Source: Clostridia bacterium
GTDB lineage: Bacteria > Bacillota > Clostridia > Oscillospirales > Acutalibacteraceae
Direction of reading: 5' to 3'
DNA length: 64,000 nucleotides
Assembly (NCBI GenBank): GCA_017416345.1
Contig: JAFQCR010000015.1
Location: 1 to 64,000 of the forward strand
The position numbers were made by a program, and so were the translations under genes. Shown here piece by piece: positions 1 through 64,000 of this stretch (its first letter is position 1; each line of letters starts with the position of its first letter). The notes beneath the pieces are model-generated. The model was not told the DNA's origin and searched no databases. It saw nothing but the letters and a program-made list of their open reading frames with translations.

Positions 1-1548
1 ATATGCGGTCTGATTGGTGCCCTGCTCATAAACGATGTCGGTAACATCCTTTTTATAGCAAACACCCTGCTTAACGATAGTGTTAAGTCCGTTTTCAAGC
101 TTATACCAATCACTGTCGGCTCTGACAGCAGAGGAGGGGGCTACAAGGAAACCGATCTCGTCAGCCGCATCCTTGACCTCATTGTCGATTATAGCTCTGA
201 AGCGCAGGCCTGCAGAGAGGTAAACACCGTTGTTGTCGGCCGCCGACTTGGGAGTGCGGATCGAAGCTGCTGCCGAAGCATCGTTTTCAGAGGGAACGGA
301 CTCCGGGATGCTTTCTACCTCGATTACCTGAACATTATCGAAGTAAGCTGTTGCACCGCTTACACCAAAGAGGAAGTGGATGGCTTTGTTCCAGAAGTCT
401 GCTTTATATTTTGTCAGTCCGGCATTAAGATCGACATCTGATGTGTCGATAACAATTCCGTAGCGTTGCCACTCGGTTGAGAATTTGAGGCTTGCAGATT
501 TAACCTGCTTACCGTCAACAAAGAAGGATGCACCGTCATCACGGGGAGTGCTATATCCCATAAAAAAGTAACGGCAACTGCTGGTACCTGAACCGTTGAC
601 ACCCAATACCATTACCGGCTGAGCGTTATCGGTTTCGGCCTTGGCATCAAAATAAACATAATATTTGCGGTTCTGCTTGATATCAAAGTCTTCAAATCCA
701 AGACGGGCATAGTTGCCGCCAACCAGCTTCAAAACGCTGCCGTGCTCTTCGTCGTAATTGTCAACCAAAGCGGTGCCGTCATTACAGCCCGAAGCGGTGA
801 TGAATGCATCGTTGACGGTGTCGTCCATGGTGTGCAGACGGCTTTCGTTGTACTCAAAAGAGGTAACGACCTCAACGGTGAGGTTATCAATAGCTGTGTT
901 AATAGAGTAAGTAGTGTTATAACCCGGTCTGAAGCCGATAGAAACACCGTCGGTTTCGTCTTCGTTAACGGTGAAGATATAATAAGCAGTATGCCAATCG
1001 GTATCTTGTTCAAGAACGGTAGCTGTTTCGCTAAAAGTGATCTTTGCGGCTTGTGAATCGACAAGCGTTGCATGCTCTGAAAGGTTTAAGTCAGAGGCTG
1101 TGATCGATGTAGGTGTCGGATCGGGATGCAACCTTACGTCGATCGTTGCCGATGTACCGCCGGTTCCTGCAAGGAATTTATAGTCAAACTTCAAGCGGTA
1201 GGTCTTACCGGCTTCACATAAGAAAAGGTTTTCTTTTGCTTCTGCTACAAGAGTTGCATCGGCTGATTGTGTAACAGGGGATTCACCAACCGAGCCGTCT
1301 TTACCTATCCAGGCTGTACCGCCGTTATTTTTAGACTTTTTGAAAACAACCGTGTCATTTTCGTACTCGACCGAAGTAACCTTTCTGTGGAAAGGTATAC
1401 CGAAAGGCTCGTTTCCGTCAAAGGTCAGCGAAACGAGCGAGGTATAGCTGTTTACATTTTTAGCACTTGCAGTTCCTACAAAGCATAATGAACAAACAGA
1501 GAACATTAAGCAGAGTACAAGAAGCAAGCTTACCGAACGTTTTTTCAT
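1..1548 (-). CDS. Secreted protein, truncated by the left edge
   Basis: The reading frame is open for 516 codons from an ATG at 1548 to the window edge, so the C-terminus is missing. The start follows a GGAGAA ribosome site. The N-terminus is a classical signal peptide (KKR, a hydrophobic stretch, then a TASA-like cleavage region near residue 28). The mature part begins with the motif LTFDGNEPFGIPFHR and later holds WIGKDGSVGE. Both motifs recur in the gene at 22343-24172 (TFDGEAPYGLPLYR and WLGKDGTVGQ), so the two are paralogues. Near residues 420-470 comes an SIR...SAGLRFRA segment also shared with that gene. The function is unknown; two beta-sandwich, carbohydrate-binding-like repeats are plausible by inference only. 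It is divergent from an AraC regulator gene starting at 1722, a likely local regulator. Confidence 0.8.
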   Translation of the reverse strand, partial: MKKRSVSLLLVLCLMFSVCSLCFVGTASAKNVNSYTSLVSLTFDGNEPFGIPFHRKVTSVEYENDTVVFKKSKNNGGTAWIGKDGSVGESPVTQSADATLVAEAKENLFLCEAGKTYRLKFDYKFLAGTGGTSATIDVRLHPDPTPTSITASDLNLSEHATLVDSQAAKITFSETATVLEQDTDWHTAYYIFTVNEDETDGVSIGFRPGYNTTYSINTAIDNLTVEVVTSFEYNESRLHTMDDTVNDAFITASGCNDGTALVDNYDEEHGSVLKLVGGNYARLGFEDFDIKQNRKYYVYFDAKAETDNAQPVMVLGVNGSGTSSCRYFFMGYSTPRDDGASFFVDGKQVKSASLKFSTEWQRYGIVIDTSDVDLNAGLTKYKADFWNKAIHFLFGVSGATAYFDNVQVIEVESIPESVPSENDASAAASIRTPKSAADNNGVYLSAGLRFRAIIDNEVKDAADEIGFLVAPSSAVRADSDWYKLENGLNTIVKQGVCYKKDVTDIVYEQGTNQTAY

Positions 1549-1721
1549 TGATATTTCTCCTTTTATAATGATCTGATTATAAAATATCAATTTTTATATA
1601 AAAAAGGAATGTATTGAATTGTTAATTTTTTGTATTATTCTGCTACAGATCATTGACACGAGGGGACAATATATTGTAATATGTAAGCGTAACCGAATCT
1701 CGTTTTTATGTGAGGGAAGCT

Positions 1722-2558
1722 ATGTTAACAAGAATCGCTAATGAATCCGAGAACAGAGACCTTGTATCCGATACATTTTTGCACGTTAATAATTGCAGGC
1801 CTGCGATCGCACCTACCAGTAAATACAAGCACTTTTTTAAGATAATTAGACCCAACGGACGGCTTGATTATCAGATCATTCTTGTAACCGAGGGGGTTTA
1901 TGAGGTTACCGTCGACAATGAGGTTACAGAGCTTAATGTCGGTGACTGTGTTATTTATCCTCCTAAAGCGGTTCAGGAATATAAGATGATCACCGATGGA
2001 AGATTTGAACAGACGGTGGGGTACTTTGTTCATTTCACCGGCTCTGCCGCCGATGAGGTAATGGCCAAGGCAGGCTTTACGGGTACAACTGTTTTAAGGA
2101 CCGTTCAGCCCGAGGTCAAATTTGTATTCAAAAAGCTTTTTGATGCTCATAAAAGGTGCGATCAGCTTCATGAGTCGGCACACCTTTTAAATATTATAGC
2201 TCTGCTTGCCAAAAACGACGTTGCGGTTTCAAGCGAGGCCGAAAAGAGGGTAAGTGCCGAAGCGGAATATATAAATCTTCATTTTTCGGAAAAGATCGAT
2301 TATGATAAAATGGCCAAAAGGTGTTTTTTGAGCCGTAGCAGATTTACACATATTTTTACTGAAATATTCGGTCAGCCGCCAACTCTTTATCAATTGAATC
2401 AAAAGCTGAACAATGCTCGTGAGCTGCTTGTCTACTCCGAACTGTCGGTAGGTGAGATAACCGAGCAATGCGGCTTCAGCGATCAGATGTATTTCAGTAA
2501 AATATTCAAAAAGACCTACAGTATTTCGCCGCTGAAATACCGAAAACTTAATCAATAA
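1722..2558 (+). CDS. AraC family transcriptional regulator
   Basis: This is a cytoplasmic one-component regulator of about 278 residues. The N-terminal half is a cupin-like sensor domain (EGVYEVTVDNEV, then GDCVIYPPKAVQEY). The last 100 residues carry the two helix-turn-helix units of the AraC/XylS family, ending in the signature ITEQCGFSDQMYFSKIFKK and then SPLKYRK. The ATG at 1722 is preceded by GAGGGA; an in-frame GTG at 1710 is the alternative start. It is divergent from the secreted protein gene ending at 1548 and probably controls it or nearby glycan genes. The ligand is unknown, presumably a sugar. Confidence 0.9.
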   Translation: MLTRIANESENRDLVSDTFLHVNNCRPAIAPTSKYKHFFKIIRPNGRLDYQIILVTEGVYEVTVDNEVTELNVGDCVIYPPKAVQEYKMITDGRFEQTVGYFVHFTGSAADEVMAKAGFTGTTVLRTVQPEVKFVFKKLFDAHKRCDQLHESAHLLNIIALLAKNDVAVSSEAEKRVSAEAEYINLHFSEKIDYDKMAKRCFLSRSRFTHIFTEIFGQPPTLYQLNQKLNNARELLVYSELSVGEITEQCGFSDQMYFSKIFKKTYSISPLKYRKLNQ

Positions 2559-2570
2559 AAGTAAAAGAAA

Positions 2571-2652
2571 AAAGATTCTTCGGCTGTAAACAGCCTCAGA
2601 ATGACAAATTAAACTTATGTTTTGTCATTCTGAGCGGTAGCGAAGAATCTTT
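2571..2652. repeat. Dispersed palindromic (REP-like) repeat
   Basis: The outer arms AAAGATTCTTCG and CGAAGAATCTTT and inner arms CTCAGAATGACAAA and TTTGTCATTCTGAG form one long imperfect hairpin. It lies between two convergent genes. This sequence type is a common dispersed intergenic palindrome in Clostridia (recalled from general knowledge, not searched). It may also act as a bidirectional terminator. Confidence 0.7.
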
Positions 2653-2668
2653 ATTTTTATATAAATCT

Positions 2669-3205
2669 CTACAATTCAACCAAAATATGTTCGTGCTTTA
2701 GCGCAGGGATAATTTTTTGTATAAGGTCCGATGTTTTGATTTTTAGACTTGAGGTTTTTATGCAGGGGTGACAGCCGAAGTATTCATCCTTTAAAACATC
2801 TTTGTCTATTAAAAGGGTAACTGCGTTGTCAGCATCATTCATCAATCCCAAAACACTGACCGAACCGGGTGTTATATCAAGATATTTTTCCATGTGCTCG
2901 GCAGTAGCAAACGAAAGACGTGAAGAGCCTATTTGTGCCGAAATATCCTTGGTTTTAAATACTTTATCTGCAGGTATCATCAAAAGGTAAAACGCAGTTT
3001 GCTGACGGTTGCACAAAAATAAGTTCTTGCAGATGACCGCACCCAAGGTTTTGTCAATTTCCTCGCAGATCTCCATAGTGTCGGCGGCATCATGGTCAAC
3101 ACGTTGGTATTCAATGCCGAGACTGTCTAAAAAATCATAGCATTTTTTCTCTTTTTCCAAGCGATCCGATGTATTTTCGGGTCGTCCGTTTATTAATTCA
3201 AGCAT
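2669..3205 (-). CDS. YbaK/ProX-type prolyl-tRNA editing domain protein
   Basis: The 178-residue protein matches the YbaK/EbsC trans-editing fold that hydrolyses mischarged Ala- or Cys-tRNA(Pro). Visible signatures are YDFLDSLGIEYQRVDHDAA at the start, IGAVICKNLFL-like core sequence (LGAVICKNLFLCNR), DKVFKTKDIS, and the C-terminal GCHPCIKTSSLKIKTSDL. The ATG at 3205 has AAAGGAG eight bases upstream; a longer frame would overlap the next gene. It lies 13 bp downstream of the RlmA-type gene and is probably cotranscribed with it. The exact tRNA substrate is inferred. Confidence 0.85.
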   Translation of the reverse strand: MLELINGRPENTSDRLEKEKKCYDFLDSLGIEYQRVDHDAADTMEICEEIDKTLGAVICKNLFLCNRQQTAFYLLMIPADKVFKTKDISAQIGSSRLSFATAEHMEKYLDITPGSVSVLGLMNDADNAVTLLIDKDVLKDEYFGCHPCIKTSSLKIKTSDLIQKIIPALKHEHILVEL

Positions 3206-3218
3206 ATTTTCGGCTCCT

Positions 3219-4016
3219 TTACAGCTTTCTGTATTCCAAAATACAAAACTCAACCTCGGTGGTGAGTGTGTCGAGCTTCGTCAGCTTTTCCTGGTCGGCT
3301 TTTCCGGTTTTATAATAATACGGTGTCATTTTGAAAAGCGAAATAATGTCTTCGTTGCAATCAAGTGTGATACTGTATTTCAACTCTTCTTTTGACAGTA
3401 ATTCAAATCCGTCACGCTCATATTCAACAGCAGGGTTCAGGTACGGTTCATCGTATATCGCTGATTTCAAACCGAGCAAATGCCGCTCCATAGGCTGAAC
3501 TGTTATTAGTCGGCCGCCGTCACACAAAACACGTGAAAACTCATCGGGACTGTCGGGTGCGAAAATATTGATGATAACGTCCCGTGAGCCGTTTTTTAAC
3601 GGAATGTCACCGATGCTTGCAACAGCAAAAGAAAAGGTCTCACAGCGTTTTGCGGCAACTTTCAGGGCATCCTTGGAAATATCGATACCACATACAGAAT
3701 TGTTACGTGCTATAGTCTCGGTGTAGTAGCCCTCTCCGCAGCCGGAATCAAGTACCTTGTGACCGCTTCCGATAACGTCACACACAGCATTTCTTAATGG
3801 CTCATAATAACCCTTTTCCAAAAATTTAGTACGTGACTTTACCATCAGCTTATCGTCACCGTGACGCTTGTTGTGCGCGTTATCAAGCAGTAGATTTACA
3901 TACCCTTGCTTTGCAACGTCAAAGCCGTGACCCTTTAAGCATTTTAGTTGAGAGGGGAGTGCAAACAGCTTGGCTCTGCACACGGGACACAAAAAATCAG
4001 ATTCTTTTAAAAACAT
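3219..4016 (-). CDS. rlmA: RlmA-type 23S rRNA (guanine-N1) methyltransferase
   Basis: The enzyme should transfer a methyl group from SAM to N1 of a guanine in 23S rRNA helix 35. The N-terminus shows the family zinc cluster (C10, C13, C26, H30 in FLCPVC...KCLKGHGFD), followed by the typical AKQGYVNLL segment. The Rossmann SAM site is VLDSGCGEGYYTE and motif IV-like sequence is NIFAPDSPDEFSRVL. The length (265) suits the family. It is preceded by an AraC gene with only 3 bp between them and followed by the tRNA-editing gene. Some family members act at a neighbouring guanine (RlmA-II, tylosin resistance), which cannot be excluded. Confidence 0.85.
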   Translation of the reverse strand: MFLKESDFLCPVCRAKLFALPSQLKCLKGHGFDVAKQGYVNLLLDNAHNKRHGDDKLMVKSRTKFLEKGYYEPLRNAVCDVIGSGHKVLDSGCGEGYYTETIARNNSVCGIDISKDALKVAAKRCETFSFAVASIGDIPLKNGSRDVIINIFAPDSPDEFSRVLCDGGRLITVQPMERHLLGLKSAIYDEPYLNPAVEYERDGFELLSKEELKYSITLDCNEDIISLFKMTPYYYKTGKADQEKLTKLDTLTTEVEFCILEYRKL

Positions 4017-4019
4017 GAT

Positions 4020-4814
4020 CTACCTTCCGTTTTTATCTTTAATTAAGCTTCTCGGTGACACTCCAACCTCTTTTTTGAAAAATTGGCTGAAGGTGTAAAT
4101 GTCGGGAAATTGCAACTCATCGGCGGTCTCGCTGACATTATAGCCCTCGTTTACAAGCATTTCCTTTGCAATATTGGCCAGGATGGAATTTTTGTACTTG
4201 ATGGGCGACATACCGAAGCATTTTTTGAATAATCTTCTCAAATGCGTTTGGCTGATGCAGGATAATTTTGCCAATTCCTCAAGTGTGATGCGATCGGTGA
4301 CATTTTGCTCAATAAATCGCACAGCGGGAAGGATCTTATCATAGTCCTTGTCCAATACATTTGCTTTGATGGCGTTTTGGCATATATCGATCAGCCGAAA
4401 GGTCGTCAAAACACATCTGAAACGGTCGATATACTTATATTCGGCCAAATCGTCAAACAAAGGCTTCAGTTGGTTGGCAAGACCGTGCAGTACGGTCGGT
4501 TGACTCGAAAAAAGTATGTCTTTTTCACAGTTTTCGGTTGTCTCGATAAGGTTAAATTCCACCTGCATTATGTACGGCTTTTCTCTGTCGATGGAATAGG
4601 AATAGGTGCTGCCTTTCGGGAAATATACGGCATCTCCTTCCTTTACGGTTATCTCTTTACCGCAGATGCTGTATGTTGCGCTTCCGCTCAAAAACAAGGC
4701 AACAGAGGATATCGGGCGGTTTTGGATCTCACGCTCGAAGATCTTCTGATAATAGTAAAAAATGAAAACGTTTTTAAGCTCTACACCGTTTGAATATTTT
4801 TCCAAAGTAAACAC
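4020..4814 (-). CDS. AraC family transcriptional regulator
   Basis: This regulator has 264 residues. The cupin sensor half includes GSATYSICGKEITVKEGDAV and YFPKGSTYSY. The C-terminal AraC DNA-binding domain includes LAKLSCISQTHLRRLFKK and ends with PRSLIKDKNGR. It is divergent from the glycoside hydrolase gene at 4964, with a 149-bp gap, which is the usual layout for a sugar-responsive activator of a small glycan operon. It may be cotranscribed with the methyltransferase gene 3 bp downstream, which is functionally unrelated. Confidence 0.9.
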   Translation of the reverse strand: MFTLEKYSNGVELKNVFIFYYYQKIFEREIQNRPISSVALFLSGSATYSICGKEITVKEGDAVYFPKGSTYSYSIDREKPYIMQVEFNLIETTENCEKDILFSSQPTVLHGLANQLKPLFDDLAEYKYIDRFRCVLTTFRLIDICQNAIKANVLDKDYDKILPAVRFIEQNVTDRITLEELAKLSCISQTHLRRLFKKCFGMSPIKYKNSILANIAKEMLVNEGYNVSETADELQFPDIYTFSQFFKKEVGVSPRSLIKDKNGR

Positions 4815-4963
4815 CGACCGTCACCGCCTTTATTATTTGAATTATATATCAATTAAATTTTTCTGTCAAGAAATATGGTCGAATTACTTAAATAAATGGA
4901 CCGTTTTCACATTTTATTGCGATGATACCCGTTGTATAATTAAAATGAAACGGGGGATTGCTT

Positions 4964-6340
4964 GTGAAAAAGATAGGTCATATAAAAACGTTTACTTCCA
5001 AAGAAGTAGAAAAGTCGTATGTCAGCATTGACTTCTGCTGTCTTGACCGTGAGCTGTTTGACCCCGATAAGTGCTATGACGCATTATTTAATACGGGTGT
5101 AAAATACGCTCGATGTCAGTCAGGTTGGAACCGTTGTGAAAAGCAAAAGGGTGTATATACCTTTGAGTGGCTTGACTCGGTTATTGATAATCTTTGTCAG
5201 CGTGGTATCGAGCCTTGGCTTCAGATAGGCTACGGAAATCCGATCTATATGCCTGATGCACCTAATCCTACCGCCGTCGGCTGTGTGCCGCTTTATTACG
5301 GTGAGGAAACACTTGAGGCTTGGAAAAGGTATGTTCGATTTGTTACCGAGCGCTATAAGGGACGAATCAAAAAGTTTGAAATATGGAATGAATGTGACCT
5401 TAATCATTTTTGGTATCCAAAAGACCCAAACGGTGCTGAATATGCAAAACTGATAAACATAACAGCCTGTGAGATCAAAAATATATATCCCGAAGCGGAA
5501 ATCATCGGAGTTGTTGCCGAGCCGAAGGCGTTTGCATTTATTAATGATTTGCTTGATAACGTAAATAAGGAATACCTTGATTATTTTTCTTATCACATTT
5601 ATGCCAAGGTTCCCGAGTTTAAGTTTGGAGAAATCACTCACGAGCTTAAAAAGCGGTTTAAATCCAAGGGCTTTGAACACGTTAGATTCATCCAAGGTGA
5701 AGCAGGATATCCTTCTTGGGCTTATAAAGGTCATTGGCTGGTGCCTTGGGGCTGTGATGATGAAAGACCGCAGGCTATTTTTATGCTGCGCCGTTATTTC
5801 CTTGATATTTATGACGGTGTCTGTATGAGCTCATTTTTCCAAATCGTCGATATGTGGGAAAAGCCTTATGCAAAAGCACAAGAGGTCATCCAAAAGCCTG
5901 CCGCACACGGGATACTCAATGGACTTACGTATACTCCAAAATTGTCATACAAAACAATAACCAATATATCGGCAATTTTCAGCGGTGATATTTTACCTTC
6001 AGATGATTATTTACTTGTAGCCGGTCTAACATCTTCGCCGATAGATTTATTGTCCTTTGTCAAGATGACTTTCAGAAAAAACGGTTATCCGGTTTATGCG
6101 TTTTATTATCCGTCCGACATTACAAAGGAGTATAAAACCGAAAGCCGTGCAAGGCTTACTGTTTTAAATAAGATATCCGATCCTGTTATAATCGATACTT
6201 TAAGCGGAGAGGTTTTTGATACCGAAATGGCTTATTGTGATAATAGAAACTACGGAACAAATACCTACTCTTATGACTTACCCATCAAGGATTACCCGCT
6301 TGTTTTAACCGACCGCAAGGCCTTTGAGATCACAGAATAA
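4964..6340 (+). CDS. Clan GH-A glycoside hydrolase (GH39/GH5-like)
   Basis: The protein lacks a signal peptide, so it should act in the cytoplasm on imported glycan. The TIM-barrel pattern is clear: an RCQSGWNRCEKQKGVY beta-strand start, WLDSVIDNLCQRGIEPWLQ, then KKFEIWNECDLNHFW with the presumed acid/base Glu143, and RFIQGEAGYPSW with the presumed nucleophile Glu246. These fit the retaining GH39-like arrangement. The GTG at 4964 has GGGGG seven bases upstream; an in-frame TTG lies at 4958. A TATAAT at 4935 is a likely -10 box. It is followed after 10 bp by the GH16-like lipoprotein gene, and the divergent AraC gene likely regulates both. The substrate is unknown. Confidence 0.75.
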   Translation: MKKIGHIKTFTSKEVEKSYVSIDFCCLDRELFDPDKCYDALFNTGVKYARCQSGWNRCEKQKGVYTFEWLDSVIDNLCQRGIEPWLQIGYGNPIYMPDAPNPTAVGCVPLYYGEETLEAWKRYVRFVTERYKGRIKKFEIWNECDLNHFWYPKDPNGAEYAKLINITACEIKNIYPEAEIIGVVAEPKAFAFINDLLDNVNKEYLDYFSYHIYAKVPEFKFGEITHELKKRFKSKGFEHVRFIQGEAGYPSWAYKGHWLVPWGCDDERPQAIFMLRRYFLDIYDGVCMSSFFQIVDMWEKPYAKAQEVIQKPAAHGILNGLTYTPKLSYKTITNISAIFSGDILPSDDYLLVAGLTSSPIDLLSFVKMTFRKNGYPVYAFYYPSDITKEYKTESRARLTVLNKISDPVIIDTLSGEVFDTEMAYCDNRNYGTNTYSYDLPIKDYPLVLTDRKAFEITE

Positions 6341-6350
6341 GGAGTTATAT

Positions 6351-8120
6351 ATGAAAAGATTGATTTGTTTGATTTTTAGTTTAATTATGTGTTTCAGTTC
6401 GTTTGTCGGTTGCTCCGATGACAGCAAAACTTCCGAAAGTAAAAATGATCAAAACAGCATTTTTTCAACCGATGACATTACGTTTATTGATGAAAACGGT
6501 GATTCGGTTTATTCAATAATCCGTCCCGAGGGTGATGAAGCTGTCAACCAATATGCCGTTAAAATATTTAAGGCTTTAAAGGCCAAGGCAAACGTAACCG
6601 CCAAAAACTCGGCTGATGTTGATGACGGAGCCGGAAAATACGAGATCTTGATCGGTGATACCAACCGACCCGAAACCGCAAAGGCAAGAGATCATCTTGT
6701 CAAAAATGTCGGTGGCAGATATAAAGATTATATAGTATGTACAATTGATAAAAAGATCGTTATATACGGAATGAGCGTTGAGGCTTTAGAGGCGGCTTGC
6801 GATTATTTTGAACAAAATTTCATTAAGCCCGAGGGCGTAAAGGGCGGTATTTTGTATACCTTTAAAACCGAAGGACAGTTTTTGGAACCGACGATCAATA
6901 GTGTGAAATTGAGCGAATTTCAGTTTGTAAGACAAAGGTTCAATGAGTCTTACTTAACTCAAAAACAACTTGAGGATGCCAACGCATTGTTGACCGAAAA
7001 GGCAGGTTACCTTTTACCCATAAAGGATGACAGCGCTAAAGAATCTGAATACGAAATAATCGTCGGTAATGCTGACCGAAGCGGTGTTTCAAAAATCAGC
7101 GACGGTGATGAGTATTCGATCGTCATTTCGGGCAAAAAGGTATATTTGAACGGCGGTTCACCTGCGGCTAAAGCTATGGCTGTATCAGAATTTGCAAAAA
7201 TGCTGGTTGCAGGCTCGGTAACCGATAACAGCTCGACAAAGGGTAAATATTCCGAGGCGGTCAAGGGTTATGATTCATCAAAGTATCACGTACCGATCTG
7301 GACAGAGGATTTTGATGTTGTTTATCCCGACCATCCGACGGGCATAAACCTGAAGTATTGGAAGTTTGGCAAAGATACCGCAGAAGGGTACAACGGACGT
7401 ACCTCGGTCAGAACCGAAGACCCGCAAAAGCTGTTTGTTAAGGACGGAATGCTCAACTTTTACGCTTCATACGATGATGAGCATTACTACGGCTTTAAGC
7501 TGCAAACAGCAGGGAAGGTGACCTTCAAATACGGAATCCTTGAAATGAGCGCCATTTTGCCCGACGGTGCTGCTTTTTGGGTTGCGCTTTGGGGACAGTC
7601 ATCCGACAAAAACTCTATTTCGGCCTTTATGAACGAGGTCAATATTGTTGAAATGTTCGGAAATTCAGCCTCTTATTCAGCCAATTCTCACGGTTGGCCC
7701 CAGGGCACTGCTGCGGCAAAAGATCGGTACAACGAGGTATGGAAGCCGCAGGGAGTGCCCGAGCATTGGTCGCTTGATTCGGGATATGCAGGTCAAAAGA
7801 AATATTACTGTCCCGAGGGTAATTTTAATAACGGACTTCACACCTTCAGTTATGTATGGGACAAGGATCAATGCACCTTTGCCTGCGACGGCAATGCGTT
7901 TTTCTCAATCAACCCCAACGACAAAGATCTGTGGAACGAAACCTTTAACCAGTGTATCAATATTCTGTTAAGCCAGGCAACCGGTTTTAAGTCACGTGGT
8001 ACCTGTTCACAAGATAACGACCCCGTGTGGTTGGAAACAAACAATTTCCAAATTGATTACGTTCATTTGTATCAATTAAATGACGGTGAGCACATCTTGA
8101 CCGATACGACATATAAATAA
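6351..8120 (+). CDS. GH16-like lipoprotein
   Basis: The start has AAGGAG ten bases upstream. The N-terminus is a lipoprotein signal peptide with a lipobox ending FVGC (Cys near 22). Two related repeats follow, each with YEI(L/I)(I/V)G and a K-(I/V)-x-(I/L) strand then a helix (about residues 95-165 and 220-290), like the non-catalytic N-terminal domains of some GH20/GH67 enzymes. Residues about 320-585 form a concanavalin-type GH16 domain. Its active-site strand reads E429-V-N-I-V-E434: both catalytic glutamates are present, but the usual middle Asp is Asn. It is probably an extracellular beta-glucan or galactan hydrolase partnered with the upstream gene, or a binding protein if the change inactivates it. 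Confidence 0.7.
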   Translation: MKRLICLIFSLIMCFSSFVGCSDDSKTSESKNDQNSIFSTDDITFIDENGDSVYSIIRPEGDEAVNQYAVKIFKALKAKANVTAKNSADVDDGAGKYEILIGDTNRPETAKARDHLVKNVGGRYKDYIVCTIDKKIVIYGMSVEALEAACDYFEQNFIKPEGVKGGILYTFKTEGQFLEPTINSVKLSEFQFVRQRFNESYLTQKQLEDANALLTEKAGYLLPIKDDSAKESEYEIIVGNADRSGVSKISDGDEYSIVISGKKVYLNGGSPAAKAMAVSEFAKMLVAGSVTDNSSTKGKYSEAVKGYDSSKYHVPIWTEDFDVVYPDHPTGINLKYWKFGKDTAEGYNGRTSVRTEDPQKLFVKDGMLNFYASYDDEHYYGFKLQTAGKVTFKYGILEMSAILPDGAAFWVALWGQSSDKNSISAFMNEVNIVEMFGNSASYSANSHGWPQGTAAAKDRYNEVWKPQGVPEHWSLDSGYAGQKKYYCPEGNFNNGLHTFSYVWDKDQCTFACDGNAFFSINPNDKDLWNETFNQCINILLSQATGFKSRGTCSQDNDPVWLETNNFQIDYVHLYQLNDGEHILTDTTYK

Positions 8121-8126
8121 GCAAAA

Positions 8127-8166
8127 CAAAACACAGCAAGTTTCGTCTTGCTGTGTTTTGTTGTTA
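8127..8166. terminator. Bidirectional intrinsic terminator
   Basis: A perfect 14-bp inverted repeat (CAAAACACAGCAAG at 8127-8140, its complement at 8147-8160) with a 6-base loop is followed by a T-rich run. It lies between convergent genes. Confidence 0.9.
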
Positions 8167-9291
8167 TTTTATCTCAATATTCATACCGTTGACCTCAACG
8201 CCGTCGTTGGCACGGATAAGAATGTATTTCACACCGTTGATGATCTGTGTTGAAACAAGGTCGGTATGCTCGGGGTCGACTTTAATTGTGACATTGGGGG
8301 TAGCGACCTCAAACTTATTGACGTTTACAATGGATTTAGGCGGAAGCTCGGCATCCTCACCGAAGTTTGAAGTAAATCTTTGTCCGAAGCTTTCAACCTT
8401 TACCTCGTCAACACCGCAATACTGCAATACGGTCTTAAGCTTGGATTTTGTAAGGCGCAGAGGCTCTTCCTCTTTGGCTTCTTTATGCTCCTGCACCATT
8501 TCGGAAATTTGACTGTGGACCGAGCGAACGGTGTCAAAATCGCATTCCTCAACCAGCGTTTCGGCAAGGCAGGTCTTAAAGCGGCCGGTCTGCTCGGCAG
8601 GTGCCATCGGAAGCTCAACATTAAAGATATTCTGAATAAACTCGGTGTGAATATCCGATATATCCTTGGTGTAATAAAGTGTGTTGTAAATATTTGCAGT
8701 GCGACCGTCAAAGGCAGGGAACATAAAGCCCAGCTCCGGTGCGCCGAGGATGGCGTGTGCATCAAGGTCACGGAAAGAGCTGTCGTGCTCACGGAAATAA
8801 AGACCGCTGTTCAACGGCTTTACGGGGCAGACACAGCAGACAAAATAGTTGAAAACAGAGGAGGAATCCTCCTGCTTTTGTCCGTCTGCCGAATACTGAA
8901 ATACATCGTATGTATCAAAGGCCAGAAGTATCGCAAAGCTTTCCTCAAAATGCACGCTATCAATAACCTTTTGATAAAAAGCATCAAGTGCGGCTTGGTC
9001 TTTTAGTCTTGAATCACGAAGATCACGCAGCAGCTTATTTTCGGCTCCGTCCATGACCTGCTGTGCGGTAAATTCAAGATCCAAAAGGTTTGTACCAAGA
9101 CTGCCCGAAAGCGTCTTTTTCATAATACCGAGCAGCTTGTTGCCTTCCTCTACCGAACAGCTTGCCATTGGCTGATCTATATGTGTAACAATAACCTTCT
9201 GCGAATTGACAAGGCATCCCTTAATGCTTAAAATATTATTTTTATCCTGCCTGAAACGGCGTTTTATTTCTCTTAATTCTTTCTCGGTCAT
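8164..9291 (-). CDS. DUF4317 family protein
   Basis: The 375-residue protein begins MTEKELREIKRRFRQDKNN, which I recognise as the start of the DUF4317 family found in Firmicutes. The ATG at 9291 has AGGAGC six bases upstream; a longer frame to 9387 lacks a ribosome site. There are no membrane segments or signal peptide, so it is cytoplasmic. No catalytic motif is visible and the family has no assigned function. It is a single-gene unit between two terminators. Confidence 0.8.
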   Translation of the reverse strand: MTEKELREIKRRFRQDKNNILSIKGCLVNSQKVIVTHIDQPMASCSVEEGNKLLGIMKKTLSGSLGTNLLDLEFTAQQVMDGAENKLLRDLRDSRLKDQAALDAFYQKVIDSVHFEESFAILLAFDTYDVFQYSADGQKQEDSSSVFNYFVCCVCPVKPLNSGLYFREHDSSFRDLDAHAILGAPELGFMFPAFDGRTANIYNTLYYTKDISDIHTEFIQNIFNVELPMAPAEQTGRFKTCLAETLVEECDFDTVRSVHSQISEMVQEHKEAKEEEPLRLTKSKLKTVLQYCGVDEVKVESFGQRFTSNFGEDAELPPKSIVNVNKFEVATPNVTIKVDPEHTDLVSTQIINGVKYILIRANDGVEVNGMNIEIK

Positions 9292-9386
9292 AATGTGCTC
9301 CTGTTTTATTATTTGCGTTACATTATACCATTTCATTATCGAAAATTCAATATTTTTAACTCGATAATAAATAACAAAATACAACA

Positions 9387-9419
9387 AAAGAGCATTGAGC
9401 TATAAACCCAATGCTCTTT
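9387..9419 (-). terminator. Intrinsic terminator of the prsW-transglutaminase operon
   Basis: The 11-bp arms AAAGAGCATTG (9387-9397) and its complement (9409-9419) are followed by a T-rich tract on the minus strand, directly after the transglutaminase gene. Confidence 0.85.
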
Positions 9420-9423
9420 ATGA

Positions 9424-10863
9424 TCAATATCTGTAGAATCTGAACTCAAGACCCTTTGTATCGCAATAATATTTTACGGGTTTACCGCCGAAGAGCGTGA
9501 TCTTTGACCAATTATAATTGTCGATAAGGTCGGCCTTGGCTTTATTAAGCTCGGCAAGCGAAGTGAATTTAACGCTTGTGATCAGCTTGTCGGACTGCTT
9601 GCTGACAATGCTGTTGAAGCTGTTGAAATCATACTTGTTAAGCACAAAGCCCTTGTAGTTGAAGTAGTTGTATTTGGTTGCGACACAGGTGGGGAACTTG
9701 AAGTTTTCGAGTATCGTATGATCAAGGCTCATCTGCTGCGAGGTATTGCCGAAGTAGTTGTAAACAACCGTGTCGGTCATGATCTTACCCTTGTCGTTCT
9801 TAAACGAGGGATCGTCCCAGGTTACATCAAAGTAATAATATTCTCCGCCGAGCTTTACGCAGTTCCAAGCATGGTATTCGCCTGCATAACCGGTAAGGTA
9901 GATACATTCGATTCCAAGCTCTCTCAAAACCATCTGGAAGCCCTTGGAGTAACCGCCGCAGATAGCGTTGCCGTCAACAAGACATCCGTAGGCCGAGAAG
10001 GCTTGCTCGGTGGTCGGCTTTCTGACCTTATTGTCCTTTTCGGCGCAGGCCTCATCGTTATAAACAACGGTTTGTGCTATATAGTCGTGAACATACTGTA
10101 CGCGCTCAAAATCGGTGGGGTATTTTCTTGCGGCATTGGCTATCTTTTTAACACTTGCGTCGAGAGCATCAATGTATTTCTGCGGGTTGGAGGAATACTT
10201 CCAATAATCAAAGGATTGCAGCTCGACCTTAAAGGTCTTATTTGAATACCAATATGTATATGCACCGCTTATCCAGAAAAATTCGGGACGCTCGTAGGTG
10301 AGTGCCACAATAGCCTTGTCAAGCTCGGCTTTGAAGGTGCTCTTGTTGGTTACGTTTTTGAAAACGCAGGTCTGACCGCCCGAGGCAAGCTCCTTCATAA
10401 AGCTTAAAAATACGGTCTTTCCGGTGTTGGAGAGCTGGTTATAAAGGTAACCGCTGTAGCTTGTGATATCAATACCGTTTGAAGTCTCTTCTTCTTTGTT
10501 GACATTGTTGTTATTGTTGTAAGAGTTGGTACCGTAGCTTGAATTGTATTTTGAATTGGTACCGTAGCTCGAATTATACTTGGAAGAGGTAGTTGAGCTG
10601 CTGATTACCGTGCTTGAGCTTTCGGAGCTTAAAGCATCATCGGAACTGTTATCACCGTAAAGCGTGCTGAAATCGGGATAATCGGGGAACTTGATATCCT
10701 TATTGGTTCCGTTACCGCCGTTATAATTGTTATCGGTCGTCGTATCATTGTCGGCAGAAACGGTAAAAACAGCCGAAATGATCTGGATAAGAACAACGAT
10801 AATAATTATTATAAGTCCTAATTTGCTCTTTTTCTTCTTTTTGGGTGCATTATTATAATTCAT
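9424..10863 (-). CDS. Membrane-anchored transglutaminase-like protein
   Basis: The protein has a basic cytoplasmic tail (PKKKKKSK), one membrane segment (residues about 14-37), and a Ser/Asn/Tyr-rich linker with two KYNSSYGTN repeats to about residue 125. An extracellular transglutaminase-like domain follows. The catalytic triad is visible as C302 (ICGGYSKG), H331 (EYHAWN) and D346 (YYFDVTWDD). Such domains act as cysteine proteases, or as amidases or cross-linkers at the cell wall. The gene starts inside the end of the prsW gene (11-bp overlap), so the two are translationally coupled. The substrate is unknown. Confidence 0.85.
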   Translation of the reverse strand: MNYNNAPKKKKKSKLGLIIIIIVVLIQIISAVFTVSADNDTTTDNNYNGGNGTNKDIKFPDYPDFSTLYGDNSSDDALSSESSSTVISSSTTSSKYNSSYGTNSKYNSSYGTNSYNNNNNVNKEEETSNGIDITSYSGYLYNQLSNTGKTVFLSFMKELASGGQTCVFKNVTNKSTFKAELDKAIVALTYERPEFFWISGAYTYWYSNKTFKVELQSFDYWKYSSNPQKYIDALDASVKKIANAARKYPTDFERVQYVHDYIAQTVVYNDEACAEKDNKVRKPTTEQAFSAYGCLVDGNAICGGYSKGFQMVLRELGIECIYLTGYAGEYHAWNCVKLGGEYYYFDVTWDDPSFKNDKGKIMTDTVVYNYFGNTSQQMSLDHTILENFKFPTCVATKYNYFNYKGFVLNKYDFNSFNSIVSKQSDKLITSVKFTSLAELNKAKADLIDNYNWSKITLFGGKPVKYYCDTKGLEFRFYRY

Positions 10864-11779
10864 CGTCGCTCACCTCATCATTTTCAACAGTAATATCGTC
10901 ATTATCGGCAATTCCGTCGCCGTCATCGACAAAAGCAAACTTTACATCGGGATACTTTTTCGAAAGCAAAGAGAATACCGAACGGTTGTTTGCAGAGTCG
11001 GTATCCGACATACGGTCGATAGCGATAAAGCAAACAAGGTAGATCGCAGTTGTGATAACATAGAAGCCAAGCGTGAGCGTGGTGCTGGAAAATTCCATGA
11101 CCGAGCTGAAGATGCCGTGCAGCAAAACGGGAACAAGCCAGCTCAAAAGCAACAGACCGCCCGATTTAAAGGGCTTTTTAACGGTGATTTTGTTATCCTT
11201 TGCAAGCTCGGCTTCCTTTTGCTTGGCAATGTAGCGAGTGTGCCAGAAGGTGTAGCAGCAGCCGGAGATGACGCCGAAGAAAAGGTGAGTGGGGACCGAA
11301 GCGATAGAACGGAGGAGCAAAGTATCCCAGCCGGCTTCCCAAGCATAACGGATGTTTTCAACAGCGGCAAAGCCCATTGAAATAAATACAGAATAAACAA
11401 TTCCGTCAAACATATAGTTGAAGTTCTTGTTTTTACGGGTCATAAAATAAAGCACGGCCCATTTAACGGTCTCCTCAAGAAGCGCTACGACCACAAACGA
11501 GAAAAGCAGGTTATAGACCGTTTCTGCAGTTTCGGAGCTGAAATGTACGGCGCCTTCATGGGTGTATGTTTTATATTTTGAAAACATACCGTCCAAAAGC
11601 ACACCTGCCTTGGTCTCAAGGAACCACAATGGCATATAAACAAGGCCGCCTGCGGCAAACAGCAGTGCAAGCAGACCGAAAGGCTCCTTCTCTGCGCGGT
11701 CTTTGATAAAAACAAAAGCCATCAGCAGGAGTGCAGGAACTACGGCTGCAATTGAAATTTCAACAGAAGCATAATTCAT
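10853..11779 (-). CDS. prsW: PrsW family intramembrane glutamic protease
   Basis: This is a polytopic membrane protein of about 308 residues. The PrsW signatures are EETVKWAVLYF, FAAVENIRYAWE and ASVPTHLFFGVISG, which supply the EE, E and H active-site residues, in predicted membrane helices. PrsW proteases cut single-pass proteins in the membrane; in Bacillus the target is the anti-sigma factor RsiW. The ATG at 11779 has GAGGGTGA upstream. The acidic C-terminal tail (DDGDGIADNDDI) overlaps the next gene. No sigma/anti-sigma pair is in the window, so its target is open; the cotranscribed single-pass transglutaminase is an obvious candidate by inference. Confidence 0.88.
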   Translation of the reverse strand: MNYASVEISIAAVVPALLLMAFVFIKDRAEKEPFGLLALLFAAGGLVYMPLWFLETKAGVLLDGMFSKYKTYTHEGAVHFSSETAETVYNLLFSFVVVALLEETVKWAVLYFMTRKNKNFNYMFDGIVYSVFISMGFAAVENIRYAWEAGWDTLLLRSIASVPTHLFFGVISGCCYTFWHTRYIAKQKEAELAKDNKITVKKPFKSGGLLLLSWLVPVLLHGIFSSVMEFSSTTLTLGFYVITTAIYLVCFIAIDRMSDTDSANNRSVFSLLSKKYPDVKFAFVDDGDGIADNDDITVENDEVSDDEL

Positions 11780-11899
11780 AAATATCACCCTCAAAATTAA
11801 TTTTGAAATCAGTATATCACACCTTTTTGAATAATTAAAGCAAAATTTTGCTTTTAATGGATAAAAATTAAAATTAGTGTGGAAAATTTTGAAATTGTT

Positions 11900-11908
11900 T
11901 GTTATAAT
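11900..11908 (+). promoter_or_regulatory. Extended -10 promoter of trxA
   Basis: TGTTATAAT is a perfect extended -10 element 26 bases before the trxA start. No good -35 is visible, which is common for extended -10 promoters. Confidence 0.6.
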
Positions 11909-11933
11909 AAGAAAAAAAGAAAGGATGTTGAAT

Positions 11934-12242
11934 ATGTCGGTATTAAAGGTCACTAAAGAAAATTTTGATGTTTTGAAAAAAAGTGAAAAAACAGTTTTGA
12001 TCGATTTTTATGCTGATTGGTGCGGTCCCTGCAGAATGGTTTCACCCATTGTAGACGAAATCGCTGAAGAATGTCCGCAGTATCTTGTAGCCAAGATAAA
12101 TGTTGATGAGGAGCCCGAGCTCAGCGCTGCCTTCGGAGTTTCAAGCATTCCGACATTGGTAGTGATGCAGGATGGAAAAATAAAGGAAATTTCTGCAGGA
12201 GCAAGACCCAAGGCCGCCATTCTCGCAATGCTTCAGAAATAA
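11934..12242 (+). CDS. trxA: Thioredoxin
   Basis: The 102-residue cytoplasmic disulfide reductant has the active site WCGPC (C30, C33) and the conserved SSIPTLV cis-proline loop. The start at 11934 is chosen for AAAGGA eight bases upstream; in-frame ATGs at 11877 and 11925 have worse sites. It is followed after 17 bp by thioredoxin reductase, its electron donor, in one operon. Confidence 0.97.
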   Translation: MSVLKVTKENFDVLKKSEKTVLIDFYADWCGPCRMVSPIVDEIAEECPQYLVAKINVDEEPELSAAFGVSSIPTLVVMQDGKIKEISAGARPKAAILAMLQK

Positions 12243-12259
12243 ATATTCAGAGGTTAGGT

Positions 12260-13183
12260 ATGCATATTTATGATATTATTATCATCGGCGGTGGGCCTGC
12301 GGGATACACGGCTGCGCTTTATGCTACAAGGGCTGGGCTCGATGCTGTTTTAGTCGAGCGTATGTCACCGGGCGGTCAGATGGCTTTGACCGGTGAGATC
12401 GAAAACTATCCCGGCTTTGATGAGGGTGTTGACGGCTTCACACTTGGTATGAAGATGCAAAGCGGTGCCGAGCGCTTCGGCGCTAAAACCGAATATGCCG
12501 AGGTCTTATCGGTCGATTTTTCCGAAAATATTAAAAAGGTAACAACGACCAACGGTGAGCTGTTTTCTAAAACCGTGATCATTGCAACGGGAGCCGACCC
12601 AAGGAAGCTTGGTATCGACAATGAAGAGCGATTGACGGGCAGGGGAGTTCACTACTGCGCTCATTGCGACGGCAGATTTTATAAAGACAAGATCGTAGCG
12701 GTTGTTGGCGGAGGAAATTCTGCGGCGGCCGATGCGCTGTTTTTATCAAGGCTGTGTAAAAAGGTGTACGTCATCCACCGAAGAGATACATTAAGAGCAA
12801 CAAAAATCTATCACGAGCCTTTGATGAAGGCCGAAAATGTTGAGTTTCTGTGGAATTATACTGTTCAAGAAATATTGGCTTCTGACGGCAGGGCAAGCGG
12901 CTCGGTCTTAAAAAGCACGGTAAACGGCGATACTTTTGAGTTGAAGGTCGACGGACTGTTCGTCAGCATCGGCAGGGAACCGATGACTTCATTTTTAAAC
13001 GGAGCTGTCGAGCTTGACGGCAACGGTTATATCATTGCCGATGAAACGACCAAAACCAACGTAGCCGGTATTTTTGCGGTCGGTGATGTGCGAACAAAGG
13101 CTTTACGGCAGATAGTTACAGCCGTTTCCGACGGAGCCGTCGCCGTGCATTACGCCGAGGAATATTTAAACAGCAACAATTGA
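12260..13183 (+). CDS. trxB: Thioredoxin reductase
   Basis: The 307-residue flavoprotein transfers electrons from NAD(P)H to thioredoxin through FAD. Visible are the FAD site GGGPAGYTAALYA, the redox pair in HYCAHCDG, the NAD(P)H Rossmann motif VVGGGNSAAADA with VIHRRD after it, and the second FAD motif GIFAVGDVR. VIHRRD suggests NADPH use, by family knowledge. The CAHC pair differs from the commoner CATC. It forms an operon with trxA and ends at a terminator. Confidence 0.97.
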   Translation: MHIYDIIIIGGGPAGYTAALYATRAGLDAVLVERMSPGGQMALTGEIENYPGFDEGVDGFTLGMKMQSGAERFGAKTEYAEVLSVDFSENIKKVTTTNGELFSKTVIIATGADPRKLGIDNEERLTGRGVHYCAHCDGRFYKDKIVAVVGGGNSAAADALFLSRLCKKVYVIHRRDTLRATKIYHEPLMKAENVEFLWNYTVQEILASDGRASGSVLKSTVNGDTFELKVDGLFVSIGREPMTSFLNGAVELDGNGYIIADETTKTNVAGIFAVGDVRTKALRQIVTAVSDGAVAVHYAEEYLNSNN

Positions 13184-13192
13184 TTTACTTAT

Positions 13193-13236
13193 AAAAAAAA
13201 CACACATCGGAATTTGCTTCTGACGTGTGTTTTTTT
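13193..13236. terminator. Bidirectional intrinsic terminator
   Basis: An A-run plus CACACATC pairs with GACGTGTG plus a T-run around a 12-base loop, between convergent genes trxB and the Ig-like protein gene. Confidence 0.8.
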
Positions 13237-13238
13237 GT

Positions 13239-14174
13239 TTAATACTTCTTTTTCTTAACTATGATAAAAGCAACTGCAAAACCGACTCCTGCAGCCAAAA
13301 CTGCCGCTATAACTGTGATCAGCCAGGGGAATCCGCCGTTATCGGCTTTCGGATCGTCGGGTTTGGGATCTATATCAGAACCGGAGGATGTGTTATCGGG
13401 ATCCGATACTGTGGTTTTTGACTCGGTATCATTTGGTTCAGAAGGACCGTTTTCAACGACCTGCTTTTCAATTACGGTTACGGGAACAACGCTGCTGTGC
13501 GCAACGCCGCCGTCCGATGTACTGACAACACACAAATAGTTGCGTGTGCCAAGCTTATTAGTGTCGCAATTGAGAAGATCCGAGGTCTCTTTTCCGTCGT
13601 TGACAGCAACCATATCCTTTCGGTCACCGCTTTCGGTCTCATACCAAATGTAACTGAGCTGTGTGCCTTCGGGAGCCTTGGCAACACAACGGATCTCGGC
13701 AAGATCACCTTGCTCAACTGTAAGCTCGGTGGGCATTTCCAATATCTCGGGAGGAGAAAACTCGTTTCCGACCGAGATACGGGTCTTGGGAGTGGTCACG
13801 TCATAATGACCGTCCTCAACGGTGCACCAGATGTATGAGCCGTTAAGCTCAAAACCGATTCCCTCAAAGACAAAAGCAAAGGTATTGGCATCGAGCTTTT
13901 TAGGGCCGTAAGCCTCACCTGCAAACGCCTCCCAGGGTTGCATTGCACCGCCCAACTTCGAGGTGTCGTAGATCTTGCCGTCATACTCAATAAACCACGT
14001 TGACGATAAATTTTTGCCCTCAACCTTTACTGTGTATATCGCCACAGCGTACTCTGTGTAATATGGACTTTGGGGGTTCATTGTTATAACCGGCTTATCG
14101 GAAGCTGCCGAAACGCTGACAGCCAACGAAAATATCAACAATGCCGAAAGAACAAAACTAAATATTTTTTTCAT
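13239..14174 (-). CDS. Ig-like surface protein with C-terminal membrane anchor
   Basis: This 311-residue protein has a signal peptide (KKIFSFVLSALLIFSLAVSVSA), two Ig-like modules (one ends YIWCTVEDGHYDV, the next holds LSYIWYETESGD and NYLCVVSTSDGG), a Ser/Asp/Pro linker and one C-terminal membrane helix followed by KKKKY. It is therefore an outward-facing membrane protein. Its GAGGAA ribosome site is inside the last codons of the cysteine-rich gene, four bases upstream, so the two are cotranscribed and translationally coupled. The ligand is unknown. Confidence 0.8.
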   Translation of the reverse strand: MKKIFSFVLSALLIFSLAVSVSAASDKPVITMNPQSPYYTEYAVAIYTVKVEGKNLSSTWFIEYDGKIYDTSKLGGAMQPWEAFAGEAYGPKKLDANTFAFVFEGIGFELNGSYIWCTVEDGHYDVTTPKTRISVGNEFSPPEILEMPTELTVEQGDLAEIRCVAKAPEGTQLSYIWYETESGDRKDMVAVNDGKETSDLLNCDTNKLGTRNYLCVVSTSDGGVAHSSVVPVTVIEKQVVENGPSEPNDTESKTTVSDPDNTSSGSDIDPKPDDPKADNGGFPWLITVIAAVLAAGVGFAVAFIIVKKKKY

Positions 14175-14178
14175 TTTA

Positions 14179-17100
14179 TCATTCCTCGTTTCGGTCAGTA
14201 TTCTCTGCTGCATTTTCAACAGCTTCGCCTGCCTCATCGGTATTGGGCGCATCTTGTGGGGTTACTTTCTTTTTCTTCTTCAAAAGCAGGAAGTAGGTTG
14301 TAACTGCCGTTGCCGCACATACTAAAACCGCTATTATAATGATCCAGAAAATGTAGATTCGTTCGCCGTTGCCGTTATTCACAGCCTCTGAAATCTGACG
14401 TCCGCAAACGTCACATTTGTTATCGCCGTCGTTGTTCACGTGTTCCGCTTTATCAAGAACAAATCCGCATCCGCAAACTCCCCAATGGGTATCTTTATCA
14501 TGATGCCAACCGTTAAGAGACTTATGAACGTGGTTTTTTGAAAGCGAAATTACATATCCGCAGTCAACGCACAGCTCGTCAGCCTCCTCGGTGTTGGCTC
14601 CGTTGGACTTGTGGGGCAGAATGTCGCTACGGTAGTTACAACCCTCAACTCGGCATACGTGTGCGTGGCCTGCGGCATCCATATATCTCCAGGCCTCGGT
14701 TTCAAAGTCGTGGGCGGCGTAAGAACCGTATTCCTTACCGCAGGTGGCGCATTCAGCCTTCTTAAGACAGGTTGCGGTGCCACCGCTGTGAGCAGCCTTG
14801 CTTCCGCTTATCTCGTCATAGCAACGGGTGCACTTTTTAAAATGGTGTGTGCTGTTAGACAAAATCTCGGACTCAACGTGACCCAAAGCAGGGACGATGC
14901 CCCACGATTTGATGTCGGTAATCTGCTTTTTAGCGGCCGCATCCTCATAATACTTGTTGCAGGAATCGCAGTGGTAATAGGTCTGCTTACCTGCGCTTGT
15001 GCAGGACGGGCTGACCTTGTTGACACGGGTCATATTATGCTCGTGCTTTAAGGCCTCAAATGTGTAGGATATTCCCACAAACTGCTCATACTCAACGTAT
15101 TCAACAACCGCCTCTCGGCCATTGATGGTGGCATATATGGCATTCTGATCGGCGAATATGAAATCGGGGGTTGCACGGAAGTCGATCGAAACCTTATAAA
15201 CGTGACCCTCTTTATACTCCTGATTAACTCCGCCGGGAACGAATTTATTGTTGTCGGTAACATCAAACCACTGAACACCGTTTTTCTTATTTGCGCTTAC
15301 GCCGTCGCTGTAGTAGTATTCACTGCTAAACTTGGTATAGTCGGGTTTTGCACCGATTTTGGGAACATCAATGTTAAACGCAATGCTTCTGATAACGTAG
15401 GTAAATTCGCTACCCCAGGCATATCCACAGCCGTCACAGACAAGGTCACGGTTGGCATCGGTATGCTTGGCCTTTTCGGCGGCGCCACAGCCTGCAACAA
15501 CGCAGGTATGACGGTGGTAGACATCATCGGTCTTGCCCCATTTGCTCCAGGCGTGCTCACCTTTAGCAATGTTGTAGCCGTATTTTACTATCTGATTACA
15601 GTCAAAGCATTTCCAATCGCCGGTGTAGCCCTTCTGCATACAGGAGGCTTTCTTTTGGTTCAAAAGCTTGAGGTTGGTATGACGGGGTGGGAGCAGCTCG
15701 CCCTCCTGAAGCAGAACACCGCACTCGCAGTAGATATCACCGCTATAGCCAAACTTGGTGCAGGTCACGGCAACGGCGTTCTTGGTAACGGTCTTGCCGT
15801 TATGTACCTTGGAGGTAGACTTGCCTCGGACCGTCTTGTTACAATGGTCGCAACGGAAGGAACCCTCATAGCCACGCTGTTCGCAGGTGCCCTTTTTAGA
15901 GGTTCCGGGGATAAGGGTCAGCTTGCCCTCGTGCTTTCCTACGCTTTCAATGACCTCGCCGTACTTGATAACACCCTCGCAGTCGGAGCAAACGGTATCA
16001 CCCGTGTAGCCGTCATATGTACAGATGGGTTGCACGGCGCCCTTTATACGGGTCTTGCCTGTATGTTTGCATTCGCCCTCGGCAATGATGGGAATAAAGG
16101 TCAGCACACCGCCGCCCTTTCTGCCGGTAAACAACGGTACGGTCACGGTCCATTTAAGCTCGTCACCGACCTTCGTGAAAGTGAAATCCTTTGTCACATC
16201 GGCCTCGTATACCGAGCCCGTGGGAGTGCGGTCACAACGGTATTTCACCTTCCAGCCCGTGATCTTGGGGTTCTTGCGCTTCAGCATCTCCTGCTTGTAA
16301 TAAGCAGAGGGGGCAAAGCCAATCACAAGCTTGGTTCCGTTGACAACAACGTCACAGCTTGCATAACCGCCTTCGACAAAGACCAGATCATTACTCTGTG
16401 TCCATTTTGTGTTGACCATCTTGTCGGTCTTTTCGTCATAAGTCTGAAGTGCCTTTTCGACGCTGTAGCCGCAGATCTGACACTCCTGATAAGGAACACC
16501 GACCTTATCGGGGTTGCTGTAGGGTGTGCCGTGGAACTGCCAGCCGAGCTTGTCGTGGGCTTCGGTCGTAGTTTTGTTACAGCCCGGCCACAGGCATTTT
16601 AATTTATGCTGGTTATCGTTTTTATATGATGTGTCGACCTCGCACTCGTAGGTATTGGGGTCGTAGAAATAATGCTCGTGATCAAGAATATATCCTTTGT
16701 AACCGCAATCGGTACAGATGCGCTCGACCCATTTTACACCGTTCACACGGTCAACGATAAGGGTGGTCTGCTTGCTAAAGCTGTGGGGTATGAGCTTTTC
16801 GTTGTCACAGCCGTCACCGACGCATTGTGCAATATGACCGTCCGAGGAATAAACACCGATGTTGCCGTTTGAGGTATGTATGGTGTCGATCAAAGTGCCT
16901 TTATAGTAGGTAAAATAGGTTCTCACGTGCTGTGATTTGAGATAGGCAACGTTTGAGGTCATCTGATTGCCCTTGGTATCGGTTATAACGCACTTGTAGG
17001 CATAATCCGAGTAGCAGGAATCTTCCGGAATCGTGATGGTTAGGGTATTGGTTTTGGAGCCCAAGCAAATGTAAAGATCATCCTTGGCACTGTCGTTCAA

Positions 17101-18450
17101 AGCCTTCCATTGGCTTGCACCGTATTGATAATACCACTGATACTTCAAGGCCGATGTGCCTCTCGCCGCAACGGTAAAGGTACGGGTGTTGTTTTTGGGG
17201 TGCAAGGGGTCGCTCAGATCATCCGAGTCATGGGTGACCTTGGCAACCACGCTGGTAGGTTGCTTTAAGATGAGGATATTTTTCTGGGTGTCAAAACGGC
17301 AGACCGTGCAAACACCGTATTTGTCAAAGGTGTGAGCCGCTTTGTTTGAAATGTGGTTAACGGCATCACAGTAACGGCAAGCTCTCCAGTGATGGGTTTC
17401 GCTGATTTCCCAGGAATTTTGGGGAGTGGCGGTGTGGGAACCAGTGGCATTCTTATGAGCCGATGCGATGTGCGCGTCCAGATCGCTGTCGCTGATACAT
17501 CTGTCGGAGCAGTCGCAGCCTTCCTCTTCCAGCCGAATCTTGCAGCAAGTTTCACACAGCAAAAGACCTGCAAGCTCACAGTCTGCGCAAATATCACTAT
17601 TGTGGAAACATTCGCCGCAGTCCTCACAGAAATGGAAATCGTAATCCTCGTTTTCAACACAAACGGGTGGAGTCTCGGAGCAGTCGGAGTTGCCTTCACA
17701 GCAGTCAAGGCAGAGCTCACAGTCGTCACAAAAATCTACTTCGCAGGCGGCATTACCGCAATCGGGACAAAGATGGTCGTACCAATCGGGGTTTTCAATG
17801 CAGTATTCACCACAACTGCAGCCCTCTGCTGCGGCGTTGTCCTGACAGCAAAAAACACAAAGACCGCAATCGTCGCAAAGGTCGATCCCGTCCTCAAAAA
17901 GGCATTCCTCACACTGCTCGCAGATAACACAGCACTCCTCGCAATGCAAATTTCCAAACTGACAGATATCATACGAGCCGTAGCAGTTGCCGCATTCCTC
18001 GCAATGCATCAGCTCAAGTTCCCAACAGCCTTCGCAGAAGCCGCAGCCGTCGCAAAGACCGCCCATACAGTCAGCACAGAACCAACAGTAGCCGCACAGT
18101 TCTTCTTCTGAAACGTAGTGGCATTCGTTACAGCCAAGACAGTGCCAACCGTTATTGACATAGCAATCCTCGCAGCTAAGGCATTCGGGACAATCGTCTG
18201 CCAACTTGTCGCAGGCGCCGCACTCGCTGCAGTGGGTGGATAAATAACATCCTCCGTTGGTACATTCTTCACTGCAGGCGCCGCAGGTACCGCAGCAATA
18301 CTCATCCCAGTGGTAATGGTTGCAAAACCAGCATTCCATACCGTCCTCCCAGGCGGCGTGGGCGGTCAGCGGTATTGCCGACAGCACTCCGAAGAGCATA
18401 ACGACGGTCAACAGAATGCTCAACAGTCTTTTGATAATTTTGCGTTTCAT
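14179..18450 (-). CDS. Very large cysteine-rich surface protein, membrane anchored
   Basis: The protein has 1423 residues. It starts with a signal peptide ending LTAHA near residue 32. Residues about 40-318 hold roughly 65 cysteines, mostly in CxxC or CxxCxxC groups (CEECGNC, CDGCGFCEGC, CEECCVICEQCEEC), with many Asp and Glu. An Ig-like part follows (YQWYYQYGASQWKAL...YKCVITDTKG), then several modules with spaced C..C and H (CLWPGCNKTTTEAH, CDHCNKTVRG, CDGCGYAWG). One membrane helix and KKKKK end the chain. This looks like a zinc-ribbon-like or disulfide-rich extracellular protein. I do not recognise a named family. It is divergent from a membrane LuxR regulator and cotranscribed with the Ig-like gene downstream. 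Confidence 0.8.
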   Translation of the reverse strand: MKRKIIKRLLSILLTVVMLFGVLSAIPLTAHAAWEDGMECWFCNHYHWDEYCCGTCGACSEECTNGGCYLSTHCSECGACDKLADDCPECLSCEDCYVNNGWHCLGCNECHYVSEEELCGYCWFCADCMGGLCDGCGFCEGCWELELMHCEECGNCYGSYDICQFGNLHCEECCVICEQCEECLFEDGIDLCDDCGLCVFCCQDNAAAEGCSCGEYCIENPDWYDHLCPDCGNAACEVDFCDDCELCLDCCEGNSDCSETPPVCVENEDYDFHFCEDCGECFHNSDICADCELAGLLLCETCCKIRLEEEGCDCSDRCISDSDLDAHIASAHKNATGSHTATPQNSWEISETHHWRACRYCDAVNHISNKAAHTFDKYGVCTVCRFDTQKNILILKQPTSVVAKVTHDSDDLSDPLHPKNNTRTFTVAARGTSALKYQWYYQYGASQWKALNDSAKDDLYICLGSKTNTLTITIPEDSCYSDYAYKCVITDTKGNQMTSNVAYLKSQHVRTYFTYYKGTLIDTIHTSNGNIGVYSSDGHIAQCVGDGCDNEKLIPHSFSKQTTLIVDRVNGVKWVERICTDCGYKGYILDHEHYFYDPNTYECEVDTSYKNDNQHKLKCLWPGCNKTTTEAHDKLGWQFHGTPYSNPDKVGVPYQECQICGYSVEKALQTYDEKTDKMVNTKWTQSNDLVFVEGGYASCDVVVNGTKLVIGFAPSAYYKQEMLKRKNPKITGWKVKYRCDRTPTGSVYEADVTKDFTFTKVGDELKWTVTVPLFTGRKGGGVLTFIPIIAEGECKHTGKTRIKGAVQPICTYDGYTGDTVCSDCEGVIKYGEVIESVGKHEGKLTLIPGTSKKGTCEQRGYEGSFRCDHCNKTVRGKSTSKVHNGKTVTKNAVAVTCTKFGYSGDIYCECGVLLQEGELLPPRHTNLKLLNQKKASCMQKGYTGDWKCFDCNQIVKYGYNIAKGEHAWSKWGKTDDVYHRHTCVVAGCGAAEKAKHTDANRDLVCDGCGYAWGSEFTYVIRSIAFNIDVPKIGAKPDYTKFSSEYYYSDGVSANKKNGVQWFDVTDNNKFVPGGVNQEYKEGHVYKVSIDFRATPDFIFADQNAIYATINGREAVVEYVEYEQFVGISYTFEALKHEHNMTRVNKVSPSCTSAGKQTYYHCDSCNKYYEDAAAKKQITDIKSWGIVPALGHVESEILSNSTHHFKKCTRCYDEISGSKAAHSGGTATCLKKAECATCGKEYGSYAAHDFETEAWRYMDAAGHAHVCRVEGCNYRSDILPHKSNGANTEEADELCVDCGYVISLSKNHVHKSLNGWHHDKDTHWGVCGCGFVLDKAEHVNNDGDNKCDVCGRQISEAVNNGNGERIYIFWIIIIAVLVCAATAVTTYFLLLKKKKKVTPQDAPNTDEAGEAVENAAENTDRNEE

Positions 18451-18788
18451 GGTCTCATACTTCCTTTCAGCCTTGCGGTGTTGACACAGGTCTTAAAGTT
18501 ATGATATAATAAATTGGATATAGGGTGAGCTCTGTGTTTCGTTGGCGCGTTGGCAGAGCCTTTGAAAAGGTTTTTCCTTTTCAAATAGGGCACCCATACG
18601 TATTATCACGGCAAGGCAAATACCCTCCTTAAATACCTTACATTAACTATTTTACTTATTTTTATTAACTATGTCGCCACACTTTGTTAACAAAAAAGTG
18701 TGGGATTTCAGCAAATTTTCCTGAAAAGTGTGGGAAAAAGTGTGGGACGACCGTTTGGTATCAAAGAACGGTTTAGAAGGAGAGCTTT
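18451..18788. promoter_or_regulatory. Divergent regulatory region with operator-like repeats
   Basis: This is the 338-bp gap between the cysteine-rich gene and the LuxR gene. At 18695-18705, 18725-18735 and 18737-18747 lie three exact copies of AAAGTGTGGGA, and at 18677-18685 an inverted CCACACTTT. Copy one and the inverted copy flank a central GTTAAC, giving a large palindrome. Nearer the cysteine-rich gene is a hairpin (TTTGAAAAGG and CCTTTTCAAA around 18568-18592) and a smaller GCTCTG/CAGAGC pair. I see no known riboswitch. Confidence 0.6.
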
Positions 18789-19835
18789 ATGAGAAGGTTG
18801 TTTTTTGGAATTATCAGTATATTGTTTTTAACTTGCGGTCTTACAGGTTGCAGTACGGCAGGGGACAAGGCTGTAGATCTCTCTACTGTCTATAGTGCAA
18901 CGGCAATTATTTCCCTTTTACTTTTAATAGCCTGCTGTATACTTGTCCGCAAAACCAAGATATGGTTCATCTTGCTGTTTTCATCGGTGCTTATCGTTAA
19001 TATCGGTTACACGTTTTTATCGGTTTCTACCAGCCTTGAAGCAGCTTTGTGGGGCAACCGTATAGCATACCTCGGTTCGGTATTTTTACCGCTTGCTATG
19101 CTGATGATAATTCTCAACGTGACCGGAACAAAATATCCAAAACGGTTACACGGAGCTTTAGGGATAATTTCTATCCTCGTGTTTTTAATTGCCGCAAGTC
19201 CGGGAATTTTGCCCGTATACTATAAAGAGGTATCATTTGAAATTATTAACGGAGTAGGCAAGCTGATCAAGGTCTACGGTCCGCTTCATCCGTTATATTT
19301 GGTATATCTTCTTGTTTATTTCGGTTCAATGGTCGCCGTTATAATTCGCTCAACGGTCAAAAAGACAGTCGACAACATTGCTCATTCAATTGTTTTGGCC
19401 ATTGCGGTGTTTGTAAACCTTGGTGTTTGGTCAATTGAGCAGATGTCAAGCATCGATTTTGAATTTTTGTCGGTGTCTTACATTATAAGTGAGCTTTTCC
19501 TTTTAGGTGTGCATCTTGTTATGAAGGAAAACCAACGCTTGAAGGAATTGATAAAGCAAAAAGAAAAGGAGCTTCAAAGAACGGAATGCTCCGTTGAAGT
19601 TCCAAATAATAATGTGTCGGATGAAGTCAAGCTCCGCTTTGAAAACGGAGTAAAGAGTCTGACCCCAACCGAAAGGCAGATTTTTGATGCATACCTTGAA
19701 GGCAGAACGACCAAAGAGATCATGAGTATGCTGAATATTAAGGAAAACACATTAAAGTTCCACAACAAAAACCTTTACAGCAAGCTTGGCGTCTCATCAA
19801 GAAAACAACTGATCGAGATCGGTAAAACACGTTGA
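18789..19835 (+). CDS. Membrane-bound LuxR-type regulator
   Basis: The N-terminal part has about eight hydrophobic segments (residues 5-245), resembling the seven-helix sensor domain of some histidine kinases; the very first segment ends in a lipobox-like LTGC. A charged coiled linker (KEKELQRTECS) leads to a C-terminal LuxR helix-turn-helix: LTPTERQIFDAYLEGRTTKE, then NTLKFHNKNLYSKLGVSSR. It is therefore likely to sense something in or at the membrane and bind DNA directly. A strong GAAGGAGAG site precedes the ATG. Repeated operator-like sites lie just upstream, suggesting autoregulation and control of the divergent surface protein operon. Confidence 0.85.
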   Translation: MRRLFFGIISILFLTCGLTGCSTAGDKAVDLSTVYSATAIISLLLLIACCILVRKTKIWFILLFSSVLIVNIGYTFLSVSTSLEAALWGNRIAYLGSVFLPLAMLMIILNVTGTKYPKRLHGALGIISILVFLIAASPGILPVYYKEVSFEIINGVGKLIKVYGPLHPLYLVYLLVYFGSMVAVIIRSTVKKTVDNIAHSIVLAIAVFVNLGVWSIEQMSSIDFEFLSVSYIISELFLLGVHLVMKENQRLKELIKQKEKELQRTECSVEVPNNNVSDEVKLRFENGVKSLTPTERQIFDAYLEGRTTKEIMSMLNIKENTLKFHNKNLYSKLGVSSRKQLIEIGKTR

Positions 19836-19910
19836 TCTTGCGAATGCGAACAACAGCTTCGCATTTCGGCTGCTCCGACGAAAGATTCGAATCCTTCTGA
19901 TACCCACGCC

Positions 19911-20130
19911 AAAAAGATATTTTCGGAATTTTTGCGTATGAATTCGAACTCTTGCAAAAAATGATATATTGCTACGCAATATGATATACGGCTTCCGCCG
20001 TATGATATACTTGCTTCGCAAGCATGATATAATATCCGTTCCTTCATATGCCGAAGGCATATATCATCCGCCGAAGGTGGATATCATATCGAAGATATAT
20101 CACCCATTCCGGCAGGAACGGATATCATTG
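19911..20130. repeat. tRNA-linked palindrome array (copy 1)
   Basis: A conserved head (AAAAAGATATTTTCGG, then TTTTGCGTATGAATTCGAAC) is followed by at least six short hairpins separated by ATGATAT-like spacers: ATTGC/GCAAT, ACGGC/GCCGT, CTTGC/GCAAG, ATGCC/GGCAT, ATCC.CC/GG.GGAT and ATATC/GATAT. An outer pair, ATATCCGTTCC and GGAACGGATAT, encloses the right half. The tail TCATTGAAAAA abuts the tRNA-Ser terminator. The same head, array and tail occur at 47717-47941. It fills most of the gap 19836-20171. The rest, 19836-19910, holds only small palindromes. Confidence 0.75.
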
Positions 20131-20171
20131 AAAAAAGTCCCTTTTGTCAGTAGACAAAAGAGACTTTTTTC
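20130..20171 (-). terminator. tRNA-Ser terminator
   Basis: The 19-base arms 20130-20148 and 20153-20171 form an almost perfect stem with a 4-base loop and a T-run, directly against the CCA end of the tRNA. Confidence 0.9.
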
Positions 20172-20261
20172 TGGCGGAGCGAGAGGGATTCGAACCCTCG
20201 GACCCTTGCGGGTTTACCTGATTTCGAGTCAGGGCCGTTATGACCACTTCGATATCGCTCC
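20172..20261 (-). tRNA. tRNA-Ser(CGA)
   Basis: The acceptor stem GGAGCGA pairs with TCGCTCC, with discriminator G and encoded CCA. The anticodon stem CCTGA/TCAGG encloses CTCGAAA, giving anticodon CGA. A long variable arm and the T-loop GGTTCGAATCC are present, as expected for a class II serine tRNA. Confidence 0.97.
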
Positions 20262-20365
20262 GTATTCACTTGGGTTGCCAAAGGCAACAGCATTATTATA
20301 AGTTCCAAACTTCGATTTGTCAACACTTTTTTGAAAGATTTAAAATATATATTTTATTATCTCGG

Positions 20366-20394
20366 TTGAAAAATCGAAAAATATGCGGTATAAT
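20366..20394 (+). promoter_or_regulatory. Sigma-A promoter of the VOC gene
   Basis: TTGAAA and TATAAT are separated by exactly 17 bp, 38 bases before the start codon. Confidence 0.8.
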
Positions 20395-20432
20395 CAAATA
20401 AACTTTTGTTTACATATTAAGGAGTGTATAAA

Positions 20433-20837
20433 ATGGCTAACGAAATTATAAAAGGTATGGGCTTTCATCACGTTGCGCTGATGTGTAAGGATATTGATAA
20501 AAGTCTTACGATGTATAAGGCTTTGGGCATGAAGGAGATCGTCCGTTGGGGCGAGGGTGAAAAGCTAATCGTTATGGTCGATATCGGTGACGGCGGCCGC
20601 ATCGAGCTTTTTGCACGCGGAAACGACGATTATAAGGTAATGGGTAAATATGCACACTTTGCAATGTGTGTTGAGGATGTTGACCACGCTTATGAGGTTG
20701 CGCTCAAGGCAGGATTTGAACCGTTAACTCCGCCCAAGGTTGTTCCGCTTGAGTCAGCTCCCGAAAAGATCTCAATCAACATCGCATTTGTCAAGGGACC
20801 GGACGGGGAAGAGGTTGAATTTTTCAAACAGGTTTGA
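20433..20837 (+). CDS. VOC/glyoxalase superfamily protein
   Basis: The 134-residue single-domain protein has the paired beta-alpha-beta modules of the vicinal oxygen chelate fold: GFHHVALMCKDIDKSLTMYK at the start, then HFAMCVEDVDHAYEVALKAG, ending in FVKGPDGEEVEFFKQ. His and Glu at the usual metal positions (FHHVAL, RIELF, AHFAM, EEVEFF) suggest metal binding. The ATG has AAGGAG nine bases upstream. Candidate roles are lactoylglutathione lyase-like detoxification or isomerisation; the substrate cannot be told. It is a single-gene unit. Confidence 0.85.
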   Translation: MANEIIKGMGFHHVALMCKDIDKSLTMYKALGMKEIVRWGEGEKLIVMVDIGDGGRIELFARGNDDYKVMGKYAHFAMCVEDVDHAYEVALKAGFEPLTPPKVVPLESAPEKISINIAFVKGPDGEEVEFFKQV

Positions 20838-20845
20838 TCGTTAAC

Positions 20846-20930
20846 GCAAGCATAGTATTGCCTTGCGGTTTTACAATCCCTCCGTCGTTTTGCTTTGCAA
20901 AAATCCACCTCCCTTTACACAAGGGAGGCA
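20846..20930. repeat. Intergenic palindromic repeats
   Basis: GCAAG...CTTGC and then CCTCCCTT (20908-20915) with AAGGGAGG (20921-20928) form two small hairpins. The second resembles a dispersed intergenic repeat I know from gut Clostridia; no function is visible. Confidence 0.5.
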
Positions 20931-20982
20931 AAAGAGGTAACCTTTAAACTAATATTCATAATCAATAACATTTCAATGTAGT

Positions 20983-21018
20983 AAACCGCTTGAACGGATA
21001 ATTCCGAACAAGCGGTTT
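20983..21018. terminator. Intrinsic terminator
   Basis: Arms AAACCGCTTG (20983-20992) and CAAGCGGTTT (21009-21018) with a T-rich tail on the plus strand sit between the convergent VOC and fumarase genes. Confidence 0.8.
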
Positions 21019-21021
21019 ATT

Positions 21022-21549
21022 TTATTTAAACAGATCTCCACCCTTGCAGTCGATGGCAACGATCAGCGGAAAATCCTTAAATTCTAATTTTTTGACCGAT
21101 TCGCAACCAAGATCGTCAAATGCGATGACCTCACAGCTCGTTATGCATTTGGAAGCCAGTGCACCTGCACCGCCGATGGCACAAAGATAGACCGCCTTGT
21201 TGCGTACAATGGCATCGCAGACATCTTTACTGCGCTCGCCCTTGCCGATCATACATTTTAGACCCATATCAAGCAACTTAGGGGAGAAGGAATCCATTCT
21301 CATAGAGGTCGTAGGGCCACAGCTTCCGATCGCGAGACCGTCGGGAGTGGGGGTGGGACCTGCATAATAGATGCTTGCGCCGTTTATATCAAAAGGCAGC
21401 GCCGATCCGTCTTTTATTAACTGCATTATCCTGCCGTGGGCGGCATCCCTCGCTGTATAAACCGTACCCGACAGCAAAACACGGTCACCGGCGGTTAGTT
21501 CTGAAGCTTTATTGCACAGCTCGGATGTATTTAATGTAAAGGTACTCAT
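21022..21549 (-). CDS. Class I fumarate hydratase beta subunit (C-terminal domain)
   Basis: The 175-residue protein matches the swivelling beta subunit of iron-sulfur fumarase / L-tartrate dehydratase. Signatures are GTVYTARDAAHGRI, YYAGPTPTPDGLAIGSCGPT, TTSMRMDSFSPKLL and MIGKG. It works with an alpha subunit carrying the 4Fe-4S cluster to hydrate fumarate to malate. The alpha gene is not next to it or anywhere in the window, which is unusual because the two are normally adjacent. Its start overlaps the stop of the DivIVA-like gene by four bases, so translation is coupled. Confidence 0.88.
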   Translation of the reverse strand: MSTFTLNTSELCNKASELTAGDRVLLSGTVYTARDAAHGRIMQLIKDGSALPFDINGASIYYAGPTPTPDGLAIGSCGPTTSMRMDSFSPKLLDMGLKCMIGKGERSKDVCDAIVRNKAVYLCAIGGAGALASKCITSCEVIAFDDLGCESVKKLEFKDFPLIVAIDCKGGDLFK

Positions 21550-22079
21550 TGCGAAACACCTGCGGTCACAGAGCTTGATTCATCCTTCAATTTGTCGATC
21601 TCGGCGGTATTTTCGGCAATTTTCTGCTTTGTGTCGTAAAGCTTTGCCTTCAAAGCCTCAAGCTCCTCGGAATATTCTCTGGTCTTGGCAAGCAAAACAC
21701 GTCCGATCTCATTAAGATCCTCTTCAGCCGAATCGGCAACGGCAACATTCTGCTCGACGGCTGATTTTGCCGCCTCGGCATTTTCGTTAGCGGCGGTAAT
21801 TATGGCAGAAGCGTTGGCTTGAGCCACAAGATACAAACGGCCGATAGACTCACTCAAAGCGGTAATGGCGGCCTCACGCTGCTTGAAATCATCCAGCAGG
21901 GAAGTGAGCTCTTTGACGGTAGCCTCAAGCTCCGAAAGCTTTTGTGCATCGGCCTCTGATTTGGCTTCAAGCTCACGTATATTCTTTTTTAATCTTGCTT
22001 CATTTTCCTTAGCTTCAAAAACAAAGCCCATAACATCGTCCTTGTTAAATCCAAAAAGACTGTTTCTGAATTTTTTCAT
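21546..22079 (-). CDS. DivIVA-like coiled-coil protein
   Basis: The protein starts KKFRNSLFGFNKDDVMGFVF, which is the short membrane-targeting and coiled-coil entry seen in DivIVA/GpsB-like proteins. It is followed by heptad-rich helices to about residue 80, an Ala-rich segment and a second coiled coil. It is 177 residues long with no membrane segment. Such proteins act as cell-pole or division-site scaffolds. GGAGAA lies eight bases before the ATG. It is coupled to the fumarase subunit gene for no obvious reason. Confidence 0.7.
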   Translation of the reverse strand: MKKFRNSLFGFNKDDVMGFVFEAKENEARLKKNIRELEAKSEADAQKLSELEATVKELTSLLDDFKQREAAITALSESIGRLYLVAQANASAIITAANENAEAAKSAVEQNVAVADSAEEDLNEIGRVLLAKTREYSEELEALKAKLYDTKQKIAENTAEIDKLKDESSSVTAGVSQ

Positions 22080-22257
22080 AAAGTTTCTCCACTGTCAAAA
22101 TGATATAACAATTATACAATCATCCGAAAAAAATTGCAACATAAAAATATTATCTGTTTATTTGAAGATTTTTTTGTAGAAAATGTTTGAAAATGCAATT
22201 TATATGCCTTGATTTACAATATAATTTTTTTTAGGGGAAAAATATTGCAAATATTAC

Positions 22258-22286
22258 TTGACAATGATAAGTGGTTAATTTATACT
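22258..22286 (+). promoter_or_regulatory. Sigma-A promoter of the surface protein operon
   Basis: TTGACA and TATACT are 17 bp apart. They lie about 60 bases before the first gene of the two-gene surface operon. Confidence 0.8.
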
Positions 22287-22342
22287 GTATTTGTGATGTT
22301 ATAAATTAGCATTATTGTAATTATTTTCAGGAGATGATTTTT

Positions 22343-24172
22343 TTGCGTAGGTTTATCAGTAGCGTTCTTTGCGTTTGTGTTTTGTTTTCGTTGTTAGCTG
22401 TAGCTCTGTGCGGCAGTGTATCGGCTGAATCAACAAAATTTTCAAAAAACTATTACTACTACAATGGGCTTTCTAAAATTACCTTTGATGGTGAGGCTCC
22501 TTATGGCTTACCGCTTTACAGAGGTTCGGTAAAACCGGTTTATTTTATTGATGAAACAACAAACAACGGCTATGCCGCACATACTAATTCAGGAACAGGC
22601 GGTTATTCAAGTATTTGGCTTGGCAAAGACGGTACCGTTGGTCAAAAGCCCGCGAAGCAAAGCGGTAAAGAAAATTTGTTTGTATTTGAACCGGGAAAAA
22701 CATACAGTGTAAAATACAAGTTTTGCGCTCTTGCTACTACACAAATAGCATCCGGCGATGGAGCAGTTCGTTCACCACTTTTATTCTTACATTCTAATCC
22801 GGAGTTAAGTAGCGGTTTTACTGATTATGATTTGGGTGATAATGCCACTGTCATATCCCAAACCGGAACAATATTAAATTTGTCTGAATATGGAAACGAT
22901 GCTTTGACCGAAAACGGTGATTGGATTGACGCCGAGGTAATCTTCAAAGTTAATGACAGCGAAGATGAAACGATGGTGTATTATTTTGGCATAAGATATT
23001 CATGTAACTATGAAGGTACCACTCTTAGTGTCGGTTATGATGATTTTGCGATTTCTGAAATTACAACAAATTATACATATAGCGAGGCTTTTCATACCAT
23101 GGACGATGCTGAAGGAATCGATAAATATCTTAACGCCACGAACACAACTTCCGTGGAATATGTTGATTCTGATAACGGCAAAGCTTTAAAAATAGTATCA
23201 AAAGGTGGTATTACTCGTGTTGCATTGAGTAACGGTATCAAATTTCTAAGCGACCGCAAATACTATATAAGCTTTGACGGTAAAGCTGAATTCGATGATG
23301 ACTCAAGTACACATGATGACTATATTGCTTCGCTAATCGGTGTTGGAGCCGGTGACGGAAAATCAAACCGTTATTTCTTTACCGGACATAGTGGCTCTCA
23401 AGATTTTGGTAAAGATAAGGGATTGACATATTATATTAACGGTACAAAAATCAGTAGTTATAAAAAGTTTAAATATACTAATGAGTGGCAACATTTTGGA
23501 ATAGTATTGGATACATGCAATGAAAATGTAAAAAGCGTTATCGATACTTATTTGGCAACTTATCCAACTAGATCCTTTCAATTCTTAATCGGTTCTTGTT
23601 GCGGCGGTACAGCTTACATTGATAACCTTCGTATCATTGAAATTGAGAGTGTTTCCGCTGCAGTCGATTTGGAAACTGCTCCGAAGGTTACCGATGCAGC
23701 TGCTTCTATCCGTTACCATGAAGCTGCAACTCAAGACAGTGCTTTTGTTTCTGCAGGTCTGCGCTTGAGAGGCACCGTAACTAACGATCAGAAGGAAAAT
23801 GCCGATGAGATTGGTTTCCTTGTAACTCCTTCGCTTTATGCCGCAAATGATCCTGATTGGTATGATTTTAATGCCGAAGGCGGACTAAGTAAAATGGCAA
23901 AAAAAGGTATTTGCTATTCTGTCAAGGATAAGATGGATGTTGTCTACCGTCAGAGTATAAGCTCTACACAGTATCAGATGATACTCACAGGTCTTTCGAA
24001 TGCTGACGAATCAAAAACCGCATACAACACTCGTTACGTTGCGGTTATGTATATCAAGACCGGAGATACTTATCAATATTTTACCGTTGGTGAACTTTCC
24101 TTTAACGAGATTCGTGGTAACTATATTGTCACGGAACAGGAACCCGATGTTCTTATTCCTGAAATAGAATAA
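22343..24172 (+). CDS. Secreted protein, paralogue of the left-edge gene
   Basis: The protein has about 609 residues with a signal peptide (RRFISSVLCVCVLFSLLAVA, cleavage near SVSA). The TTG at 22343 has AGGAG at good spacing; the ATG at 22334 directly abuts it and is less likely. Motifs shared with gene 1-1548 are TFDGEAPYGLPLYR, WLGKDGTVGQ, ENLFVFEPGKTY, the HTMDDAEG turn and a C-terminal SIR...GLRLRG domain. The middle looks like two carbohydrate-binding-like beta-sandwich repeats. No catalytic motif is visible. It is followed after 21 bp by the SipW-type surface protein gene, so the two are probably made together. Confidence 0.8.
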   Translation: MRRFISSVLCVCVLFSLLAVALCGSVSAESTKFSKNYYYYNGLSKITFDGEAPYGLPLYRGSVKPVYFIDETTNNGYAAHTNSGTGGYSSIWLGKDGTVGQKPAKQSGKENLFVFEPGKTYSVKYKFCALATTQIASGDGAVRSPLLFLHSNPELSSGFTDYDLGDNATVISQTGTILNLSEYGNDALTENGDWIDAEVIFKVNDSEDETMVYYFGIRYSCNYEGTTLSVGYDDFAISEITTNYTYSEAFHTMDDAEGIDKYLNATNTTSVEYVDSDNGKALKIVSKGGITRVALSNGIKFLSDRKYYISFDGKAEFDDDSSTHDDYIASLIGVGAGDGKSNRYFFTGHSGSQDFGKDKGLTYYINGTKISSYKKFKYTNEWQHFGIVLDTCNENVKSVIDTYLATYPTRSFQFLIGSCCGGTAYIDNLRIIEIESVSAAVDLETAPKVTDAAASIRYHEAATQDSAFVSAGLRLRGTVTNDQKENADEIGFLVTPSLYAANDPDWYDFNAEGGLSKMAKKGICYSVKDKMDVVYRQSISSTQYQMILTGLSNADESKTAYNTRYVAVMYIKTGDTYQYFTVGELSFNEIRGNYIVTEQEPDVLIPEIE

Positions 24173-24193
24173 ACATATAAAGGTGAGCGAATT

Positions 24194-27133
24194 ATGAAAA
24201 CAAGAAAATCAGCGTTTATCAAAAGCGTAATTGCGTTGTTGATTTGTTTGTCGATGCTCGTTGGAACCACATTTGCCTGGTTTACCGATAGCGTATCATC
24301 ATCGAAGAACATCATCACCGCAGGAAACCTCGATCTTGAAATGTACTGGACCGACGATCTTGACAGTAACGTCTGGTACAATGTTGAAGATGCTAACTAT
24401 AACACCATCTTCAGCTATGATAACTGGGAACCCGGTTATACCGATGTCAAGTACATCAAGCTTGTAAATAACGGCAGTCTTGCTCTTAATTACGAGCTTT
24501 CCATAACCCCCGAAACCGCTGTCGGCAAGCTTGCCGAGGTTATCAACGTTTATTTTGCAGAAGGCGGTGTTGACCTTCAGGACCGTGACGATCTTTCCAA
24601 TCTTACCGCAATCGGTCTTTTGAAGAATGTTCTCAACGGCGGCGCAACTGCAGACGGAACATTGCTTCCTGCAGGAAAAAACGACCTTATCCATCCTTCG
24701 GGAGAGGTTATTCTTACCTTTGCAATGAACATGATCACTTCTGCCGGTAATGAGTATATGAATCAGACCTCAGGTGAGTTCTCGGTCATTGCTCTTGCAA
24801 CTCAGGCTTCCTTTGAGACCGATTTCTTCGGCAAGGATTACGACCTTAACGCAGAATTCCCCAATGTTATCAAGCGTAAGCAGATCACCGCAAACGTAAC
24901 CCCCGATAACGGCAAGGTTCCCGCGGGCGGTGTCATCATGCAGGAAGGTCCCGTCAATGCTTTTGTGCCCGAGGGTGTTGTGCTTGATAACGGAGCCGAT
25001 AAGCTCACTCTTACCGTTACTCCTCTTAAAAAGACAACCAGCGGTATTATTCCCGTTCAGAATGAGGTTATTTTGCCGGTTGATATTCACATCATCGGTG
25101 TTTCCGAGAACAATAATGTTCCCATAATCATTGACCTTGGTGCTATCCTGCCCAAGTATATGAACCTTGGTAACTATCAGCTCGTCCACGTTGAGGACGG
25201 CGTAAACCAGGTTATGACCGTTGTCAGCAACAGAGCTGATCTTGTTGCTCATAACCAGTTCTATTATGATCCATTGACAGGTGATGTAAGCGTTGCAATG
25301 GCTTCCTTCTCCGAGGTTGCTTTTTATGCTAACTTCTCTCGTGAATGGACCGGTGGCGAGGATTATACCTGGTATACCGTAGACAGAAACGTAACCTCCT
25401 TTGAAATTGCCAACGCTGACCAGCTTTATGCATTTGCTAAGATAGTTGGCGGTATGGCAAAGAATTACGGACAGTTTGATTTTGAGGGTTGCACCGTAAC
25501 TCTTATTTCCGACATCAACCTTAACGGCGGAAGCGTTATTGATGCAAGCGGCATCAAGAGAATTTTCTATCCTATCGGCTACTATAACAGCACCCGCGAT
25601 TCCTACGAGTATATCTATGACCGTGCCGAGGCAGAGGTTACCGGTATGCTGGGTATCGAAAGCGGCGTTACTGCTTTCAAGGGTACTTTTGATGGAAACG
25701 GCCATACTGTTGGCAATTTCTATCAGAACACCTGGGATATGTTCGGCGACTACAACAACGGATACAGCGGCACTCCCAACTATTACAAGGATGCAATGGG
25801 TCTTTTCGGCTACGTCAAGAACGGTACTGTCAAGAACCTTACCGTTGATAACTTCTCGTCCGACGGTGAGTTCACACCTACCGGTGTTATTGCCGCTTAC
25901 GCTTGTAATTCTACCTTTGAGAATATCGCTATCACCAACTGTAATCCCAGAGTTTACAACACCGGCAACGGCGGTATCGTTGGTATCGGCGGTAATGACG
26001 GCGACACTGCAGATCTTGTTCTGACCTTTAACAACATCACCATTGATAATTCCAACGTTATTTCTGCACTTTGGGGCTCCTGGGACGTTGCTTGCGGCGG
26101 TCTTGTAGGTATGTTCCGCGGTGACGGTGAGGTTCACATGACCAACTGCCACGTTGCCGCTCAGATCGACGTTTATAACGATGTTTGCGGTAACTATCAG
26201 TACTACTGGTACCGTTATTCCGGTATGCTTGTCGGTACTAACAAGAACATGATCACCGAAAACGGTTATACTGTTCCCGAGACCGATAAGTTCATTGCAA
26301 CCAACTGTACCGTTCACTTTGGTGATTGGAACGATTACTATTACTGCGAATTGGTTGCCAACTCTCTCGCTTCTTATACTCACGACCATCAGATGAGCCG
26401 TCTTGAGATTATCGATAGTATTGATGACATCAAGACCGGTGAGGATTGGACCAAGGCCGGTAACTTCCTTCTTATCGAGGGTGATACCAAGACCTGCTAC
26501 CATATCGTAAATAAAAACGGTGTTCTTACTCAGCACACCCACGAGAGCATGGGTACCGAAATCGTTGACGGTAAAGAGGTTGACGTTGAGGATAAGAGAA
26601 TTGTATACTTGCAGTTCAACCAGCTCTTCACCGGTTACGGCTGGGGCGTAAAACATGTTCCGATTCTCGACTTTACTGTTGAGGGAAATGACAAGAAGGA
26701 CGTAACCATCCTTGATCGTACCGATAATATTGCAAACTCGGTAACCAAGTTTGAAGCAAATTATGACTTGAATACCGACGGTAGCTTCAAGACCATCAGC
26801 AACAAGGAGCCCGTAACAATTGAAAAACTGTTCAGCGCTGTTGATGGCGTTGATGCATCTATTGCACTTGCTCCTGACAGCCATGTCCACGTAACTGTCA
26901 CAAGATACAATGAGTTTGGCTCTGTAAGCGGACTTTACACTCCCAATAATGAGAATTGGGCTGACGGTACCGTTACCTTCAACGGAACCGGTCCTGTTAT
27001 CATCACCATTCAGGATTACAAGTTCTGTACTCCTACAGTTATGTACCTTCAGGTCATTGACCCCGAGAATCCCGATGAGGTTGGTGGCGATATCAGCGAA
27101 GGCGATAGCGACTGGGGCAATTTCTGGGATTAA
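24194..27133 (+). CDS. SipW-dependent-type surface protein with GLUG-like repeats
   Basis: The 979-residue protein starts with a TasA/camelysin-type signal peptide: a hydrophobic stretch then TTFAWFTDSVSSSKN and GNLDLEM, typical of proteins processed by a SipW-type signal peptidase. Residues about 30-220 resemble the TasA-like domain. The middle (about 390-680) has repeated FDGNGHTVGNFY, GLFGYVKNGTVKNLTV and NGGIVGIGG segments, like GLUG adhesin repeats that form a beta-solenoid. The tail is acidic. Codon use is strongly biased and uniform, suggesting high expression. It likely forms surface fibres or an adhesin. No sipW gene is in the window. Confidence 0.82.
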   Translation: MKTRKSAFIKSVIALLICLSMLVGTTFAWFTDSVSSSKNIITAGNLDLEMYWTDDLDSNVWYNVEDANYNTIFSYDNWEPGYTDVKYIKLVNNGSLALNYELSITPETAVGKLAEVINVYFAEGGVDLQDRDDLSNLTAIGLLKNVLNGGATADGTLLPAGKNDLIHPSGEVILTFAMNMITSAGNEYMNQTSGEFSVIALATQASFETDFFGKDYDLNAEFPNVIKRKQITANVTPDNGKVPAGGVIMQEGPVNAFVPEGVVLDNGADKLTLTVTPLKKTTSGIIPVQNEVILPVDIHIIGVSENNNVPIIIDLGAILPKYMNLGNYQLVHVEDGVNQVMTVVSNRADLVAHNQFYYDPLTGDVSVAMASFSEVAFYANFSREWTGGEDYTWYTVDRNVTSFEIANADQLYAFAKIVGGMAKNYGQFDFEGCTVTLISDINLNGGSVIDASGIKRIFYPIGYYNSTRDSYEYIYDRAEAEVTGMLGIESGVTAFKGTFDGNGHTVGNFYQNTWDMFGDYNNGYSGTPNYYKDAMGLFGYVKNGTVKNLTVDNFSSDGEFTPTGVIAAYACNSTFENIAITNCNPRVYNTGNGGIVGIGGNDGDTADLVLTFNNITIDNSNVISALWGSWDVACGGLVGMFRGDGEVHMTNCHVAAQIDVYNDVCGNYQYYWYRYSGMLVGTNKNMITENGYTVPETDKFIATNCTVHFGDWNDYYYCELVANSLASYTHDHQMSRLEIIDSIDDIKTGEDWTKAGNFLLIEGDTKTCYHIVNKNGVLTQHTHESMGTEIVDGKEVDVEDKRIVYLQFNQLFTGYGWGVKHVPILDFTVEGNDKKDVTILDRTDNIANSVTKFEANYDLNTDGSFKTISNKEPVTIEKLFSAVDGVDASIALAPDSHVHVTVTRYNEFGSVSGLYTPNNENWADGTVTFNGTGPVIITIQDYKFCTPTVMYLQVIDPENPDEVGGDISEGDSDWGNFWD

Positions 27134-27160
27134 TATTTATTAATTCGGTTTAATTCAACA

Positions 27161-27195
27161 AAACCCAACGGATTTGTTTCCGTTGGGTTTCTTTT
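27161..27195 (+). terminator. Intrinsic terminator
   Basis: Arms AAACCCAACGGA (27161-27172) and TCCGTTGGGTTT (27179-27190) are followed by CTTTTT. Confidence 0.9.
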
Positions 27196-27331
27196 TATGT
27201 GAAGTGTGTATATTTTTACTTAAATATCTTTTAATTTTTCAAATACATCTTGAATTTAGCGACGTTTTGGTGTACTATATACTGTGAATAAAAATGCAAT
27301 AATTTGAATATTTCAGTTAGCAGGTGTTGTT

Positions 27332-27730
27332 ATGACAAGAAAAGAAGCAAGAGATCAGGCATTCATTCTTATCTTTGAAAAAGGGATTAACAATGAATCG
27401 GTCGAGGATATTCTCGAGGCTGCCAAGGAGTGCCGCGACTTTTTGGAGGATGAGGACGGATATACCTTGAAGGTCTTTACCGGTGTTTTTGAAAGACAAG
27501 AGGAGATCGACGCTATTATCTCGAAGAATCTTACCGGTTGGACCATCAACCGAATCTCAAAAATTTCTCTGGCTGTATTGCGTCTTGCTATTTTTGAAAT
27601 AATGTATATGGATGAAATTCCCGATGCTGTTTCGGTCGACGAGGCCGTTGAGCTGTGCAAGACTTATTCGACCCAGGAAGATGCCGCTTTTGTCAATGGT
27701 GTTCTGGGTACCGTTGTGCGTTCAAAATAA
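27332..27730 (+). CDS. nusB: Transcription antitermination factor NusB
   Basis: NusB binds boxA RNA with NusE/S10 during rRNA transcription. The 132-residue all-helical protein begins TRKEARDQAFILIFE and ends with KTYSTQEDAAFVNGVLGTV, both characteristic. It opens the conserved housekeeping operon; its stop codon overlaps the start of the next gene (TAATG). Confidence 0.95.
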   Translation: MTRKEARDQAFILIFEKGINNESVEDILEAAKECRDFLEDEDGYTLKVFTGVFERQEEIDAIISKNLTGWTINRISKISLAVLRLAIFEIMYMDEIPDAVSVDEAVELCKTYSTQEDAAFVNGVLGTVVRSK

Positions 27731-28662
27731 TGAAGCATTTTGTTGGGATCGACACGAGCAACTACACGACCTCGTGCGGTGTATATGTGCCCGAAAACGG
27801 AACATATATTAATTCAAGGAGACTTTTGTCGGTTGAGAGCGGTAACATCGGCTTAAGGCAGAGTGAAGCGCTTTTTTTGCACACCAAAGCCTTGCCCGAG
27901 ATCGTTGACAATGCGCTGAAAAACTGTTCCGATATTTCGGCTGTAGGTGTTTCAGACCGTCCGAGACCATTGGAAAACAGCTATATGCCGTGTTTTTTGG
28001 CAGGAGTTTCGGCCGCTTCTGCAATGGCGTCGGCCCTGGGAGTAAAGCTTTATAAGTTTTCGCACCAGGCAGGTCACGTTGCTGCGGCTTTGTTTTCGGC
28101 AAATAAGCTTGACCTTATCGGTCATAAATTTATTTCATTCCACGTTTCGGGAGGCACGACCGAGGCTTTGCTTACCGAATACGACAAAAAAGAGTTTTTC
28201 AAGGCCACGATTGTGGCACGATCTCTCGATCTTAAGATGGGGCAGGCGGTCGACCGTGTCGGAAATATGTTGGGCTTGGGTTTCCCGGCGGGAAAAGAAC
28301 TTGATGCTTTGTCTTTAAACGGTCAGCTGCCGCAAAATATTAAGGTTTCAATGAAGGGTGCAGATTGCAGTATCTCGGGGCTTGAGAATAAGGCCTCCGA
28401 CCTTTTGAAAAAGGGCACATCCAAAGAAGATATAGCGTATTTCACGTTTGCATATCTCGGTGAGGTCATCGACCGTATGACCTTAGAGCTTAAATCACAG
28501 TTTGGTGATATTCCGTTTGTGTTTGCAGGCGGTGTTATGTCAAATTCTTATATCAGAAAGCTTATCACAGAAAAACACGGTGCATTTTTTGCCAGCACCG
28601 AGCTGTCTTCCGATAACGCTGTCGGAACAGCTGTGATGACGTCAATTTTACACAATAAGTAG
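27730..28662 (+). CDS. TsaD-like (peptidase M22 family) paralogue
   Basis: This is a 310-residue ASKHA-fold protein related to TsaD/Kae1, which adds threonylcarbamoyl to A37 of tRNA. The start is GIDTSNYTTSCGVY. The metal motif reads FSHQAGHVAAAL, keeping both histidines of the HxxGH type. FHVSGGTTEALL and KMGQAVDRVGNMLGL match the nucleotide-binding loops, and VFAGGVMSN is the last. It is shorter and more divergent than genuine TsaD. Clostridia often carry such a second copy here between nusB and xseA, so the main tsaD is probably elsewhere. The precise function is unknown. The start overlaps the nusB stop. Confidence 0.8.
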   Translation: MKHFVGIDTSNYTTSCGVYVPENGTYINSRRLLSVESGNIGLRQSEALFLHTKALPEIVDNALKNCSDISAVGVSDRPRPLENSYMPCFLAGVSAASAMASALGVKLYKFSHQAGHVAAALFSANKLDLIGHKFISFHVSGGTTEALLTEYDKKEFFKATIVARSLDLKMGQAVDRVGNMLGLGFPAGKELDALSLNGQLPQNIKVSMKGADCSISGLENKASDLLKKGTSKEDIAYFTFAYLGEVIDRMTLELKSQFGDIPFVFAGGVMSNSYIRKLITEKHGAFFASTELSSDNAVGTAVMTSILHNK

Positions 28663-28670
28663 GTGATCCT

Positions 28671-29879
28671 ATGAACGGAAGTGTTCTTACCGTTACACAG
28701 CTTAATAGGTACGTCAAATCCGTTCTGGATGGAGATAAAAACTTAAGGTCTCTGTTTTTAACGGGTGAGATATCTAACCTTAAGATCAACGCCTTCAGCG
28801 GTCATATGTATTTTTCATTAAAGGATGATGCCGCCGCTGTAAAGTCTGTTATGTTTAAGTCAAATGTACAGCTGTTGCGTTTTATACCGAAAGAGGGTAT
28901 GAAGGTCATCTGCAGGGGAAGCGTCACAATGTATGAACGTGACGGTGCATATCAGTTTTATGCCGCCGATATGCAGCCCGACGGAGTCGGTAGCCTGGCA
29001 ATTGCTTTTGAGCAGTTGAAGGAAAAATTATCCGCCGAGGGGCTTTTTGACGATTCAAAAAAGAAACCGATACCTACACATCCGCAAAAAATAGCTATAA
29101 TCACATCCGAAACGGGTGCTGCTGTCCAGGATATGATAAGTATTATCGGTCGCAGATGGCCGTTAGCAACGCTTATAATGTGTCCTGTGCGTGTTCAGGG
29201 TGATATGGCTGCCAACGAAATGTGTCTTGCCTTGTGTAAGGTCAATGCTTATACCGACAGCGATGTTATTATAATCGGTCGAGGCGGCGGATCCCAAGAG
29301 GATCTTTGGTGCTTTAACGATGAGGATCTCGCTCGTTGCATTGCCGATTCGAGAATACCCGTTATTTCGGCTGTAGGTCACGAGACCGATTACACAATAT
29401 GCGATTATGTTGCCGATCTGAGAGCACCGACACCGTCTGCCGCGGCAGAGCTTTGCGTTCCTGATATATTTGATATTCAGCTTGATATTAAAGCAATTGA
29501 AAACCGATTGCTTAGCGCCGTAAATAATATTTTTGAACGCAAAAAGGAAAAGTTAAAGGATCTTTCTTCACGGCGTGTTTTGTCGGACAAATACGGAACG
29601 GTTGAAAATGTGAGCATCCGTCTTGATGCGCTCCGCACACGTTTAGAATCGGATTATTTTAAAAATACCAACGATAAAACAAACCGCTTTACCGGTCTTT
29701 GCGCCAAGCTTGAAACGCTTAATCCTGCCAAAACTCTTTTACGAGGCTATACAATTACCGAAAAGAAGGGTAGGGCTGTGCGCTCTGTGACCGAGCTTAA
29801 GCCCGATGAGACCGTAAAACTCCACTTGTTTGACGGATACGCCGATTGTAAGGTGCTGTCTACGGAAAGGAAAAAATAA
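28671..29879 (+). CDS. xseA: Exodeoxyribonuclease VII large subunit
   Basis: XseA is the catalytic subunit of the single-strand-specific exonuclease used in repair. The N-terminal OB fold has VKSVLDGDKNLRSLFLTGEI and GHMYFSLKDD. The catalytic core shows AIITSETGAAVQDM, IIIGRGGGSQEDLW and SAVGHETDYTICDYVADLRA, followed by APTPSAAAEL. A long coiled coil leads to the C-terminal segment. The length (402) is normal. The gene for the small subunit overlaps its stop. Confidence 0.96.
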   Translation: MNGSVLTVTQLNRYVKSVLDGDKNLRSLFLTGEISNLKINAFSGHMYFSLKDDAAAVKSVMFKSNVQLLRFIPKEGMKVICRGSVTMYERDGAYQFYAADMQPDGVGSLAIAFEQLKEKLSAEGLFDDSKKKPIPTHPQKIAIITSETGAAVQDMISIIGRRWPLATLIMCPVRVQGDMAANEMCLALCKVNAYTDSDVIIIGRGGGSQEDLWCFNDEDLARCIADSRIPVISAVGHETDYTICDYVADLRAPTPSAAAELCVPDIFDIQLDIKAIENRLLSAVNNIFERKKEKLKDLSSRRVLSDKYGTVENVSIRLDALRTRLESDYFKNTNDKTNRFTGLCAKLETLNPAKTLLRGYTITEKKGRAVRSVTELKPDETVKLHLFDGYADCKVLSTERKK

Positions 29880-30058
29880 TGAACGGAAAATTTGAAGATA
29901 ATATGAAGAAAATCGAAGAGATCGTTGAGAAGCTTGAGTCGGGCAACTGCGGTCTTGATGAATCTATCGAGCTGTACGCCGAAGGTCTCAAGCTTTCGGC
30001 CGAGTGTAAGCGTCAGCTTGAGGATGCACGCCAGAAAATAGAGCGACTTTCCTGCTGA
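29879..30058 (+). CDS. xseB: Exodeoxyribonuclease VII small subunit
   Basis: The 59-residue protein has the family pattern FEDNMKKIEEIVEKLESGNC, then LDESIELYAEGLKLS. The ATG overlaps the xseA stop (TAATG). It binds the coiled coil of XseA to form the active exonuclease. The size is slightly short but normal for Clostridia. Confidence 0.93.
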   Translation: MNGKFEDNMKKIEEIVEKLESGNCGLDESIELYAEGLKLSAECKRQLEDARQKIERLSC

Positions 30059-30071
30059 TACGGGTATTTTT

Positions 30072-30938
30072 ATGTTTGAAATATATGAAAAACTGATCGA
30101 AGCAAGATTGAATGAAATACTATCCAATAAGGAATGCGAGTATTCTCATCTGATCGAAGCAATGGCCTACAGCGCAGAAGCAGGCGGAAAACGTATACGA
30201 CCCAAGCTTTTGATGGAATTTATGCGAGTTGCAGGCGGTCAGCCTGAAAACGCATTGAACTTTGCCTGCGCTTTGGAAATGATACACACATATTCGCTTA
30301 TCCACGACGATCTGCCTTGTATGGATGACGACGATATGCGCCGCGGAAGACCGTCGTGCCATATTAAATTCGGCGAAGCCACAGCACTTTTGGCAGGCGA
30401 TGCTTTGCTGACCGATGCATTCAAGATTGCATTATCTACCGAAAACGTACCTTTTGAACGTGTCTGCAAAGCGGCCAAGGTCTTGTCGGAATGTGCGGGC
30501 TCTGACGGTATGATCGGAGGTCAGATCATAGACCTTAAATATGAAGAGCAAAAGGCACCGCTCACTGTCGTTTTAGACCTTTACCGATTAAAAACAGGTG
30601 CATTGCTTAAAGCCGCCGCAACCATTGGCTGTATTTTAGCCGGTGCAAACGACGAAATTATAAATGCCTCTTGTGTTTTTGCCGAAAAGATAGGTCTTGC
30701 TTTTCAGATAAGGGATGATATTCTCGATATCATCAGTACCGCCGAGGAGCTTGGAAAGCCTATAGGAAGTGATGCTGAATCTGAAAAATCCACCTATGTT
30801 TCGTTGGTTGGATTAGATAAGGCGCAGGAGGACGTTGTAAGCTTTACGAATGAAGCTATAAACGCTCTGGAGGCCTTCAGCGCAGATACTACGGAGCTTA
30901 AAGCGTTTGCGCTGAAGCTTATTGAGAGAAGAAATTAA
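30072..30938 (+). CDS. ispA: Geranyl/farnesyl diphosphate synthase
   Basis: The 288-residue prenyl synthase condenses IPP with allylic diphosphates to give C10-C15 chains. The first Asp-rich motif is DDLPCMDDDD, the second FQIRDDILD, and GGKRIRPKL precedes them. It lies directly upstream of dxs, linking isoprenoid precursor and chain synthesis. The ribosome site is weak, so translation may be coupled to xseB, whose stop lies 13 bases upstream. Confidence 0.94.
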   Translation: MFEIYEKLIEARLNEILSNKECEYSHLIEAMAYSAEAGGKRIRPKLLMEFMRVAGGQPENALNFACALEMIHTYSLIHDDLPCMDDDDMRRGRPSCHIKFGEATALLAGDALLTDAFKIALSTENVPFERVCKAAKVLSECAGSDGMIGGQIIDLKYEEQKAPLTVVLDLYRLKTGALLKAAATIGCILAGANDEIINASCVFAEKIGLAFQIRDDILDIISTAEELGKPIGSDAESEKSTYVSLVGLDKAQEDVVSFTNEAINALEAFSADTTELKAFALKLIERRN

Positions 30939-30950
30939 AGGAAGTTTAGA

Positions 30951-32795
30951 ATGGATTATCGTTTTCTCGGTACATTTGAATCACCGCACGATGTCAAAAA
31001 ACTTAATAATGAAGAACTGACCGTGCTTTGTGCCGAGATGCGTGATAAAATTCTCGACACGGTATCGGAAAACGGTGGACATCTTGCATCAAACCTTGGT
31101 GCTGTTGAACTGACCGTTGCTTTGCACCGCTGTTTTGAGTCGCCGAGGGACACTATTGTGTTCGATGTCGGTCACCAATGCTATCCGCACAAGCTGTTAA
31201 CGGGTCGATTTGACGATTTTTCAACCTTGCGCAAGGAAAACGGCGTTTCGGGATTTATGAAGCCGGATGAAAGTGAGCATGACGCTTTTATAACGGGTCA
31301 CAGCTCGACATCGGTCTCATCGGCGTTTGGTACCTGCATCGCAAACGAGCTTTTGAAAAAGGACGGTTATGCTGTAGCCGTTATCGGTGACGGTGCTATG
31401 ACGGGCGGAATGGTCTATGAGGCCTTCAATAACGTCAGAAAAGAGGACGCCAACCTCATTGTTGTGCTGAACGACAATAAAATGTCGATCTCCAAAAACA
31501 GAGGAGCACTGTCGAGACACTTAAGCACCATCAGAACCCGTAAGAAATACCATAAATTTAAGTCGGGCGTTGAGCGTTTTTTGAAAAAAATACCGCTTAT
31601 CGGAAGATTCTTGTATTCTGCGGTGTTTAATCTGAAGCTGATGTTCAAAAATGCGCTTTACAACAGTAATATTTTTGAGTCGCTCGGTTTTTATTATATG
31701 GGTCCCGTTGACGGACACGATATTGAAAAGCTTTGCGAGATCTTCGAGCTTTCAAAAGAGCTTGACCGACCCGTTTTGATACACACAAAAACGGTAAAGG
31801 GTAAGGGTTATAAACCTGCGGAAGAGAACGCCGGTGATTTTCACGGAGTATCGGGTTTTGACCGAGAAACGGGTGAGCTTCCGAAATCCAAAATGAACTT
31901 TTCTGCCTGTTTTGGCAAAAAGCTGTGTGAGCTTGCCAAAAAGGATGATAAAATTTGTGCCATAACCGCCGCTATGACAAGCGGAACGGGACTTTTAGAG
32001 TTTTCGGAGCGCTTTGAAGACAGATTTTTTGACGTCGGTATTGCCGAGGAGCATGCCGTGACCTTTGCGGCAGGCCTTGCTAGATCGGGACTTAAACCCG
32101 TATTTGCAGTTTATTCAACCTTTTTACAGAGAGGTTATGACCAGCTTATCCACGATGCCGCCATTGCAGGGTTGCCGTTGACGCTTTGCGTTGACCGTGC
32201 AGGACTTGTGGGTGATGACGGTGAAACTCATCAGGGTATTTTTGACGTTTCGTTCCTTTCTTCGGTGCCGGGTGTAACCGTTTATTCTCCGAGTGATTTT
32301 AAAGAGCTTGAAATCATGCTTGAAAATCGCTTAAAAGAGCCGAAAGGCGTTGCCACAATTCGTTACCCCAGAGGCGGAGAACCGCTTATAAGCGAAAATA
32401 AGATGCAATTTGACGGCTTTTCGACCTACTCGTCGGGTAAGACCTGCATCGTGACCTACGGAACGCTTGTTTCCGAGGCGATTTCGGCCAAGGACAAGCT
32501 TAGATCCGAAGGAATTGATGTTGCCGTCATTAAGCTTGAGCAGATCTTCCCGTTGCCCGAAGGGTTTATAGATACCTTAAAGAATTTTGATAACGTTTTC
32601 TTCTTTGAAGAAGGTATTTTAAACGGCGGAATTGCCGAAAAGACGGGATTCCGTCTTATAACCGGCGGTTTTGAGGGCAAATATTTTGCAACTGCTATTA
32701 CAAATTTTGTAAAGCAGGCTTCGGTCAGCTCTCAAAGAGAAAAATACGGTCTTGACAGCGATTCTATGTACCAAAAAGTTAAAGAGGTTTTGTAA
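30951..32795 (+). CDS. dxs: 1-deoxy-D-xylulose-5-phosphate synthase
   Basis: DXS joins pyruvate and glyceraldehyde 3-phosphate with thiamine diphosphate, the first step of the MEP isoprenoid pathway. Signatures are GGHLASNLGAVELTVALH, VFDVGHQCYPHKLLTGR, the TPP motif GDGAMTGGMVYEAFNN, YMGPVDGHD, and the transketolase core FFDVGIAEEHAVTFAAG. The length (614) is typical. AAAGGAAG lies before the ATG. Confidence 0.97.
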   Translation: MDYRFLGTFESPHDVKKLNNEELTVLCAEMRDKILDTVSENGGHLASNLGAVELTVALHRCFESPRDTIVFDVGHQCYPHKLLTGRFDDFSTLRKENGVSGFMKPDESEHDAFITGHSSTSVSSAFGTCIANELLKKDGYAVAVIGDGAMTGGMVYEAFNNVRKEDANLIVVLNDNKMSISKNRGALSRHLSTIRTRKKYHKFKSGVERFLKKIPLIGRFLYSAVFNLKLMFKNALYNSNIFESLGFYYMGPVDGHDIEKLCEIFELSKELDRPVLIHTKTVKGKGYKPAEENAGDFHGVSGFDRETGELPKSKMNFSACFGKKLCELAKKDDKICAITAAMTSGTGLLEFSERFEDRFFDVGIAEEHAVTFAAGLARSGLKPVFAVYSTFLQRGYDQLIHDAAIAGLPLTLCVDRAGLVGDDGETHQGIFDVSFLSSVPGVTVYSPSDFKELEIMLENRLKEPKGVATIRYPRGGEPLISENKMQFDGFSTYSSGKTCIVTYGTLVSEAISAKDKLRSEGIDVAVIKLEQIFPLPEGFIDTLKNFDNVFFFEEGILNGGIAEKTGFRLITGGFEGKYFATAITNFVKQASVSSQREKYGLDSDSMYQKVKEVL

Positions 32796-32796
32796 T

Positions 32797-33606
32797 TTGA
32801 ATAACAAAAAGAGACTTGACGCCGCTGTTTTTGAGCTTGGTTTCAGCGAAAGCCGTGAAAAGGCCAAAACGCTTATTATGGCAGGCGTCGTATATGTCAA
32901 CAATCAAAAAGCCGATAAACCCGGTATGACGGTCAAGGATGATGACACAATTGAGGTTCGCAGTAATCCTTTGAAATACGTCAGCCGTGGCGGCTTGAAG
33001 CTTGAAAAGGCCATGCAGTCCTTTGATCTACAATTGGACGGCTCTGTCTGTGCCGATATCGGCGCTTCGACCGGCGGCTTTACCGACTGTATGCTCCAAA
33101 ACGGTGCAACAAAGGTCTATGCCATTGACGTAGGCTACGGTCAGCTTGCCTGGAAGCTTCGCACCGATGAGCGTGTTGTTAATATGGAGCGCACAAATTT
33201 TCGCTATGTGACCCACGAGCAGATACCCGAGGAACTGGATTTTTGCTCGGTCGATGTTTCGTTTATTTCGCTGTCTATCATTGTTCCGGTTATGCGCAAC
33301 ATTATGAAGGACGGCGGTAGGGCAGTTTGCCTTATAAAACCGCAGTTTGAAGCAGGGAAGGACAAGGTCGGAAAAAAGGGCGTTGTCCGAGATAAGTCGG
33401 TGCACGTCGAGGTCGTTGAAAACACCGTTAATATGATGCTCAACAACAAAATGCGTGTTTTGGGGCTTGATTATTCACCCGTAAAGGGACCCGAGGGTAA
33501 TATCGAGTACCTTGTTTACATAGAAAAAACTGATACTCCCGAGGATGCTTCGGGCGTGACCGCCAAGGACGTGGTCGAAATGTCCCACAAGGAGTTAGAT
33601 AAATAA
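32797..33606 (+). CDS. tlyA: TlyA family rRNA 2'-O-methyltransferase / hemolysin-like protein
   Basis: An N-terminal S4 RNA-binding domain (KKRLDAAVFELGFSESREKA) is joined to an FtsJ-like SAM methyltransferase (VCADIGASTGGFTDCMLQNG, then YAIDVGYGQL and CLIKPQFEAG). TlyA methylates cytidine 2'-OH in 16S and 23S rRNA. The start is TTG at 32797, one base after the dxs stop; no ATG fits. The position between dxs and nadK is conserved in Firmicutes. Confidence 0.92.
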   Translation: MNNKKRLDAAVFELGFSESREKAKTLIMAGVVYVNNQKADKPGMTVKDDDTIEVRSNPLKYVSRGGLKLEKAMQSFDLQLDGSVCADIGASTGGFTDCMLQNGATKVYAIDVGYGQLAWKLRTDERVVNMERTNFRYVTHEQIPEELDFCSVDVSFISLSIIVPVMRNIMKDGGRAVCLIKPQFEAGKDKVGKKGVVRDKSVHVEVVENTVNMMLNNKMRVLGLDYSPVKGPEGNIEYLVYIEKTDTPEDASGVTAKDVVEMSHKELDK

Positions 33607-33618
33607 AGGAGGAATTTT

Positions 33619-34437
33619 GTGAATATCCTCGTAATTTACAATCCCGACAGCGAATCGGGTGCTTCGGTTTTATCCGAGGTTAAAGACATACTTAATAACA
33701 GTTCAATCGATCTGACGGTTCAGCAGTTCTGCAAAGCAAAAGAACCCGAGATCCCAAAAGGCACCGATATCATCATCGTCATAGGCGGTGACGGAACCAT
33801 TATCAAGGTGGCAAAGGCCGCCGCAAGGTTCGATTGCCCGATACTTGGTATCAATGCGGGACATTTGGGCTATCTTGCATCGCTTGACCGCAACGATTTA
33901 AGCGCTTTGAAACGTTTGCTCGATAACGATTATACAGTTGAAAGCCGTTGTCTTATAAAAGCCGAAAAAACGGTTGACGGACGTGTTTCGGACGTGTGTG
34001 ATTGCCTTAACGACGCAGTTATTTCAAAGGATTGCCTGTCAAACGTTATCGATATCGAGCTGACCATCGGCAACGACACTATTCAGTACCGTGCGGACGG
34101 TATAATCGCCTCAACACCCACAGGTTCAACGGCATATTCCTTGTCGGCAGGCGGTCCTGTGGTCGACCCGTTGATGAAATGTGTTATTCTGACACCCGTT
34201 TGTCCACATACCTTGGTCACAAGGTCGATGGTGGTTGACGGTAATACACCGATAAAGATCTCGGTCAGCGGCTCAAAGGACGGTACCGTCAATATGATGT
34301 GCGACGGACGTGTCGGCTTTGAGCTTGACGAAACCTCTTATTTAAGCATCAGCCTTTCCGATATAACGGCAAAATTCATAAAATTGAACGATGTTTCGGT
34401 CTACAAAATACTGTCGGTCAAGACCGACAGCTATTAA
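33619..34437 (+). CDS. nadK: NAD kinase
   Basis: This enzyme phosphorylates NAD to NADP. The motif GGDGTIIKVAK, the NAGHLGYLA loop, NDAV and ASTPTGSTAYSLSAGGP are all present. It uses a GTG start with AGGAGG upstream. The 272-residue length is normal. Confidence 0.96.
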   Translation: MNILVIYNPDSESGASVLSEVKDILNNSSIDLTVQQFCKAKEPEIPKGTDIIIVIGGDGTIIKVAKAAARFDCPILGINAGHLGYLASLDRNDLSALKRLLDNDYTVESRCLIKAEKTVDGRVSDVCDCLNDAVISKDCLSNVIDIELTIGNDTIQYRADGIIASTPTGSTAYSLSAGGPVVDPLMKCVILTPVCPHTLVTRSMVVDGNTPIKISVSGSKDGTVNMMCDGRVGFELDETSYLSISLSDITAKFIKLNDVSVYKILSVKTDSY

Positions 34438-34448
34438 AGGAGTACGTT

Positions 34449-34895
34449 ATGAAAAAAGAACGTCAGTCTAAATTATTACATCTTATCGAGGAGTTTCCGA
34501 TAGAGACCCAGGAGGAGCTTCAGCAGAGATTATTCGATGCCGGCTTTGATGTCACGCAGGCTACTGTCTCACGTGATATCAAGGAGCTTCGTATTGTCAA
34601 AATGCTTGACGGAAACGGTGTATATCGCTATGCTGTCAACGGCGGAGCATCTTCAAAATCAATCAAGTATATTGATATGTTTGCTCATTCGGCTGTTTCG
34701 GTGGCATACTCTATGAACGATGTTGTTATCAAATGTCACCCCGGTATGGCTCAGGGAGCTTGTGCTTCGCTTGATATGATGAAGTGTGAAAACGTACTTG
34801 GTACGCTTGCAGGTGATGACACTATCTTTGTTATTACCAAAACCGAAAAGGATGCCGCATCTCTTTGCGAAATGCTGCAGGAGATCATAAAATAA
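34449..34895 (+). CDS. argR: Arginine repressor ArgR
   Basis: The N-terminal winged helix (KKERQSKLLHLIEEFPIETQ, then FDVTQATVSRDIKELRI) binds ARG boxes. The C-terminal domain has the hexamer and arginine-binding GTLAGDDTIFVI. The arginine-binding Asp pair DD is present. As in other Firmicutes it lies just before recN. The 148-residue length is normal. Confidence 0.96.
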   Translation: MKKERQSKLLHLIEEFPIETQEELQQRLFDAGFDVTQATVSRDIKELRIVKMLDGNGVYRYAVNGGASSKSIKYIDMFAHSAVSVAYSMNDVVIKCHPGMAQGACASLDMMKCENVLGTLAGDDTIFVITKTEKDAASLCEMLQEIIK

Positions 34896-34904
34896 GGAAG
34901 AATT

Positions 34905-36575
34905 ATGCTACGATCGATCAATATTGAAAACATCGCAATTATAGAAAAATGTAATATTGATTTTGTTCACGGCTTCAATGTGCTTACGGGTGAAACGGGC
35001 GCAGGTAAATCCATCGTAATTGACTCGATAAACGCCGTTACGGGACAGAGGACATCCAAGGAATTGGTGAGGTCAGGATGTGAAAAAGCCTCTGTTTCGG
35101 CCGTTTTTGAAGGGATTTCAAAAGCCGCCGCAGAAAAGCTTTCGGAATACGGTATTGAGTGTGAGGATGACAGTGTAATGTTGCTCCGCACCATCAACGC
35201 CGACGGTCGTTCCTTGTGCAAGATAAACGGTGTTTCGGTTAATGTTGCGGCCTTGCGTGATGTTGGCAAGCTGCTTGTAAATATCCACGGTCAGCACGAT
35301 AATCAGGCCTTACTCGATCCCGAAAGTCATATGTCTTTTATTGACTCTTACGGCAGTTATTCGGATGTTTTAGAGGATTACAAGACTTGTTATTCCGAGC
35401 TTCGAGCGGTAAGAAGGAAGCTTAAAAGTCTTTCAACTGATGAGGACGAAAAGCTCCGTAAGATCGACCTTTTGAAATATCAGATAAACGAGATCGAAGC
35501 GGCCGATATCAAGGTTGGCGAGCTAAAAGAACTGCAGGAAAGACGTGAGCTTATCCGCAATAGTGAAAAGCTCCGTATGTCTTTGGAGATCTGCAGATCT
35601 CTATTGTCGGGTGACGATGATACCTCGGGTGCCGAAACAATGGCGGCACAAAGCCTTAATGAATTTACAAGCGTTTCCAAAATAATGAAGGACACCGAAA
35701 AGTTGCTTGAGCGCTTTGATTTTGCGGTCTCGGAAATTGCCGATATTGCTGCAGAGATCAGAGACTTGGCCGAATCGGTGGCCTTTGACCCGAACGAACT
35801 TGACGAATGTGAGCAGAGGATAGACCTTTTAAATTCGCTCAATAAAAAATACGGCGGTGATGAAGCGGCTGTACTTGAGTTTCTCCAAAAAGCCAAGGAC
35901 GAGCTTCAAAATATCACCGTTTCGGACGAAATGATAGTTGAGCTTGAGCGTCAGTCTGAGGAATTGGAGGACAGGCTGGTTGAAAAGGGAAGTGCGCTGA
36001 CCGAAAAGCGCCGTGCCGCCGCCGATGATTTTGCCAAAAAGGTCTGTGACGTTTTGCAGTATCTTGAAATGCCAAAGGTAGTATTTTTGGTTGATATTAA
36101 ACCTAAAATGTATACGGTCGACGGTTGTGATGAGGTTGAATTTTTGATTTCCGCTAATCTTGGACAAGAGGCACGTCCGCTTGCCAAAATCGCTTCGGGC
36201 GGAGAGCTGTCACGTATTATGCTTGCAATCAAGAGCATAATGAGCAGTTTTGACGATGCAGGGACCTTGATCTTTGATGAGATTGACACCGGTATCAGCG
36301 GTAAAGCCGCCGATAAGGTCGGCCGTCAGATGAAACAGTTGTCCAAAAACCGCCAGGTTTTGTGTGTAACTCATTTGGCGCAGATTGCCGCCTCGGCTGA
36401 CAGCCATTATCTTATCCAAAAATCCTCAACCGAATCAAATACCTATACTAACGTCAAGCCCATCACGGATGATGACCGCATTTTGGAGATCGCCCGAATC
36501 ATGTCGGGCGGCGGTATGACCGAAAATCTTTACAAATCCGCAAAAGAACTTATTGAAAATCACGCTCAACTGTGA
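34905..36575 (+). CDS. recN: DNA repair protein RecN
   Basis: RecN is an SMC-like ATPase recruited to double-strand breaks. The Walker A is LTGETGAGKSIVIDS, the coiled coil runs from about residue 155 to 365, the ABC signature is ASGGELSRIMLAIKS and the Walker B is TLIFDEIDTGISG. The length (556) is normal. It is the last gene of the nusB-recN block. Confidence 0.97.
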   Translation: MLRSINIENIAIIEKCNIDFVHGFNVLTGETGAGKSIVIDSINAVTGQRTSKELVRSGCEKASVSAVFEGISKAAAEKLSEYGIECEDDSVMLLRTINADGRSLCKINGVSVNVAALRDVGKLLVNIHGQHDNQALLDPESHMSFIDSYGSYSDVLEDYKTCYSELRAVRRKLKSLSTDEDEKLRKIDLLKYQINEIEAADIKVGELKELQERRELIRNSEKLRMSLEICRSLLSGDDDTSGAETMAAQSLNEFTSVSKIMKDTEKLLERFDFAVSEIADIAAEIRDLAESVAFDPNELDECEQRIDLLNSLNKKYGGDEAAVLEFLQKAKDELQNITVSDEMIVELERQSEELEDRLVEKGSALTEKRRAAADDFAKKVCDVLQYLEMPKVVFLVDIKPKMYTVDGCDEVEFLISANLGQEARPLAKIASGGELSRIMLAIKSIMSSFDDAGTLIFDEIDTGISGKAADKVGRQMKQLSKNRQVLCVTHLAQIAASADSHYLIQKSSTESNTYTNVKPITDDDRILEIARIMSGGGMTENLYKSAKELIENHAQL

Positions 36576-36611
36576 TATGATATTAAAATCAGTTATCTGG
36601 AGGAATTTTAA

Positions 36612-37835
36612 ATGACTTGTTATGACGAACTCGTTGAACGTGGGCTGATAGCTCAGGTTACCAACGAAGAAGAAATAAGAAAGATGGTCAACGCAGGTGA
36701 AGCAACCTTCTACATCGGCTTTGACCCCACAGCAGACAGTCTGCATGTTGGTCACTTTATGGCACTTTGCCTTATGAAGAGATTGCAGATGGCAGGCAAC
36801 AAGCCTATCGCACTTATCGGCGGCGGTACCGGCTACATCGGAGACCCTTCGGGCAGAACCGATATGAGAAGCATGATGACCCCCGAGATCATTCAGCACA
36901 ACTGCGATTGCTTCAAGGAGCAGATGAGCAAATTCATCGAGTTCGGCGAAGGCAAAGCTCAGATGGTCAACAACGCTGATTGGCTTTTAAAGCTCAACTA
37001 CATAGAGCTTCTCCGTGAGGTTGGCGCTTGCTTCTCGGTCAACAATATGCTCCGTGCCGAGTGCTACAAGCAGAGAATGGAAAAAGGTCTTTCCTTCCTT
37101 GAGTTCAATTATATGATAATGCAGTCTTACGACTTCTACCATCTGTTCAAGAATTATGGCTGTAATATGCAGTTCGGCGGCGATGATCAGTGGTCAAATA
37201 TGCTTGGCGGTACCGAGCTTATCAGAAAGAAGCTTGGCAAAGACGCCCACGCAATGACCATCACCTTGTTGCTCAATTCCGAGGGCAAGAAGATGGGTAA
37301 GACCGCCAACGGTGCCGTTTGGCTTGATGCCAACAAGACCTCGCCTTACGATTTCTTCCAGTATTGGAGAAATGTTGACGATGCTGACGTTGTCAAGTGC
37401 ATGAAGCTTCTTACCTTCATTCCGCTTGAAGAGATCTACGAGTTTGAAAAGCTTGAAGGCAGCGAGCTTAACGCCGTTAAGGAGCGCTTGGCATTTGAGC
37501 TTACCAAGATGATCCACGGAGAGGAAGAGGCTGAAAAGGCTTTGCAGACTGCACGTTCATTGTTCGCAGGCGGCGCTAAGGCCGATATGCCCAACACTGC
37601 AGTCCCTTGCGATATGTTCCAGAACGGCGAAGTTGGAATCCTTGACGTAATGCTGCTTGCAGGACTTATTCCTTCAAAGGGTGAGGGCCGCCGTCTTATC
37701 CAGCAGGGTGGCGTTTCGGTCAACGACGAGAAGGTCACCGACCCCGCAAAACGCTTCACTAAAGCCGATTTTGAGGGTGACGGTATCATCATCAAAAAGG
37801 GCAAAAAGGTATTCCACAAGATCACTACTTTCTGA
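36612..37835 (+). CDS. tyrS: Tyrosyl-tRNA synthetase
   Basis: A class I synthetase of 407 residues. The HIGH motif appears as [10 protein letters not shown], the KMSKS motif as [11 protein letters not shown], and a C-terminal S4 RNA-binding domain includes [16 protein letters not shown]. There is no T-box leader in the 36-bp gap before it. Ends at a strong terminator. Confidence 0.97.
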
Positions 37836-37840
37836 TCCAA

Positions 37841-37887
37841 TAAAAAAAACAAGACCCGTTACTTTCACGGTAACGGGTCATTTTTTT
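37841..37887. terminator. Bidirectional intrinsic terminator
   Basis: GACCCGTTAC (37853-37862) pairs with GTAACGGGTC (37870-37879), flanked by an A-run on the left and a T-run on the right, between convergent tyrS and the GerQ-like gene. Confidence 0.92.
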
Positions 37888-37890
37888 GCT

Positions 37891-38445
37891 TTACACCTTT
37901 AAAAGCCTTCCGTATTCCTCGTCAAGCACGATCGTGACAAATCTCAAAGAGAATATGTCGCACACAACAAGCGTCTGCGGCTCGATAACATCAATAATGA
38001 TATAGCTTGCGCCGACGTCGTGAAGCACTCCGACACGCTGCTCAACGGTATCACCGATAAAGAACTCGCAACGCACCCAACGACCGATAAACTGCCTTAA
38101 GTATGCAGGCAGGAAGTCGGTATTAGTCATGGTTTCGGGTCTTAAGCTTATCGTGTTACCGTTGGGTGCGGTAGTCATCATATTATTCTGCGGCATCGGC
38201 ATCATAGCAGTATTGTTCATCATACTATTGCCGGAATTATGATTGCTGTTCATAGCGTTCATATTCATACCGCTACTGTTCATACAACCGTGTGAATGTC
38301 TGTAGCTGTTGTCCCAATTGACCGTTGTGTCGGGGTGGTTTCTCATATACATTCGCTGGTCGGGCGTCAGTTGCCTCGTAGCAGGCTGAAATCCGCCGTC
38401 AGAAGCGTTTAAACCGTTGGAACCGTTCATTCCCATATAATTCAT
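37891..38445 (-). CDS. gerQ: GerQ-like spore coat protein
   Basis: The N-terminal 100 residues are low complexity and rich in Asn, Met and Ser. The C-terminal 80 residues (LPAYLRQFIGRWVRCEFFIG, then VGVLHDVGASYIIID and a VVCDIFSLRFVTI end) resemble the GerQ spore coat domain, which holds the cortex hydrolase CwlJ in place. It lies 15 bp downstream of a CwlJ-like gene in the same direction, which supports the call; GerQ similarity by sequence alone is moderate. It should be expressed in the mother cell late in sporulation. Confidence 0.65.
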   Translation of the reverse strand: MNYMGMNGSNGLNASDGGFQPATRQLTPDQRMYMRNHPDTTVNWDNSYRHSHGCMNSSGMNMNAMNSNHNSGNSMMNNTAMMPMPQNNMMTTAPNGNTISLRPETMTNTDFLPAYLRQFIGRWVRCEFFIGDTVEQRVGVLHDVGASYIIIDVIEPQTLVVCDIFSLRFVTIVLDEEYGRLLKV

Positions 38446-38460
38446 AAAGATTCTCCTAAG

Positions 38461-38904
38461 TCAAGTTTCCCAATATTGGGAGGTTGGTCGATAAAAACAA
38501 TGCTGGTTGATCCTTGTGTGAAAAACTCCCGAACCGTTTCTCGGGAAATATTGCTCGCAGTTTGAGGAAAACGGATTGAAATACCACAAGCAGTCGCCGA
38601 CGGCGGGTAGGGAATTGCCGGCCAGCGCCCAATCGGCAACCCGGTAATTTTCACTCGTTGGTGACATATTATAAATGTTTTGTGAGTTATACTGACCGCC
38701 TATTTCGGTTCGGGCACAGTCAAACTGATAGGGCTGAAATATAACGTTTCTGATATCACCCTGACCGGTTCTCAAGTACTCTCCGCCTGCAACGTGAACA
38801 CGGTTCATGACCACCGTTGCGACGGCCTGCTGACCCGTCAAGCCTTCTCCGCCGGCTTCACACTGTATGATCCTTGCCAACAGCTCTCTTGCGTTAAATG
38901 GCAT
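38461..38904 (-). CDS. cwlJ: CwlJ/SleB-type cortex-lytic hydrolase
   Basis: The 147-residue protein is a single Hydrolase_2 domain: NARELLARIIQCEAGGEGLT with the catalytic Glu, GQQAVATVVMNRV, FQPYQFDC and FYRPTSQYW. It has no signal peptide, as in CwlJ (SleB has one). The enzyme opens spore cortex peptidoglycan during germination. It is followed by the GerQ-like gene, matching the cwlJ-gerQ operon known from the Bacillus cereus group. Confidence 0.85.
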   Translation of the reverse strand: MPFNARELLARIIQCEAGGEGLTGQQAVATVVMNRVHVAGGEYLRTGQGDIRNVIFQPYQFDCARTEIGGQYNSQNIYNMSPTSENYRVADWALAGNSLPAVGDCLWYFNPFSSNCEQYFPRNGSGVFHTRINQHCFYRPTSQYWET

Positions 38905-38967
38905 AATAACACCTACTGTTAATTTGTCCTATATATCTTATGTAAGGATTTGATTTTTGATATAAAA

Positions 38968-38992
38968 AAGAGGACTCTTCACGAGTCCTCTT
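38968..38992 (-). terminator. Intrinsic terminator of the recombinase gene
   Basis: AAGAGGACTC and GAGTCCTCTT (38968-38977 and 38983-38992) form a stem followed by a T-run on the minus strand, overlapping the last codons of the recombinase gene. Confidence 0.85.
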
Positions 38993-40010
38993 CATCATTT
39001 TTGCCAGATCTTGCAATGGTTGGTTTAACACCCGAAAGCGGATTTTTTGAAAAAGCCTCTTCAACCTGGCGGTTGGCAACATGGGTGTAAATTTGAGTTG
39101 TACCAAGGTTTTCGTGACCCAAAACCTCTTTTAAAACACGGATATCAACACCGCCCATCTGATACATCAGGGTTGCCGCCGTGTGGCGCAGCTTGTGAGC
39201 CGAAAAGCCTTGACCGCCAAGGCCTGCTTTATCAAGAAAGGTATATACGATATGCTGAACGGTCTTGTTGCTGATACGCTTTTTACGTCCGCTTAAAAAC
39301 AGAGCAAACTTATCCTTTTGCTCAACACCGTCGTGAGGGCGGACCTGCATATAAGCGTTTACAGCCAGCATACAAGCCTCGTTAAGATAAATAACACGTT
39401 CTTTGTTGCCTTTACCGGTGATTTTTAGCGAACCGTCCTCACGAATGTCGGTATAATTCAAGGAACACAGCTCCGATAAACGCATTCCACAGTTCAAAAA
39501 TAGCGTCAAAATACAAAAATCCCGTTCTTTATTAGGCCCGTCGACCGATTTCAAAAGATCAATGCTTTGCTCTAAAGACAGATGGACCGGTAAGGATTTT
39601 TTTAGCTTTGGAGTATCCAATTCGGCCGCAGGGTTGATCTTTAAAAGGTGAATATTATTAGTCAGATACTTAAAAAATACCCTTAAAGCCGACACCTTAC
39701 GAGCCCGTGCAGCGGCACCGTTGGAGCGTTCATTTTTACAATAAACAATAAAAGAATAAAGATCGGTCATTGTGACCGATTTCATCATATCCTCATCAAT
39801 ATCGTCTACAATAATGTCCGAAAAATCGGTACCATCGGGGACAAGACCGCGCTGAAGCTTTAGAAATTTGAAGAATAGGGTAAGGTCGAGGTAATACTGC
39901 TCGGCGGTTTTGGCTGATTTTCCTTTGATAGTCTCACTGTAAACAAGAAAATCGCGCAAAATAGGTGCAGTTGAGTTTAATGTATTACGGTCCAAAAAAA
40001 TCACATCCAA
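38979..40010 (-). CDS. Tyrosine recombinase (XerC/integrase type)
   Basis: The 343-residue protein has a SAM-like N-terminal DNA-binding domain (residues about 20-130) and a complete catalytic domain: Arg in NCGMRLSELCSL, Lys in ITGKGNKERVI, HKLRHTAAT, GHENLGTTQIY with the nucleophile Tyr. It resembles XerC-like recombinases more than phage integrases. The start is unclear: TTG at 40010, GTG at 40004 or TTG at 39995. Upstream, TTGTAA-17-TATAAT on the minus strand (40079-40107) is a likely promoter covered by repeated AATTATACAAAA boxes. It flanks the integrated mini-plasmid and may be the enzyme that acts on it. Confidence 0.88.
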   Translation of the reverse strand: MDVIFLDRNTLNSTAPILRDFLVYSETIKGKSAKTAEQYYLDLTLFFKFLKLQRGLVPDGTDFSDIIVDDIDEDMMKSVTMTDLYSFIVYCKNERSNGAAARARKVSALRVFFKYLTNNIHLLKINPAAELDTPKLKKSLPVHLSLEQSIDLLKSVDGPNKERDFCILTLFLNCGMRLSELCSLNYTDIREDGSLKITGKGNKERVIYLNEACMLAVNAYMQVRPHDGVEQKDKFALFLSGRKKRISNKTVQHIVYTFLDKAGLGGQGFSAHKLRHTAATLMYQMGGVDIRVLKEVLGHENLGTTQIYTHVANRQVEEAFSKNPLSGVKPTIARSGKNDEEDS

Positions 40011-40077
40011 TAATCAGATTGATAATAATTAAAATGTGAAAAATGATATAACACACATCATATTAACTCTCTTTAAA

Positions 40078-40178
40078 AATTATACCAAATATTTTGTATA
40101 ATTACAATCCGACAATTATACAAAATATAGCTAATTTCTTTGTGCAATTATACAAAACGAGAAAGCGATTATACAAAA
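40078..40178. repeat. Array of AATTATACAAAA boxes over the recombinase promoter
   Basis: Box copies: AATTATACCAAA at 40078-40089; TTTTGTATAATT at 40092-40103; AATTATACAAAA at 40114-40125 and 40146-40157; GATTATACAAAA at 40167-40178. The first two form a near-perfect 26-bp palindrome; the second and third form 13-bp perfect inverted arms 10 bp apart. The last three start 32 and 21 bp apart, near whole helical turns. The same 12-mer is in both boundary repeats of the mini-plasmid. Confidence 0.8.
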
Positions 40179-40755
40179 TTTTTAGAAAATTCCGACTTGA
40201 AAGAGCTTAAAACAGTAACAAAACTGTATAAATTTAAGACCGGAGAAGTGATCAGATGATATTTAAAATAAAAAATAAACCGCTGAAAAATAACTTCGGT
40301 TTATTTTTTGTATGAAGTTAAAAGCTGAAAAAATTAAATTTATAAGCGAATGACGGCAATTTATAAAACAAATAAATATATTTCAAAAAAGCCATCGAAT
40401 AGCGCAGATCGAAATGATGCTGACATCGTCCGAAAAAAACTGAGAGGCTACAAAGGCAGATCTTTTTTTGCTAAAATGCGCCGAAGACACAAATTTTATC
40501 AAAAACCAAAAGTAAATCGAATCTGCGCAATTAAATCACTCAACAAATTTAAAAGTAAACAGTTTATAGCAGAAATAATTACCGAAAACAAAATTAAAAA
40601 AATAAATCAATATTCATTAATACCGACCGTTATTTAATTATAAAGAATGAAAAGAAAAAGGAATACAAATATAAACATGACCGTGAACAAAAATATTAAA
40701 GTTAACAAAGATAACCCTAAAAACCAGCCTTAAATAGCAAAAACCCTCCCCTTTA
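40179..40755. other. AT-rich non-coding stretch
   Basis: Very A-rich sequence on the plus strand. One hairpin terminator is visible (40271-40308: AAAAATAAACCG and its complement, T-run after). A lysine-rich 95-codon frame at 40350-40637 lacks a ribosome site and looks like chance. I see no convincing gene. Confidence 0.6.
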
Positions 40756-40788
40756 TTATCCAAAACATTCATTTTGTATAATTGATGA
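40755..40788. repeat. Left boundary site of the mini-plasmid (dif-like)
   Basis: The site reads left arm ATTATCCAAAA (40755-40765), spacer CATTCA (40766-40771), right arm TTTTGTATAAT (40772-40782). The arms are inverted repeats with one mismatch. This is the 11-6-11 architecture of Xer recombination sites. From 40766, 24 bp are repeated at 42820-42843 with one mismatch. The site overlaps the 3' end of the 40756-41019 gene. Confidence 0.7.
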
Positions 40789-41019
40789 TGTTTTGTTAAC
40801 AGATGATAAAGCGCTCTTTTCCCTAACGGTCAGCATATTATAAATATCTTTTACAATCTCTGCTGTAGTATCTCTACGGGTTTTTGCAATAATCAACTCA
40901 AGCATATCAACCTCGTCAACGTTATGATAGCGGTTAAAATTTCTCAATTCGTTGTATCGGTTTTCAGCATCCGCAGCTTGTCTATAACAGTACGTTAAAA
41001 CGTAGTCCTTAAAAGTCAT
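40756..41019 (-). CDS. Hypothetical protein of the mini-plasmid
   Basis: The 87-residue helical, charged protein (FKDYVLTYCYRQAADAENRY, then a VDEVDMLELIIAK helix) is not a family I recognise. Its last eight or so codons lie in the left boundary site, so integration would have replaced its original C-terminus. It is the last gene of the minus-strand unit RHH-rep-orf-orf. A short AGGAATT-like ribosome site lies before the ATG. Confidence 0.55.
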   Translation of the reverse strand: MTFKDYVLTYCYRQAADAENRYNELRNFNRYHNVDEVDMLELIIAKTRRDTTAEIVKDIYNMLTVREKSALSSVNKTSSIIQNECFG

Positions 41020-41050
41020 TGTGTTAATTCCTTTCTTTGAATGGGCTAAT

Positions 41051-41100
41051 TACTGCGATATTTCGCCTATGAGGTAAGGCGAAAATACCGCAGTATATTT
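41051..41100. terminator. Long hairpin between the two small genes
   Basis: TACTGCGATATTTCGCC (41051-41067) pairs with GGCGAAAATACCGCAGTA (41078-41095), about 16 pairs, with a T-rich tail on the plus strand. It may end a plus-strand transcript or stabilise mRNA. Confidence 0.6.
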
Positions 41101-41334
41101 TTATTCTTCCTCTACCGAACACGGTAAAGCGTCAAAATATTCCAATAATCTATTATTCATATCTTCGAGCAAATCTACCCTTTCAGCAAGCAATCCCAAA
41201 ATCTCATTCTCATATTTAGAATAAAATTCATCACCTTGCGTGTTAAGTAAAAGATAAAAAGCAAAACAATGTCTTTTGCTTTCGTAAATAAATTCCTCGA
41301 ATTTCGTTGAGTTATCGCCTTTAATAATTTTCAT
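41101..41334 (-). CDS. Hypothetical protein of the mini-plasmid
   Basis: The 77-residue acidic helical protein (KFEEFIYESKRHCFAFYLLL, then LLAERVDLLEDMNNRLLEYF) is not recognised. GAAAGGTAG lies before the ATG. Its leader region is overlapped by the plus-strand small-RNA cassette at 41362-41478, just as rep is by the cassette at 42097-42210, so it may be copy-number or maintenance related. Confidence 0.6.
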   Translation of the reverse strand: MKIIKGDNSTKFEEFIYESKRHCFAFYLLLNTQGDEFYSKYENEILGLLAERVDLLEDMNNRLLEYFDALPCSVEEE

Positions 41335-41361
41335 ATATATCTACCTTTCTGAAATTTACAC

Positions 41362-41390
41362 TTGCAGAAACGATAACTTTGCGATATAAT
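41362..41390 (+). promoter_or_regulatory. Promoter of antisense RNA cassette 2
   Basis: TTGCAG and TATAAT are exactly 17 bp apart on the plus strand, opposite to the flanking genes. Confidence 0.7.
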
Positions 41391-41396
41391 AAATTT

Positions 41397-41478
41397 ACCG
41401 CAAGCGGTTTAACTGCTTGTGCGTTTAATACGAGGCTGTCAATTCCGTTTCCCTACCGGTTGACAGTCTTATTTTTTT
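41397..41478 (+). ncRNA. Candidate antisense RNA 2
   Basis: A predicted transcript of about 80 nt starts after TATAAT, forms a first hairpin (CGCAAGC with GCTTGTGCG) and ends in a terminator (GGCTGTCAA 41434-41442 with TTGACAGTC 41460-41468, then a T-run). It is complementary to the leader of the gene at 41101-41334. It mirrors cassette 1 in layout and in the shared start sequence ATTTACC. Confidence 0.55.
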
Positions 41479-41494
41479 GCGTTTCAAAAGCAAA

Positions 41495-42067
41495 TCAATC
41501 AAAACATTCTCCACCGGTCTGTTTTTGAACATCATTAAACAGCTGTCGTATATGTCCATAATGAATTACAAAGTCACGACCGTATCTTTTTGCAATTTCA
41601 ATTAAAGGTACGCCGTTAATCATTTCAGATAATGCCAAAGATAGATTATCGGTATCCTGCAGGTCTTTATCAATAAAGAAATCAACGTTAAAACCTTTAA
41701 CAAAAGATTCATCATAAATATATTTATTATCTTGAATAGCGTTCTCGGTATTGTGCGTCAAATACTCAAAACAACAAGAAATATTATGCATAGGTTCGCA
41801 AAAACTATTTATAGATAAATCGTTATTGTCTGTAAAGCCTTGAAACCATTTAACAACGGAATTGCAAGTTGTAGCATTATACAAAGCCAACAAAATATGA
41901 AAATGTGGCTCTTTGAGTGAACCATCTTCCCTAATATCTTTATCGTGCAAAATATAAGCGTAAGCTTTAATTTGTGAATCGTGTGAGTTCAACACAGACA
42001 ATATCTTATCTTCATTAAGATAGGAAATCAAAGCAAAATTGCGGATTTTACGAGATTTATTTGACAT
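41495..42067 (-). CDS. rep: Rolling-circle replication initiator (Rep, pMV158 type)
   Basis: The 190-residue protein matches the Rep_2 family: IRNFALISYLNE at the start, YAYILHDKDIREDG, the HUH-type metal motif PHFHILLAL (H55, H57), and the FEYLTHNTENA segment with the likely nicking Tyr102. It would nick the plasmid origin and start rolling-circle replication. A GGAGTA site precedes the ATG. It follows an RHH gene, as copG precedes repB in pMV158. No frameshift is visible, so it may still be functional. Confidence 0.88.
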   Translation of the reverse strand: MSNKSRKIRNFALISYLNEDKILSVLNSHDSQIKAYAYILHDKDIREDGSLKEPHFHILLALYNATTCNSVVKWFQGFTDNNDLSINSFCEPMHNISCCFEYLTHNTENAIQDNKYIYDESFVKGFNVDFFIDKDLQDTDNLSLALSEMINGVPLIEIAKRYGRDFVIHYGHIRQLFNDVQKQTGGECFD

Positions 42068-42096
42068 AAAATACTCCTTTCATAAATATTTACCGC

Positions 42097-42125
42097 TTGA
42101 AGTTTTCCTAAAATTATAGTATAAT
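42097..42125 (+). promoter_or_regulatory. Promoter of antisense RNA cassette 1
   Basis: TTGAAG and TATAAT are exactly 17 bp apart on the plus strand, in the gap between rep and the RHH gene and pointing against both. Confidence 0.75.
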
Positions 42126-42131
42126 AGATTT

Positions 42132-42210
42132 ACCATAATAAAGGGCCTTTTATTGTGGTGAATTGAGTAGTGTTTCACTTTGGACGGTGCGAGCACTACT
42201 CTCTTTTTTT
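42132..42210 (+). ncRNA. Candidate countertranscribed RNA 1
   Basis: The predicted transcript of about 80 nt has a first hairpin (CCATAATAAA with TTTTATTGTGG) and a terminator (GAGTAGTG 42165-42172 with CACTACTC 42194-42201, then a T-run). It is antisense to the mRNA between the RHH gene and rep, the place where pMV158 encodes its RNA II copy-number regulator. The T-run overlaps the RHH stop codon. Confidence 0.65.
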
Positions 42211-42436
42211 AATTCTGAAACTGCTTGAATTTTTCGCTTAAATCCTTAAATTGAGCAAGCAATTCTTTAAGTTGAGGATTCCCCTGCAATTTATCATAAT
42301 CACCAATAATCAGATTTATCAAAACCTCACTACGCTTCAAATCATAAAGTTTGCAGAGTTCGTCCAATTTAACAACGACTTCAACAGGCATTCTCGTTGT
42401 AATTGCAACAGTTTCATAATTTTTTTTATTAGACAT
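42209..42436 (-). CDS. Ribbon-helix-helix (CopG-like) repressor
   Basis: The 75-residue protein has the RHH pattern: a beta strand TVAITTRMPVEVVVKLDELC, then helix LYDLKRSEVLINLIIGDY, plus a C-terminal helical tail (LKELLAQFKDLSEKF). By position upstream of rep it corresponds to CopG of pMV158, which represses the cop-rep promoter. It is longer than CopG (45 residues). Confidence 0.82.
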   Translation of the reverse strand: MSNKKNYETVAITTRMPVEVVVKLDELCKLYDLKRSEVLINLIIGDYDKLQGNPQLKELLAQFKDLSEKFKQFQN

Positions 42437-42808
42437 TTTATCCCCCCTTTTTATTGTCCTAATACATTATAACAACTTGTAATTATAATGTCAAGATAAT
42501 TTTTTAAAAAACACAAAATAAGACACAAGACACACCACCACTATTGACGCGGGATAGTGGTGGCTTTTTCTACGGCAGATATAGAAGACCAATTTTTACA
42601 TACTGCATACAGATTTTATTCTTGGTTCGTCGTGAGCGAGGCAAGTTATAGCAGAACTAACACTGGCGTCTTCGGCTTATGTTGACAGAGAAAGGGGCAA
42701 GGCTTGGCAACCTCAGAAAGCAAAATAAGAAAGCCTACGCCCTATTGTGGGCATAGGCTTTAGGTTCGGAAACCTTAGTATTTATATAACGGGTAAACCT
42801 TAGTATTA
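42437..42808. other. Origin-like non-coding region of the mini-plasmid
   Basis: The stretch holds a hairpin (CCACCACTAT 42535-42544, ATAGTGGTGG 42554-42563) followed at once by CTTTTTCTACGG. This faintly resembles the nick region of pMV158-type double-strand origins (CTTTTACTACGA). A second strong hairpin lies at 42730-42761 (AAAGCCTACGCCC with GGGCATAGGCTTT). AAACCTTAGTATT is repeated at 42770-42782 and 42795-42807. The region lies upstream of the RHH-rep unit, where the origin is expected. Confidence 0.5.
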
Positions 42809-42843
42809 TTATCAAATGTCATTCATTTTGTATAATTGCTGAT
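42809..42843. repeat. Right boundary site of the mini-plasmid
   Basis: The site reads TTATCAAATGT (42809-42819), spacer CATTCA (42820-42825), TTTTGTATAAT (42826-42836). Spacer, right arm and the next bases repeat the left site; the left arm has diverged, as seen at one end of elements that use host Xer sites. Confidence 0.65.
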
Positions 42844-42986
42844 AGAGATAAGCGGGGTTTGGTGCAGTGTTCCCTTTTGATGAATTTATGCTAATTTGAT
42901 ATTAAATGTGCCTATGGATGTCGGTTCTTTGGTTTGATATTAAAATTCAAGCACATCTATCTACAATTTATTTTAATATTTTTTGA

Positions 42987-43235
42987 TCACCAATTAACTT
43001 TATCGGCGGGAACACAATTATTAATACTTTCCTTGGCACCCATCATTATTTCTTGCCAAGCTTTTGCGTCAATATCGGATGATACAAATCTCAATAATTT
43101 GCAGAATTCCTTTTCACTTATCATTACAGCTTTACCGAGTTCTGTTGAAATTTTTATAATTTGGTCATCCTTCACCGTTTCGTTAATATAACAATTTAAA
43201 TTTTGCTCAAATTCACTTGGTTTTATATTTATCAT
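42987..43235 (-). CDS. Phd/YefM-type antitoxin, no partner toxin
   Basis: The 82-residue protein has the antitoxin fold pattern: INIKPSEFEQNLNCYINE, then KISTELGKAVMISEKEFCKL, and a C-terminal segment ending ADKVNW typical of the toxin-binding tail. AAAGGG lies before the ATG at 43235. No toxin frame lies next to it; the 140 bases downstream are AT-rich with no open frame. It lies between the mini-plasmid and xerD, so it may be a relic of earlier insertions. Confidence 0.75.
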   Translation of the reverse strand: MINIKPSEFEQNLNCYINETVKDDQIIKISTELGKAVMISEKEFCKLLRFVSSDIDAKAWQEIMMGAKESINNCVPADKVNW

Positions 43236-43273
43236 AAATTTCCCTTTCATCTCTAAAAGAAATCACCCGAAGG

Positions 43274-44161
43274 TCATCTTGCCATCGGGTGATACTTTTT
43301 ATAGCTGTGCGCATATCTGTTTCTCATAAGCTGTGCGTAGACCTGCGTTGATGACAGATCCGAGTGACCCAAGATCTCCTGTATATCCTTCAACGGAGCT
43401 CCGTTTTCAAGCAAATGTGCTGCAAACGAATGTCTTATTGTATGCGGAGTTATGTCCTTACTGATATTAGCCTTATCGGCATAATACTTGATGATCTTCC
43501 AAAGTCCCTGCCTGGTCATAGGTTGACCGTTCATATTGGTAAAAAGCTCGGTCGTGTTTTTATCAAGCACTACCACTTCCCTAACGTTGGCGCAATAGTT
43601 AGACAACGCTTTGATGGCCTCGGGATAGATCGGCACGATTCTTTCATTCTTTCCGTTTTTCAAATGAAGAATACCTATCTGCAGGTTAAGATCCGATACA
43701 TTTATGCTGATAAGCTCGGAAACCTTGATACCGGTTGCGTAAAGGAGCTCAAGCATTGCTTTATCACGGCAGCCTTTAAGATCGTTGCAATCGGGCTGCG
43801 AAAGCAGAACCGAAACCTCTTTGGCGGTAAGAATTTCGGGGAGCTTTTTTTCGGTCTTCTTTTGCTTGATGCCCAGCACGGGGTTTTCCTTTGCAATACC
43901 CTGCGCAACAAGGAATCCGTAATAACAGCGCAAGGAAGCCAGCACCCTTGTAACGGTTGAAGGCGACTTGCCTGCCTTAACAAGAGAATCGGTGTATGAT
44001 ACGATCTGAGCCTGCTTTGCGGTAGCGGTAGATCTGAGGTTTGTGTTTTCACAGTAAGCCGAAAACTGGCTAACATCACGAATATAAGACTCCAACGTAT
44101 TGCCGGAGCTGTTTTTAGTCTCTTTTAAATAAACCTGGAATTCTTTGATGTAAGCCTTCAT
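43274..44161 (-). CDS. xerD: Tyrosine recombinase XerD
   Basis: The 295-residue protein begins MKAYIKEFQVYLKETKNSSG and has the full catalytic set: Arg in LLYATGIKVSELI (here the usual Arg is Lys in TGIKVSEL), Lys in LKNGKNERIVP, HTIRHSFAAHLL, and GHSDLSSTQVY with the Tyr. It sits directly downstream of spoIIM, as the Xer recombinase ripX/xerD lies near spoIIM in Bacillus, so it is probably the chromosome-dimer resolvase. The Arg-to-Lys change at the first catalytic position is unusual and may reduce activity. Confidence 0.85.
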   Translation of the reverse strand: MKAYIKEFQVYLKETKNSSGNTLESYIRDVSQFSAYCENTNLRSTATAKQAQIVSYTDSLVKAGKSPSTVTRVLASLRCYYGFLVAQGIAKENPVLGIKQKKTEKKLPEILTAKEVSVLLSQPDCNDLKGCRDKAMLELLYATGIKVSELISINVSDLNLQIGILHLKNGKNERIVPIYPEAIKALSNYCANVREVVVLDKNTTELFTNMNGQPMTRQGLWKIIKYYADKANISKDITPHTIRHSFAAHLLENGAPLKDIQEILGHSDLSSTQVYAQLMRNRYAHSYKKYHPMAR

Positions 44162-44182
44162 GTCTAACGTCCTATCGAAAAA

Positions 44183-44827
44183 TTAATTAAAATTGAAATA
44201 TTTTATGAAACAAACCGTAAAAAGAGCTTCTGCGGCGCTGATGAGCGTAAATACAGCAGTGCTGTACAATATCTTCCTAAAGAATGAGATTAACTCAACC
44301 TTTAACAGCATCGACTCGGAGCCATTCTTTTTGATAAGCTGAAGAAAATCAAAAGATAGCTTTAATGCGTTCGCCGATATCAAAAGCAACAAAAAATTGA
44401 AGCACAAATATGACGGCAACAGCAAAAGGTCTGCAAAAGCTATCCCCTGCAAAGAATGATCACGGTACAGCAATCCAAATACAGCCGAAGTGCAAAAGCC
44501 TCTTAAAAAGACAGCCAACGGTAACATAGGTATACCGGATATCCCTATCGAAGATATGATAGTCAATGCAATAAAAAGCGACGAGCTTAAGAATGAATCG
44601 AAAAACAGTTCAAAAAATGAACTTTCCGTTCTTTCGTTCAAAAAAGAATCAAACCACTTTTCCGTAAACTGTGAATACGGCTCCTGCAGCTCGTGTACGG
44701 AAAGCGAACCGCAAAGCATCCCTATCAGCATAAATAAAAGCAAAACAAGAAAAGCAGTATGCTCCCGAACGACCTTAAGAATATCTTTAGCCCTTGTGTT
44801 TTGCTTATCGGAAACTACAACATGCAT
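44183..44827 (-). CDS. spoIIM: Stage II sporulation protein M
   Basis: The 214-residue membrane protein has five predicted helices. SpoIIM belongs to the DMP complex that drives septal thinning and engulfment. Recognisable parts are LLLFMLIGMLCGSLSVHEL near the start, FLRGFCTSAVFGLLY in the middle and a C-terminal helix. A GGAGG-like site precedes the start. It is followed by xerD, the usual Firmicute context. Confidence 0.85.
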   Translation of the reverse strand: MHVVVSDKQNTRAKDILKVVREHTAFLVLLLFMLIGMLCGSLSVHELQEPYSQFTEKWFDSFLNERTESSFFELFFDSFLSSSLFIALTIISSIGISGIPMLPLAVFLRGFCTSAVFGLLYRDHSLQGIAFADLLLLPSYLCFNFLLLLISANALKLSFDFLQLIKKNGSESMLLKVELISFFRKILYSTAVFTLISAAEALFTVCFIKYFNFN

Positions 44828-45249
44828 CCTTCAAGCCTCCCTCATATCATCAGATATATGAGACAAGCCGAAAAATAATGACAAGCCAAACGCTATACAA
44901 TATATAGGCAATAGTACTTCTCTTTGCACAAAATATGATAAAACAGTAAGTATTATGTAACCTTGAAGCACAGCAATTCGAGCAAAAGAGGTCGATTAAA
45001 GCGCCGGATCGACATTACTTCAAGTCAAAATAACGACCAAATCAAGCGCTATATTATTTATACACCATAAAAATGATTATGTCAACAACTATTTTTTGAT
45101 TTTCTTTTGCTTTATGTAAACTGTTTATGTAAACCACAATAAGTTGTGTTAAAAAGTTGTTATGTAAACCGATTTCTTTACAATTTAATTATTTATTTTT
45201 TTAGAAAAGTATGATACAATATATAAAACCAAACTAAAAGGGTGATCTA
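44828..45249. promoter_or_regulatory. Intergenic region with TTATGTAAAC repeats
   Basis: The 422-bp gap between divergent spoIIM and the SDR gene holds TTATGTCAAC at 45077-45086, TTTATGTAAACT at 45111-45122, TTTATGTAAACC at 45124-45135 and TTATGTAAACC at 45160-45170. The hexamer TACAAT at 45215-45220 may be a -10 box for the SDR gene. The rest is AT-rich without genes. Confidence 0.5.
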
Positions 45250-45984
45250 ATGAACAAAACGGTTATTGTTACCGGCGGCGCTACCGGAATAGGAAGAGCA
45301 GTATCCTCCCTACTCTGCCGAGAAGGCTACAACACGGTCGTGGCTTACAACAATTCCGAAGAAGCCGCTTTCTCGCTTGTAGATGAGCTTCAGTCGGAAG
45401 GACTGTCTGCCGTTGCCTTTAAATGCGATGTGTCTGACAGTATGCAGGTCAATGAGCTTATCGATCACGCAATTCAGGAGTTCGGCAAAATAGATGGAAT
45501 TGTAAACAATGCGGGTATTGCTCAGCAAAAGCTGCTTTCGGATATCACCGACGAAGATTGGAGCAAAATGATATCGGTCAATCTATCGGGCTGCTTTAAT
45601 TGCTGCAGAGCCGCTTCCCTACCCATGGTGCGGCAGCATTTCGGAGTTATTATCAACATTTCCTCTATGTGGGGAATCGTCGGTGCATCCTGCGAAAGCC
45701 ATTATTCAGCCTCCAAAGCAGGTATGATCGGCCTTACAAAATCACTTGCCAAGGAGCTGGGCCCCAGCAACATCAGAGTTAACTGCGTTGCACCCGGTGT
45801 GATAAAAACAGATATGCTGAGTGCTTTTTCCGAAGCCGACCTCAATATCCTTGCTTGCGATACTCCTTTGGAACGCATCGGCACACCCGAAGATGTTGCT
45901 AACACGGTTTCTTTCCTCTTATCCGAAAAAGCATCCTTCATCACGGGACAGACGATCTGTGTTGACGGCGGATTTTCACTCTGA
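45250..45984 (+). CDS. SDR reductase, probably EF-P 5-aminopentanone reductase (YmfI-like)
   Basis: The 244-residue short-chain dehydrogenase has the NAD(P) motif VTGGATGIGRA, NNAG, and the catalytic Ser-Tyr-Lys in SSMWGIVGASCESHYSASKAG (split across it). The SSMWGIVGASCE loop and APGVIKTDM are what I associate with YmfI-type enzymes that finish the 5-aminopentanol modification of elongation factor P. FabG-type beta-ketoacyl reductase is the alternative; no fatty-acid genes are nearby. Confidence 0.7.
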   Translation: MNKTVIVTGGATGIGRAVSSLLCREGYNTVVAYNNSEEAAFSLVDELQSEGLSAVAFKCDVSDSMQVNELIDHAIQEFGKIDGIVNNAGIAQQKLLSDITDEDWSKMISVNLSGCFNCCRAASLPMVRQHFGVIINISSMWGIVGASCESHYSASKAGMIGLTKSLAKELGPSNIRVNCVAPGVIKTDMLSAFSEADLNILACDTPLERIGTPEDVANTVSFLLSEKASFITGQTICVDGGFSL

Positions 45985-46665
45985 TCATCCGTGTTCTGCC
46001 GAGTAATCGAATATTTCGCCTGCGATGTTGCTTCCGGGATATTCTATAACATTGGTAAATGCGTCGGGCACCTCACCTACGATCACCGTTTCCGCCAATA
46101 CAAATTCGGTTTGAAAGTTGCCGCTTGAACGGTACCAGGGCATCACAAAATATATATCCGTGTTTATTGTCAGTATGATCTTATGCAGGGTTTGGTTTAT
46201 CCCTGCCGAAATGAATTCACTTGATATTTTTGAATAAACGGCCGAGCTTACCGTCATGTCTATGTCGATGCTCGGCCCTTTGTTATTTAAAAACTGGTTT
46301 CCCGTTAATGTTCCGACAGGAACTTTCATTTTTATGTAGCCTTGTTTGTTTATGTTTTGCTGGATCTGTGAAATCACGCCGGATTTTAGCTTTGTAAGCC
46401 TTACCGTGTCGAATTCGACCGAAGTCACAGTTCCGTCTTCCTTAGTGTTTATACGCAAAATTTCGCTGTATTTTATGTTTTGGGCTTCCAGATAACTGTG
46501 TACTGTTTGATTAATTATGCTGTTAGACATTATTTTTGCCTTGTTTTTTGCGTAATTATTTATCAAGACTCTCAATCTGCTGTCTGCTTCTACTGTGAAA
46601 GCAACAGCTGACAGCAATATTAAAACAAGGCAAACAAACCGCACAAATGATTTATTACGGCGCAA
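45985..46665 (-). CDS. yunB: Sporulation protein YunB
   Basis: The 226-residue protein has an N-terminal membrane helix (KSFVRFVCLVLILLSAVAF) and an outward domain with MKVPVGTLTGNQFLNNKGPS and YFVMPWYRSS, which match YunB, a sigma-E-controlled sporulation protein of unknown biochemical role. It is convergent with the SDR gene, the two stop codons sharing TGATCA. No terminator separates them. Confidence 0.85.
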   Translation of the reverse strand: MRRNKSFVRFVCLVLILLSAVAFTVEADSRLRVLINNYAKNKAKIMSNSIINQTVHSYLEAQNIKYSEILRINTKEDGTVTSVEFDTVRLTKLKSGVISQIQQNINKQGYIKMKVPVGTLTGNQFLNNKGPSIDIDMTVSSAVYSKISSEFISAGINQTLHKIILTINTDIYFVMPWYRSSGNFQTEFVLAETVIVGEVPDAFTNVIEYPGSNIAGEIFDYSAEHG

Positions 46666-46670
46666 AAAAA

Positions 46671-46708
46671 CACCTCCCGTATATCCTACGCAGATACCAC
46701 GGGAGGTG
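46671..46708 (-). terminator. Intrinsic terminator
   Basis: CACCTCCCGT (46671-46680) pairs with ACGGGAGGTG (46699-46708), followed on the minus strand by a T-run, after the cytidylate-kinase-like gene. Confidence 0.85.
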
Positions 46709-46720
46709 TTATTTTATAAA

Positions 46721-47329
46721 TTATTTATTTATGTAAAAGCTCTTGATGGTCTCAACGACCTTGTCAATGCCCAATGCGCTGTTGATGGCAAGATCGAAAT
46801 AGCTGAGATCTCCCCACTTGCGATGGGTATAATAGTTATAGTAAGAAGCACGGCGCTTTTCGGTCTTTTTGATGATGTCTTTGGCCTTGTTTTCGGGGAT
46901 TCCGAGACGCTGGGAAACATTTTTAACACGGTTGTCGATATCACAATGGACAAAAACCTTTAAAACATCATCACGGTCACGGAGAACATAATCCGAGCAA
47001 CGGCCGAGAATAATGCAGGGGCCTTCGTCGGCTAACTGCTTAATGACCTCACTCTGGGAAATAAAGAGCTGGTCGTTAAGCGGCAAATGAGGGTTGTTCA
47101 TACCGGTTCCGGCATAGGAATAAGCGCTGATGGAAAGCGAGTACAAAAGGCTGTTGGTGGCCTTCTCGTCATACTGCTCAAGCACCTCAGGGCTGATACC
47201 GCTCTTGGTGGCGGCATATTCAATAAGCTCCTTGTCATAAAAAGGTATATTAAGCTCTTCGGATAAGCGCTTGCAGATCGCACGGCCGCCGCATCCAAAC
47301 TGTCTGCCAATGGTAATAACTGATTTCAT
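46721..47329 (-). CDS. Cytidylate kinase-like protein
   Basis: The 202-residue P-loop protein starts KSVITIGRQFGCGGRAICKR, the signature of the Cytidylate_kin2 family, and has LGRCSDYVL and RVKNVSQRLGI segments. The family is distinct from the essential Cmk; its substrate is not established. A TGTTATAAT extended -10 lies at 47367-47375 on the minus strand, upstream of a GAGG ribosome site. It is a single-gene unit. Confidence 0.8.
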   Translation of the reverse strand: MKSVITIGRQFGCGGRAICKRLSEELNIPFYDKELIEYAATKSGISPEVLEQYDEKATNSLLYSLSISAYSYAGTGMNNPHLPLNDQLFISQSEVIKQLADEGPCIILGRCSDYVLRDRDDVLKVFVHCDIDNRVKNVSQRLGIPENKAKDIIKKTEKRRASYYNYYTHRKWGDLSYFDLAINSALGIDKVVETIKSFYINK

Positions 47330-47431
47330 AAAAGCACCTCACATGAGTATGTATATTATCTTCATTTATATTATAACATCATTTAAACCGAAAATAAAGA
47401 GAAATTTTATTGTAAGGTTTGTAAAATATCG

Positions 47432-47460
47432 TTGACACTCTTCGTGCAAAATGTTATAAT
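47432..47460 (+). promoter_or_regulatory. Consensus promoter of tRNA-Leu
   Basis: TTGACA and TATAAT are 17 bp apart, with TG one base before the -10: a full-consensus sigma-A promoter. The leader of about 130 bases up to the tRNA holds two hairpins (CGAATTTG/CAAATTCG and GGAACGACG/CGTCGTTCC). Confidence 0.9.
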
Positions 47461-47598
47461 GTTGTGGCCGTAAGCGAATTTGGGTGGACAGTCGAGGATG
47501 CCGTTCCCCACAAATTCGATATTTAAGCTTTAATCGGAACGACGAGGGCGTCGTTCCCTACTTCTTACCTCTTACTTTTTACCTATTACTTAATATTT

Positions 47599-47682
47599 GC
47601 GGGTGTGGCGGAATTGGCAGACGCGCTAGACTTAGGATCTAGTGTCACGCACGTGCAGGTTCAAGTCCTGTCACCCGCACCA
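47599..47682 (+). tRNA. tRNA-Leu(TAG)
   Basis: Acceptor GCGGGTG pairs with CACCCGC, discriminator A and encoded CCA. The anticodon stem CTAGA/TCTAG encloses CTTAGGA, anticodon TAG (reads CTA). A long variable arm marks class II leucine tRNA. Confidence 0.97.
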
Positions 47683-47684
47683 TG

Positions 47685-47720
47685 AAAAACGACAAGTTTC
47701 GACAGAAGCTTGTCGTTTTT
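47685..47720 (+). terminator. tRNA-Leu terminator
   Basis: AAAAACGACAAG (47685-47696) pairs with CTTGTCGTTTTT (47709-47720). Confidence 0.9.
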
Positions 47721-47941
47721 CAATGAAGCGTTCCCTTCGGGAACATGATGATACTACGCTAATGATGTCACTTCGTTAATGATGTGTTGCTTCGCAACAT
47801 TAAGGAACGCTTCGCATCATAAATGAGCGGAGCGAATTTACATCATATTGCGCACAGCGCAATACATCATATCGACGAAGTCGATGCATCGTTTTGTGAG
47901 AGTTCGAATTCATACGCAAAACTGCCGAAAATATCTTTTTT
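47717..47941. repeat. tRNA-linked palindrome array (copy 2)
   Basis: Read on the minus strand, this copy has the same head as copy 1 (AAAAAGATATTTTCGGCAG, then TTTTGCGTATGAATTCGAAC), an array of hairpins separated by ATGATGTA or ATCATTA spacers (ATCGAC/GTCGAT, ATTGCGC/GCGCAAT, GTTGC/GCAAC, GTTCCC/GGGAAC) and the tail TTCATTGAAAAA next to the tRNA terminator. A further hairpin lies at 47955-47993 behind the VWA gene. No gene is present between 47683 and 48010. Confidence 0.75.
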
Positions 47942-48010
47942 GTAGCCCATAGACAAAAATCGACAAGTTTCGATAGAAGCTAGTCGATTTTTTAACCCAT
48001 AGCTTATTAT

Positions 48011-48670
48011 TTAGTTTTTGTGCCTTCTGCGGTAGTCGGCTTCGATCTCATTTCGCCAATCACTCGGCAAAGAAGCTGTAGCGCGCATTTTGCATACTGC
48101 ATCGCTGACCGAGCCGTATACTATCCCGGTGCCCTCACGGTCGGCGTTGTAATTTACAGCACGATCCTCGTCGATGCCGTAGCGTGCGGCGGTCTCTACA
48201 GCATCGATATTGGCACCGATGAAAATAAACTCCCAACCGTATTTTCCCTTTTGGCGCTCGATCATTCCCTTGACACGGTCACTCGTGTACTTGTGGCTGG
48301 CGTTTTCCTGGCCGTCGGTCGTGATGACAAACAAGGTGTGCTTGGGCGCATCCTCGCCGAGATACTTATGAAGTCGGCCGATGTGACGGATCGCACCGCC
48401 AATTGCGTCTATAAGCGCCGTACAGCCGTTAACAACATAGTCACGGTCGGTCATAGGTCTGATATCTTCAAGCTTTTCACGGTCGTGGATGACCTTTGTA
48501 TCGCCGTTAAACAAAACGGTTGATACATAGCAAGGTTCGTTGAGTCGCTTTTGCTTTTCGATCATAGCGTTGAAGCCGCCGATCGTATCGGCCTCAAGTC
48601 CTGCCATTGAGCCGCTCCTATCCAAAATAAAGACCAGCTCGGTCGTGTTGTTTTTCTTTGTGTTTTTCAT
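48011..48670 (-). CDS. VWA domain protein
   Basis: The 219-residue protein is a single von Willebrand A domain: TELVFILDRSGSMAGLEADT carries the DxSxS metal site, with TTDGQENASHKY later. No signal peptide, so it is cytoplasmic; similar stand-alone VWA proteins occur in Firmicutes with tellurite or stress genes, but none are nearby. The start at 48670 has AGAGG upstream. Function unknown. Confidence 0.85.
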   Translation of the reverse strand: MKNTKKNNTTELVFILDRSGSMAGLEADTIGGFNAMIEKQKRLNEPCYVSTVLFNGDTKVIHDREKLEDIRPMTDRDYVVNGCTALIDAIGGAIRHIGRLHKYLGEDAPKHTLFVITTDGQENASHKYTSDRVKGMIERQKGKYGWEFIFIGANIDAVETAARYGIDEDRAVNYNADREGTGIVYGSVSDAVCKMRATASLPSDWRNEIEADYRRRHKN

Positions 48671-48754
48671 AAATAAAAACCTCTCTTTCATTTGATGTGC
48701 TCATTATACACACAAAAAAGAGAGGTTTGGTCGCTTTGAAAGCGACAAATAAAT

Positions 48755-49105
48755 TTATTTTAAAATTTCCCATTCAGCTTCTTTGAAGCCGACAAGAACG
48801 ATGTCTTTACCTATTATCAACGGGCGTTTTACAAGCATTCCGTCGGTTGAAAGAAGCTGAAGTATTTCATCCTCGGCCATATTGGGAAGCTTGTTTTTAA
48901 GGTCGAGGGATTTATACAACAAACCGCTTGTATTGAAGAATTTTTTGAGAGGCAGGCCGCTCTTTTTATACCAATCGGTCAGTTCCTCAAGTGTTGGATT
49001 GTCGAGCTTGATATCTCTCAACTCATACTCAATATTGTTGTCGTCAAGCCATTTTTTGGCCTTTTGGCAGGTGGTGCATTTGGGGTAACATATAAATTTT
49101 AACAT
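48755..49105 (-). CDS. ArsC/Spx family protein
   Basis: The 116-residue thioredoxin-fold protein starts LKFICYPKCTTCQKAKKWLD with a C10-x-x-C13 pair and has NTSGLLYKSL and DGMLVKRPLIIG, the typical ArsC/YffB/Spx C-terminal motif. The motif MLVKRP includes the active-site Arg of ArsC. It is an arsenate-reductase-like or Spx-like redox protein; it lacks ars neighbours. It starts 3 bp after the macro-domain gene. Confidence 0.88.
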   Translation of the reverse strand: MLKFICYPKCTTCQKAKKWLDDNNIEYELRDIKLDNPTLEELTDWYKKSGLPLKKFFNTSGLLYKSLDLKNKLPNMAEDEILQLLSTDGMLVKRPLIIGKDIVLVGFKEAEWEILK

Positions 49106-49108
49106 AAC

Positions 49109-50128
49109 TCACACTCCAAGTAAGCTTTGGTCGAAGGCGAAAAGTGCTTCATTTATTTCAAAGATATTGTAGTTGCCGTGGCTGATGAAATATTCTATGA
49201 TAACATCAAATTTATTGCTGTGGGACAAAGCAAAGCCAGCCTTTTTCAGCATATCTTCGGTTTCGTGTAGCGATAACTCAAGCGAGATCGCAAAAGCGAT
49301 AGCAGTTGGCTTGCTGGGCTTATAATGAACATCCCCGCGTATTTTCGAAAAAAGTTTACGGTCGATATTGGCCTTTTTGTAGCACTCGGCATCGGTCATT
49401 CCCTTTTCATCTATCTTACGCAGCAGCATTTGCGAAAAGCTCTCGTCAAGCTGTTCAACAACGCTTTCAAGGTTCAAATCGGAGCACGGAAACCCTATCT
49501 CGCCGCAGGAAAGCTCCGAAAAAGCAGGTTCGGGACAGGACATCGGTTTTGATTCAAGCCTTTGTCTTCTTAAACGCTCCTCAATAGCATCGGTATGCAG
49601 ATCAACATAGTTATCGTCGATATACTCAGCAATATCCGAAAACAGTTTTTCGCTAATTTTAAACGCAGCCTTATCGAAGATCACGATATACACCGTCATC
49701 TCGTTATTTAGCAGAAAATCGCTTATAACATCGATCGCAACCTTCAAAGCTTTATCCTTAGGGTATCCGTAAATACCCGATGAGATCAGCGGAAAAGCCA
49801 CCGATCCACAATTGCGCTCCGCCGCAAGCTTAAGAGATTCTCTGTAGCAGGATTCGAGCAAAAGCTTTTCATTCGAAAAACCGCCGTGCCACTGTGGGCC
49901 GACTGTGTGTATTATATATTTCGCAGGCAGATCATAGCCCTTTGTTATTTTGGCATTTCCGACCGAGCATCCGCCAAGCGTTCTGCACTCCTCCAAAAGC
50001 TTTGGGCCTGCGGCCTTATGAATGCAGCCGTCAACACCTCCACCGCCGAGCAATGAGGAATTTGCGGCATTAACGATTGCATCGACCTGCATTTTTGTAA
50101 TATCATTTCTGACGATCATTAAAGGCAT
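49109..50128 (-). CDS. Macro-domain protein with C-terminal helix-turn-helix-like domain
   Basis: Residues 1-175 are a macro domain (ADP-ribose binding or deacylation): [50 protein letters not shown]. Residues about 215-339 are a helical domain ([20 protein letters not shown], then [20 protein letters not shown]) that looks like an XRE-type helix-turn-helix. The combination suggests an ADP-ribose or O-acetyl-ADP-ribose sensor or hydrolase tied to regulation. Similar fusions are known in Firmicutes without a firm role. It lies between greA and the ArsC-like gene. Confidence 0.8.
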
Positions 50129-50139
50129 ATTGACTCCTT

Positions 50140-50637
50140 TTAGTAAGACAATAACGGTGCTGAGCCGTCATCTTCGCATTTTTGAATACTTATAATCTTT
50201 ACGCTGTAGTTACCGTCCTCGGAGTTGACATTGACCGTCTCCCCTGCCTTTTTACCCAGCAGAGCCATTCCCATCGGGGATTCCTTGCTGATCCTACCTT
50301 CAAGCGGATTACAACGAACTGTGGTGACGACCTGAATCTTTTCGGTGTCGCCGTCTCCGAAATCAAGCTCTATAATATCAAAAAGGCCGACTTCATCCTC
50401 TGCGGCGGTATCTTCGATTATATGAGCGGTTTTTATCATCTTTTCAAGATACCTCATACGGCTTTTGTTGCGGTTCAAGGCCTGCTTTGCGGCCTTATAC
50501 TCAAAATTTTCGCTCAGATCCCCGTGCGAGCGTGCAAGCTGGACCTCTGCGATCTGCTCCGGCATAAGAGTAAGCTTGCGGTAATCAAGCTCCTCCTGCA
50601 TTTTTTTAATATCAAGTTTAGTTAATTCGTTATTCAT
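50140..50637 (-). CDS. greA: Transcription elongation factor GreA
   Basis: GreA rescues backtracked RNA polymerase by stimulating transcript cleavage. The N-terminal coiled coil ([18 protein letters not shown], then [17 protein letters not shown]) carries the acidic tip, and the C-terminal FKBP-like domain has [19 protein letters not shown]. The length (165) is normal. Confidence 0.95.
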
Positions 50638-50667
50638 AACATTTTCCTTAAAAAAGTATTTTTATAT

Positions 50668-50696
50668 ATTATAACAAATCGTTTTCAACAAATCAA
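50668..50696 (-). promoter_or_regulatory. greA promoter
   Basis: On the minus strand TTGATT and TATAAT are 17 bp apart, with TG one base before the -10. Confidence 0.7.
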
Positions 50697-50708
50697 GTAT
50701 ACCGATTA

Positions 50709-50737
50709 TTGACAAATGAATTTCAAAGGGATATAAT
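50709..50737 (+). promoter_or_regulatory. Consensus promoter of the YbjN-like gene
   Basis: TTGACA and TATAAT are exactly 17 bp apart, a full-consensus sigma-A promoter, 31 bases before the start codon. Confidence 0.9.
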
Positions 50738-50767
50738 AAAAATATAAATTAAATTGGAGGTAAACTT

Positions 50768-51175
50768 ATGTCACAGTTTAAGGAACTTTTTATGAAGCAT
50801 ATGGATGAGGTCGGTGTTAAGTATACCGATTTTAACGAAAATGTTGTTAAGGTCGTCTATAACGGCAAAAACCTTCGTGCAATCCCCGTTTTTGTTATTT
50901 TTGATAAGAACGGCAACGGCGCAATTGAGCTTAAGTGCTTTGAGGTCGCCAACTTTAAGGACAAGGAAGCCAAGGCTCTCGTTGCCTGCAACGAGCTTAA
51001 CAGCAAGTACCGTTGGGTAAAATTCTATCTCAATAACGAAGCCGAGATCGTTGTTGACGGAGATGCAATTCTCGATGTTGCATCTGCCGGAGAGGAATGC
51101 CTTGTAATGGTTAAGAAGGTCGTTGACATCACCGATGATGCCTACCCTGTTTTTGCAAAGGCACTTTGGGCTTGA
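50768..51175 (+). CDS. YbjN-domain-like protein
   Basis: The 135-residue protein (KYTDFNENVVKVVYNGKNLR, then ALVACNELNSKYRWVKFYLN and a VDITDDAYPVFAKALW end) fits the YbjN/type III secretion chaperone-like fold family. No catalytic residues are visible. GGAGG before the ATG and a perfect promoter suggest strong expression. Function unknown. Confidence 0.7.
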   Translation: MSQFKELFMKHMDEVGVKYTDFNENVVKVVYNGKNLRAIPVFVIFDKNGNGAIELKCFEVANFKDKEAKALVACNELNSKYRWVKFYLNNEAEIVVDGDAILDVASAGEECLVMVKKVVDITDDAYPVFAKALWA

Positions 51176-51196
51176 TAAAATCTTAATATAATACAA

Positions 51197-51233
51197 AAAA
51201 CGTCCGAGGATGGTAAACATCTTCGGACGTTTT
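51197..51233 (+). terminator. Intrinsic terminator
   Basis: ACGTCCGA(G)GATG pairs with CATC(T)TCGGACGT, flanked by an A-run and a T-run, between convergent genes. Confidence 0.85.
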
Positions 51234-51245
51234 ACTTTGTTCAGA

Positions 51246-51404
51246 TCATTCCTCGGAGAACATATCCTTGCCTACTCCGCAAAGAGGGCACTCGAAATCC
51301 TCGGGGAGATCCTCAAACTTGGTTCCGGGAGCAATGCCGCCCTCGGGATATCCGACTGCCTCGTCATAGACCCAGCCGCAAGCGTCACAAACATACTTTT
51401 TCAT
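51246..51404 (-). CDS. Rubredoxin
   Basis: The 52-residue electron carrier has both cysteine pairs, VCDACGW and CPLCGVGKD, that hold one iron. The start at 51404 has GGAGGAA six bases upstream. It is the last gene of the oxygen-defence run and probably feeds electrons to the flavodiiron protein, which also carries its own rubredoxin domain. Confidence 0.97.
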
Positions 51405-51439
51405 AAATGATTCCTCCAAATTTTCTGAATAACTTTATA

Positions 51440-51949
51440 TTACAGTACCAACGAAGGTGCGCTGTAAACACGTGCTCCAAGCTCCTGATTGAGCAGATAA
51501 AGGCTTCTGGGGTCGGCGCCGAACAGCTCCATCTTGGAGATGAGGTCGTTGGCGTTGGTCTCCTCCTCACCCTGCTCCTTGACAAACCAATCGAGGAACT
51601 GCATGGTGCGGAAGTCCTTGACATCGTAAGCCGCAGCATAGATGTCATTGATCAGCGAGGTTACATACTCCTCATGCTCAAGACCTGCCTTCAAAACGTC
51701 CATACTCTCGTTGAAGACCTTGTCGGGCTTGGCAATAGCATCAAGCGTTACGACCTGATTCTCGTTCTGCAGGTAGGTGTAGAAAAGCATTGCGTGGTCT
51801 CTTTCCTCCTGAGCCTGGATCATATACCAATTGGCAAAGCCGTCAAGACCCTTTGCCTTAAAATAGTTTGAGAAATCCAGGTACAAATATGCAGAATAAA
51901 ATTCTTTATTTATCTGCTGATTAAGTAATTCGTGAACCTTTTTATCCAT
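51440..51949 (-). CDS. Ferritin
   Basis: The 169-residue non-haem ferritin has the four-helix bundle and ferroxidase residues: NKEFYSAYLYLDFSNYF, QAQEERDHAMLFYTYL, and FLDWFVKEQGEEETNA. It stores iron and removes Fe(II) that would drive Fenton chemistry. AGGAGAA lies before the ATG. It lies between the flavodiiron and rubredoxin genes. Confidence 0.95.
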   Translation of the reverse strand: MDKKVHELLNQQINKEFYSAYLYLDFSNYFKAKGLDGFANWYMIQAQEERDHAMLFYTYLQNENQVVTLDAIAKPDKVFNESMDVLKAGLEHEEYVTSLINDIYAAAYDVKDFRTMQFLDWFVKEQGEEETNANDLISKMELFGADPRSLYLLNQELGARVYSAPSLVL

Positions 51950-51965
51950 AATAATTCTCCTTTAA

Positions 51966-53756
51966 TTATTTTATTTCTTCAAAATCACTTGCACCGTGCT
52001 TGCAGAGAGGGCAAATAAAATCTTCGGGTAAGGTCTCGCCCTCGTAAACGTAGCCGCAGATCTTGCAGACATAGCCTTTCTTGCCCTCGGTCTGAGGCTT
52101 GGGCTTTACGTTCTCGAAGTAGTAGCTGTAGGTCATGGTCTCACGGTCGGAGATGACCCTTGCCTCGTCAACAGAACAGATGAACATTCCGTGGGTATCA
52201 AGGTCAACATACTGCTCGACCTTTAAAGACATAAACGCGTTGGTGTATCTCGGAAGAACAATCAGACCGTTGTCCGAACGGAGCGGCTCACAATCGGCAA
52301 ACTTGTCAACGTTACGTCCGCTCTTGAAGCCGAACTGCTCAAATACCTTGAACGGTGCATCGACCGTCAAGCAGTTGATGTTCATCTTGCCGGTCTGCTT
52401 GATAACGTGGTGCGAATAGTTGTCCTTATTGATGGTAACGGCGATGCGGTTGGGGGTGTTGGTGACCTGGGTGACGGTATTGACAATAAGTCCGTTGTCC
52501 TTTTTACCGTCGTTGGATGTCACAACGTACAGTCCGTAGCCGATCTTGAAAAGTGCCGTCATATCGTTCTTATTGGCGGTGTTTTCCGACAAGGCGAGGT
52601 AATCACGGCAAAGCTCATCGGCCAAGGCGTTAAGCTTTTCGGTGCTTTCCTCATTCAGAGCCGACAAAATGGTGACGGTATTCTCGGCAAACTGCAGGTT
52701 CTTGGACTTTTCAAACATGCCCTTCATAACCTTGGCGGCTAAAGGCGCCCAGCTTCCGTTTTCGATGAAAGCAACGGTGCGGTTCTGGAAATTGCGCTCG
52801 GTCAAGTGGGTAATAAACTCATGCATGAAGGGGAAAATTTCGGCGTTGTATGTTGTGGTAGCAAGGACAAGCTTGGAGTATCTGAAGGCATCCTCAACCG
52901 CCTCTGCCATATCGCAACGTGCAAGATCATTAACAACGACCTTGGGGCAACCGTTGGCGATCAGCTTTTCCTTAAGCTGCATAACCGCCTTTTTGGTGTT
53001 GCCGTAGACCGAGGTGTAGGCTATAACAATGCCCTCTTCCTCAACGCTGTAGCTCGACCAGGTGTTGTAAAGGTTGAGGTAATAGCCTAAATTTTCCTTT
53101 AACACGGGGCCGTGCAACGGGCAGATGGTCTTGATATCAAGCCCTGCGGCCTTTTTCAAGAGGCTCTGCACCTGTGCGCCGTATTTTCCGACGATGCCGA
53201 TGTAGTAGCGTCTTGCTTCGCAGGCCCAATCCTCCTCAACATCCAATGCGCCGAACTTGCCGAAGCCGTCGGCAGAGAAAAGAACCTTATCGTAGGAATC
53301 ATAAGTTACGATGACCTCGGGCCAATGAACCATCGGTGCGGTTACAAAGGTCAGAACGTGCTTACCCAAGGGAAGCTCGTCGCCCTCACCTACCACTATT
53401 CTGCGGTCGCCAAAATCGGTACCGAAGAAGTTTTTCATCATATTGAAGGCCTTTTGCGACGAAACTATCTGTGCCTCGGGGTAGGTCTTCATAAAGTTCA
53501 TTATGTTGGCCGAATGGTCAGGCTCCATATGCTGAACCACAAGGTAATCGGGCTTGCGGTCGCCTAAAGTATTCTGGATATTATCCAACCACTCGTGGGT
53601 GAAGTTGGCATCAACGGTATCCATAATGGCGATCTTATAATCCATAATAGCATAGGAGTTATACGCCATACCGTTGGGAACGACGTACTGACCCTCAAAA
53701 AGGTCGATCTTATGGTCGTTGACACCGATATATTTGATATCTTCCGAAATAAACAT
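51966..53756 (-). CDS. Flavodiiron protein with flavin reductase and rubredoxin domains
   Basis: The 596-residue multidomain enzyme reduces O2 to water or NO to N2O. Domain order: metallo-beta-lactamase diiron core (H76-M-E-P-D-H81 and later HWPE, HGP), flavodoxin (IAYTSVYGNTKKAVMQL, about 255-395), flavin reductase (about 405-545), and a C-terminal rubredoxin (YVCKICGYVYEG, FICPLCKHG). The four-domain form lets one chain pass electrons from NAD(P)H to the diiron site. The start at 53756 has AGAGGTG upstream. Confidence 0.95.
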   Translation of the reverse strand: MFISEDIKYIGVNDHKIDLFEGQYVVPNGMAYNSYAIMDYKIAIMDTVDANFTHEWLDNIQNTLGDRKPDYLVVQHMEPDHSANIMNFMKTYPEAQIVSSQKAFNMMKNFFGTDFGDRRIVVGEGDELPLGKHVLTFVTAPMVHWPEVIVTYDSYDKVLFSADGFGKFGALDVEEDWACEARRYYIGIVGKYGAQVQSLLKKAAGLDIKTICPLHGPVLKENLGYYLNLYNTWSSYSVEEEGIVIAYTSVYGNTKKAVMQLKEKLIANGCPKVVVNDLARCDMAEAVEDAFRYSKLVLATTTYNAEIFPFMHEFITHLTERNFQNRTVAFIENGSWAPLAAKVMKGMFEKSKNLQFAENTVTILSALNEESTEKLNALADELCRDYLALSENTANKNDMTALFKIGYGLYVVTSNDGKKDNGLIVNTVTQVTNTPNRIAVTINKDNYSHHVIKQTGKMNINCLTVDAPFKVFEQFGFKSGRNVDKFADCEPLRSDNGLIVLPRYTNAFMSLKVEQYVDLDTHGMFICSVDEARVISDRETMTYSYYFENVKPKPQTEGKKGYVCKICGYVYEGETLPEDFICPLCKHGASDFEEIK

Positions 53757-53817
53757 TTTTGCACCTCTGAAAATCAATTTTTTATATTATACACCTATTC
53801 TTTTAGTATTTCAATAA

Positions 53818-54516
53818 TCATTCCAAAATTTTCCCGTCGGTAGTAACGGTAATTACCTGCCAAGGAATAAACTTTCCGCTTACCATCAAAGCGTTTTTGA
53901 CGGCATGCTCGATTCCGCCACAGCAAGGTACCTCCATACGGACGACCTTGACGCTTTTTATGTTGTTATTTTTGATTATTGCCGTCAGCTTTTCGGTATA
54001 ATCAACCGAATCAAGCTTGGGACAACCTATAAGCGTTATGTGGTTGCGGATGAAGTCGTTATGGAAGTTACCGTAGGCATAGGCCGTACAGTCGGCTGCG
54101 ATAAGCAGGTTAGCTCCGTCAAAATAAGGTGCGTTGACGGGAACAAGCTTTATCTGACACGGCCACTGCTGTAGCTGGCTTTGAACGGTAGCAGGCTTTG
54201 CGGCAGGTATGTTAACGTTGCGGTTAAAGGTCTTCATATTGGTACCGGGGCATCCGCAAGGGAGCTTTACTCCGTGCTTTTGCATATTGACCTGACGGAC
54301 GGCCTCCTCATTGTAAGCGGGTGCCTCACGCTCCTCAAAGGTGATGGCATTTGTGGGGCAAGCAGGCAGGCAATCACCCAAGCCGTCGCAGTAGTCCTCA
54401 CGGGTGAGCCTGGCCTTGCCGTTGACCATTTCTATCGCTCCCTCGTGGCAGGCGGCGGCGCAAGCACCGCAGCCGTTGCATTTATCTTCATCAATTTTGA
54501 TTATCTTTCTTTTCAT
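53818..54516 (-). CDS. 4Fe-4S ferredoxin-type protein
   Basis: The N-terminal 70 residues carry two 4Fe-4S motifs (CNGCGACAAACHEGA and CDGLGDCLPACP). Further cysteines (PCGCPG, PCCGG) suggest extra metal sites. The C-terminal region has LLIAADCTAYAYGNFH and LIGCPKLD, a pattern of iron-sulfur proteins of unknown partner in Clostridia. The start at 54516 has AAAGGA. It lies between D-lactate dehydrogenase and flavodiiron genes, so it likely carries electrons in this cluster. Confidence 0.85.
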   Translation of the reverse strand: MKRKIIKIDEDKCNGCGACAAACHEGAIEMVNGKARLTREDYCDGLGDCLPACPTNAITFEEREAPAYNEEAVRQVNMQKHGVKLPCGCPGTNMKTFNRNVNIPAAKPATVQSQLQQWPCQIKLVPVNAPYFDGANLLIAADCTAYAYGNFHNDFIRNHITLIGCPKLDSVDYTEKLTAIIKNNNIKSVKVVRMEVPCCGGIEHAVKNALMVSGKFIPWQVITVTTDGKILE

Positions 54517-54529
54517 AGTTTTATCCTTT

Positions 54530-55564
54530 TTAAAAGCATTTGCCCGTGCCGCAATCCTTGGCTTCGGAGCATTTAAAGCACAGCTCGTTGGCACATTGTC
54601 CGTTTTTAAAGATATCGATGATATTGTTGACCGTGGTTTCGGCGATGTTTTCCAACGCTTCCTTGGTCAAAAACGCTTGGTGCGACGTTACTATTACGTT
54701 GGGCATCGAAATCAAGCGTGCAAGCACGTCATCCTCTAAAATGTGACCCGAGTTATCCTCAAAGAACAGATCGGATTCTTCCTCATAAACATCAAGGCAG
54801 GCGGCGCCTACCTTGCGTGACTTGATACCCTGAAGCAGGGCTTCGGCATCGACCAGCGCTCCGCGTGAGGTGTTGAGGATCACGACCCCCTGCTTGCATT
54901 TTTCAAGCGTTTCGGCATTGATGGTGTGGTATGTCTCGTCGGTCAACGGGCAATGAAGTGAGATGATATCGCTTTTTTCAAAAAGCTCGTCAAGCTCAAC
55001 GTATCTTACCGTGTCGCCGTTATCAAGGTCCTTTGCCGGAAACTTATCGAAGGCCAGCACCTTCATTCCAAAGCCACGGCAGATGTCGATAAACACACGG
55101 CCTATCTTACCCGTTCCGATAACACCGACCGTCTTACCGTGAAGGTCAAAACCGGTCAATCCGTTAAGGCTGAAGTTGAAATCCCTCGATCTGATATAGG
55201 CCTTATGAATACGGCGGATAGAGGTCAGAAGCAGAGCAATTGTATGCTCGGCAACAGCGTAGGGCGAGTATGCAGGTACACGCAGAACATGGACCTTACC
55301 GAAGGCATACTTCATATCAACATTGTTAAATCCAGCGCATCTTAATGCCACTATTCTGACGTTCATAGCGGCCAGACGGTCGATGACGGCCTTGTCGACC
55401 GTATCGTTTACGAAAATGCAAACTCCGTCAAATCCGTTGGCGAGCTCGACCGTATCGGCATTTAATTTAGTCTCAAAATATTTAAACTGCACACCGTTGG
55501 CCTCGCCGTAGCGGTCAAACGCAGGTCGGTCATACGGCTTTGCATCAAAAAATGCTATTCTCAT
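54530..55564 (-). CDS. D-lactate dehydrogenase / 2-hydroxyacid dehydrogenase
   Basis: The 344-residue enzyme reduces pyruvate (or a related 2-oxoacid) with NADH. The NAD motif is VGVIGTGKIGRVFIDI, the catalytic Arg lies in NTSRGALVD, Glu in DVYEEESDL and His in VTSHQAFLT, as in LdhA-type D-LDH. The start at 55564 has AAGGAGG. A cysteine-rich tail (CFKCSEAKDCGTGKCF) is unusual and could bind metal. It is the first gene of the oxygen-defence run and faces a Crp/Fnr gene. Confidence 0.9.
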   Translation of the reverse strand: MRIAFFDAKPYDRPAFDRYGEANGVQFKYFETKLNADTVELANGFDGVCIFVNDTVDKAVIDRLAAMNVRIVALRCAGFNNVDMKYAFGKVHVLRVPAYSPYAVAEHTIALLLTSIRRIHKAYIRSRDFNFSLNGLTGFDLHGKTVGVIGTGKIGRVFIDICRGFGMKVLAFDKFPAKDLDNGDTVRYVELDELFEKSDIISLHCPLTDETYHTINAETLEKCKQGVVILNTSRGALVDAEALLQGIKSRKVGAACLDVYEEESDLFFEDNSGHILEDDVLARLISMPNVIVTSHQAFLTKEALENIAETTVNNIIDIFKNGQCANELCFKCSEAKDCGTGKCF

Positions 55565-55592
55565 ATAAAAGCCTCCTTGCTTTTCTGTTGAC

Positions 55593-55635
55593 ATTATATT
55601 ATAATGAAACAAATAAGTATGTTGAATTTTCAACA
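55593..55635 (-). promoter_or_regulatory. Promoter and Crp/Fnr-type operator candidate
   Basis: A palindrome TGTTGAA-TT-TTCAACA lies at 55620-55635. It covers the -35 position (17 bp upstream) of a minus-strand TATAAT at 55598-55603 that fits the D-LDH operon, and it lies 14 bases before the Crp/Fnr gene. It is a good candidate site for that regulator. Confidence 0.6.
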
Positions 55636-55649
55636 AACGAGGTGTTTTT

Positions 55650-56309
55650 TTGAAAAAATATCTGGAAATCTTGAAAAAATGTCCTTTATTTTTCGGAATT
55701 GAGGATGAAATGCTGCTGACAATGCTCAATTGCCTCGGCGCAAAGGTGGTCAGCTTTGATAAAAAGTATACTGTTTTGGCCGAAGGCACTCCTGCAAAGT
55801 ATATAGGTATCGTTCTGACGGGGTCAGCACAAATTTTACAGATAGACTACTACGGCAACCGCAGTATTTTGGGAAATGTCGGCCCTTCAGAGGTGTTCAA
55901 TGAGGCTTTTGCCTGCGCCGAGACCAAAGCTATACCCGTAACTGTTATTGCCAACGAGCCGAGTGAGATAATGCTGATAGATTGCGGTCATATTCTTCAT
56001 ACCTGCCAAAACAATTGCGGATTTCACCAGCAGCTTATCTTCAATCTTATGAAGGATCTTGCCGGGAAAACTATAATGTTCCATCAGCGAATCGAGATAA
56101 CATCAAAACGCACGACACGTGAAAAGCTTATGGCCTATCTGTTTTTGCAGGCCAAAAAAGCCGACAGTCCGGTATTCACCATACCCTTTGACCGCCAGGA
56201 ATTGGCTGATTATCTTGAGGTCGACCGAAGCGGATTGTCAGCAGAGATAAGTAAACTGAAAAACGAAGGAATCATCAACTGCAGCCGCAGTCGGTTTGAA
56301 TTGCTATAA
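55650..56309 (+). CDS. Crp/Fnr family transcriptional regulator
   Basis: The 219-residue protein has an effector domain (YIGIVLTGSAQILQIDYYGN, NVGPSEVFNEAFACA) and a C-terminal winged helix (DRQELADYLEVDRSGLSAEI). Cysteines at ACAETK, DCGHILHTCQNNCGF might hold a cluster or sense redox. The start is TTG with GAGGTG upstream; no ATG fits. It is divergent from the oxygen-defence operon and is its likely regulator. Confidence 0.9.
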   Translation: MKKYLEILKKCPLFFGIEDEMLLTMLNCLGAKVVSFDKKYTVLAEGTPAKYIGIVLTGSAQILQIDYYGNRSILGNVGPSEVFNEAFACAETKAIPVTVIANEPSEIMLIDCGHILHTCQNNCGFHQQLIFNLMKDLAGKTIMFHQRIEITSKRTTREKLMAYLFLQAKKADSPVFTIPFDRQELADYLEVDRSGLSAEISKLKNEGIINCSRSRFELL

Positions 56310-56312
56310 ATA

Positions 56313-56355
56313 TTAAGAAAACGTTAAGGAATTTTAAATTAAGATATGGTATACT
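56313..56355 (+). promoter_or_regulatory. Response-regulator-type direct repeats and promoter
   Basis: TTAAGAAAACG (56313-56323) and TTAAGGAATTT (56324-56334) repeat with an 11-bp period, followed by TTAAG at 56339 and a -10-like TATACT at 56350-56355. The same 11-bp repeat lies before the C39-like gene (58099-58119). Confidence 0.6.
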
Positions 56356-56373
56356 CAAAAACGGGTGATGAAA

Positions 56374-57063
56374 ATGACTATTCTTGTTGTAGATGACGAG
56401 AAAGAGATCGCCGATCTTTTAGAGGTCGTGCTAACGAATGAGGGCTATGAGATCTTAAAATGCTATGACCCTCACTCCGCATTAAAAATATTAGAAGCTC
56501 GAACGGTCGATATGGCTATACTCGACGTGATGATGCCTGACATTGACGGGTTTACTCTTTGCCGTATGATAAGAGAAAAGCACAACTTCCCTATCATTAT
56601 GCTGACGGCTAAAATTGAAGATATCGATAAAATAACCGGTCTTGCTAACGGCGCAGATGATTATATTACCAAGCCTTTTAATCCGTTGGAGCTGGTGGCT
56701 CGGGTCAAGGCGCAGTTGAGAAGGTATACACGGTATAATTCCCACAAAAGCGATGAAAGCTACGAATTTAACGGTCTGATGATAGACCCCAAGACCCACA
56801 CCTGTACACTTTTTGAGGAAAATGTTTCTTTAACGCCGACCGAGTTCAAGATATTATGGCTTTTGTGCGAAAACGCAGGCAATGTCGTGTCCTCGGAAAC
56901 GATTTTTGAAAAGGTTTGGGGAGAGGATTTTTTGGAAAGTAATAACACGGTAATGGTACATATAAGACGCATTCGTGAAAAGCTCAAAGAGCCTTCAAAA
57001 AATCCGAGATACATTAAAACTGTTTGGGGAGTTGGATATAAAATTGAAAAACCTTGCGATTAG
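56374..57063 (+). CDS. OmpR-family response regulator (VanR-like)
   Basis: The receiver domain has LVVDDEKEIADLL, phosphorylation Asp in MAILDVMMPDIDGF, and ITKPFNP; the C-terminal winged helix has LTPTEFKILWLLCENAGNVV and MVHIRRIREKL. The sequence is close to VanR regulators. The ATG at 56374 is preferred for GGTGAT upstream; in-frame GTG 56365 and ATG 56368 are alternatives. It overlaps the kinase gene by 20 bp. No vanHAX-type genes are present, so glycopeptide resistance is not implied. Confidence 0.9.
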   Translation: MTILVVDDEKEIADLLEVVLTNEGYEILKCYDPHSALKILEARTVDMAILDVMMPDIDGFTLCRMIREKHNFPIIMLTAKIEDIDKITGLANGADDYITKPFNPLELVARVKAQLRRYTRYNSHKSDESYEFNGLMIDPKTHTCTLFEENVSLTPTEFKILWLLCENAGNVVSSETIFEKVWGEDFLESNNTVMVHIRRIREKLKEPSKNPRYIKTVWGVGYKIEKPCD

Positions 57064-58102
57064 GAAGTACCTTGTAAGGATATTTATATATACCGTTATT
57101 TACATCGTTTTTGCCATCGTAATGGACGTTGGCTTCAACGGAGTCATCGTCGATCAGCTTGACGCCGTTCTCCCCCATTGGATATTTGAGCTGATATGGG
57201 ACAATATCATTGCCGTTGCTTTGCTTGTATATATTGCAGGTCTGCTGATAATTTCAATAATCCAGGTATTCAGACTTTCAAAGCTGTTAAGAACCGCAAG
57301 TCAGGCCATAACGCAGGATGATATTCTGACCGAGGAGGACTGTCCCGAGGAGCTGCAGGAGCTGTCATTGAAGCTTCGTGAATTCAAGCAAAATTCCAAA
57401 GCCAACGAGGAAGCCAGAAAGGCCGCCGAGCAGCAGAAGAACGATCTGATCGTTTATCTTGCACACGACCTTAAAACACCGCTGACCTCAATTATCGGAT
57501 ATTTGAGCTTACTTGAGGAATCGCCCGAGATACCGATAGAGCAACGCTCAAAATACACGGGGATCGCCTTGGACAAGGCTTACCGACTCGAGCTTTTAAT
57601 AAATGAATTTTTTGAGATAACAAGGCTTAATCTGCAGGCTGTACCGACAAGAAAAACGCAAACAAGTATAACTGTATTGCTGCTGCAGGTGTTAAACGAG
57701 TTTTACCCTATGTTTGAAGGTAAAAATATGACCTTGGAGCAGGATATCAAGCCCGACCTTAAAATTTACGGCGATGCCGACAAGCTGGCACGTGTGTTTG
57801 AAAACCTTTTGAAGAATGCCGTTAATTACAGTTACGATAACACAGCGATAAAATGTTCGGCTTATGAGCAAAATCACAGTATCGTTGTAAAATTGAGCAA
57901 TTACGGCAACACAGTACCGCCCGAAAAGCTGGTAAGACTGTTTGATAAATTCTACCGACTTGACGATGCCAGACAGAGCAACACCGGCGGTACGGGCTTA
58001 GGGTTGGCTATTTCCAAGCAGATAGTCGAGCTTCACAACGGTACGATATCGGTCACAAGCCAGGATCATATAACCGAATTTACGGTAATATTGCCGTTGT
58101 AA
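57044..58102 (+). CDS. Sensor histidine kinase (VanS-like)
   Basis: The 352-residue kinase has two membrane helices (about residues 12-35 and 55-80) with a short outer loop, a HAMP-like linker, the phosphorylation site LAHDLKTPLTSIIGYLSLL, and the ATPase motifs NLLKNAVNYS and GGTGLGLAISKQI. This matches VanS-type kinases. It starts at TTG 57044, inside the response regulator gene. It presumably responds to cell-envelope signals and phosphorylates the VanR-like partner. Confidence 0.9.
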   Translation: MKNLAIRKYLVRIFIYTVIYIVFAIVMDVGFNGVIVDQLDAVLPHWIFELIWDNIIAVALLVYIAGLLIISIIQVFRLSKLLRTASQAITQDDILTEEDCPEELQELSLKLREFKQNSKANEEARKAAEQQKNDLIVYLAHDLKTPLTSIIGYLSLLEESPEIPIEQRSKYTGIALDKAYRLELLINEFFEITRLNLQAVPTRKTQTSITVLLLQVLNEFYPMFEGKNMTLEQDIKPDLKIYGDADKLARVFENLLKNAVNYSYDNTAIKCSAYEQNHSIVVKLSNYGNTVPPEKLVRLFDKFYRLDDARQSNTGGTGLGLAISKQIVELHNGTISVTSQDHITEFTVILPL

Positions 58103-58119
58103 GAAAATTTTAAGAAAAC
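58099..58119 (+). promoter_or_regulatory. TTAAGAAAA direct repeats before the C39-like gene
   Basis: GTAAGAAAATT and TTAAGAAAACA lie 11 bp apart, overlapping the kinase stop codon. The spacing and sequence match the repeats in front of the response regulator gene. Confidence 0.5.
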
Positions 58120-58142
58120 AGACAGAATAGATTAAAGCAATC

Positions 58143-58186
58143 AAGACCTCCGTTGTGTATTATCAATACATAAAGGAGGTCTTTTT
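58143..58186 (+). promoter_or_regulatory. Hairpin that masks the ribosome binding site
   Basis: AAGACCTCC (58143-58151) pairs perfectly with GGAGGTCTT (58175-58183), with an inner TGTAT/ATACA stem. The right arm is the only ribosome site of the ATG at 58187 and is followed by a T-run. It could end transcription, block translation, or respond to temperature or a ligand. Confidence 0.75.
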
Positions 58187-58978
58187 ATGAAGCTAAAAAG
58201 AATTATCAGTATTTCTCTTGCGTCCATACTTCTTTTACTGTCTGTGATACTTATTGTATTTTTCAAAGGATGTAAAAGTAATCAGAAAAATATTGTGAGC
58301 GACGAATTCCGAGTCTGCTTTGCAGAAACATATAAAGCTTTTATGGATAATAACGACCTGAGTATAAAGGATTACCCGGAAGAAATATTGGCTCTTTTGG
58401 AACGCAATGCAGAAACCGAAGAATTTGTATTAAATTATCCTTTGCTTAAAAACGATAAGCCCGATGTTGATATAAGTTCGTATTTAAAGGAGGATACTTT
58501 CCCCTATTTCAAGCAATGGGATACTCAATGGGGCTATAAAAAATACGGCTCGGGCGTGATGGGTCTTACCGGATGCGGACCCACCTGCCTTTCAATGGCC
58601 GCGGTGTATCTTTTAAAGGATGATAAATTTGATCCTGCTTTTGTTGCCGATATGAGTTTAAATAACGGATATTGCGTTGACGGCAGCGGTTCATCCTGGA
58701 AGCTTATATCAGAGGGCTCGGCCAAAATCGGTCTTTATTCGGAGGAAATACCTCTGCACGAAAGCACGATAATCAAGCATCTGTCGCTCGGCCATCCGGT
58801 AATATGTGTAATGGGTCCCGGAGACTTTACCGCAACAGGTCATTTTATCTTAATAACCGAACACACCGAAAATGGCTTCAAGCTTCACGATCCAAACAGC
58901 ATTGATAGAACAAATAAATACTGGTCTTACGAAACACTTGCCCCACAAATTAAAAACCTTTGGGCTGTGGCAAAATAA
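58187..58978 (+). CDS. Membrane-anchored C39-like cysteine protease
   Basis: The 263-residue protein has an N-terminal membrane helix ending FFKGC (possible lipobox) and a C39_2-type papain-like domain: MGLTGCGPTCLSMAAVYLL with the catalytic Cys, ATGHFILITEH with His and KLHDPNSID with Asp. It should act outside the membrane. It stands where vanY or vanXY-like peptidase genes stand in other VanRS loci. Its expression may depend on the VanRS-like pair and on the masking hairpin. A second C39-like gene lies at 61399. Confidence 0.82.
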   Translation: MKLKRIISISLASILLLLSVILIVFFKGCKSNQKNIVSDEFRVCFAETYKAFMDNNDLSIKDYPEEILALLERNAETEEFVLNYPLLKNDKPDVDISSYLKEDTFPYFKQWDTQWGYKKYGSGVMGLTGCGPTCLSMAAVYLLKDDKFDPAFVADMSLNNGYCVDGSGSSWKLISEGSAKIGLYSEEIPLHESTIIKHLSLGHPVICVMGPGDFTATGHFILITEHTENGFKLHDPNSIDRTNKYWSYETLAPQIKNLWAVAK

Positions 58979-59020
58979 TGAAATATTTGAGCATTTTCAG
59001 TGAAAATACCTCATATAAAT

Positions 59021-59181
59021 TTGTTAAGCGTTTAACAATGTTAAAATAATTCCGCGTGAGATTAATAATTAAAAGTATAATTTATAAAAACAGCTTTCGA
59101 TCCTGCAGTTGGCTTTAGTTGTTAAGTTTTTTAACAATCTTTCGTCATTATGTTGACAAGTTATCCACAATTATGTATAAT
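59021..59181 (+). promoter_or_regulatory. Promoter with two Rex-type operators and a DnaA box
   Basis: TTGTTAAGCGTTTAACAA (59021-59038) is an exact match to the Rex consensus TTGTTAANNNNTTAACAA. A second, TTGTTAA-GTTTT-TTAACAA (59119-59137), has one extra spacer base. The promoter is TTGACA (59153-59158), 17 bp, TATAAT (59176-59181). The spacer holds TTATCCACA (59161-59169), a perfect DnaA box. Confidence 0.75.
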
Positions 59182-59240
59182 AATAGTGCAAACAAAACAA
59201 ATTCACGCTGTTTGCAAATATAAACAGGAGGTAAAGTTAT

Positions 59241-59627
59241 ATGAGTGATGTTGACAAGAGTTTGCCGTTACTGTTACTGGATAACAGTAGTATGATGAGT
59301 GTTTTGAACGAGGGTCAGTTCAAATGCTACAACCTTTCGTTTGAAGAAACAAAGGTAATTCTTGATATGCATACTGAAGACGAGATACTGCGTTGCTTCA
59401 GCGACTCAAGTCTTGAGACCGTGATCTTCGACCACCTTGGTGTCACCAAGCGCAACTTCACGTTCAAGCGAATTCGCAATATGCGTCCGGGACAGAACGC
59501 AATTGTATTTAAGCTATACGTTACCCCCTCTGAAACTCAGCCGATCATAAAAGCGGATGACGGAGTGGAAGCCAAGAAAATACAAAACGTTTATGTCTAC
59601 TGCCAATATCTGCTTAGGGTTGAATAA
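59241..59627 (+). CDS. Small protein, possibly DUF1874/STIV B116-like
   Basis: The 128-residue protein (PLLLLDNSSMMSVLNEGQF, then SFEETKVILDMHTEDEILRC and TVIFDHLGVTKRNFTFKRI) weakly resembles the DUF1874 family (STIV B116, Bacillus YddF). It has AGGAGG before the ATG and a perfect promoter, so it is probably highly expressed. It is controlled, by inference, by redox state through Rex-type sites. Function unknown. Confidence 0.65.
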   Translation: MSDVDKSLPLLLLDNSSMMSVLNEGQFKCYNLSFEETKVILDMHTEDEILRCFSDSSLETVIFDHLGVTKRNFTFKRIRNMRPGQNAIVFKLYVTPSETQPIIKADDGVEAKKIQNVYVYCQYLLRVE

Positions 59628-59636
59628 ACGATAAAT

Positions 59637-59670
59637 AAAAAACGTGGGCGTTATAATGCACACGTTTTTT
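59637..59670. terminator. Bidirectional intrinsic terminator
   Basis: AAAAAACGTG (59637-59646) pairs with CACGTTTTTT (59661-59670), between convergent genes. Confidence 0.85.
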
Positions 59671-61224
59671 TTATTGCCATACGCTGTTAAGATAATCAAA
59701 TCTTCTACTTAACCATTTGTGCATATAATCGGCGGCTTGACCCTGACTTCTATAGCTGTTTATTTCGGAAATGACCTCCCCATTTCCGCCGGTCAATCGT
59801 TTCTCCCATCTATCATAGTTTGCGGCGTAGTACTTTTCGTACACGGTTTTATGCCTGTTTATAAGCTCAAGAGTATTATTCTGCACTCCTGCAAGCATCA
59901 TTTCGTTCCATTTTTCCTTGACCATTTCGATAAACCAATCCTCTTTTGACAAATAACTCAGCCAAGGATTTTCGCTGTTTTGGGCAAAAAGCTTATCGGT
60001 ATCGGTAAATTTCTTCTTAATGCCATAAGCCGAATCAAAGTCCCACGGTGCCTCAAAAATCAGTTTTTTGCTGCCCGATTCGGACATATCGACCGAAAGA
60101 TAAAAGCTAGACCACGCAATATCAGGGTCGCAGGCGATCTCATTGATAATGTAGGTATCCACAAGCGATTCGAGCTCGATAACGCTGCCGATAGCCTCCT
60201 TTGCCGAGGTAAACTGCGATTGTTCAATGTCGGTATGATCGGCATTGAAGGTCATATAATTACCGTTTTCAACCGCCGCATACATGATCAAAAATACATT
60301 TTCAAGATAATTCTTTAAAAATATAAGCTGTGACAGATGATTGATATCGCTTTTTACGGTGTAGCCGTATTGATCATAGCGTGTTCCCGGATAGTTAATT
60401 TCAAAGGTAGGATCCCCTTTTCCGTCGGGCATATCACGTTCTTCGGTATAATACGAATCATACTCAAACATATAACCGATATCGATGCCCGTGTAACCGT
60501 CCTCGACCTCGGGAACGCTCATTCGGCCGTCCTTGGCCTCCTGCTGTTCAACCAGCAGATAAACGCCCCAATACTGACCGTTGATGTAGACCTCAACATT
60601 TCTGAAATCGGTCGTATAAAAGCCATCTGAGCCCAAGATCGTATTACCTAGATAAAATGAAATAACGTTATTGAGCATTGAAAGATCCTTCCAATCGGCC
60701 AAAAGCACCCAGTTTTTATACTTTTTGCCGTCATTTAGCCCTAAAACGCTCTGTTTCTTTTCAAATTTAATGCGTATCGGCTTTTTGTCATAATTTAAGG
60801 TGTAATTACCTCTTGCTTTGACCTCGGCTTTAACGTTTGATAAAATGTATTTTTCATCACAGTTATCAATCGAAATTTTTGCATCAACATAATCAATAAG
60901 ACCCTGCATCTTATCCTCACGACGGGGGTCGGTGGCAAATGAAGAGCTACCGTCGTCCGTGTTTATGTGAATGATCGGCATAACCTTTGAAACCACCGGC
61001 ATATATGAGTATTTTTCAAGAATATCATCAGGCAAAGTCGGTTTATCGTTATTATTGACATTATCCGATACAATATCGGATGTGTTGGCAGACGATGAGC
61101 CGGTAACCGACGAAGCAGAGTTGCTGTTATCTGAACTAATATCACCTTTTCCGCAAGCAACCGTCGAAAACAGGATAGAAAGGATAAATATAAAAGAAAT
61201 CGATCTTCTTAAAACAGAACTCAT
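59671..61224 (-). CDS. CotH kinase family lipoprotein
   Basis: The 517-residue protein has a lipoprotein signal peptide (lipobox STVAC) and a Ser/Asn-rich linker. The CotH kinase-like domain follows: EVKARGNYTLNYDKKPIRIK, NWVLLADWKDLSMLNNVISF, VYINGQYWGVYLLVEQ and the metal motif APWDFDSAYG. CotH proteins phosphorylate spore coat or surface proteins in Bacillus; as an outer lipoprotein this one may modify surface or cellulosome-related proteins. The ATG at 61224 has GGAGGTG. Confidence 0.88.
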   Translation of the reverse strand: MSSVLRRSISFIFILSILFSTVACGKGDISSDNSNSASSVTGSSSANTSDIVSDNVNNNDKPTLPDDILEKYSYMPVVSKVMPIIHINTDDGSSSFATDPRREDKMQGLIDYVDAKISIDNCDEKYILSNVKAEVKARGNYTLNYDKKPIRIKFEKKQSVLGLNDGKKYKNWVLLADWKDLSMLNNVISFYLGNTILGSDGFYTTDFRNVEVYINGQYWGVYLLVEQQEAKDGRMSVPEVEDGYTGIDIGYMFEYDSYYTEERDMPDGKGDPTFEINYPGTRYDQYGYTVKSDINHLSQLIFLKNYLENVFLIMYAAVENGNYMTFNADHTDIEQSQFTSAKEAIGSVIELESLVDTYIINEIACDPDIAWSSFYLSVDMSESGSKKLIFEAPWDFDSAYGIKKKFTDTDKLFAQNSENPWLSYLSKEDWFIEMVKEKWNEMMLAGVQNNTLELINRHKTVYEKYYAANYDRWEKRLTGGNGEVISEINSYRSQGQAADYMHKWLSRRFDYLNSVWQ

Positions 61225-61331
61225 CAAAACACCTCCGATCGATCTTTTATTTCATTATAGCAAACCGATACAGCAAAAGCAATACCGTTGTATATCGAAA
61301 TGCCATTACCGAACTTGCAATATTTGGAGTA

Positions 61332-61360
61332 TTAACTTTTTGTGTATTTTACGGTATAAT
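61332..61360 (+). promoter_or_regulatory. Candidate promoter of the SH3/C39 gene
   Basis: TTAACT and TATAAT are 17 bp apart, 38 bases before the start codon. The -35 is weak. Confidence 0.5.
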
Positions 61361-61398
61361 CTTTTTGCACACGTGTGAGTTTTTTGAAAGGAGAAAAG

Positions 61399-62373
61399 AT
61401 GAAAAAAGTATTAAGTATTATATTTTCGGCTGTGATTTGCCTTGGCGTTATTCTGTTTCCTGCTAATACTAAAGCAGCCGAGGCCGATGTGAAGGTCGGC
61501 CGTGTAAGTCTTAACAGCGGTTGGCTGAATGTCAGAAGCTCGGCTTCGGCATCATCGGAATCATTGGCAAGGCTTGAGAACGGAGCTTATATAACCCTTT
61601 TGAGTAAAAGCGGTGCATGGTGGAGTGTACAGTACGGCGAGAACATGTACGGCTACAGCAGCGCCACTTATATAAAAGAGGTTTCCTCGACTGCAAAATT
61701 TGTCAACATATCATCCGGAACCTTGAATATTAGAAGCGGCGCAGGAACAGGATTTGCAAAGATTGGAAGTCTTGTAAAAAATGAGCAGGTGCAGGTCATT
61801 TCCACCACCGGCAGTTGGAGTTATATTCTGTATGACGGAGTAAAAACAGGATATGTGAGCAGTTGGTATCTTTCCGATGAGCAAATTCAATCGGTCAAAT
61901 ACCCTGCTGTTTCACTTAAAGTTCCAAGCTTTAAGCAGACCGACAGCCGTTGGGCTAATGTTAAGCTCGGTTCGTCGGGCAAGACTATTGCACAGATCGG
62001 CTGTGCTACAACTGGTATTGCGATGATGGAATCCTACCGCACCGGTACAACGATCTATCCCGATGCAATGTCCAAAAAACTAAAGTATACATCTTCGGGT
62101 AGTGTTTATTGGCCGAGCGGATATTCGCAGGTCTCAAGCAGTTATGAATATCTTTTGAGGATATATGAAAAATTGAAATCGGGCAAACCGGTATTGATTG
62201 GCGCAAAGAATAAATACGGCGGACAGCATTGGGTGGTCATTACGGGCTTTAAGGGCGGAAACACACTCTCTGCATCCAATTTTTTGGTCAATGATCCCGG
62301 CTCACAAAACCGAGCAACGCTCCAAGATCTTTATAACACCCACCCCAACTTTTACAAATATTTGTACTACTAA
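61399..62373 (+). CDS. Secreted SH3-domain C39-like cysteine protease
   Basis: The 324-residue protein has a signal peptide (KKVLSIIFSAVICLGVILF, cleavage near TKAA), two bacterial SH3 domains (WLNVRSSASASSESLARL and TLNIRSGAGTGFAKIGSL) and a C39_2-type domain with IGCATTGIAMMESY (Cys), GGQHWVVITGF (His) and LVNDPGS (Asp). It probably binds the cell wall and cuts peptides or proteins there. AAAGGAG precedes the ATG. It ends at a strong terminator. Confidence 0.88.
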   Translation: MKKVLSIIFSAVICLGVILFPANTKAAEADVKVGRVSLNSGWLNVRSSASASSESLARLENGAYITLLSKSGAWWSVQYGENMYGYSSATYIKEVSSTAKFVNISSGTLNIRSGAGTGFAKIGSLVKNEQVQVISTTGSWSYILYDGVKTGYVSSWYLSDEQIQSVKYPAVSLKVPSFKQTDSRWANVKLGSSGKTIAQIGCATTGIAMMESYRTGTTIYPDAMSKKLKYTSSGSVYWPSGYSQVSSSYEYLLRIYEKLKSGKPVLIGAKNKYGGQHWVVITGFKGGNTLSASNFLVNDPGSQNRATLQDLYNTHPNFYKYLYY

Positions 62374-62378
62374 AACAC

Positions 62379-62410
62379 AAACCCGAACAGTCAAAACTGT
62401 TCGGGTTTTC
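62379..62410. terminator. Bidirectional intrinsic terminator
   Basis: AAACCCGAACAGT (62379-62391) pairs with ACTGTTCGGGTTT (62396-62408), between convergent genes. Confidence 0.9.
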
Positions 62411-63175
62411 TTATAATTTTTGCACTATCTTTTTGATAAATTCGCAGAAGAAATAATAAAACGGTATAGTCAAAAACAACAACCACATCGGATGCCACGC
62501 AGATCGGAAAAATCCAAGATACAAATAAACCATTGTCACCAAAACCGGATACGCAAAATGCGAGGCGTTACGTTTGAAGATCGCATCGACCAAAGTGTAA
62601 TAAAGCGGTATAGATAAAAAAACCAACCAACCGAAGCTCCAGCCTCCGCAAATATTAAAGCATCCGAATAAAATATAGGCTATGACGGTCAAGATCGGAT
62701 AAGGAAAATGCTTGAAAGCATAATGAAGCTTTGAAGCCGATTTATTGTTTCCCGGGAAAATATGGCCGTTGGGCAACGGTACATCACGCTTGACCGTATT
62801 TCCTTTGTTGTCCTTGACAAATACACCGTTTTTGTCGATATGAACCTCATTACCTTCCGATTCTATGTGAATGCCTTTCGGCCCAACGATATGTACTGTT
62901 TTTCCACGTTTTTCATCGGTAACATCACAAGTAAAATCTTCGGTTTCTTTTGGGCTGTCAGGTGCCTCCTCTTGACGACCTTTAACAAGCTCGTCAAGCG
63001 TCACTCCGTAAACATCGGCCAAAGCGATAAGATTATCGGTATCGGGAGAAGCCTCGGCACGTTCCCATTTTGAAACAGCCTGACGGGATACACCAATTCT
63101 TTCAGCCAACTCCTCTTGCGAAAGTCCTGCTTTTTTGCGGTACTCCAGCAAACGTTCTGCAGTTTTAAGATTCAT
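62411..63175 (-). CDS. XRE family regulator with membrane helices
   Basis: Residues 1-65 form an XRE helix-turn-helix (LLEYRKKAGLSQEELAERIG, VSRQAVSKWERAEASP). A charged linker with a bacterial beta-rich segment (HIVGPKGIHIESEGNEV) follows. The last 100 residues hold about four membrane helices rich in aromatic residues. This layout is known for small membrane-tethered regulators in Firmicutes. The ATG at 63175 has AAAGGAG; TTG at 63181 is an alternative. Its target is unknown. Confidence 0.85.
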   Translation of the reverse strand: MNLKTAERLLEYRKKAGLSQEELAERIGVSRQAVSKWERAEASPDTDNLIALADVYGVTLDELVKGRQEEAPDSPKETEDFTCDVTDEKRGKTVHIVGPKGIHIESEGNEVHIDKNGVFVKDNKGNTVKRDVPLPNGHIFPGNNKSASKLHYAFKHFPYPILTVIAYILFGCFNICGGWSFGWLVFLSIPLYYTLVDAIFKRNASHFAYPVLVTMVYLYLGFFRSAWHPMWLLFLTIPFYYFFCEFIKKIVQKL

Positions 63176-63276
63176 AATCAATCTCCTTTGCTTTTTGCTG
63201 TTTTCAATTTAGCAAAGTTGAGCGTAAAATACAATACATTCTGGTATTCACAGTCGCAACTATCGGTTGCATTTGG

Positions 63277-64000
63277 CTATTTTACAGCGTTTTTAACAGT
63301 TTCGGAAATCTCATAAAACTCGGACGGCTGTATCTTCAAGACCTCACGGTCATAGCTTAAAATACCGTTGGTCTCGTCCTCAACGTCCGATACCTGCGTA
63401 TAAACAGCGGCGCAAAGACCCATTGGCACAAGCGGCAGGATCTCATTATTATAAAGGTCTGAAATTGCCTTTACAAAGTCTTCCCTACTCTCATATTTTG
63501 CGTAGCCGTAGGTTTGCTCGGTATTAAAAACGTGACCCTCGGGTTTATAGGAATATCCGCCGAACTCCGACAACACAAGAGGTTTATCAGATGCTTTGAG
63601 CTTGACCTTTTTGAAATACACGTGACGGCTGTCAACATCGGTCTTCTTGCGTCTGAACCAACCCGAAGTACTGTCGATAAAGCGGGTGCCGTCCGCTTTT
63701 TTCAGCAATTTATACATTTCATCGGCCTTAAACTGTCCCCAACCTTCGTTGAATATCGTCCAATAGCACACAGAAGGATGGTTTTTGAGCAGTTGTGCAG
63801 TATCAAGCATTGACTTGATAAAAGCACCTCTCGTTTCCTTGTTGCAATGCAAACACTTATCCGACATTTTTTGCAAGCCGACAGTAGGCAAAGCGGTATC
63901 ACGGAAGAAAGAATAATGTCCGTTATTGACCATATCCTGGAAAACTATCATACCCAGCTTATCGCAGTAGTAATAAAACAACTGCGGCTCGAGCTTGATA
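63277..64000 (-). CDS. Glycoside hydrolase family 2 enzyme, truncated by the right edge
   Basis: The frame is open to the window edge, so only the last 240 residues of the TIM barrel are seen. The pattern LEPQLFYYYCDKLGMIVFQD, YWTIFNEGWGQF with the acid/base Glu, and LVLSEFGGYSYKPEGH with the nucleophile Glu fits GH2 beta-galactosidase, glucuronidase or mannosidase enzymes. The ending is close to the barrel, so there are no extra C-terminal domains. No signal peptide can be judged because the N-terminus is missing. Confidence 0.85.
   Translation of the reverse strand, partial: IKLEPQLFYYYCDKLGMIVFQDMVNNGHYSFFRDTALPTVGLQKMSDKCLHCNKETRGAFIKSMLDTAQLLKNHPSVCYWTIFNEGWGQFKADEMYKLLKKADGTRFIDSTSGWFRRKKTDVDSRHVYFKKVKLKASDKPLVLSEFGGYSYKPEGHVFNTEQTYGYAKYESREDFVKAISDLYNNEILPLVPMGLCAAVYTQVSDVEDETNGILSYDREVLKIQPSEFYEISETVKNAVK

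What the first reader, a model, noticed from the sequence alone, without database searches (positions are those of the whole stretch)
40755..42843. Mini-plasmid bounded by dif-like sites (candidate Xer-type integration)
Seen: 24-bp direct repeats (one mismatch) 2054 bp apart; the left one sits in an 11-6-11 inverted site with spacer CATTCA; the right one keeps spacer and right arm but has a diverged left arm. Inside are RHH, rep and small genes in pMV158 order. Tyrosine recombinase genes flank both sides. Known: phages and plasmids can integrate through host Xer recombination sites. Inference: a rolling-circle plasmid integrated here by such a mechanism. I know of no such small pMV158-type example, but cannot search.
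Basis: partly seen in the sequence, partly recalled or inferred. Interest (0 to 1): 0.82.

Follow-up and report, generated by a model that had tools for sequence, protein, structure and literature searches.

The report
Tiny satellite-like element inserted at dif
A 2-kb rolling-circle replicon, most closely related to filamentous phages but carrying none of their recognisable shell genes, sits in what looks like the chromosome's own end-of-replication recombination site (dif) of an uncultured gut Clostridia bacterium, next to the host enzyme that probably put it there.

Summary
In detail: a 2,054-bp unit lies between 24-bp repeats (one mismatch). The left repeat is part of an 11-6-11 site (10/11 dyad); the right keeps spacer and right arm only (3/11).

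The left site is the chromosome's dif-like site. It recurs in 163 of 300 family genomes, lies just upstream of an ortholog of the window's 343-aa recombinase in 55 of 60 fetched regions, and sits at the GC-skew switch of a complete genome. Two congeners have it empty.

The flanking recombinases are thus host Xer-type genes. The unit has none and fits an integrative mobile element exploiting Xer, with the half-mimic attachment site described for satellite phage TLCphi.

Its Rep has the pMV158-type domain but groups with an inovirus prophage inserted the same way in a relative, not with the plasmids sampled. Its 87-aa gene recurs in inoviruses and beside dif elsewhere. Best reading: a minimal inovirus-lineage satellite or replicon; a decayed prophage is possible.

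Five other elements occupy dif in 4 of 63 further regions: two inoviruses and three replicons with their own small recombinase. The symmetric dif with one linked recombinase may be an undescribed single-recombinase system. Excision and helper were not shown.

The parts
40755..40782 (+). attL: complete dif-like site, host left arm ATTATCCAAAA, spacer CATTCA, right arm TTTTGTATAAT; host flank CCCTCCCCT to its left
   Evidence: homologous empty sites L015:7585-7612 and L016:6626-6653
40766..40789 (+). left copy of the 24-bp direct repeat
42809..42836 (+). attR: diverged left arm TTATCAAATGT, same spacer and right arm
42820..42843 (+). right copy of the 24-bp direct repeat
42466..42494 (-). consensus promoter TTGACA-17-TATAAT (12/12) before the RHH-like ORF and Rep, overlapping inverted repeat 42464-42472/42483-42491 (candidate repressor operator)
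   Evidence: operator role inferred
42209..42436 (-). 75-aa ribbon-helix-helix-like ORF, candidate repressor
   Evidence: weak profile matches, PHROG 12301 E 7e-4 and NCBIfam aCcr1 E 1.6e-3
42165..42201 (.). 8-bp hairpin between the RHH-like ORF and Rep, candidate origin element
   Evidence: role inferred
41495..42067 (-). 190-aa Rep, Rep_OBD domain, with HFH and YLTH residues kept in a 4-row alignment (second position of HFH varies)
41101..41334 (-). 77-aa ORF, no homolog found
40756..41019 (-). 87-aa ORF next to the att; family shared with inoviruses and found beside dif elsewhere
42497..42819 (.). non-coding part of the unit, with hairpins 42535-42563 and 42730-42761; candidate replication signals
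   Evidence: fold of 42440-42830 z -3.5; role inferred
38979..40010 (-). 343-aa host Xer-type tyrosine recombinase (R343), orthologs adjacent to dif in the family
40079..40178 (.). four exact and one near copies of the dif arm (TTTTGTATAAT/ATTATACAAAA) upstream of R343; three exact copies in G225
   Evidence: possible autoregulation, inferred
43274..44161 (-). 295-aa host XerD-like recombinase (R295) with Lys at the first catalytic Arg position, next to spoIIM

Best explanation
The unit is a minimal rolling-circle replicon of the inovirus lineage (satellite-like), inserted in the host's dif site by the host's own Xer-type recombinase, most likely R343. The circular form would carry a half-mimic of dif: the spacer CATTCA and a perfect right arm, with a degenerate left arm. 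Recombination between it and the chromosomal dif gives attL, a complete dif that can still serve the host, and attR, which keeps one good arm. The Rep drives rolling-circle replication of the free form, the RHH-like protein probably represses the promoter in front of its own gene and rep, and the 87-aa protein is probably an accessory factor acting with the att. Shown by comparison: site identity, empty sites, conservation of the host recombinases beside the site, no recombinase or Zot found in the unit, relation of Rep and the 87-aa protein to inoviruses. Inferred: which recombinase acts, excision, the roles of the small genes, and whether a helper phage packages it.
For: Same-genus genomes G225 and G139 have the uninterrupted 11/11 dyad site at the same place. 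Pattern ATTATACWAAA-N6-TTTWGTATAAT (2 mismatches or fewer) occurs in 163 of 300 family genomes and 87 of 135 genera, once in 151 of the 163, against 11 of 300 genomes for the reversed control (the last two counts are read from its table). An R343 ortholog has the site just upstream in 55 of 60 fetched regions, median 78 bp, maximum 754. In complete genome G247 the site is at 1,690,650 of 3,435,529 and the skew changes from +0.141 to -0.045 there; own contig C13 has its cumulative-skew maximum at 36-40 kb. In G180 an inovirus prophage (Zot, E 1.7e-6) with the nearest Rep (40%) is inserted the same way: attL 9/11, attR 4/11, shared spacer TATTCA. Rep tree: window with the G180 inovirus 97/95, then bajarodino virus 4 (Inoviridae) 94/93; four plasmid Reps in a separate 100/99 clade. 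The 87-aa protein matches the G180 prophage's last gene, which lies next to its att (E 9e-12), and the gene after rep in bajarodino virus 75 (E 6e-4). Of nine further hits of this family, five lie within about 0.5 kb of dif or R343. Own genome has just two XerD-profile matches, R343 and R295. The unit has no match to the small recombinase of other dif elements and no Zot.
Against: No circular form, reads or strain variation were seen; the exact attP junction had 0 matches in viral contigs. The closest Rep found is only 40% identical (300 family and 394 order genomes), so no second copy of this element is known to me. Own genome has no Zot match, so no resident helper was found. The RHH-like and 77-aa ORFs have no homologs among the inovirus loci held. 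One 2,003-bp plasmid has a related Rep (41% over 97 aa) without a dif-like site, so plasmids with related Reps exist. Some 87-aa family genes sit beside dif with no phage gene that I could recognise (L249, L253). The three other non-phage replicons found at dif carry a small tyrosine recombinase of their own, so host-only integration is not the rule for such replicons.
Confidence: 0.7

Rival explanations
1. The unit is the shrunken remnant of a full inovirus prophage that lost its coat and Zot block after insertion; it is no longer an independent element.
For: Rep and 87-aa genes are related to inoviral ones, and Zot-bearing elements sit at dif in relatives (G180; G034/L161 and G247/L140).
Against: All four ORFs are open, with a 12/12 promoter, operator-like repeat and structured non-coding region. 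The gene order is compact and both ends still share the whole spacer and one arm.
Confidence: 0.2
2. It is an ordinary pMV158-type plasmid that picked up a dif half-site and has nothing to do with inoviruses.
For: Rep_OBD domain, RHH-like gene before rep, size like small plasmids; Rep_1 replicons without Zot also sit at dif (L154, L156, L140).
Against: Rep groups with inovirus Reps and not with the four CopG/Rep-type plasmids sampled; the 87-aa gene is an inovirus and dif-linked family; the Rep_1 replicons carry their own recombinase, the unit does not.
Confidence: 0.12
3. Integration was carried out by a heterotetramer of R343 and R295 (XerC/XerD-like), or by a recombinase of another element, not by R343 alone.
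For: R295 scores close to the XerD model (313.7 against cut-off 329.6) and lies near dif in this genus and in several others (28 rows). Three other dif elements carry a small tyrosine recombinase (L140, L154, L156).
Against: Both arms of the site are identical, unlike XerC/XerD sites (recalled); R295 has Lys at the first catalytic Arg position in the window, two congeners and L195 (4 of 28 rows); R343 is the gene next to the site in 55 of 60 regions.
Confidence: 0.2
4. The repeats are promoter-like AT-rich sequence and the unit is ordinary chromosome.
For: The arm contains TATAAT, and promoter-like matches are common here (21 found against 9.5 expected).
Against: Empty sites in congeners, uniqueness of the repeat, family-wide recurrence of the dyad site.
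Confidence: 0.02

Closest known systems
TLCphi satellite phage of Vibrio cholerae (TLC-type IMEX)
   Same: Own replication module, no structural genes, relies on host Xer; att mimics one arm and the centre of dif with the other arm diverged (from passages of PMC4246890 and PMC5357621).
   Different: 2.05 kb; Rep_OBD replicon in a Clostridia genome; target is a symmetric dif beside one recombinase; helper and packaging unknown.
RS1 satellite of CTXphi
   Same: Small repressor-plus-replication satellite of a filamentous phage at dif (gene content recalled; PMC4246890 lists RS1 in the CTXphi class).
   Different: The CTXphi class integrates as single-stranded DNA; the window ends share the whole 6-bp spacer, as expected for double-stranded exchange. 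No rstC-like gene was identified.
Inovirus prophage of G180 (JAFQOT010000005.1, goat-colon Clostridia MAG)
   Same: Nearest Rep, homologous last gene, same kind of insertion site and half-mimic att.
   Different: 4.75 kb with Zot and small coat-like ORFs.
pMV158-type plasmids
   Same: Rep_OBD domain, small repressor-like gene before rep.
   Different: The four sampled plasmid Reps (labelled so by me) lie in another clade; I did not examine them for dif-like sites.
XerS-difSL, XerH-difH, XerL-dif
   Same: One recombinase; gene linked to dif (XerS); perfect dyad arms (Legionella XerL dif; PMC9765430 and PMC5357621 passages).
   Different: R343 reaches no NCBIfam cut-off for XerC, XerD, XerA or XerS; arms ATTATACAAAA; found here in Clostridia.

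Membership tests
IMEX (integrative mobile element exploiting Xer) | inserted at the chromosomal dif | tested here: met
   empty sites in G225 and G139; terminus position; family-wide recurrence
IMEX (integrative mobile element exploiting Xer) | carries a dif mimic and no integrase of its own | tested here: met
   attR half-mimic; no Phage_integrase among the unit's four ORFs, no match to the small recombinase of other dif elements
IMEX (integrative mobile element exploiting Xer) | integration and excision depend on host Xer recombinases | not testable with these tools
   needs an assay; attP junction scan found nothing in viral contigs
TLCphi-type satellite | autonomous replication gene, no virion genes | tested here: met
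   Rep_OBD the only recognised domain; no Zot in the unit or in the genome; coat proteins are too small and diverse for a firm negative
TLCphi-type satellite | att with one arm and centre of dif, other arm diverged | tested here: met
   10/11 at attL against 3/11 at attR, identical spacer
TLCphi-type satellite | packaged by a helper filamentous phage | not testable with these tools
   no helper found in own genome
pMV158-type RCR plasmid | RepB-like Rep_OBD domain behind a CopG-like gene | tested here: met
   Rep_OBD; CopG/RHH match weak
pMV158-type RCR plasmid | Rep groups with pMV158-type plasmid Reps | tested here: not met
   (four such plasmids sampled)
Inoviridae | Zot-type ATPase and coat genes | tested here: not met
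   no Zot; coat genes not recognised, sensitivity limited
Inoviridae | replication gene of inovirus descent | tested here: met
   97/95 with G180 prophage, 94/93 with bajarodino virus 4
single-recombinase dif/Xer system (host side) | unique dif at the terminus beside one recombinase gene | tested here: met
   terminus position tested in one complete genome and the own contig
single-recombinase dif/Xer system (host side) | one recombinase suffices for recombination | not testable with these tools
   inferred from dyad arms and the R295 Arg-to-Lys change
XerCD-dif of Firmicutes | canonical 28-bp dif | tested here: not met
   B. subtilis-type pattern (recalled), 3 mismatches or fewer: 0 of 100 family genomes; same pattern found in 2 of 8 other genomes, a Lactobacillus and a Vagococcus, and in none of the 6 Clostridia of that set

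The most novel reading that the evidence does not exclude
A family of gut Clostridia uses an undescribed single-recombinase Xer system (R343 with a perfectly symmetric dif in front of its gene), and that site is an integration hub for elements with four Rep families: inoviruses, small replicons with their own recombinase, and this 2-kb replicon that has neither recognisable shell genes nor recombinase and rides on the host enzyme. The 87-aa family would be a dedicated helper of Xer-mediated integration or excision, carried by phages and satellites alike.
Probability: 0.4. Interest if true: 0.78.

Novelty: new variant of a known kind. Interest (0 to 1): 0.64.

Why it matters
The Xer-exploiting elements named in the review passages read here are Vibrio phages and a few islands or elements of other Gram-negative bacteria. 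This case extends them to gut Clostridia, at 2 kb, and points to a dif/recombinase pair that can be tested as a single-recombinase chromosome dimer resolution system. A symmetric, recurrent dif beside its recombinase gives a simple way to find such elements in a large gut lineage, and the 87-aa gene offers a candidate co-factor to test.

Tried and rejected
Rejected: promoter-only repeats (empty sites); chance repeats (unique in genome); flanking recombinases belonging to the element (they flank empty sites in congeners); 2-kb plasmid pRGF00066 as a circular form (no dif-like site, Rep 41% over 97 aa).

Led nowhere: attP junction in IMG/VR; the 87-aa protein against phage records by tblastn (no match); the whole unit against phages (no match) and plasmids (one 94-bp Rep match) by distant blastn; profile names for the 87-aa family (chance-level matches); structure prediction of the RHH-like ORF (ticket still unfinished). 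L236 (G632) proved to hold a Zot-bearing element without a recognisable dif pair. One search was a script error, repeated corrected. A 17-bp second site in L166 with 2 mismatches was not counted as an element because the interval holds R343 itself; other second sites with 3 mismatches were also not counted.
Full report
What is there. The window is bases 1-64000 of contig C13 of a 2.47-Mb, 38-contig genome. Between 40766 and 42843 a 2,054-bp unit is bracketed by 24-bp direct repeats with one mismatch, the only matches in the genome as held with up to 3 mismatches. The left site is ATTATCCAAAA-CATTCA-TTTTGTATAAT (10 of 11 dyad pairs). The right site keeps spacer and right arm but has left arm TTATCAAATGT (3 of 11). 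The unit holds four minus-strand ORFs: a 75-aa RHH-like ORF, a 190-aa Rep (Rep_OBD, E 1.2e-13), a 77-aa and an 87-aa ORF. A 12/12 consensus promoter lies before the RHH-like ORF, overlapping a perfect 9-nt inverted repeat. A 391-nt stretch covering the non-coding part folds better than shuffles (z -3.5).

The site is the host's dif-like site. Two same-genus genomes have it uninterrupted, with 11 of 11 dyad pairs and a CTCCCCT flank: L015 with spacer CTTACA, L016 with spacer TATTGA. The third congener, G004, has one pattern match whose place was not listed, so its state is unknown. Aligning the window flanks with the unit left out shows the match across the site; beyond the right arm, flank similarity is weak. 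In 300 family genomes the pattern ATTATACWAAA-N6-TTTWGTATAAT (2 mismatches or fewer) is in 163 genomes and 87 of 135 genera; 12 of the 163 have more than one match, and the reversed control hits 11 of 300 (the last two counts read from its table). I fetched 60 regions around matches listed there, from 58 genomes; the printed list was itself cut. In 55 of 60 an R343 ortholog lies with the site just upstream of its start, median 78 bp, maximum 754; the five without are L168, L175, L186, L187 and L201, of which L186 and L187 are extra matches in one genome. These regions were picked because they match the pattern, so they are not a random sample of genomes. In the one complete genome sampled, G247, the site is at 49% of the chromosome and the GC skew switches there, +0.141 before and -0.045 after within one 20-kb stretch; of the other 16 sampled stretches those before it are at or above zero (one prints as -0.0) and those after it negative, except one at +0.009. 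The window's own contig has its cumulative-skew maximum at about 36-40 kb. A named genome, Butyricicoccus faecihominis, has a perfect copy with the CTCCCCT flank about 40 bp from its contig end; no R343 match was found in the 6 kb held on the other side.

Which recombinase. The own genome gives two XerD-profile matches, R343 and R295. R343 keeps the Arg, His-x-x-Arg and Tyr motifs in all 60 aligned rows; R295 has Lys at the first Arg position in the window, L015, L016 and L195, and Arg in the other 24 of 28 rows (rows under 40% identity were dropped before these counts; the catalytic roles are recalled). R343 passes no NCBIfam cut-off for XerC, XerD, XerA or XerS. A Bacillus-type dif pattern (recalled) is in 0 of 100 family genomes, against 2 of 8 genomes in a control set; the six misses in that set are all Clostridia, so the control is partial. 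Symmetric arms and linkage to one gene resemble XerS and, for perfect dyad arms, Legionella XerL (PMC9765430 and PMC5357621, passages). I infer a single-recombinase system; this was not tested.

Where the unit comes from. Its Rep is 40% identical to that of a prophage in G180 (the same contig as JAFQOT010000005.1, by length and unit), which has a Zot ATPase and sits at the same kind of site: attL 9/11, attR 4/11, shared spacer TATTCA. In a 93-row tree the two group at 97/95, joined by bajarodino virus 4 (Inoviridae) at 94/93; four plasmid Reps with a small gene or CopG-like gene in front form a 100/99 clade elsewhere. The 87-aa ORF matches the G180 prophage's last gene (E 9e-12) and the gene after rep in bajarodino virus 75 (E 6e-4). 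Searching this family in 398 genomes gave 11 hits including the window and G180. Of the other nine, L248, L249, L252, L253 and L255 lie within about 0.5 kb of dif or R343; L254 has a symmetric dif-like site about 120 bp away; L256 has Zot and a dif-like site within 7 kb; L250 lies beside genes that I take for tyrS and recN (names recalled from sequence), which lie near R343 in the window, at a contig start; L251 is a 5.3-kb contig with no R343, Zot or dif-like site. None of these nine has a Rep_OBD hit by my profile. Zot was detected in L248, L252, L255 and L256; in L249 and L253 I recognised no phage genes, so the gene can outlast or act apart from its phage.

How common. With a second half-site of 1 mismatch or less as the criterion, 5 of 64 sources examined (60 regions plus L140, L015, L016 and the window) have an element at dif, six elements in all. 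They are the window; L140 with two (4.4 kb Rep_1, 5.6 kb Rep_trans with a Zot); L154 (3.3 kb, Rep_1); L156 (3.7 kb, Rep_1, sequence partly N); and L161 (6.9 kb, G2P-type Rep with Zot). The three Rep_1 replicons carry a small tyrosine recombinase of their own, complete in L140 and L154, in two pieces in L156; the window unit, L161, the 5.6-kb L140 element and the G180 prophage show no match to it. So in this survey the window's is the one element with neither Zot nor recombinase. Further dif-like insertions of Rep_OBD elements are seen in L052 (R343 ortholog 51% identical beside the site) and L062, and, with other arms, in L086 and L076 (Saccharibacteria).

Reading. The unit fits an IMEX. In passages of PMC4246890 and PMC5357621 TLCphi is described as a satellite with replication but no structural genes, whose att matches one side and the centre of dif and diverges on the other. 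The window shows the same anatomy. Not shown: excision, circular form (0 attP hits in viral contigs), packaging, helper (no Zot in own genome). A remnant of a full inovirus prophage remains possible.

Literature. Searches of the open-access library listed, among the rows shown, no paper whose title or abstract start concerns a Clostridia single-recombinase dif or a pMV158-type or inovirus-satellite insertion there. I saw search listings, plus passages of PMC9765430, PMC3025954, PMC5357621 and PMC4246890. Subscription papers and preprints are not covered, so novelty is provisional.

Noticed in passing
window 40079-40178: Four exact and one near copies of the dif arm lie directly upstream of the R343 gene; three exact copies are kept in G225 (L015:7009-7107). 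Possible autoregulation by the recombinase.
   Followed up: partly
L154:6440-6500, L156:13480-13545, L048:6250-6300: In these three dif-linked replicons the far-end site seems to have both arms but a 10-bp spacer instead of 6, possibly a class that exchanges one strand pair only.
   Followed up: no
window 43274-44161: XerD-like R295 has Lys where the first catalytic Arg is expected, in the window, two congeners and L195, but Arg in 24 of 28 rows.
   Followed up: partly
L048:6221-8811: A 2.5-kb unit with a Rep of 465 aa in a Ruminococcus MAG lies beside a symmetric dif-like site (GTTGCACTAAA arms) with 49-bp repeats and an R343-like gene (45%) nearby.
   Followed up: partly
L086 and L076: Zot- and Rep_OBD-bearing elements in two Saccharibacteria contigs are bracketed by dif-like repeats.
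   Followed up: no
window 42987-43250: An 87-aa Phd-like antitoxin ORF (Pfam E 0.07, below its cut-off) lies between attR and R295; in G225 the R295 ortholog ends about 90 bp after the dif site, leaving no room for it.
   Followed up: no
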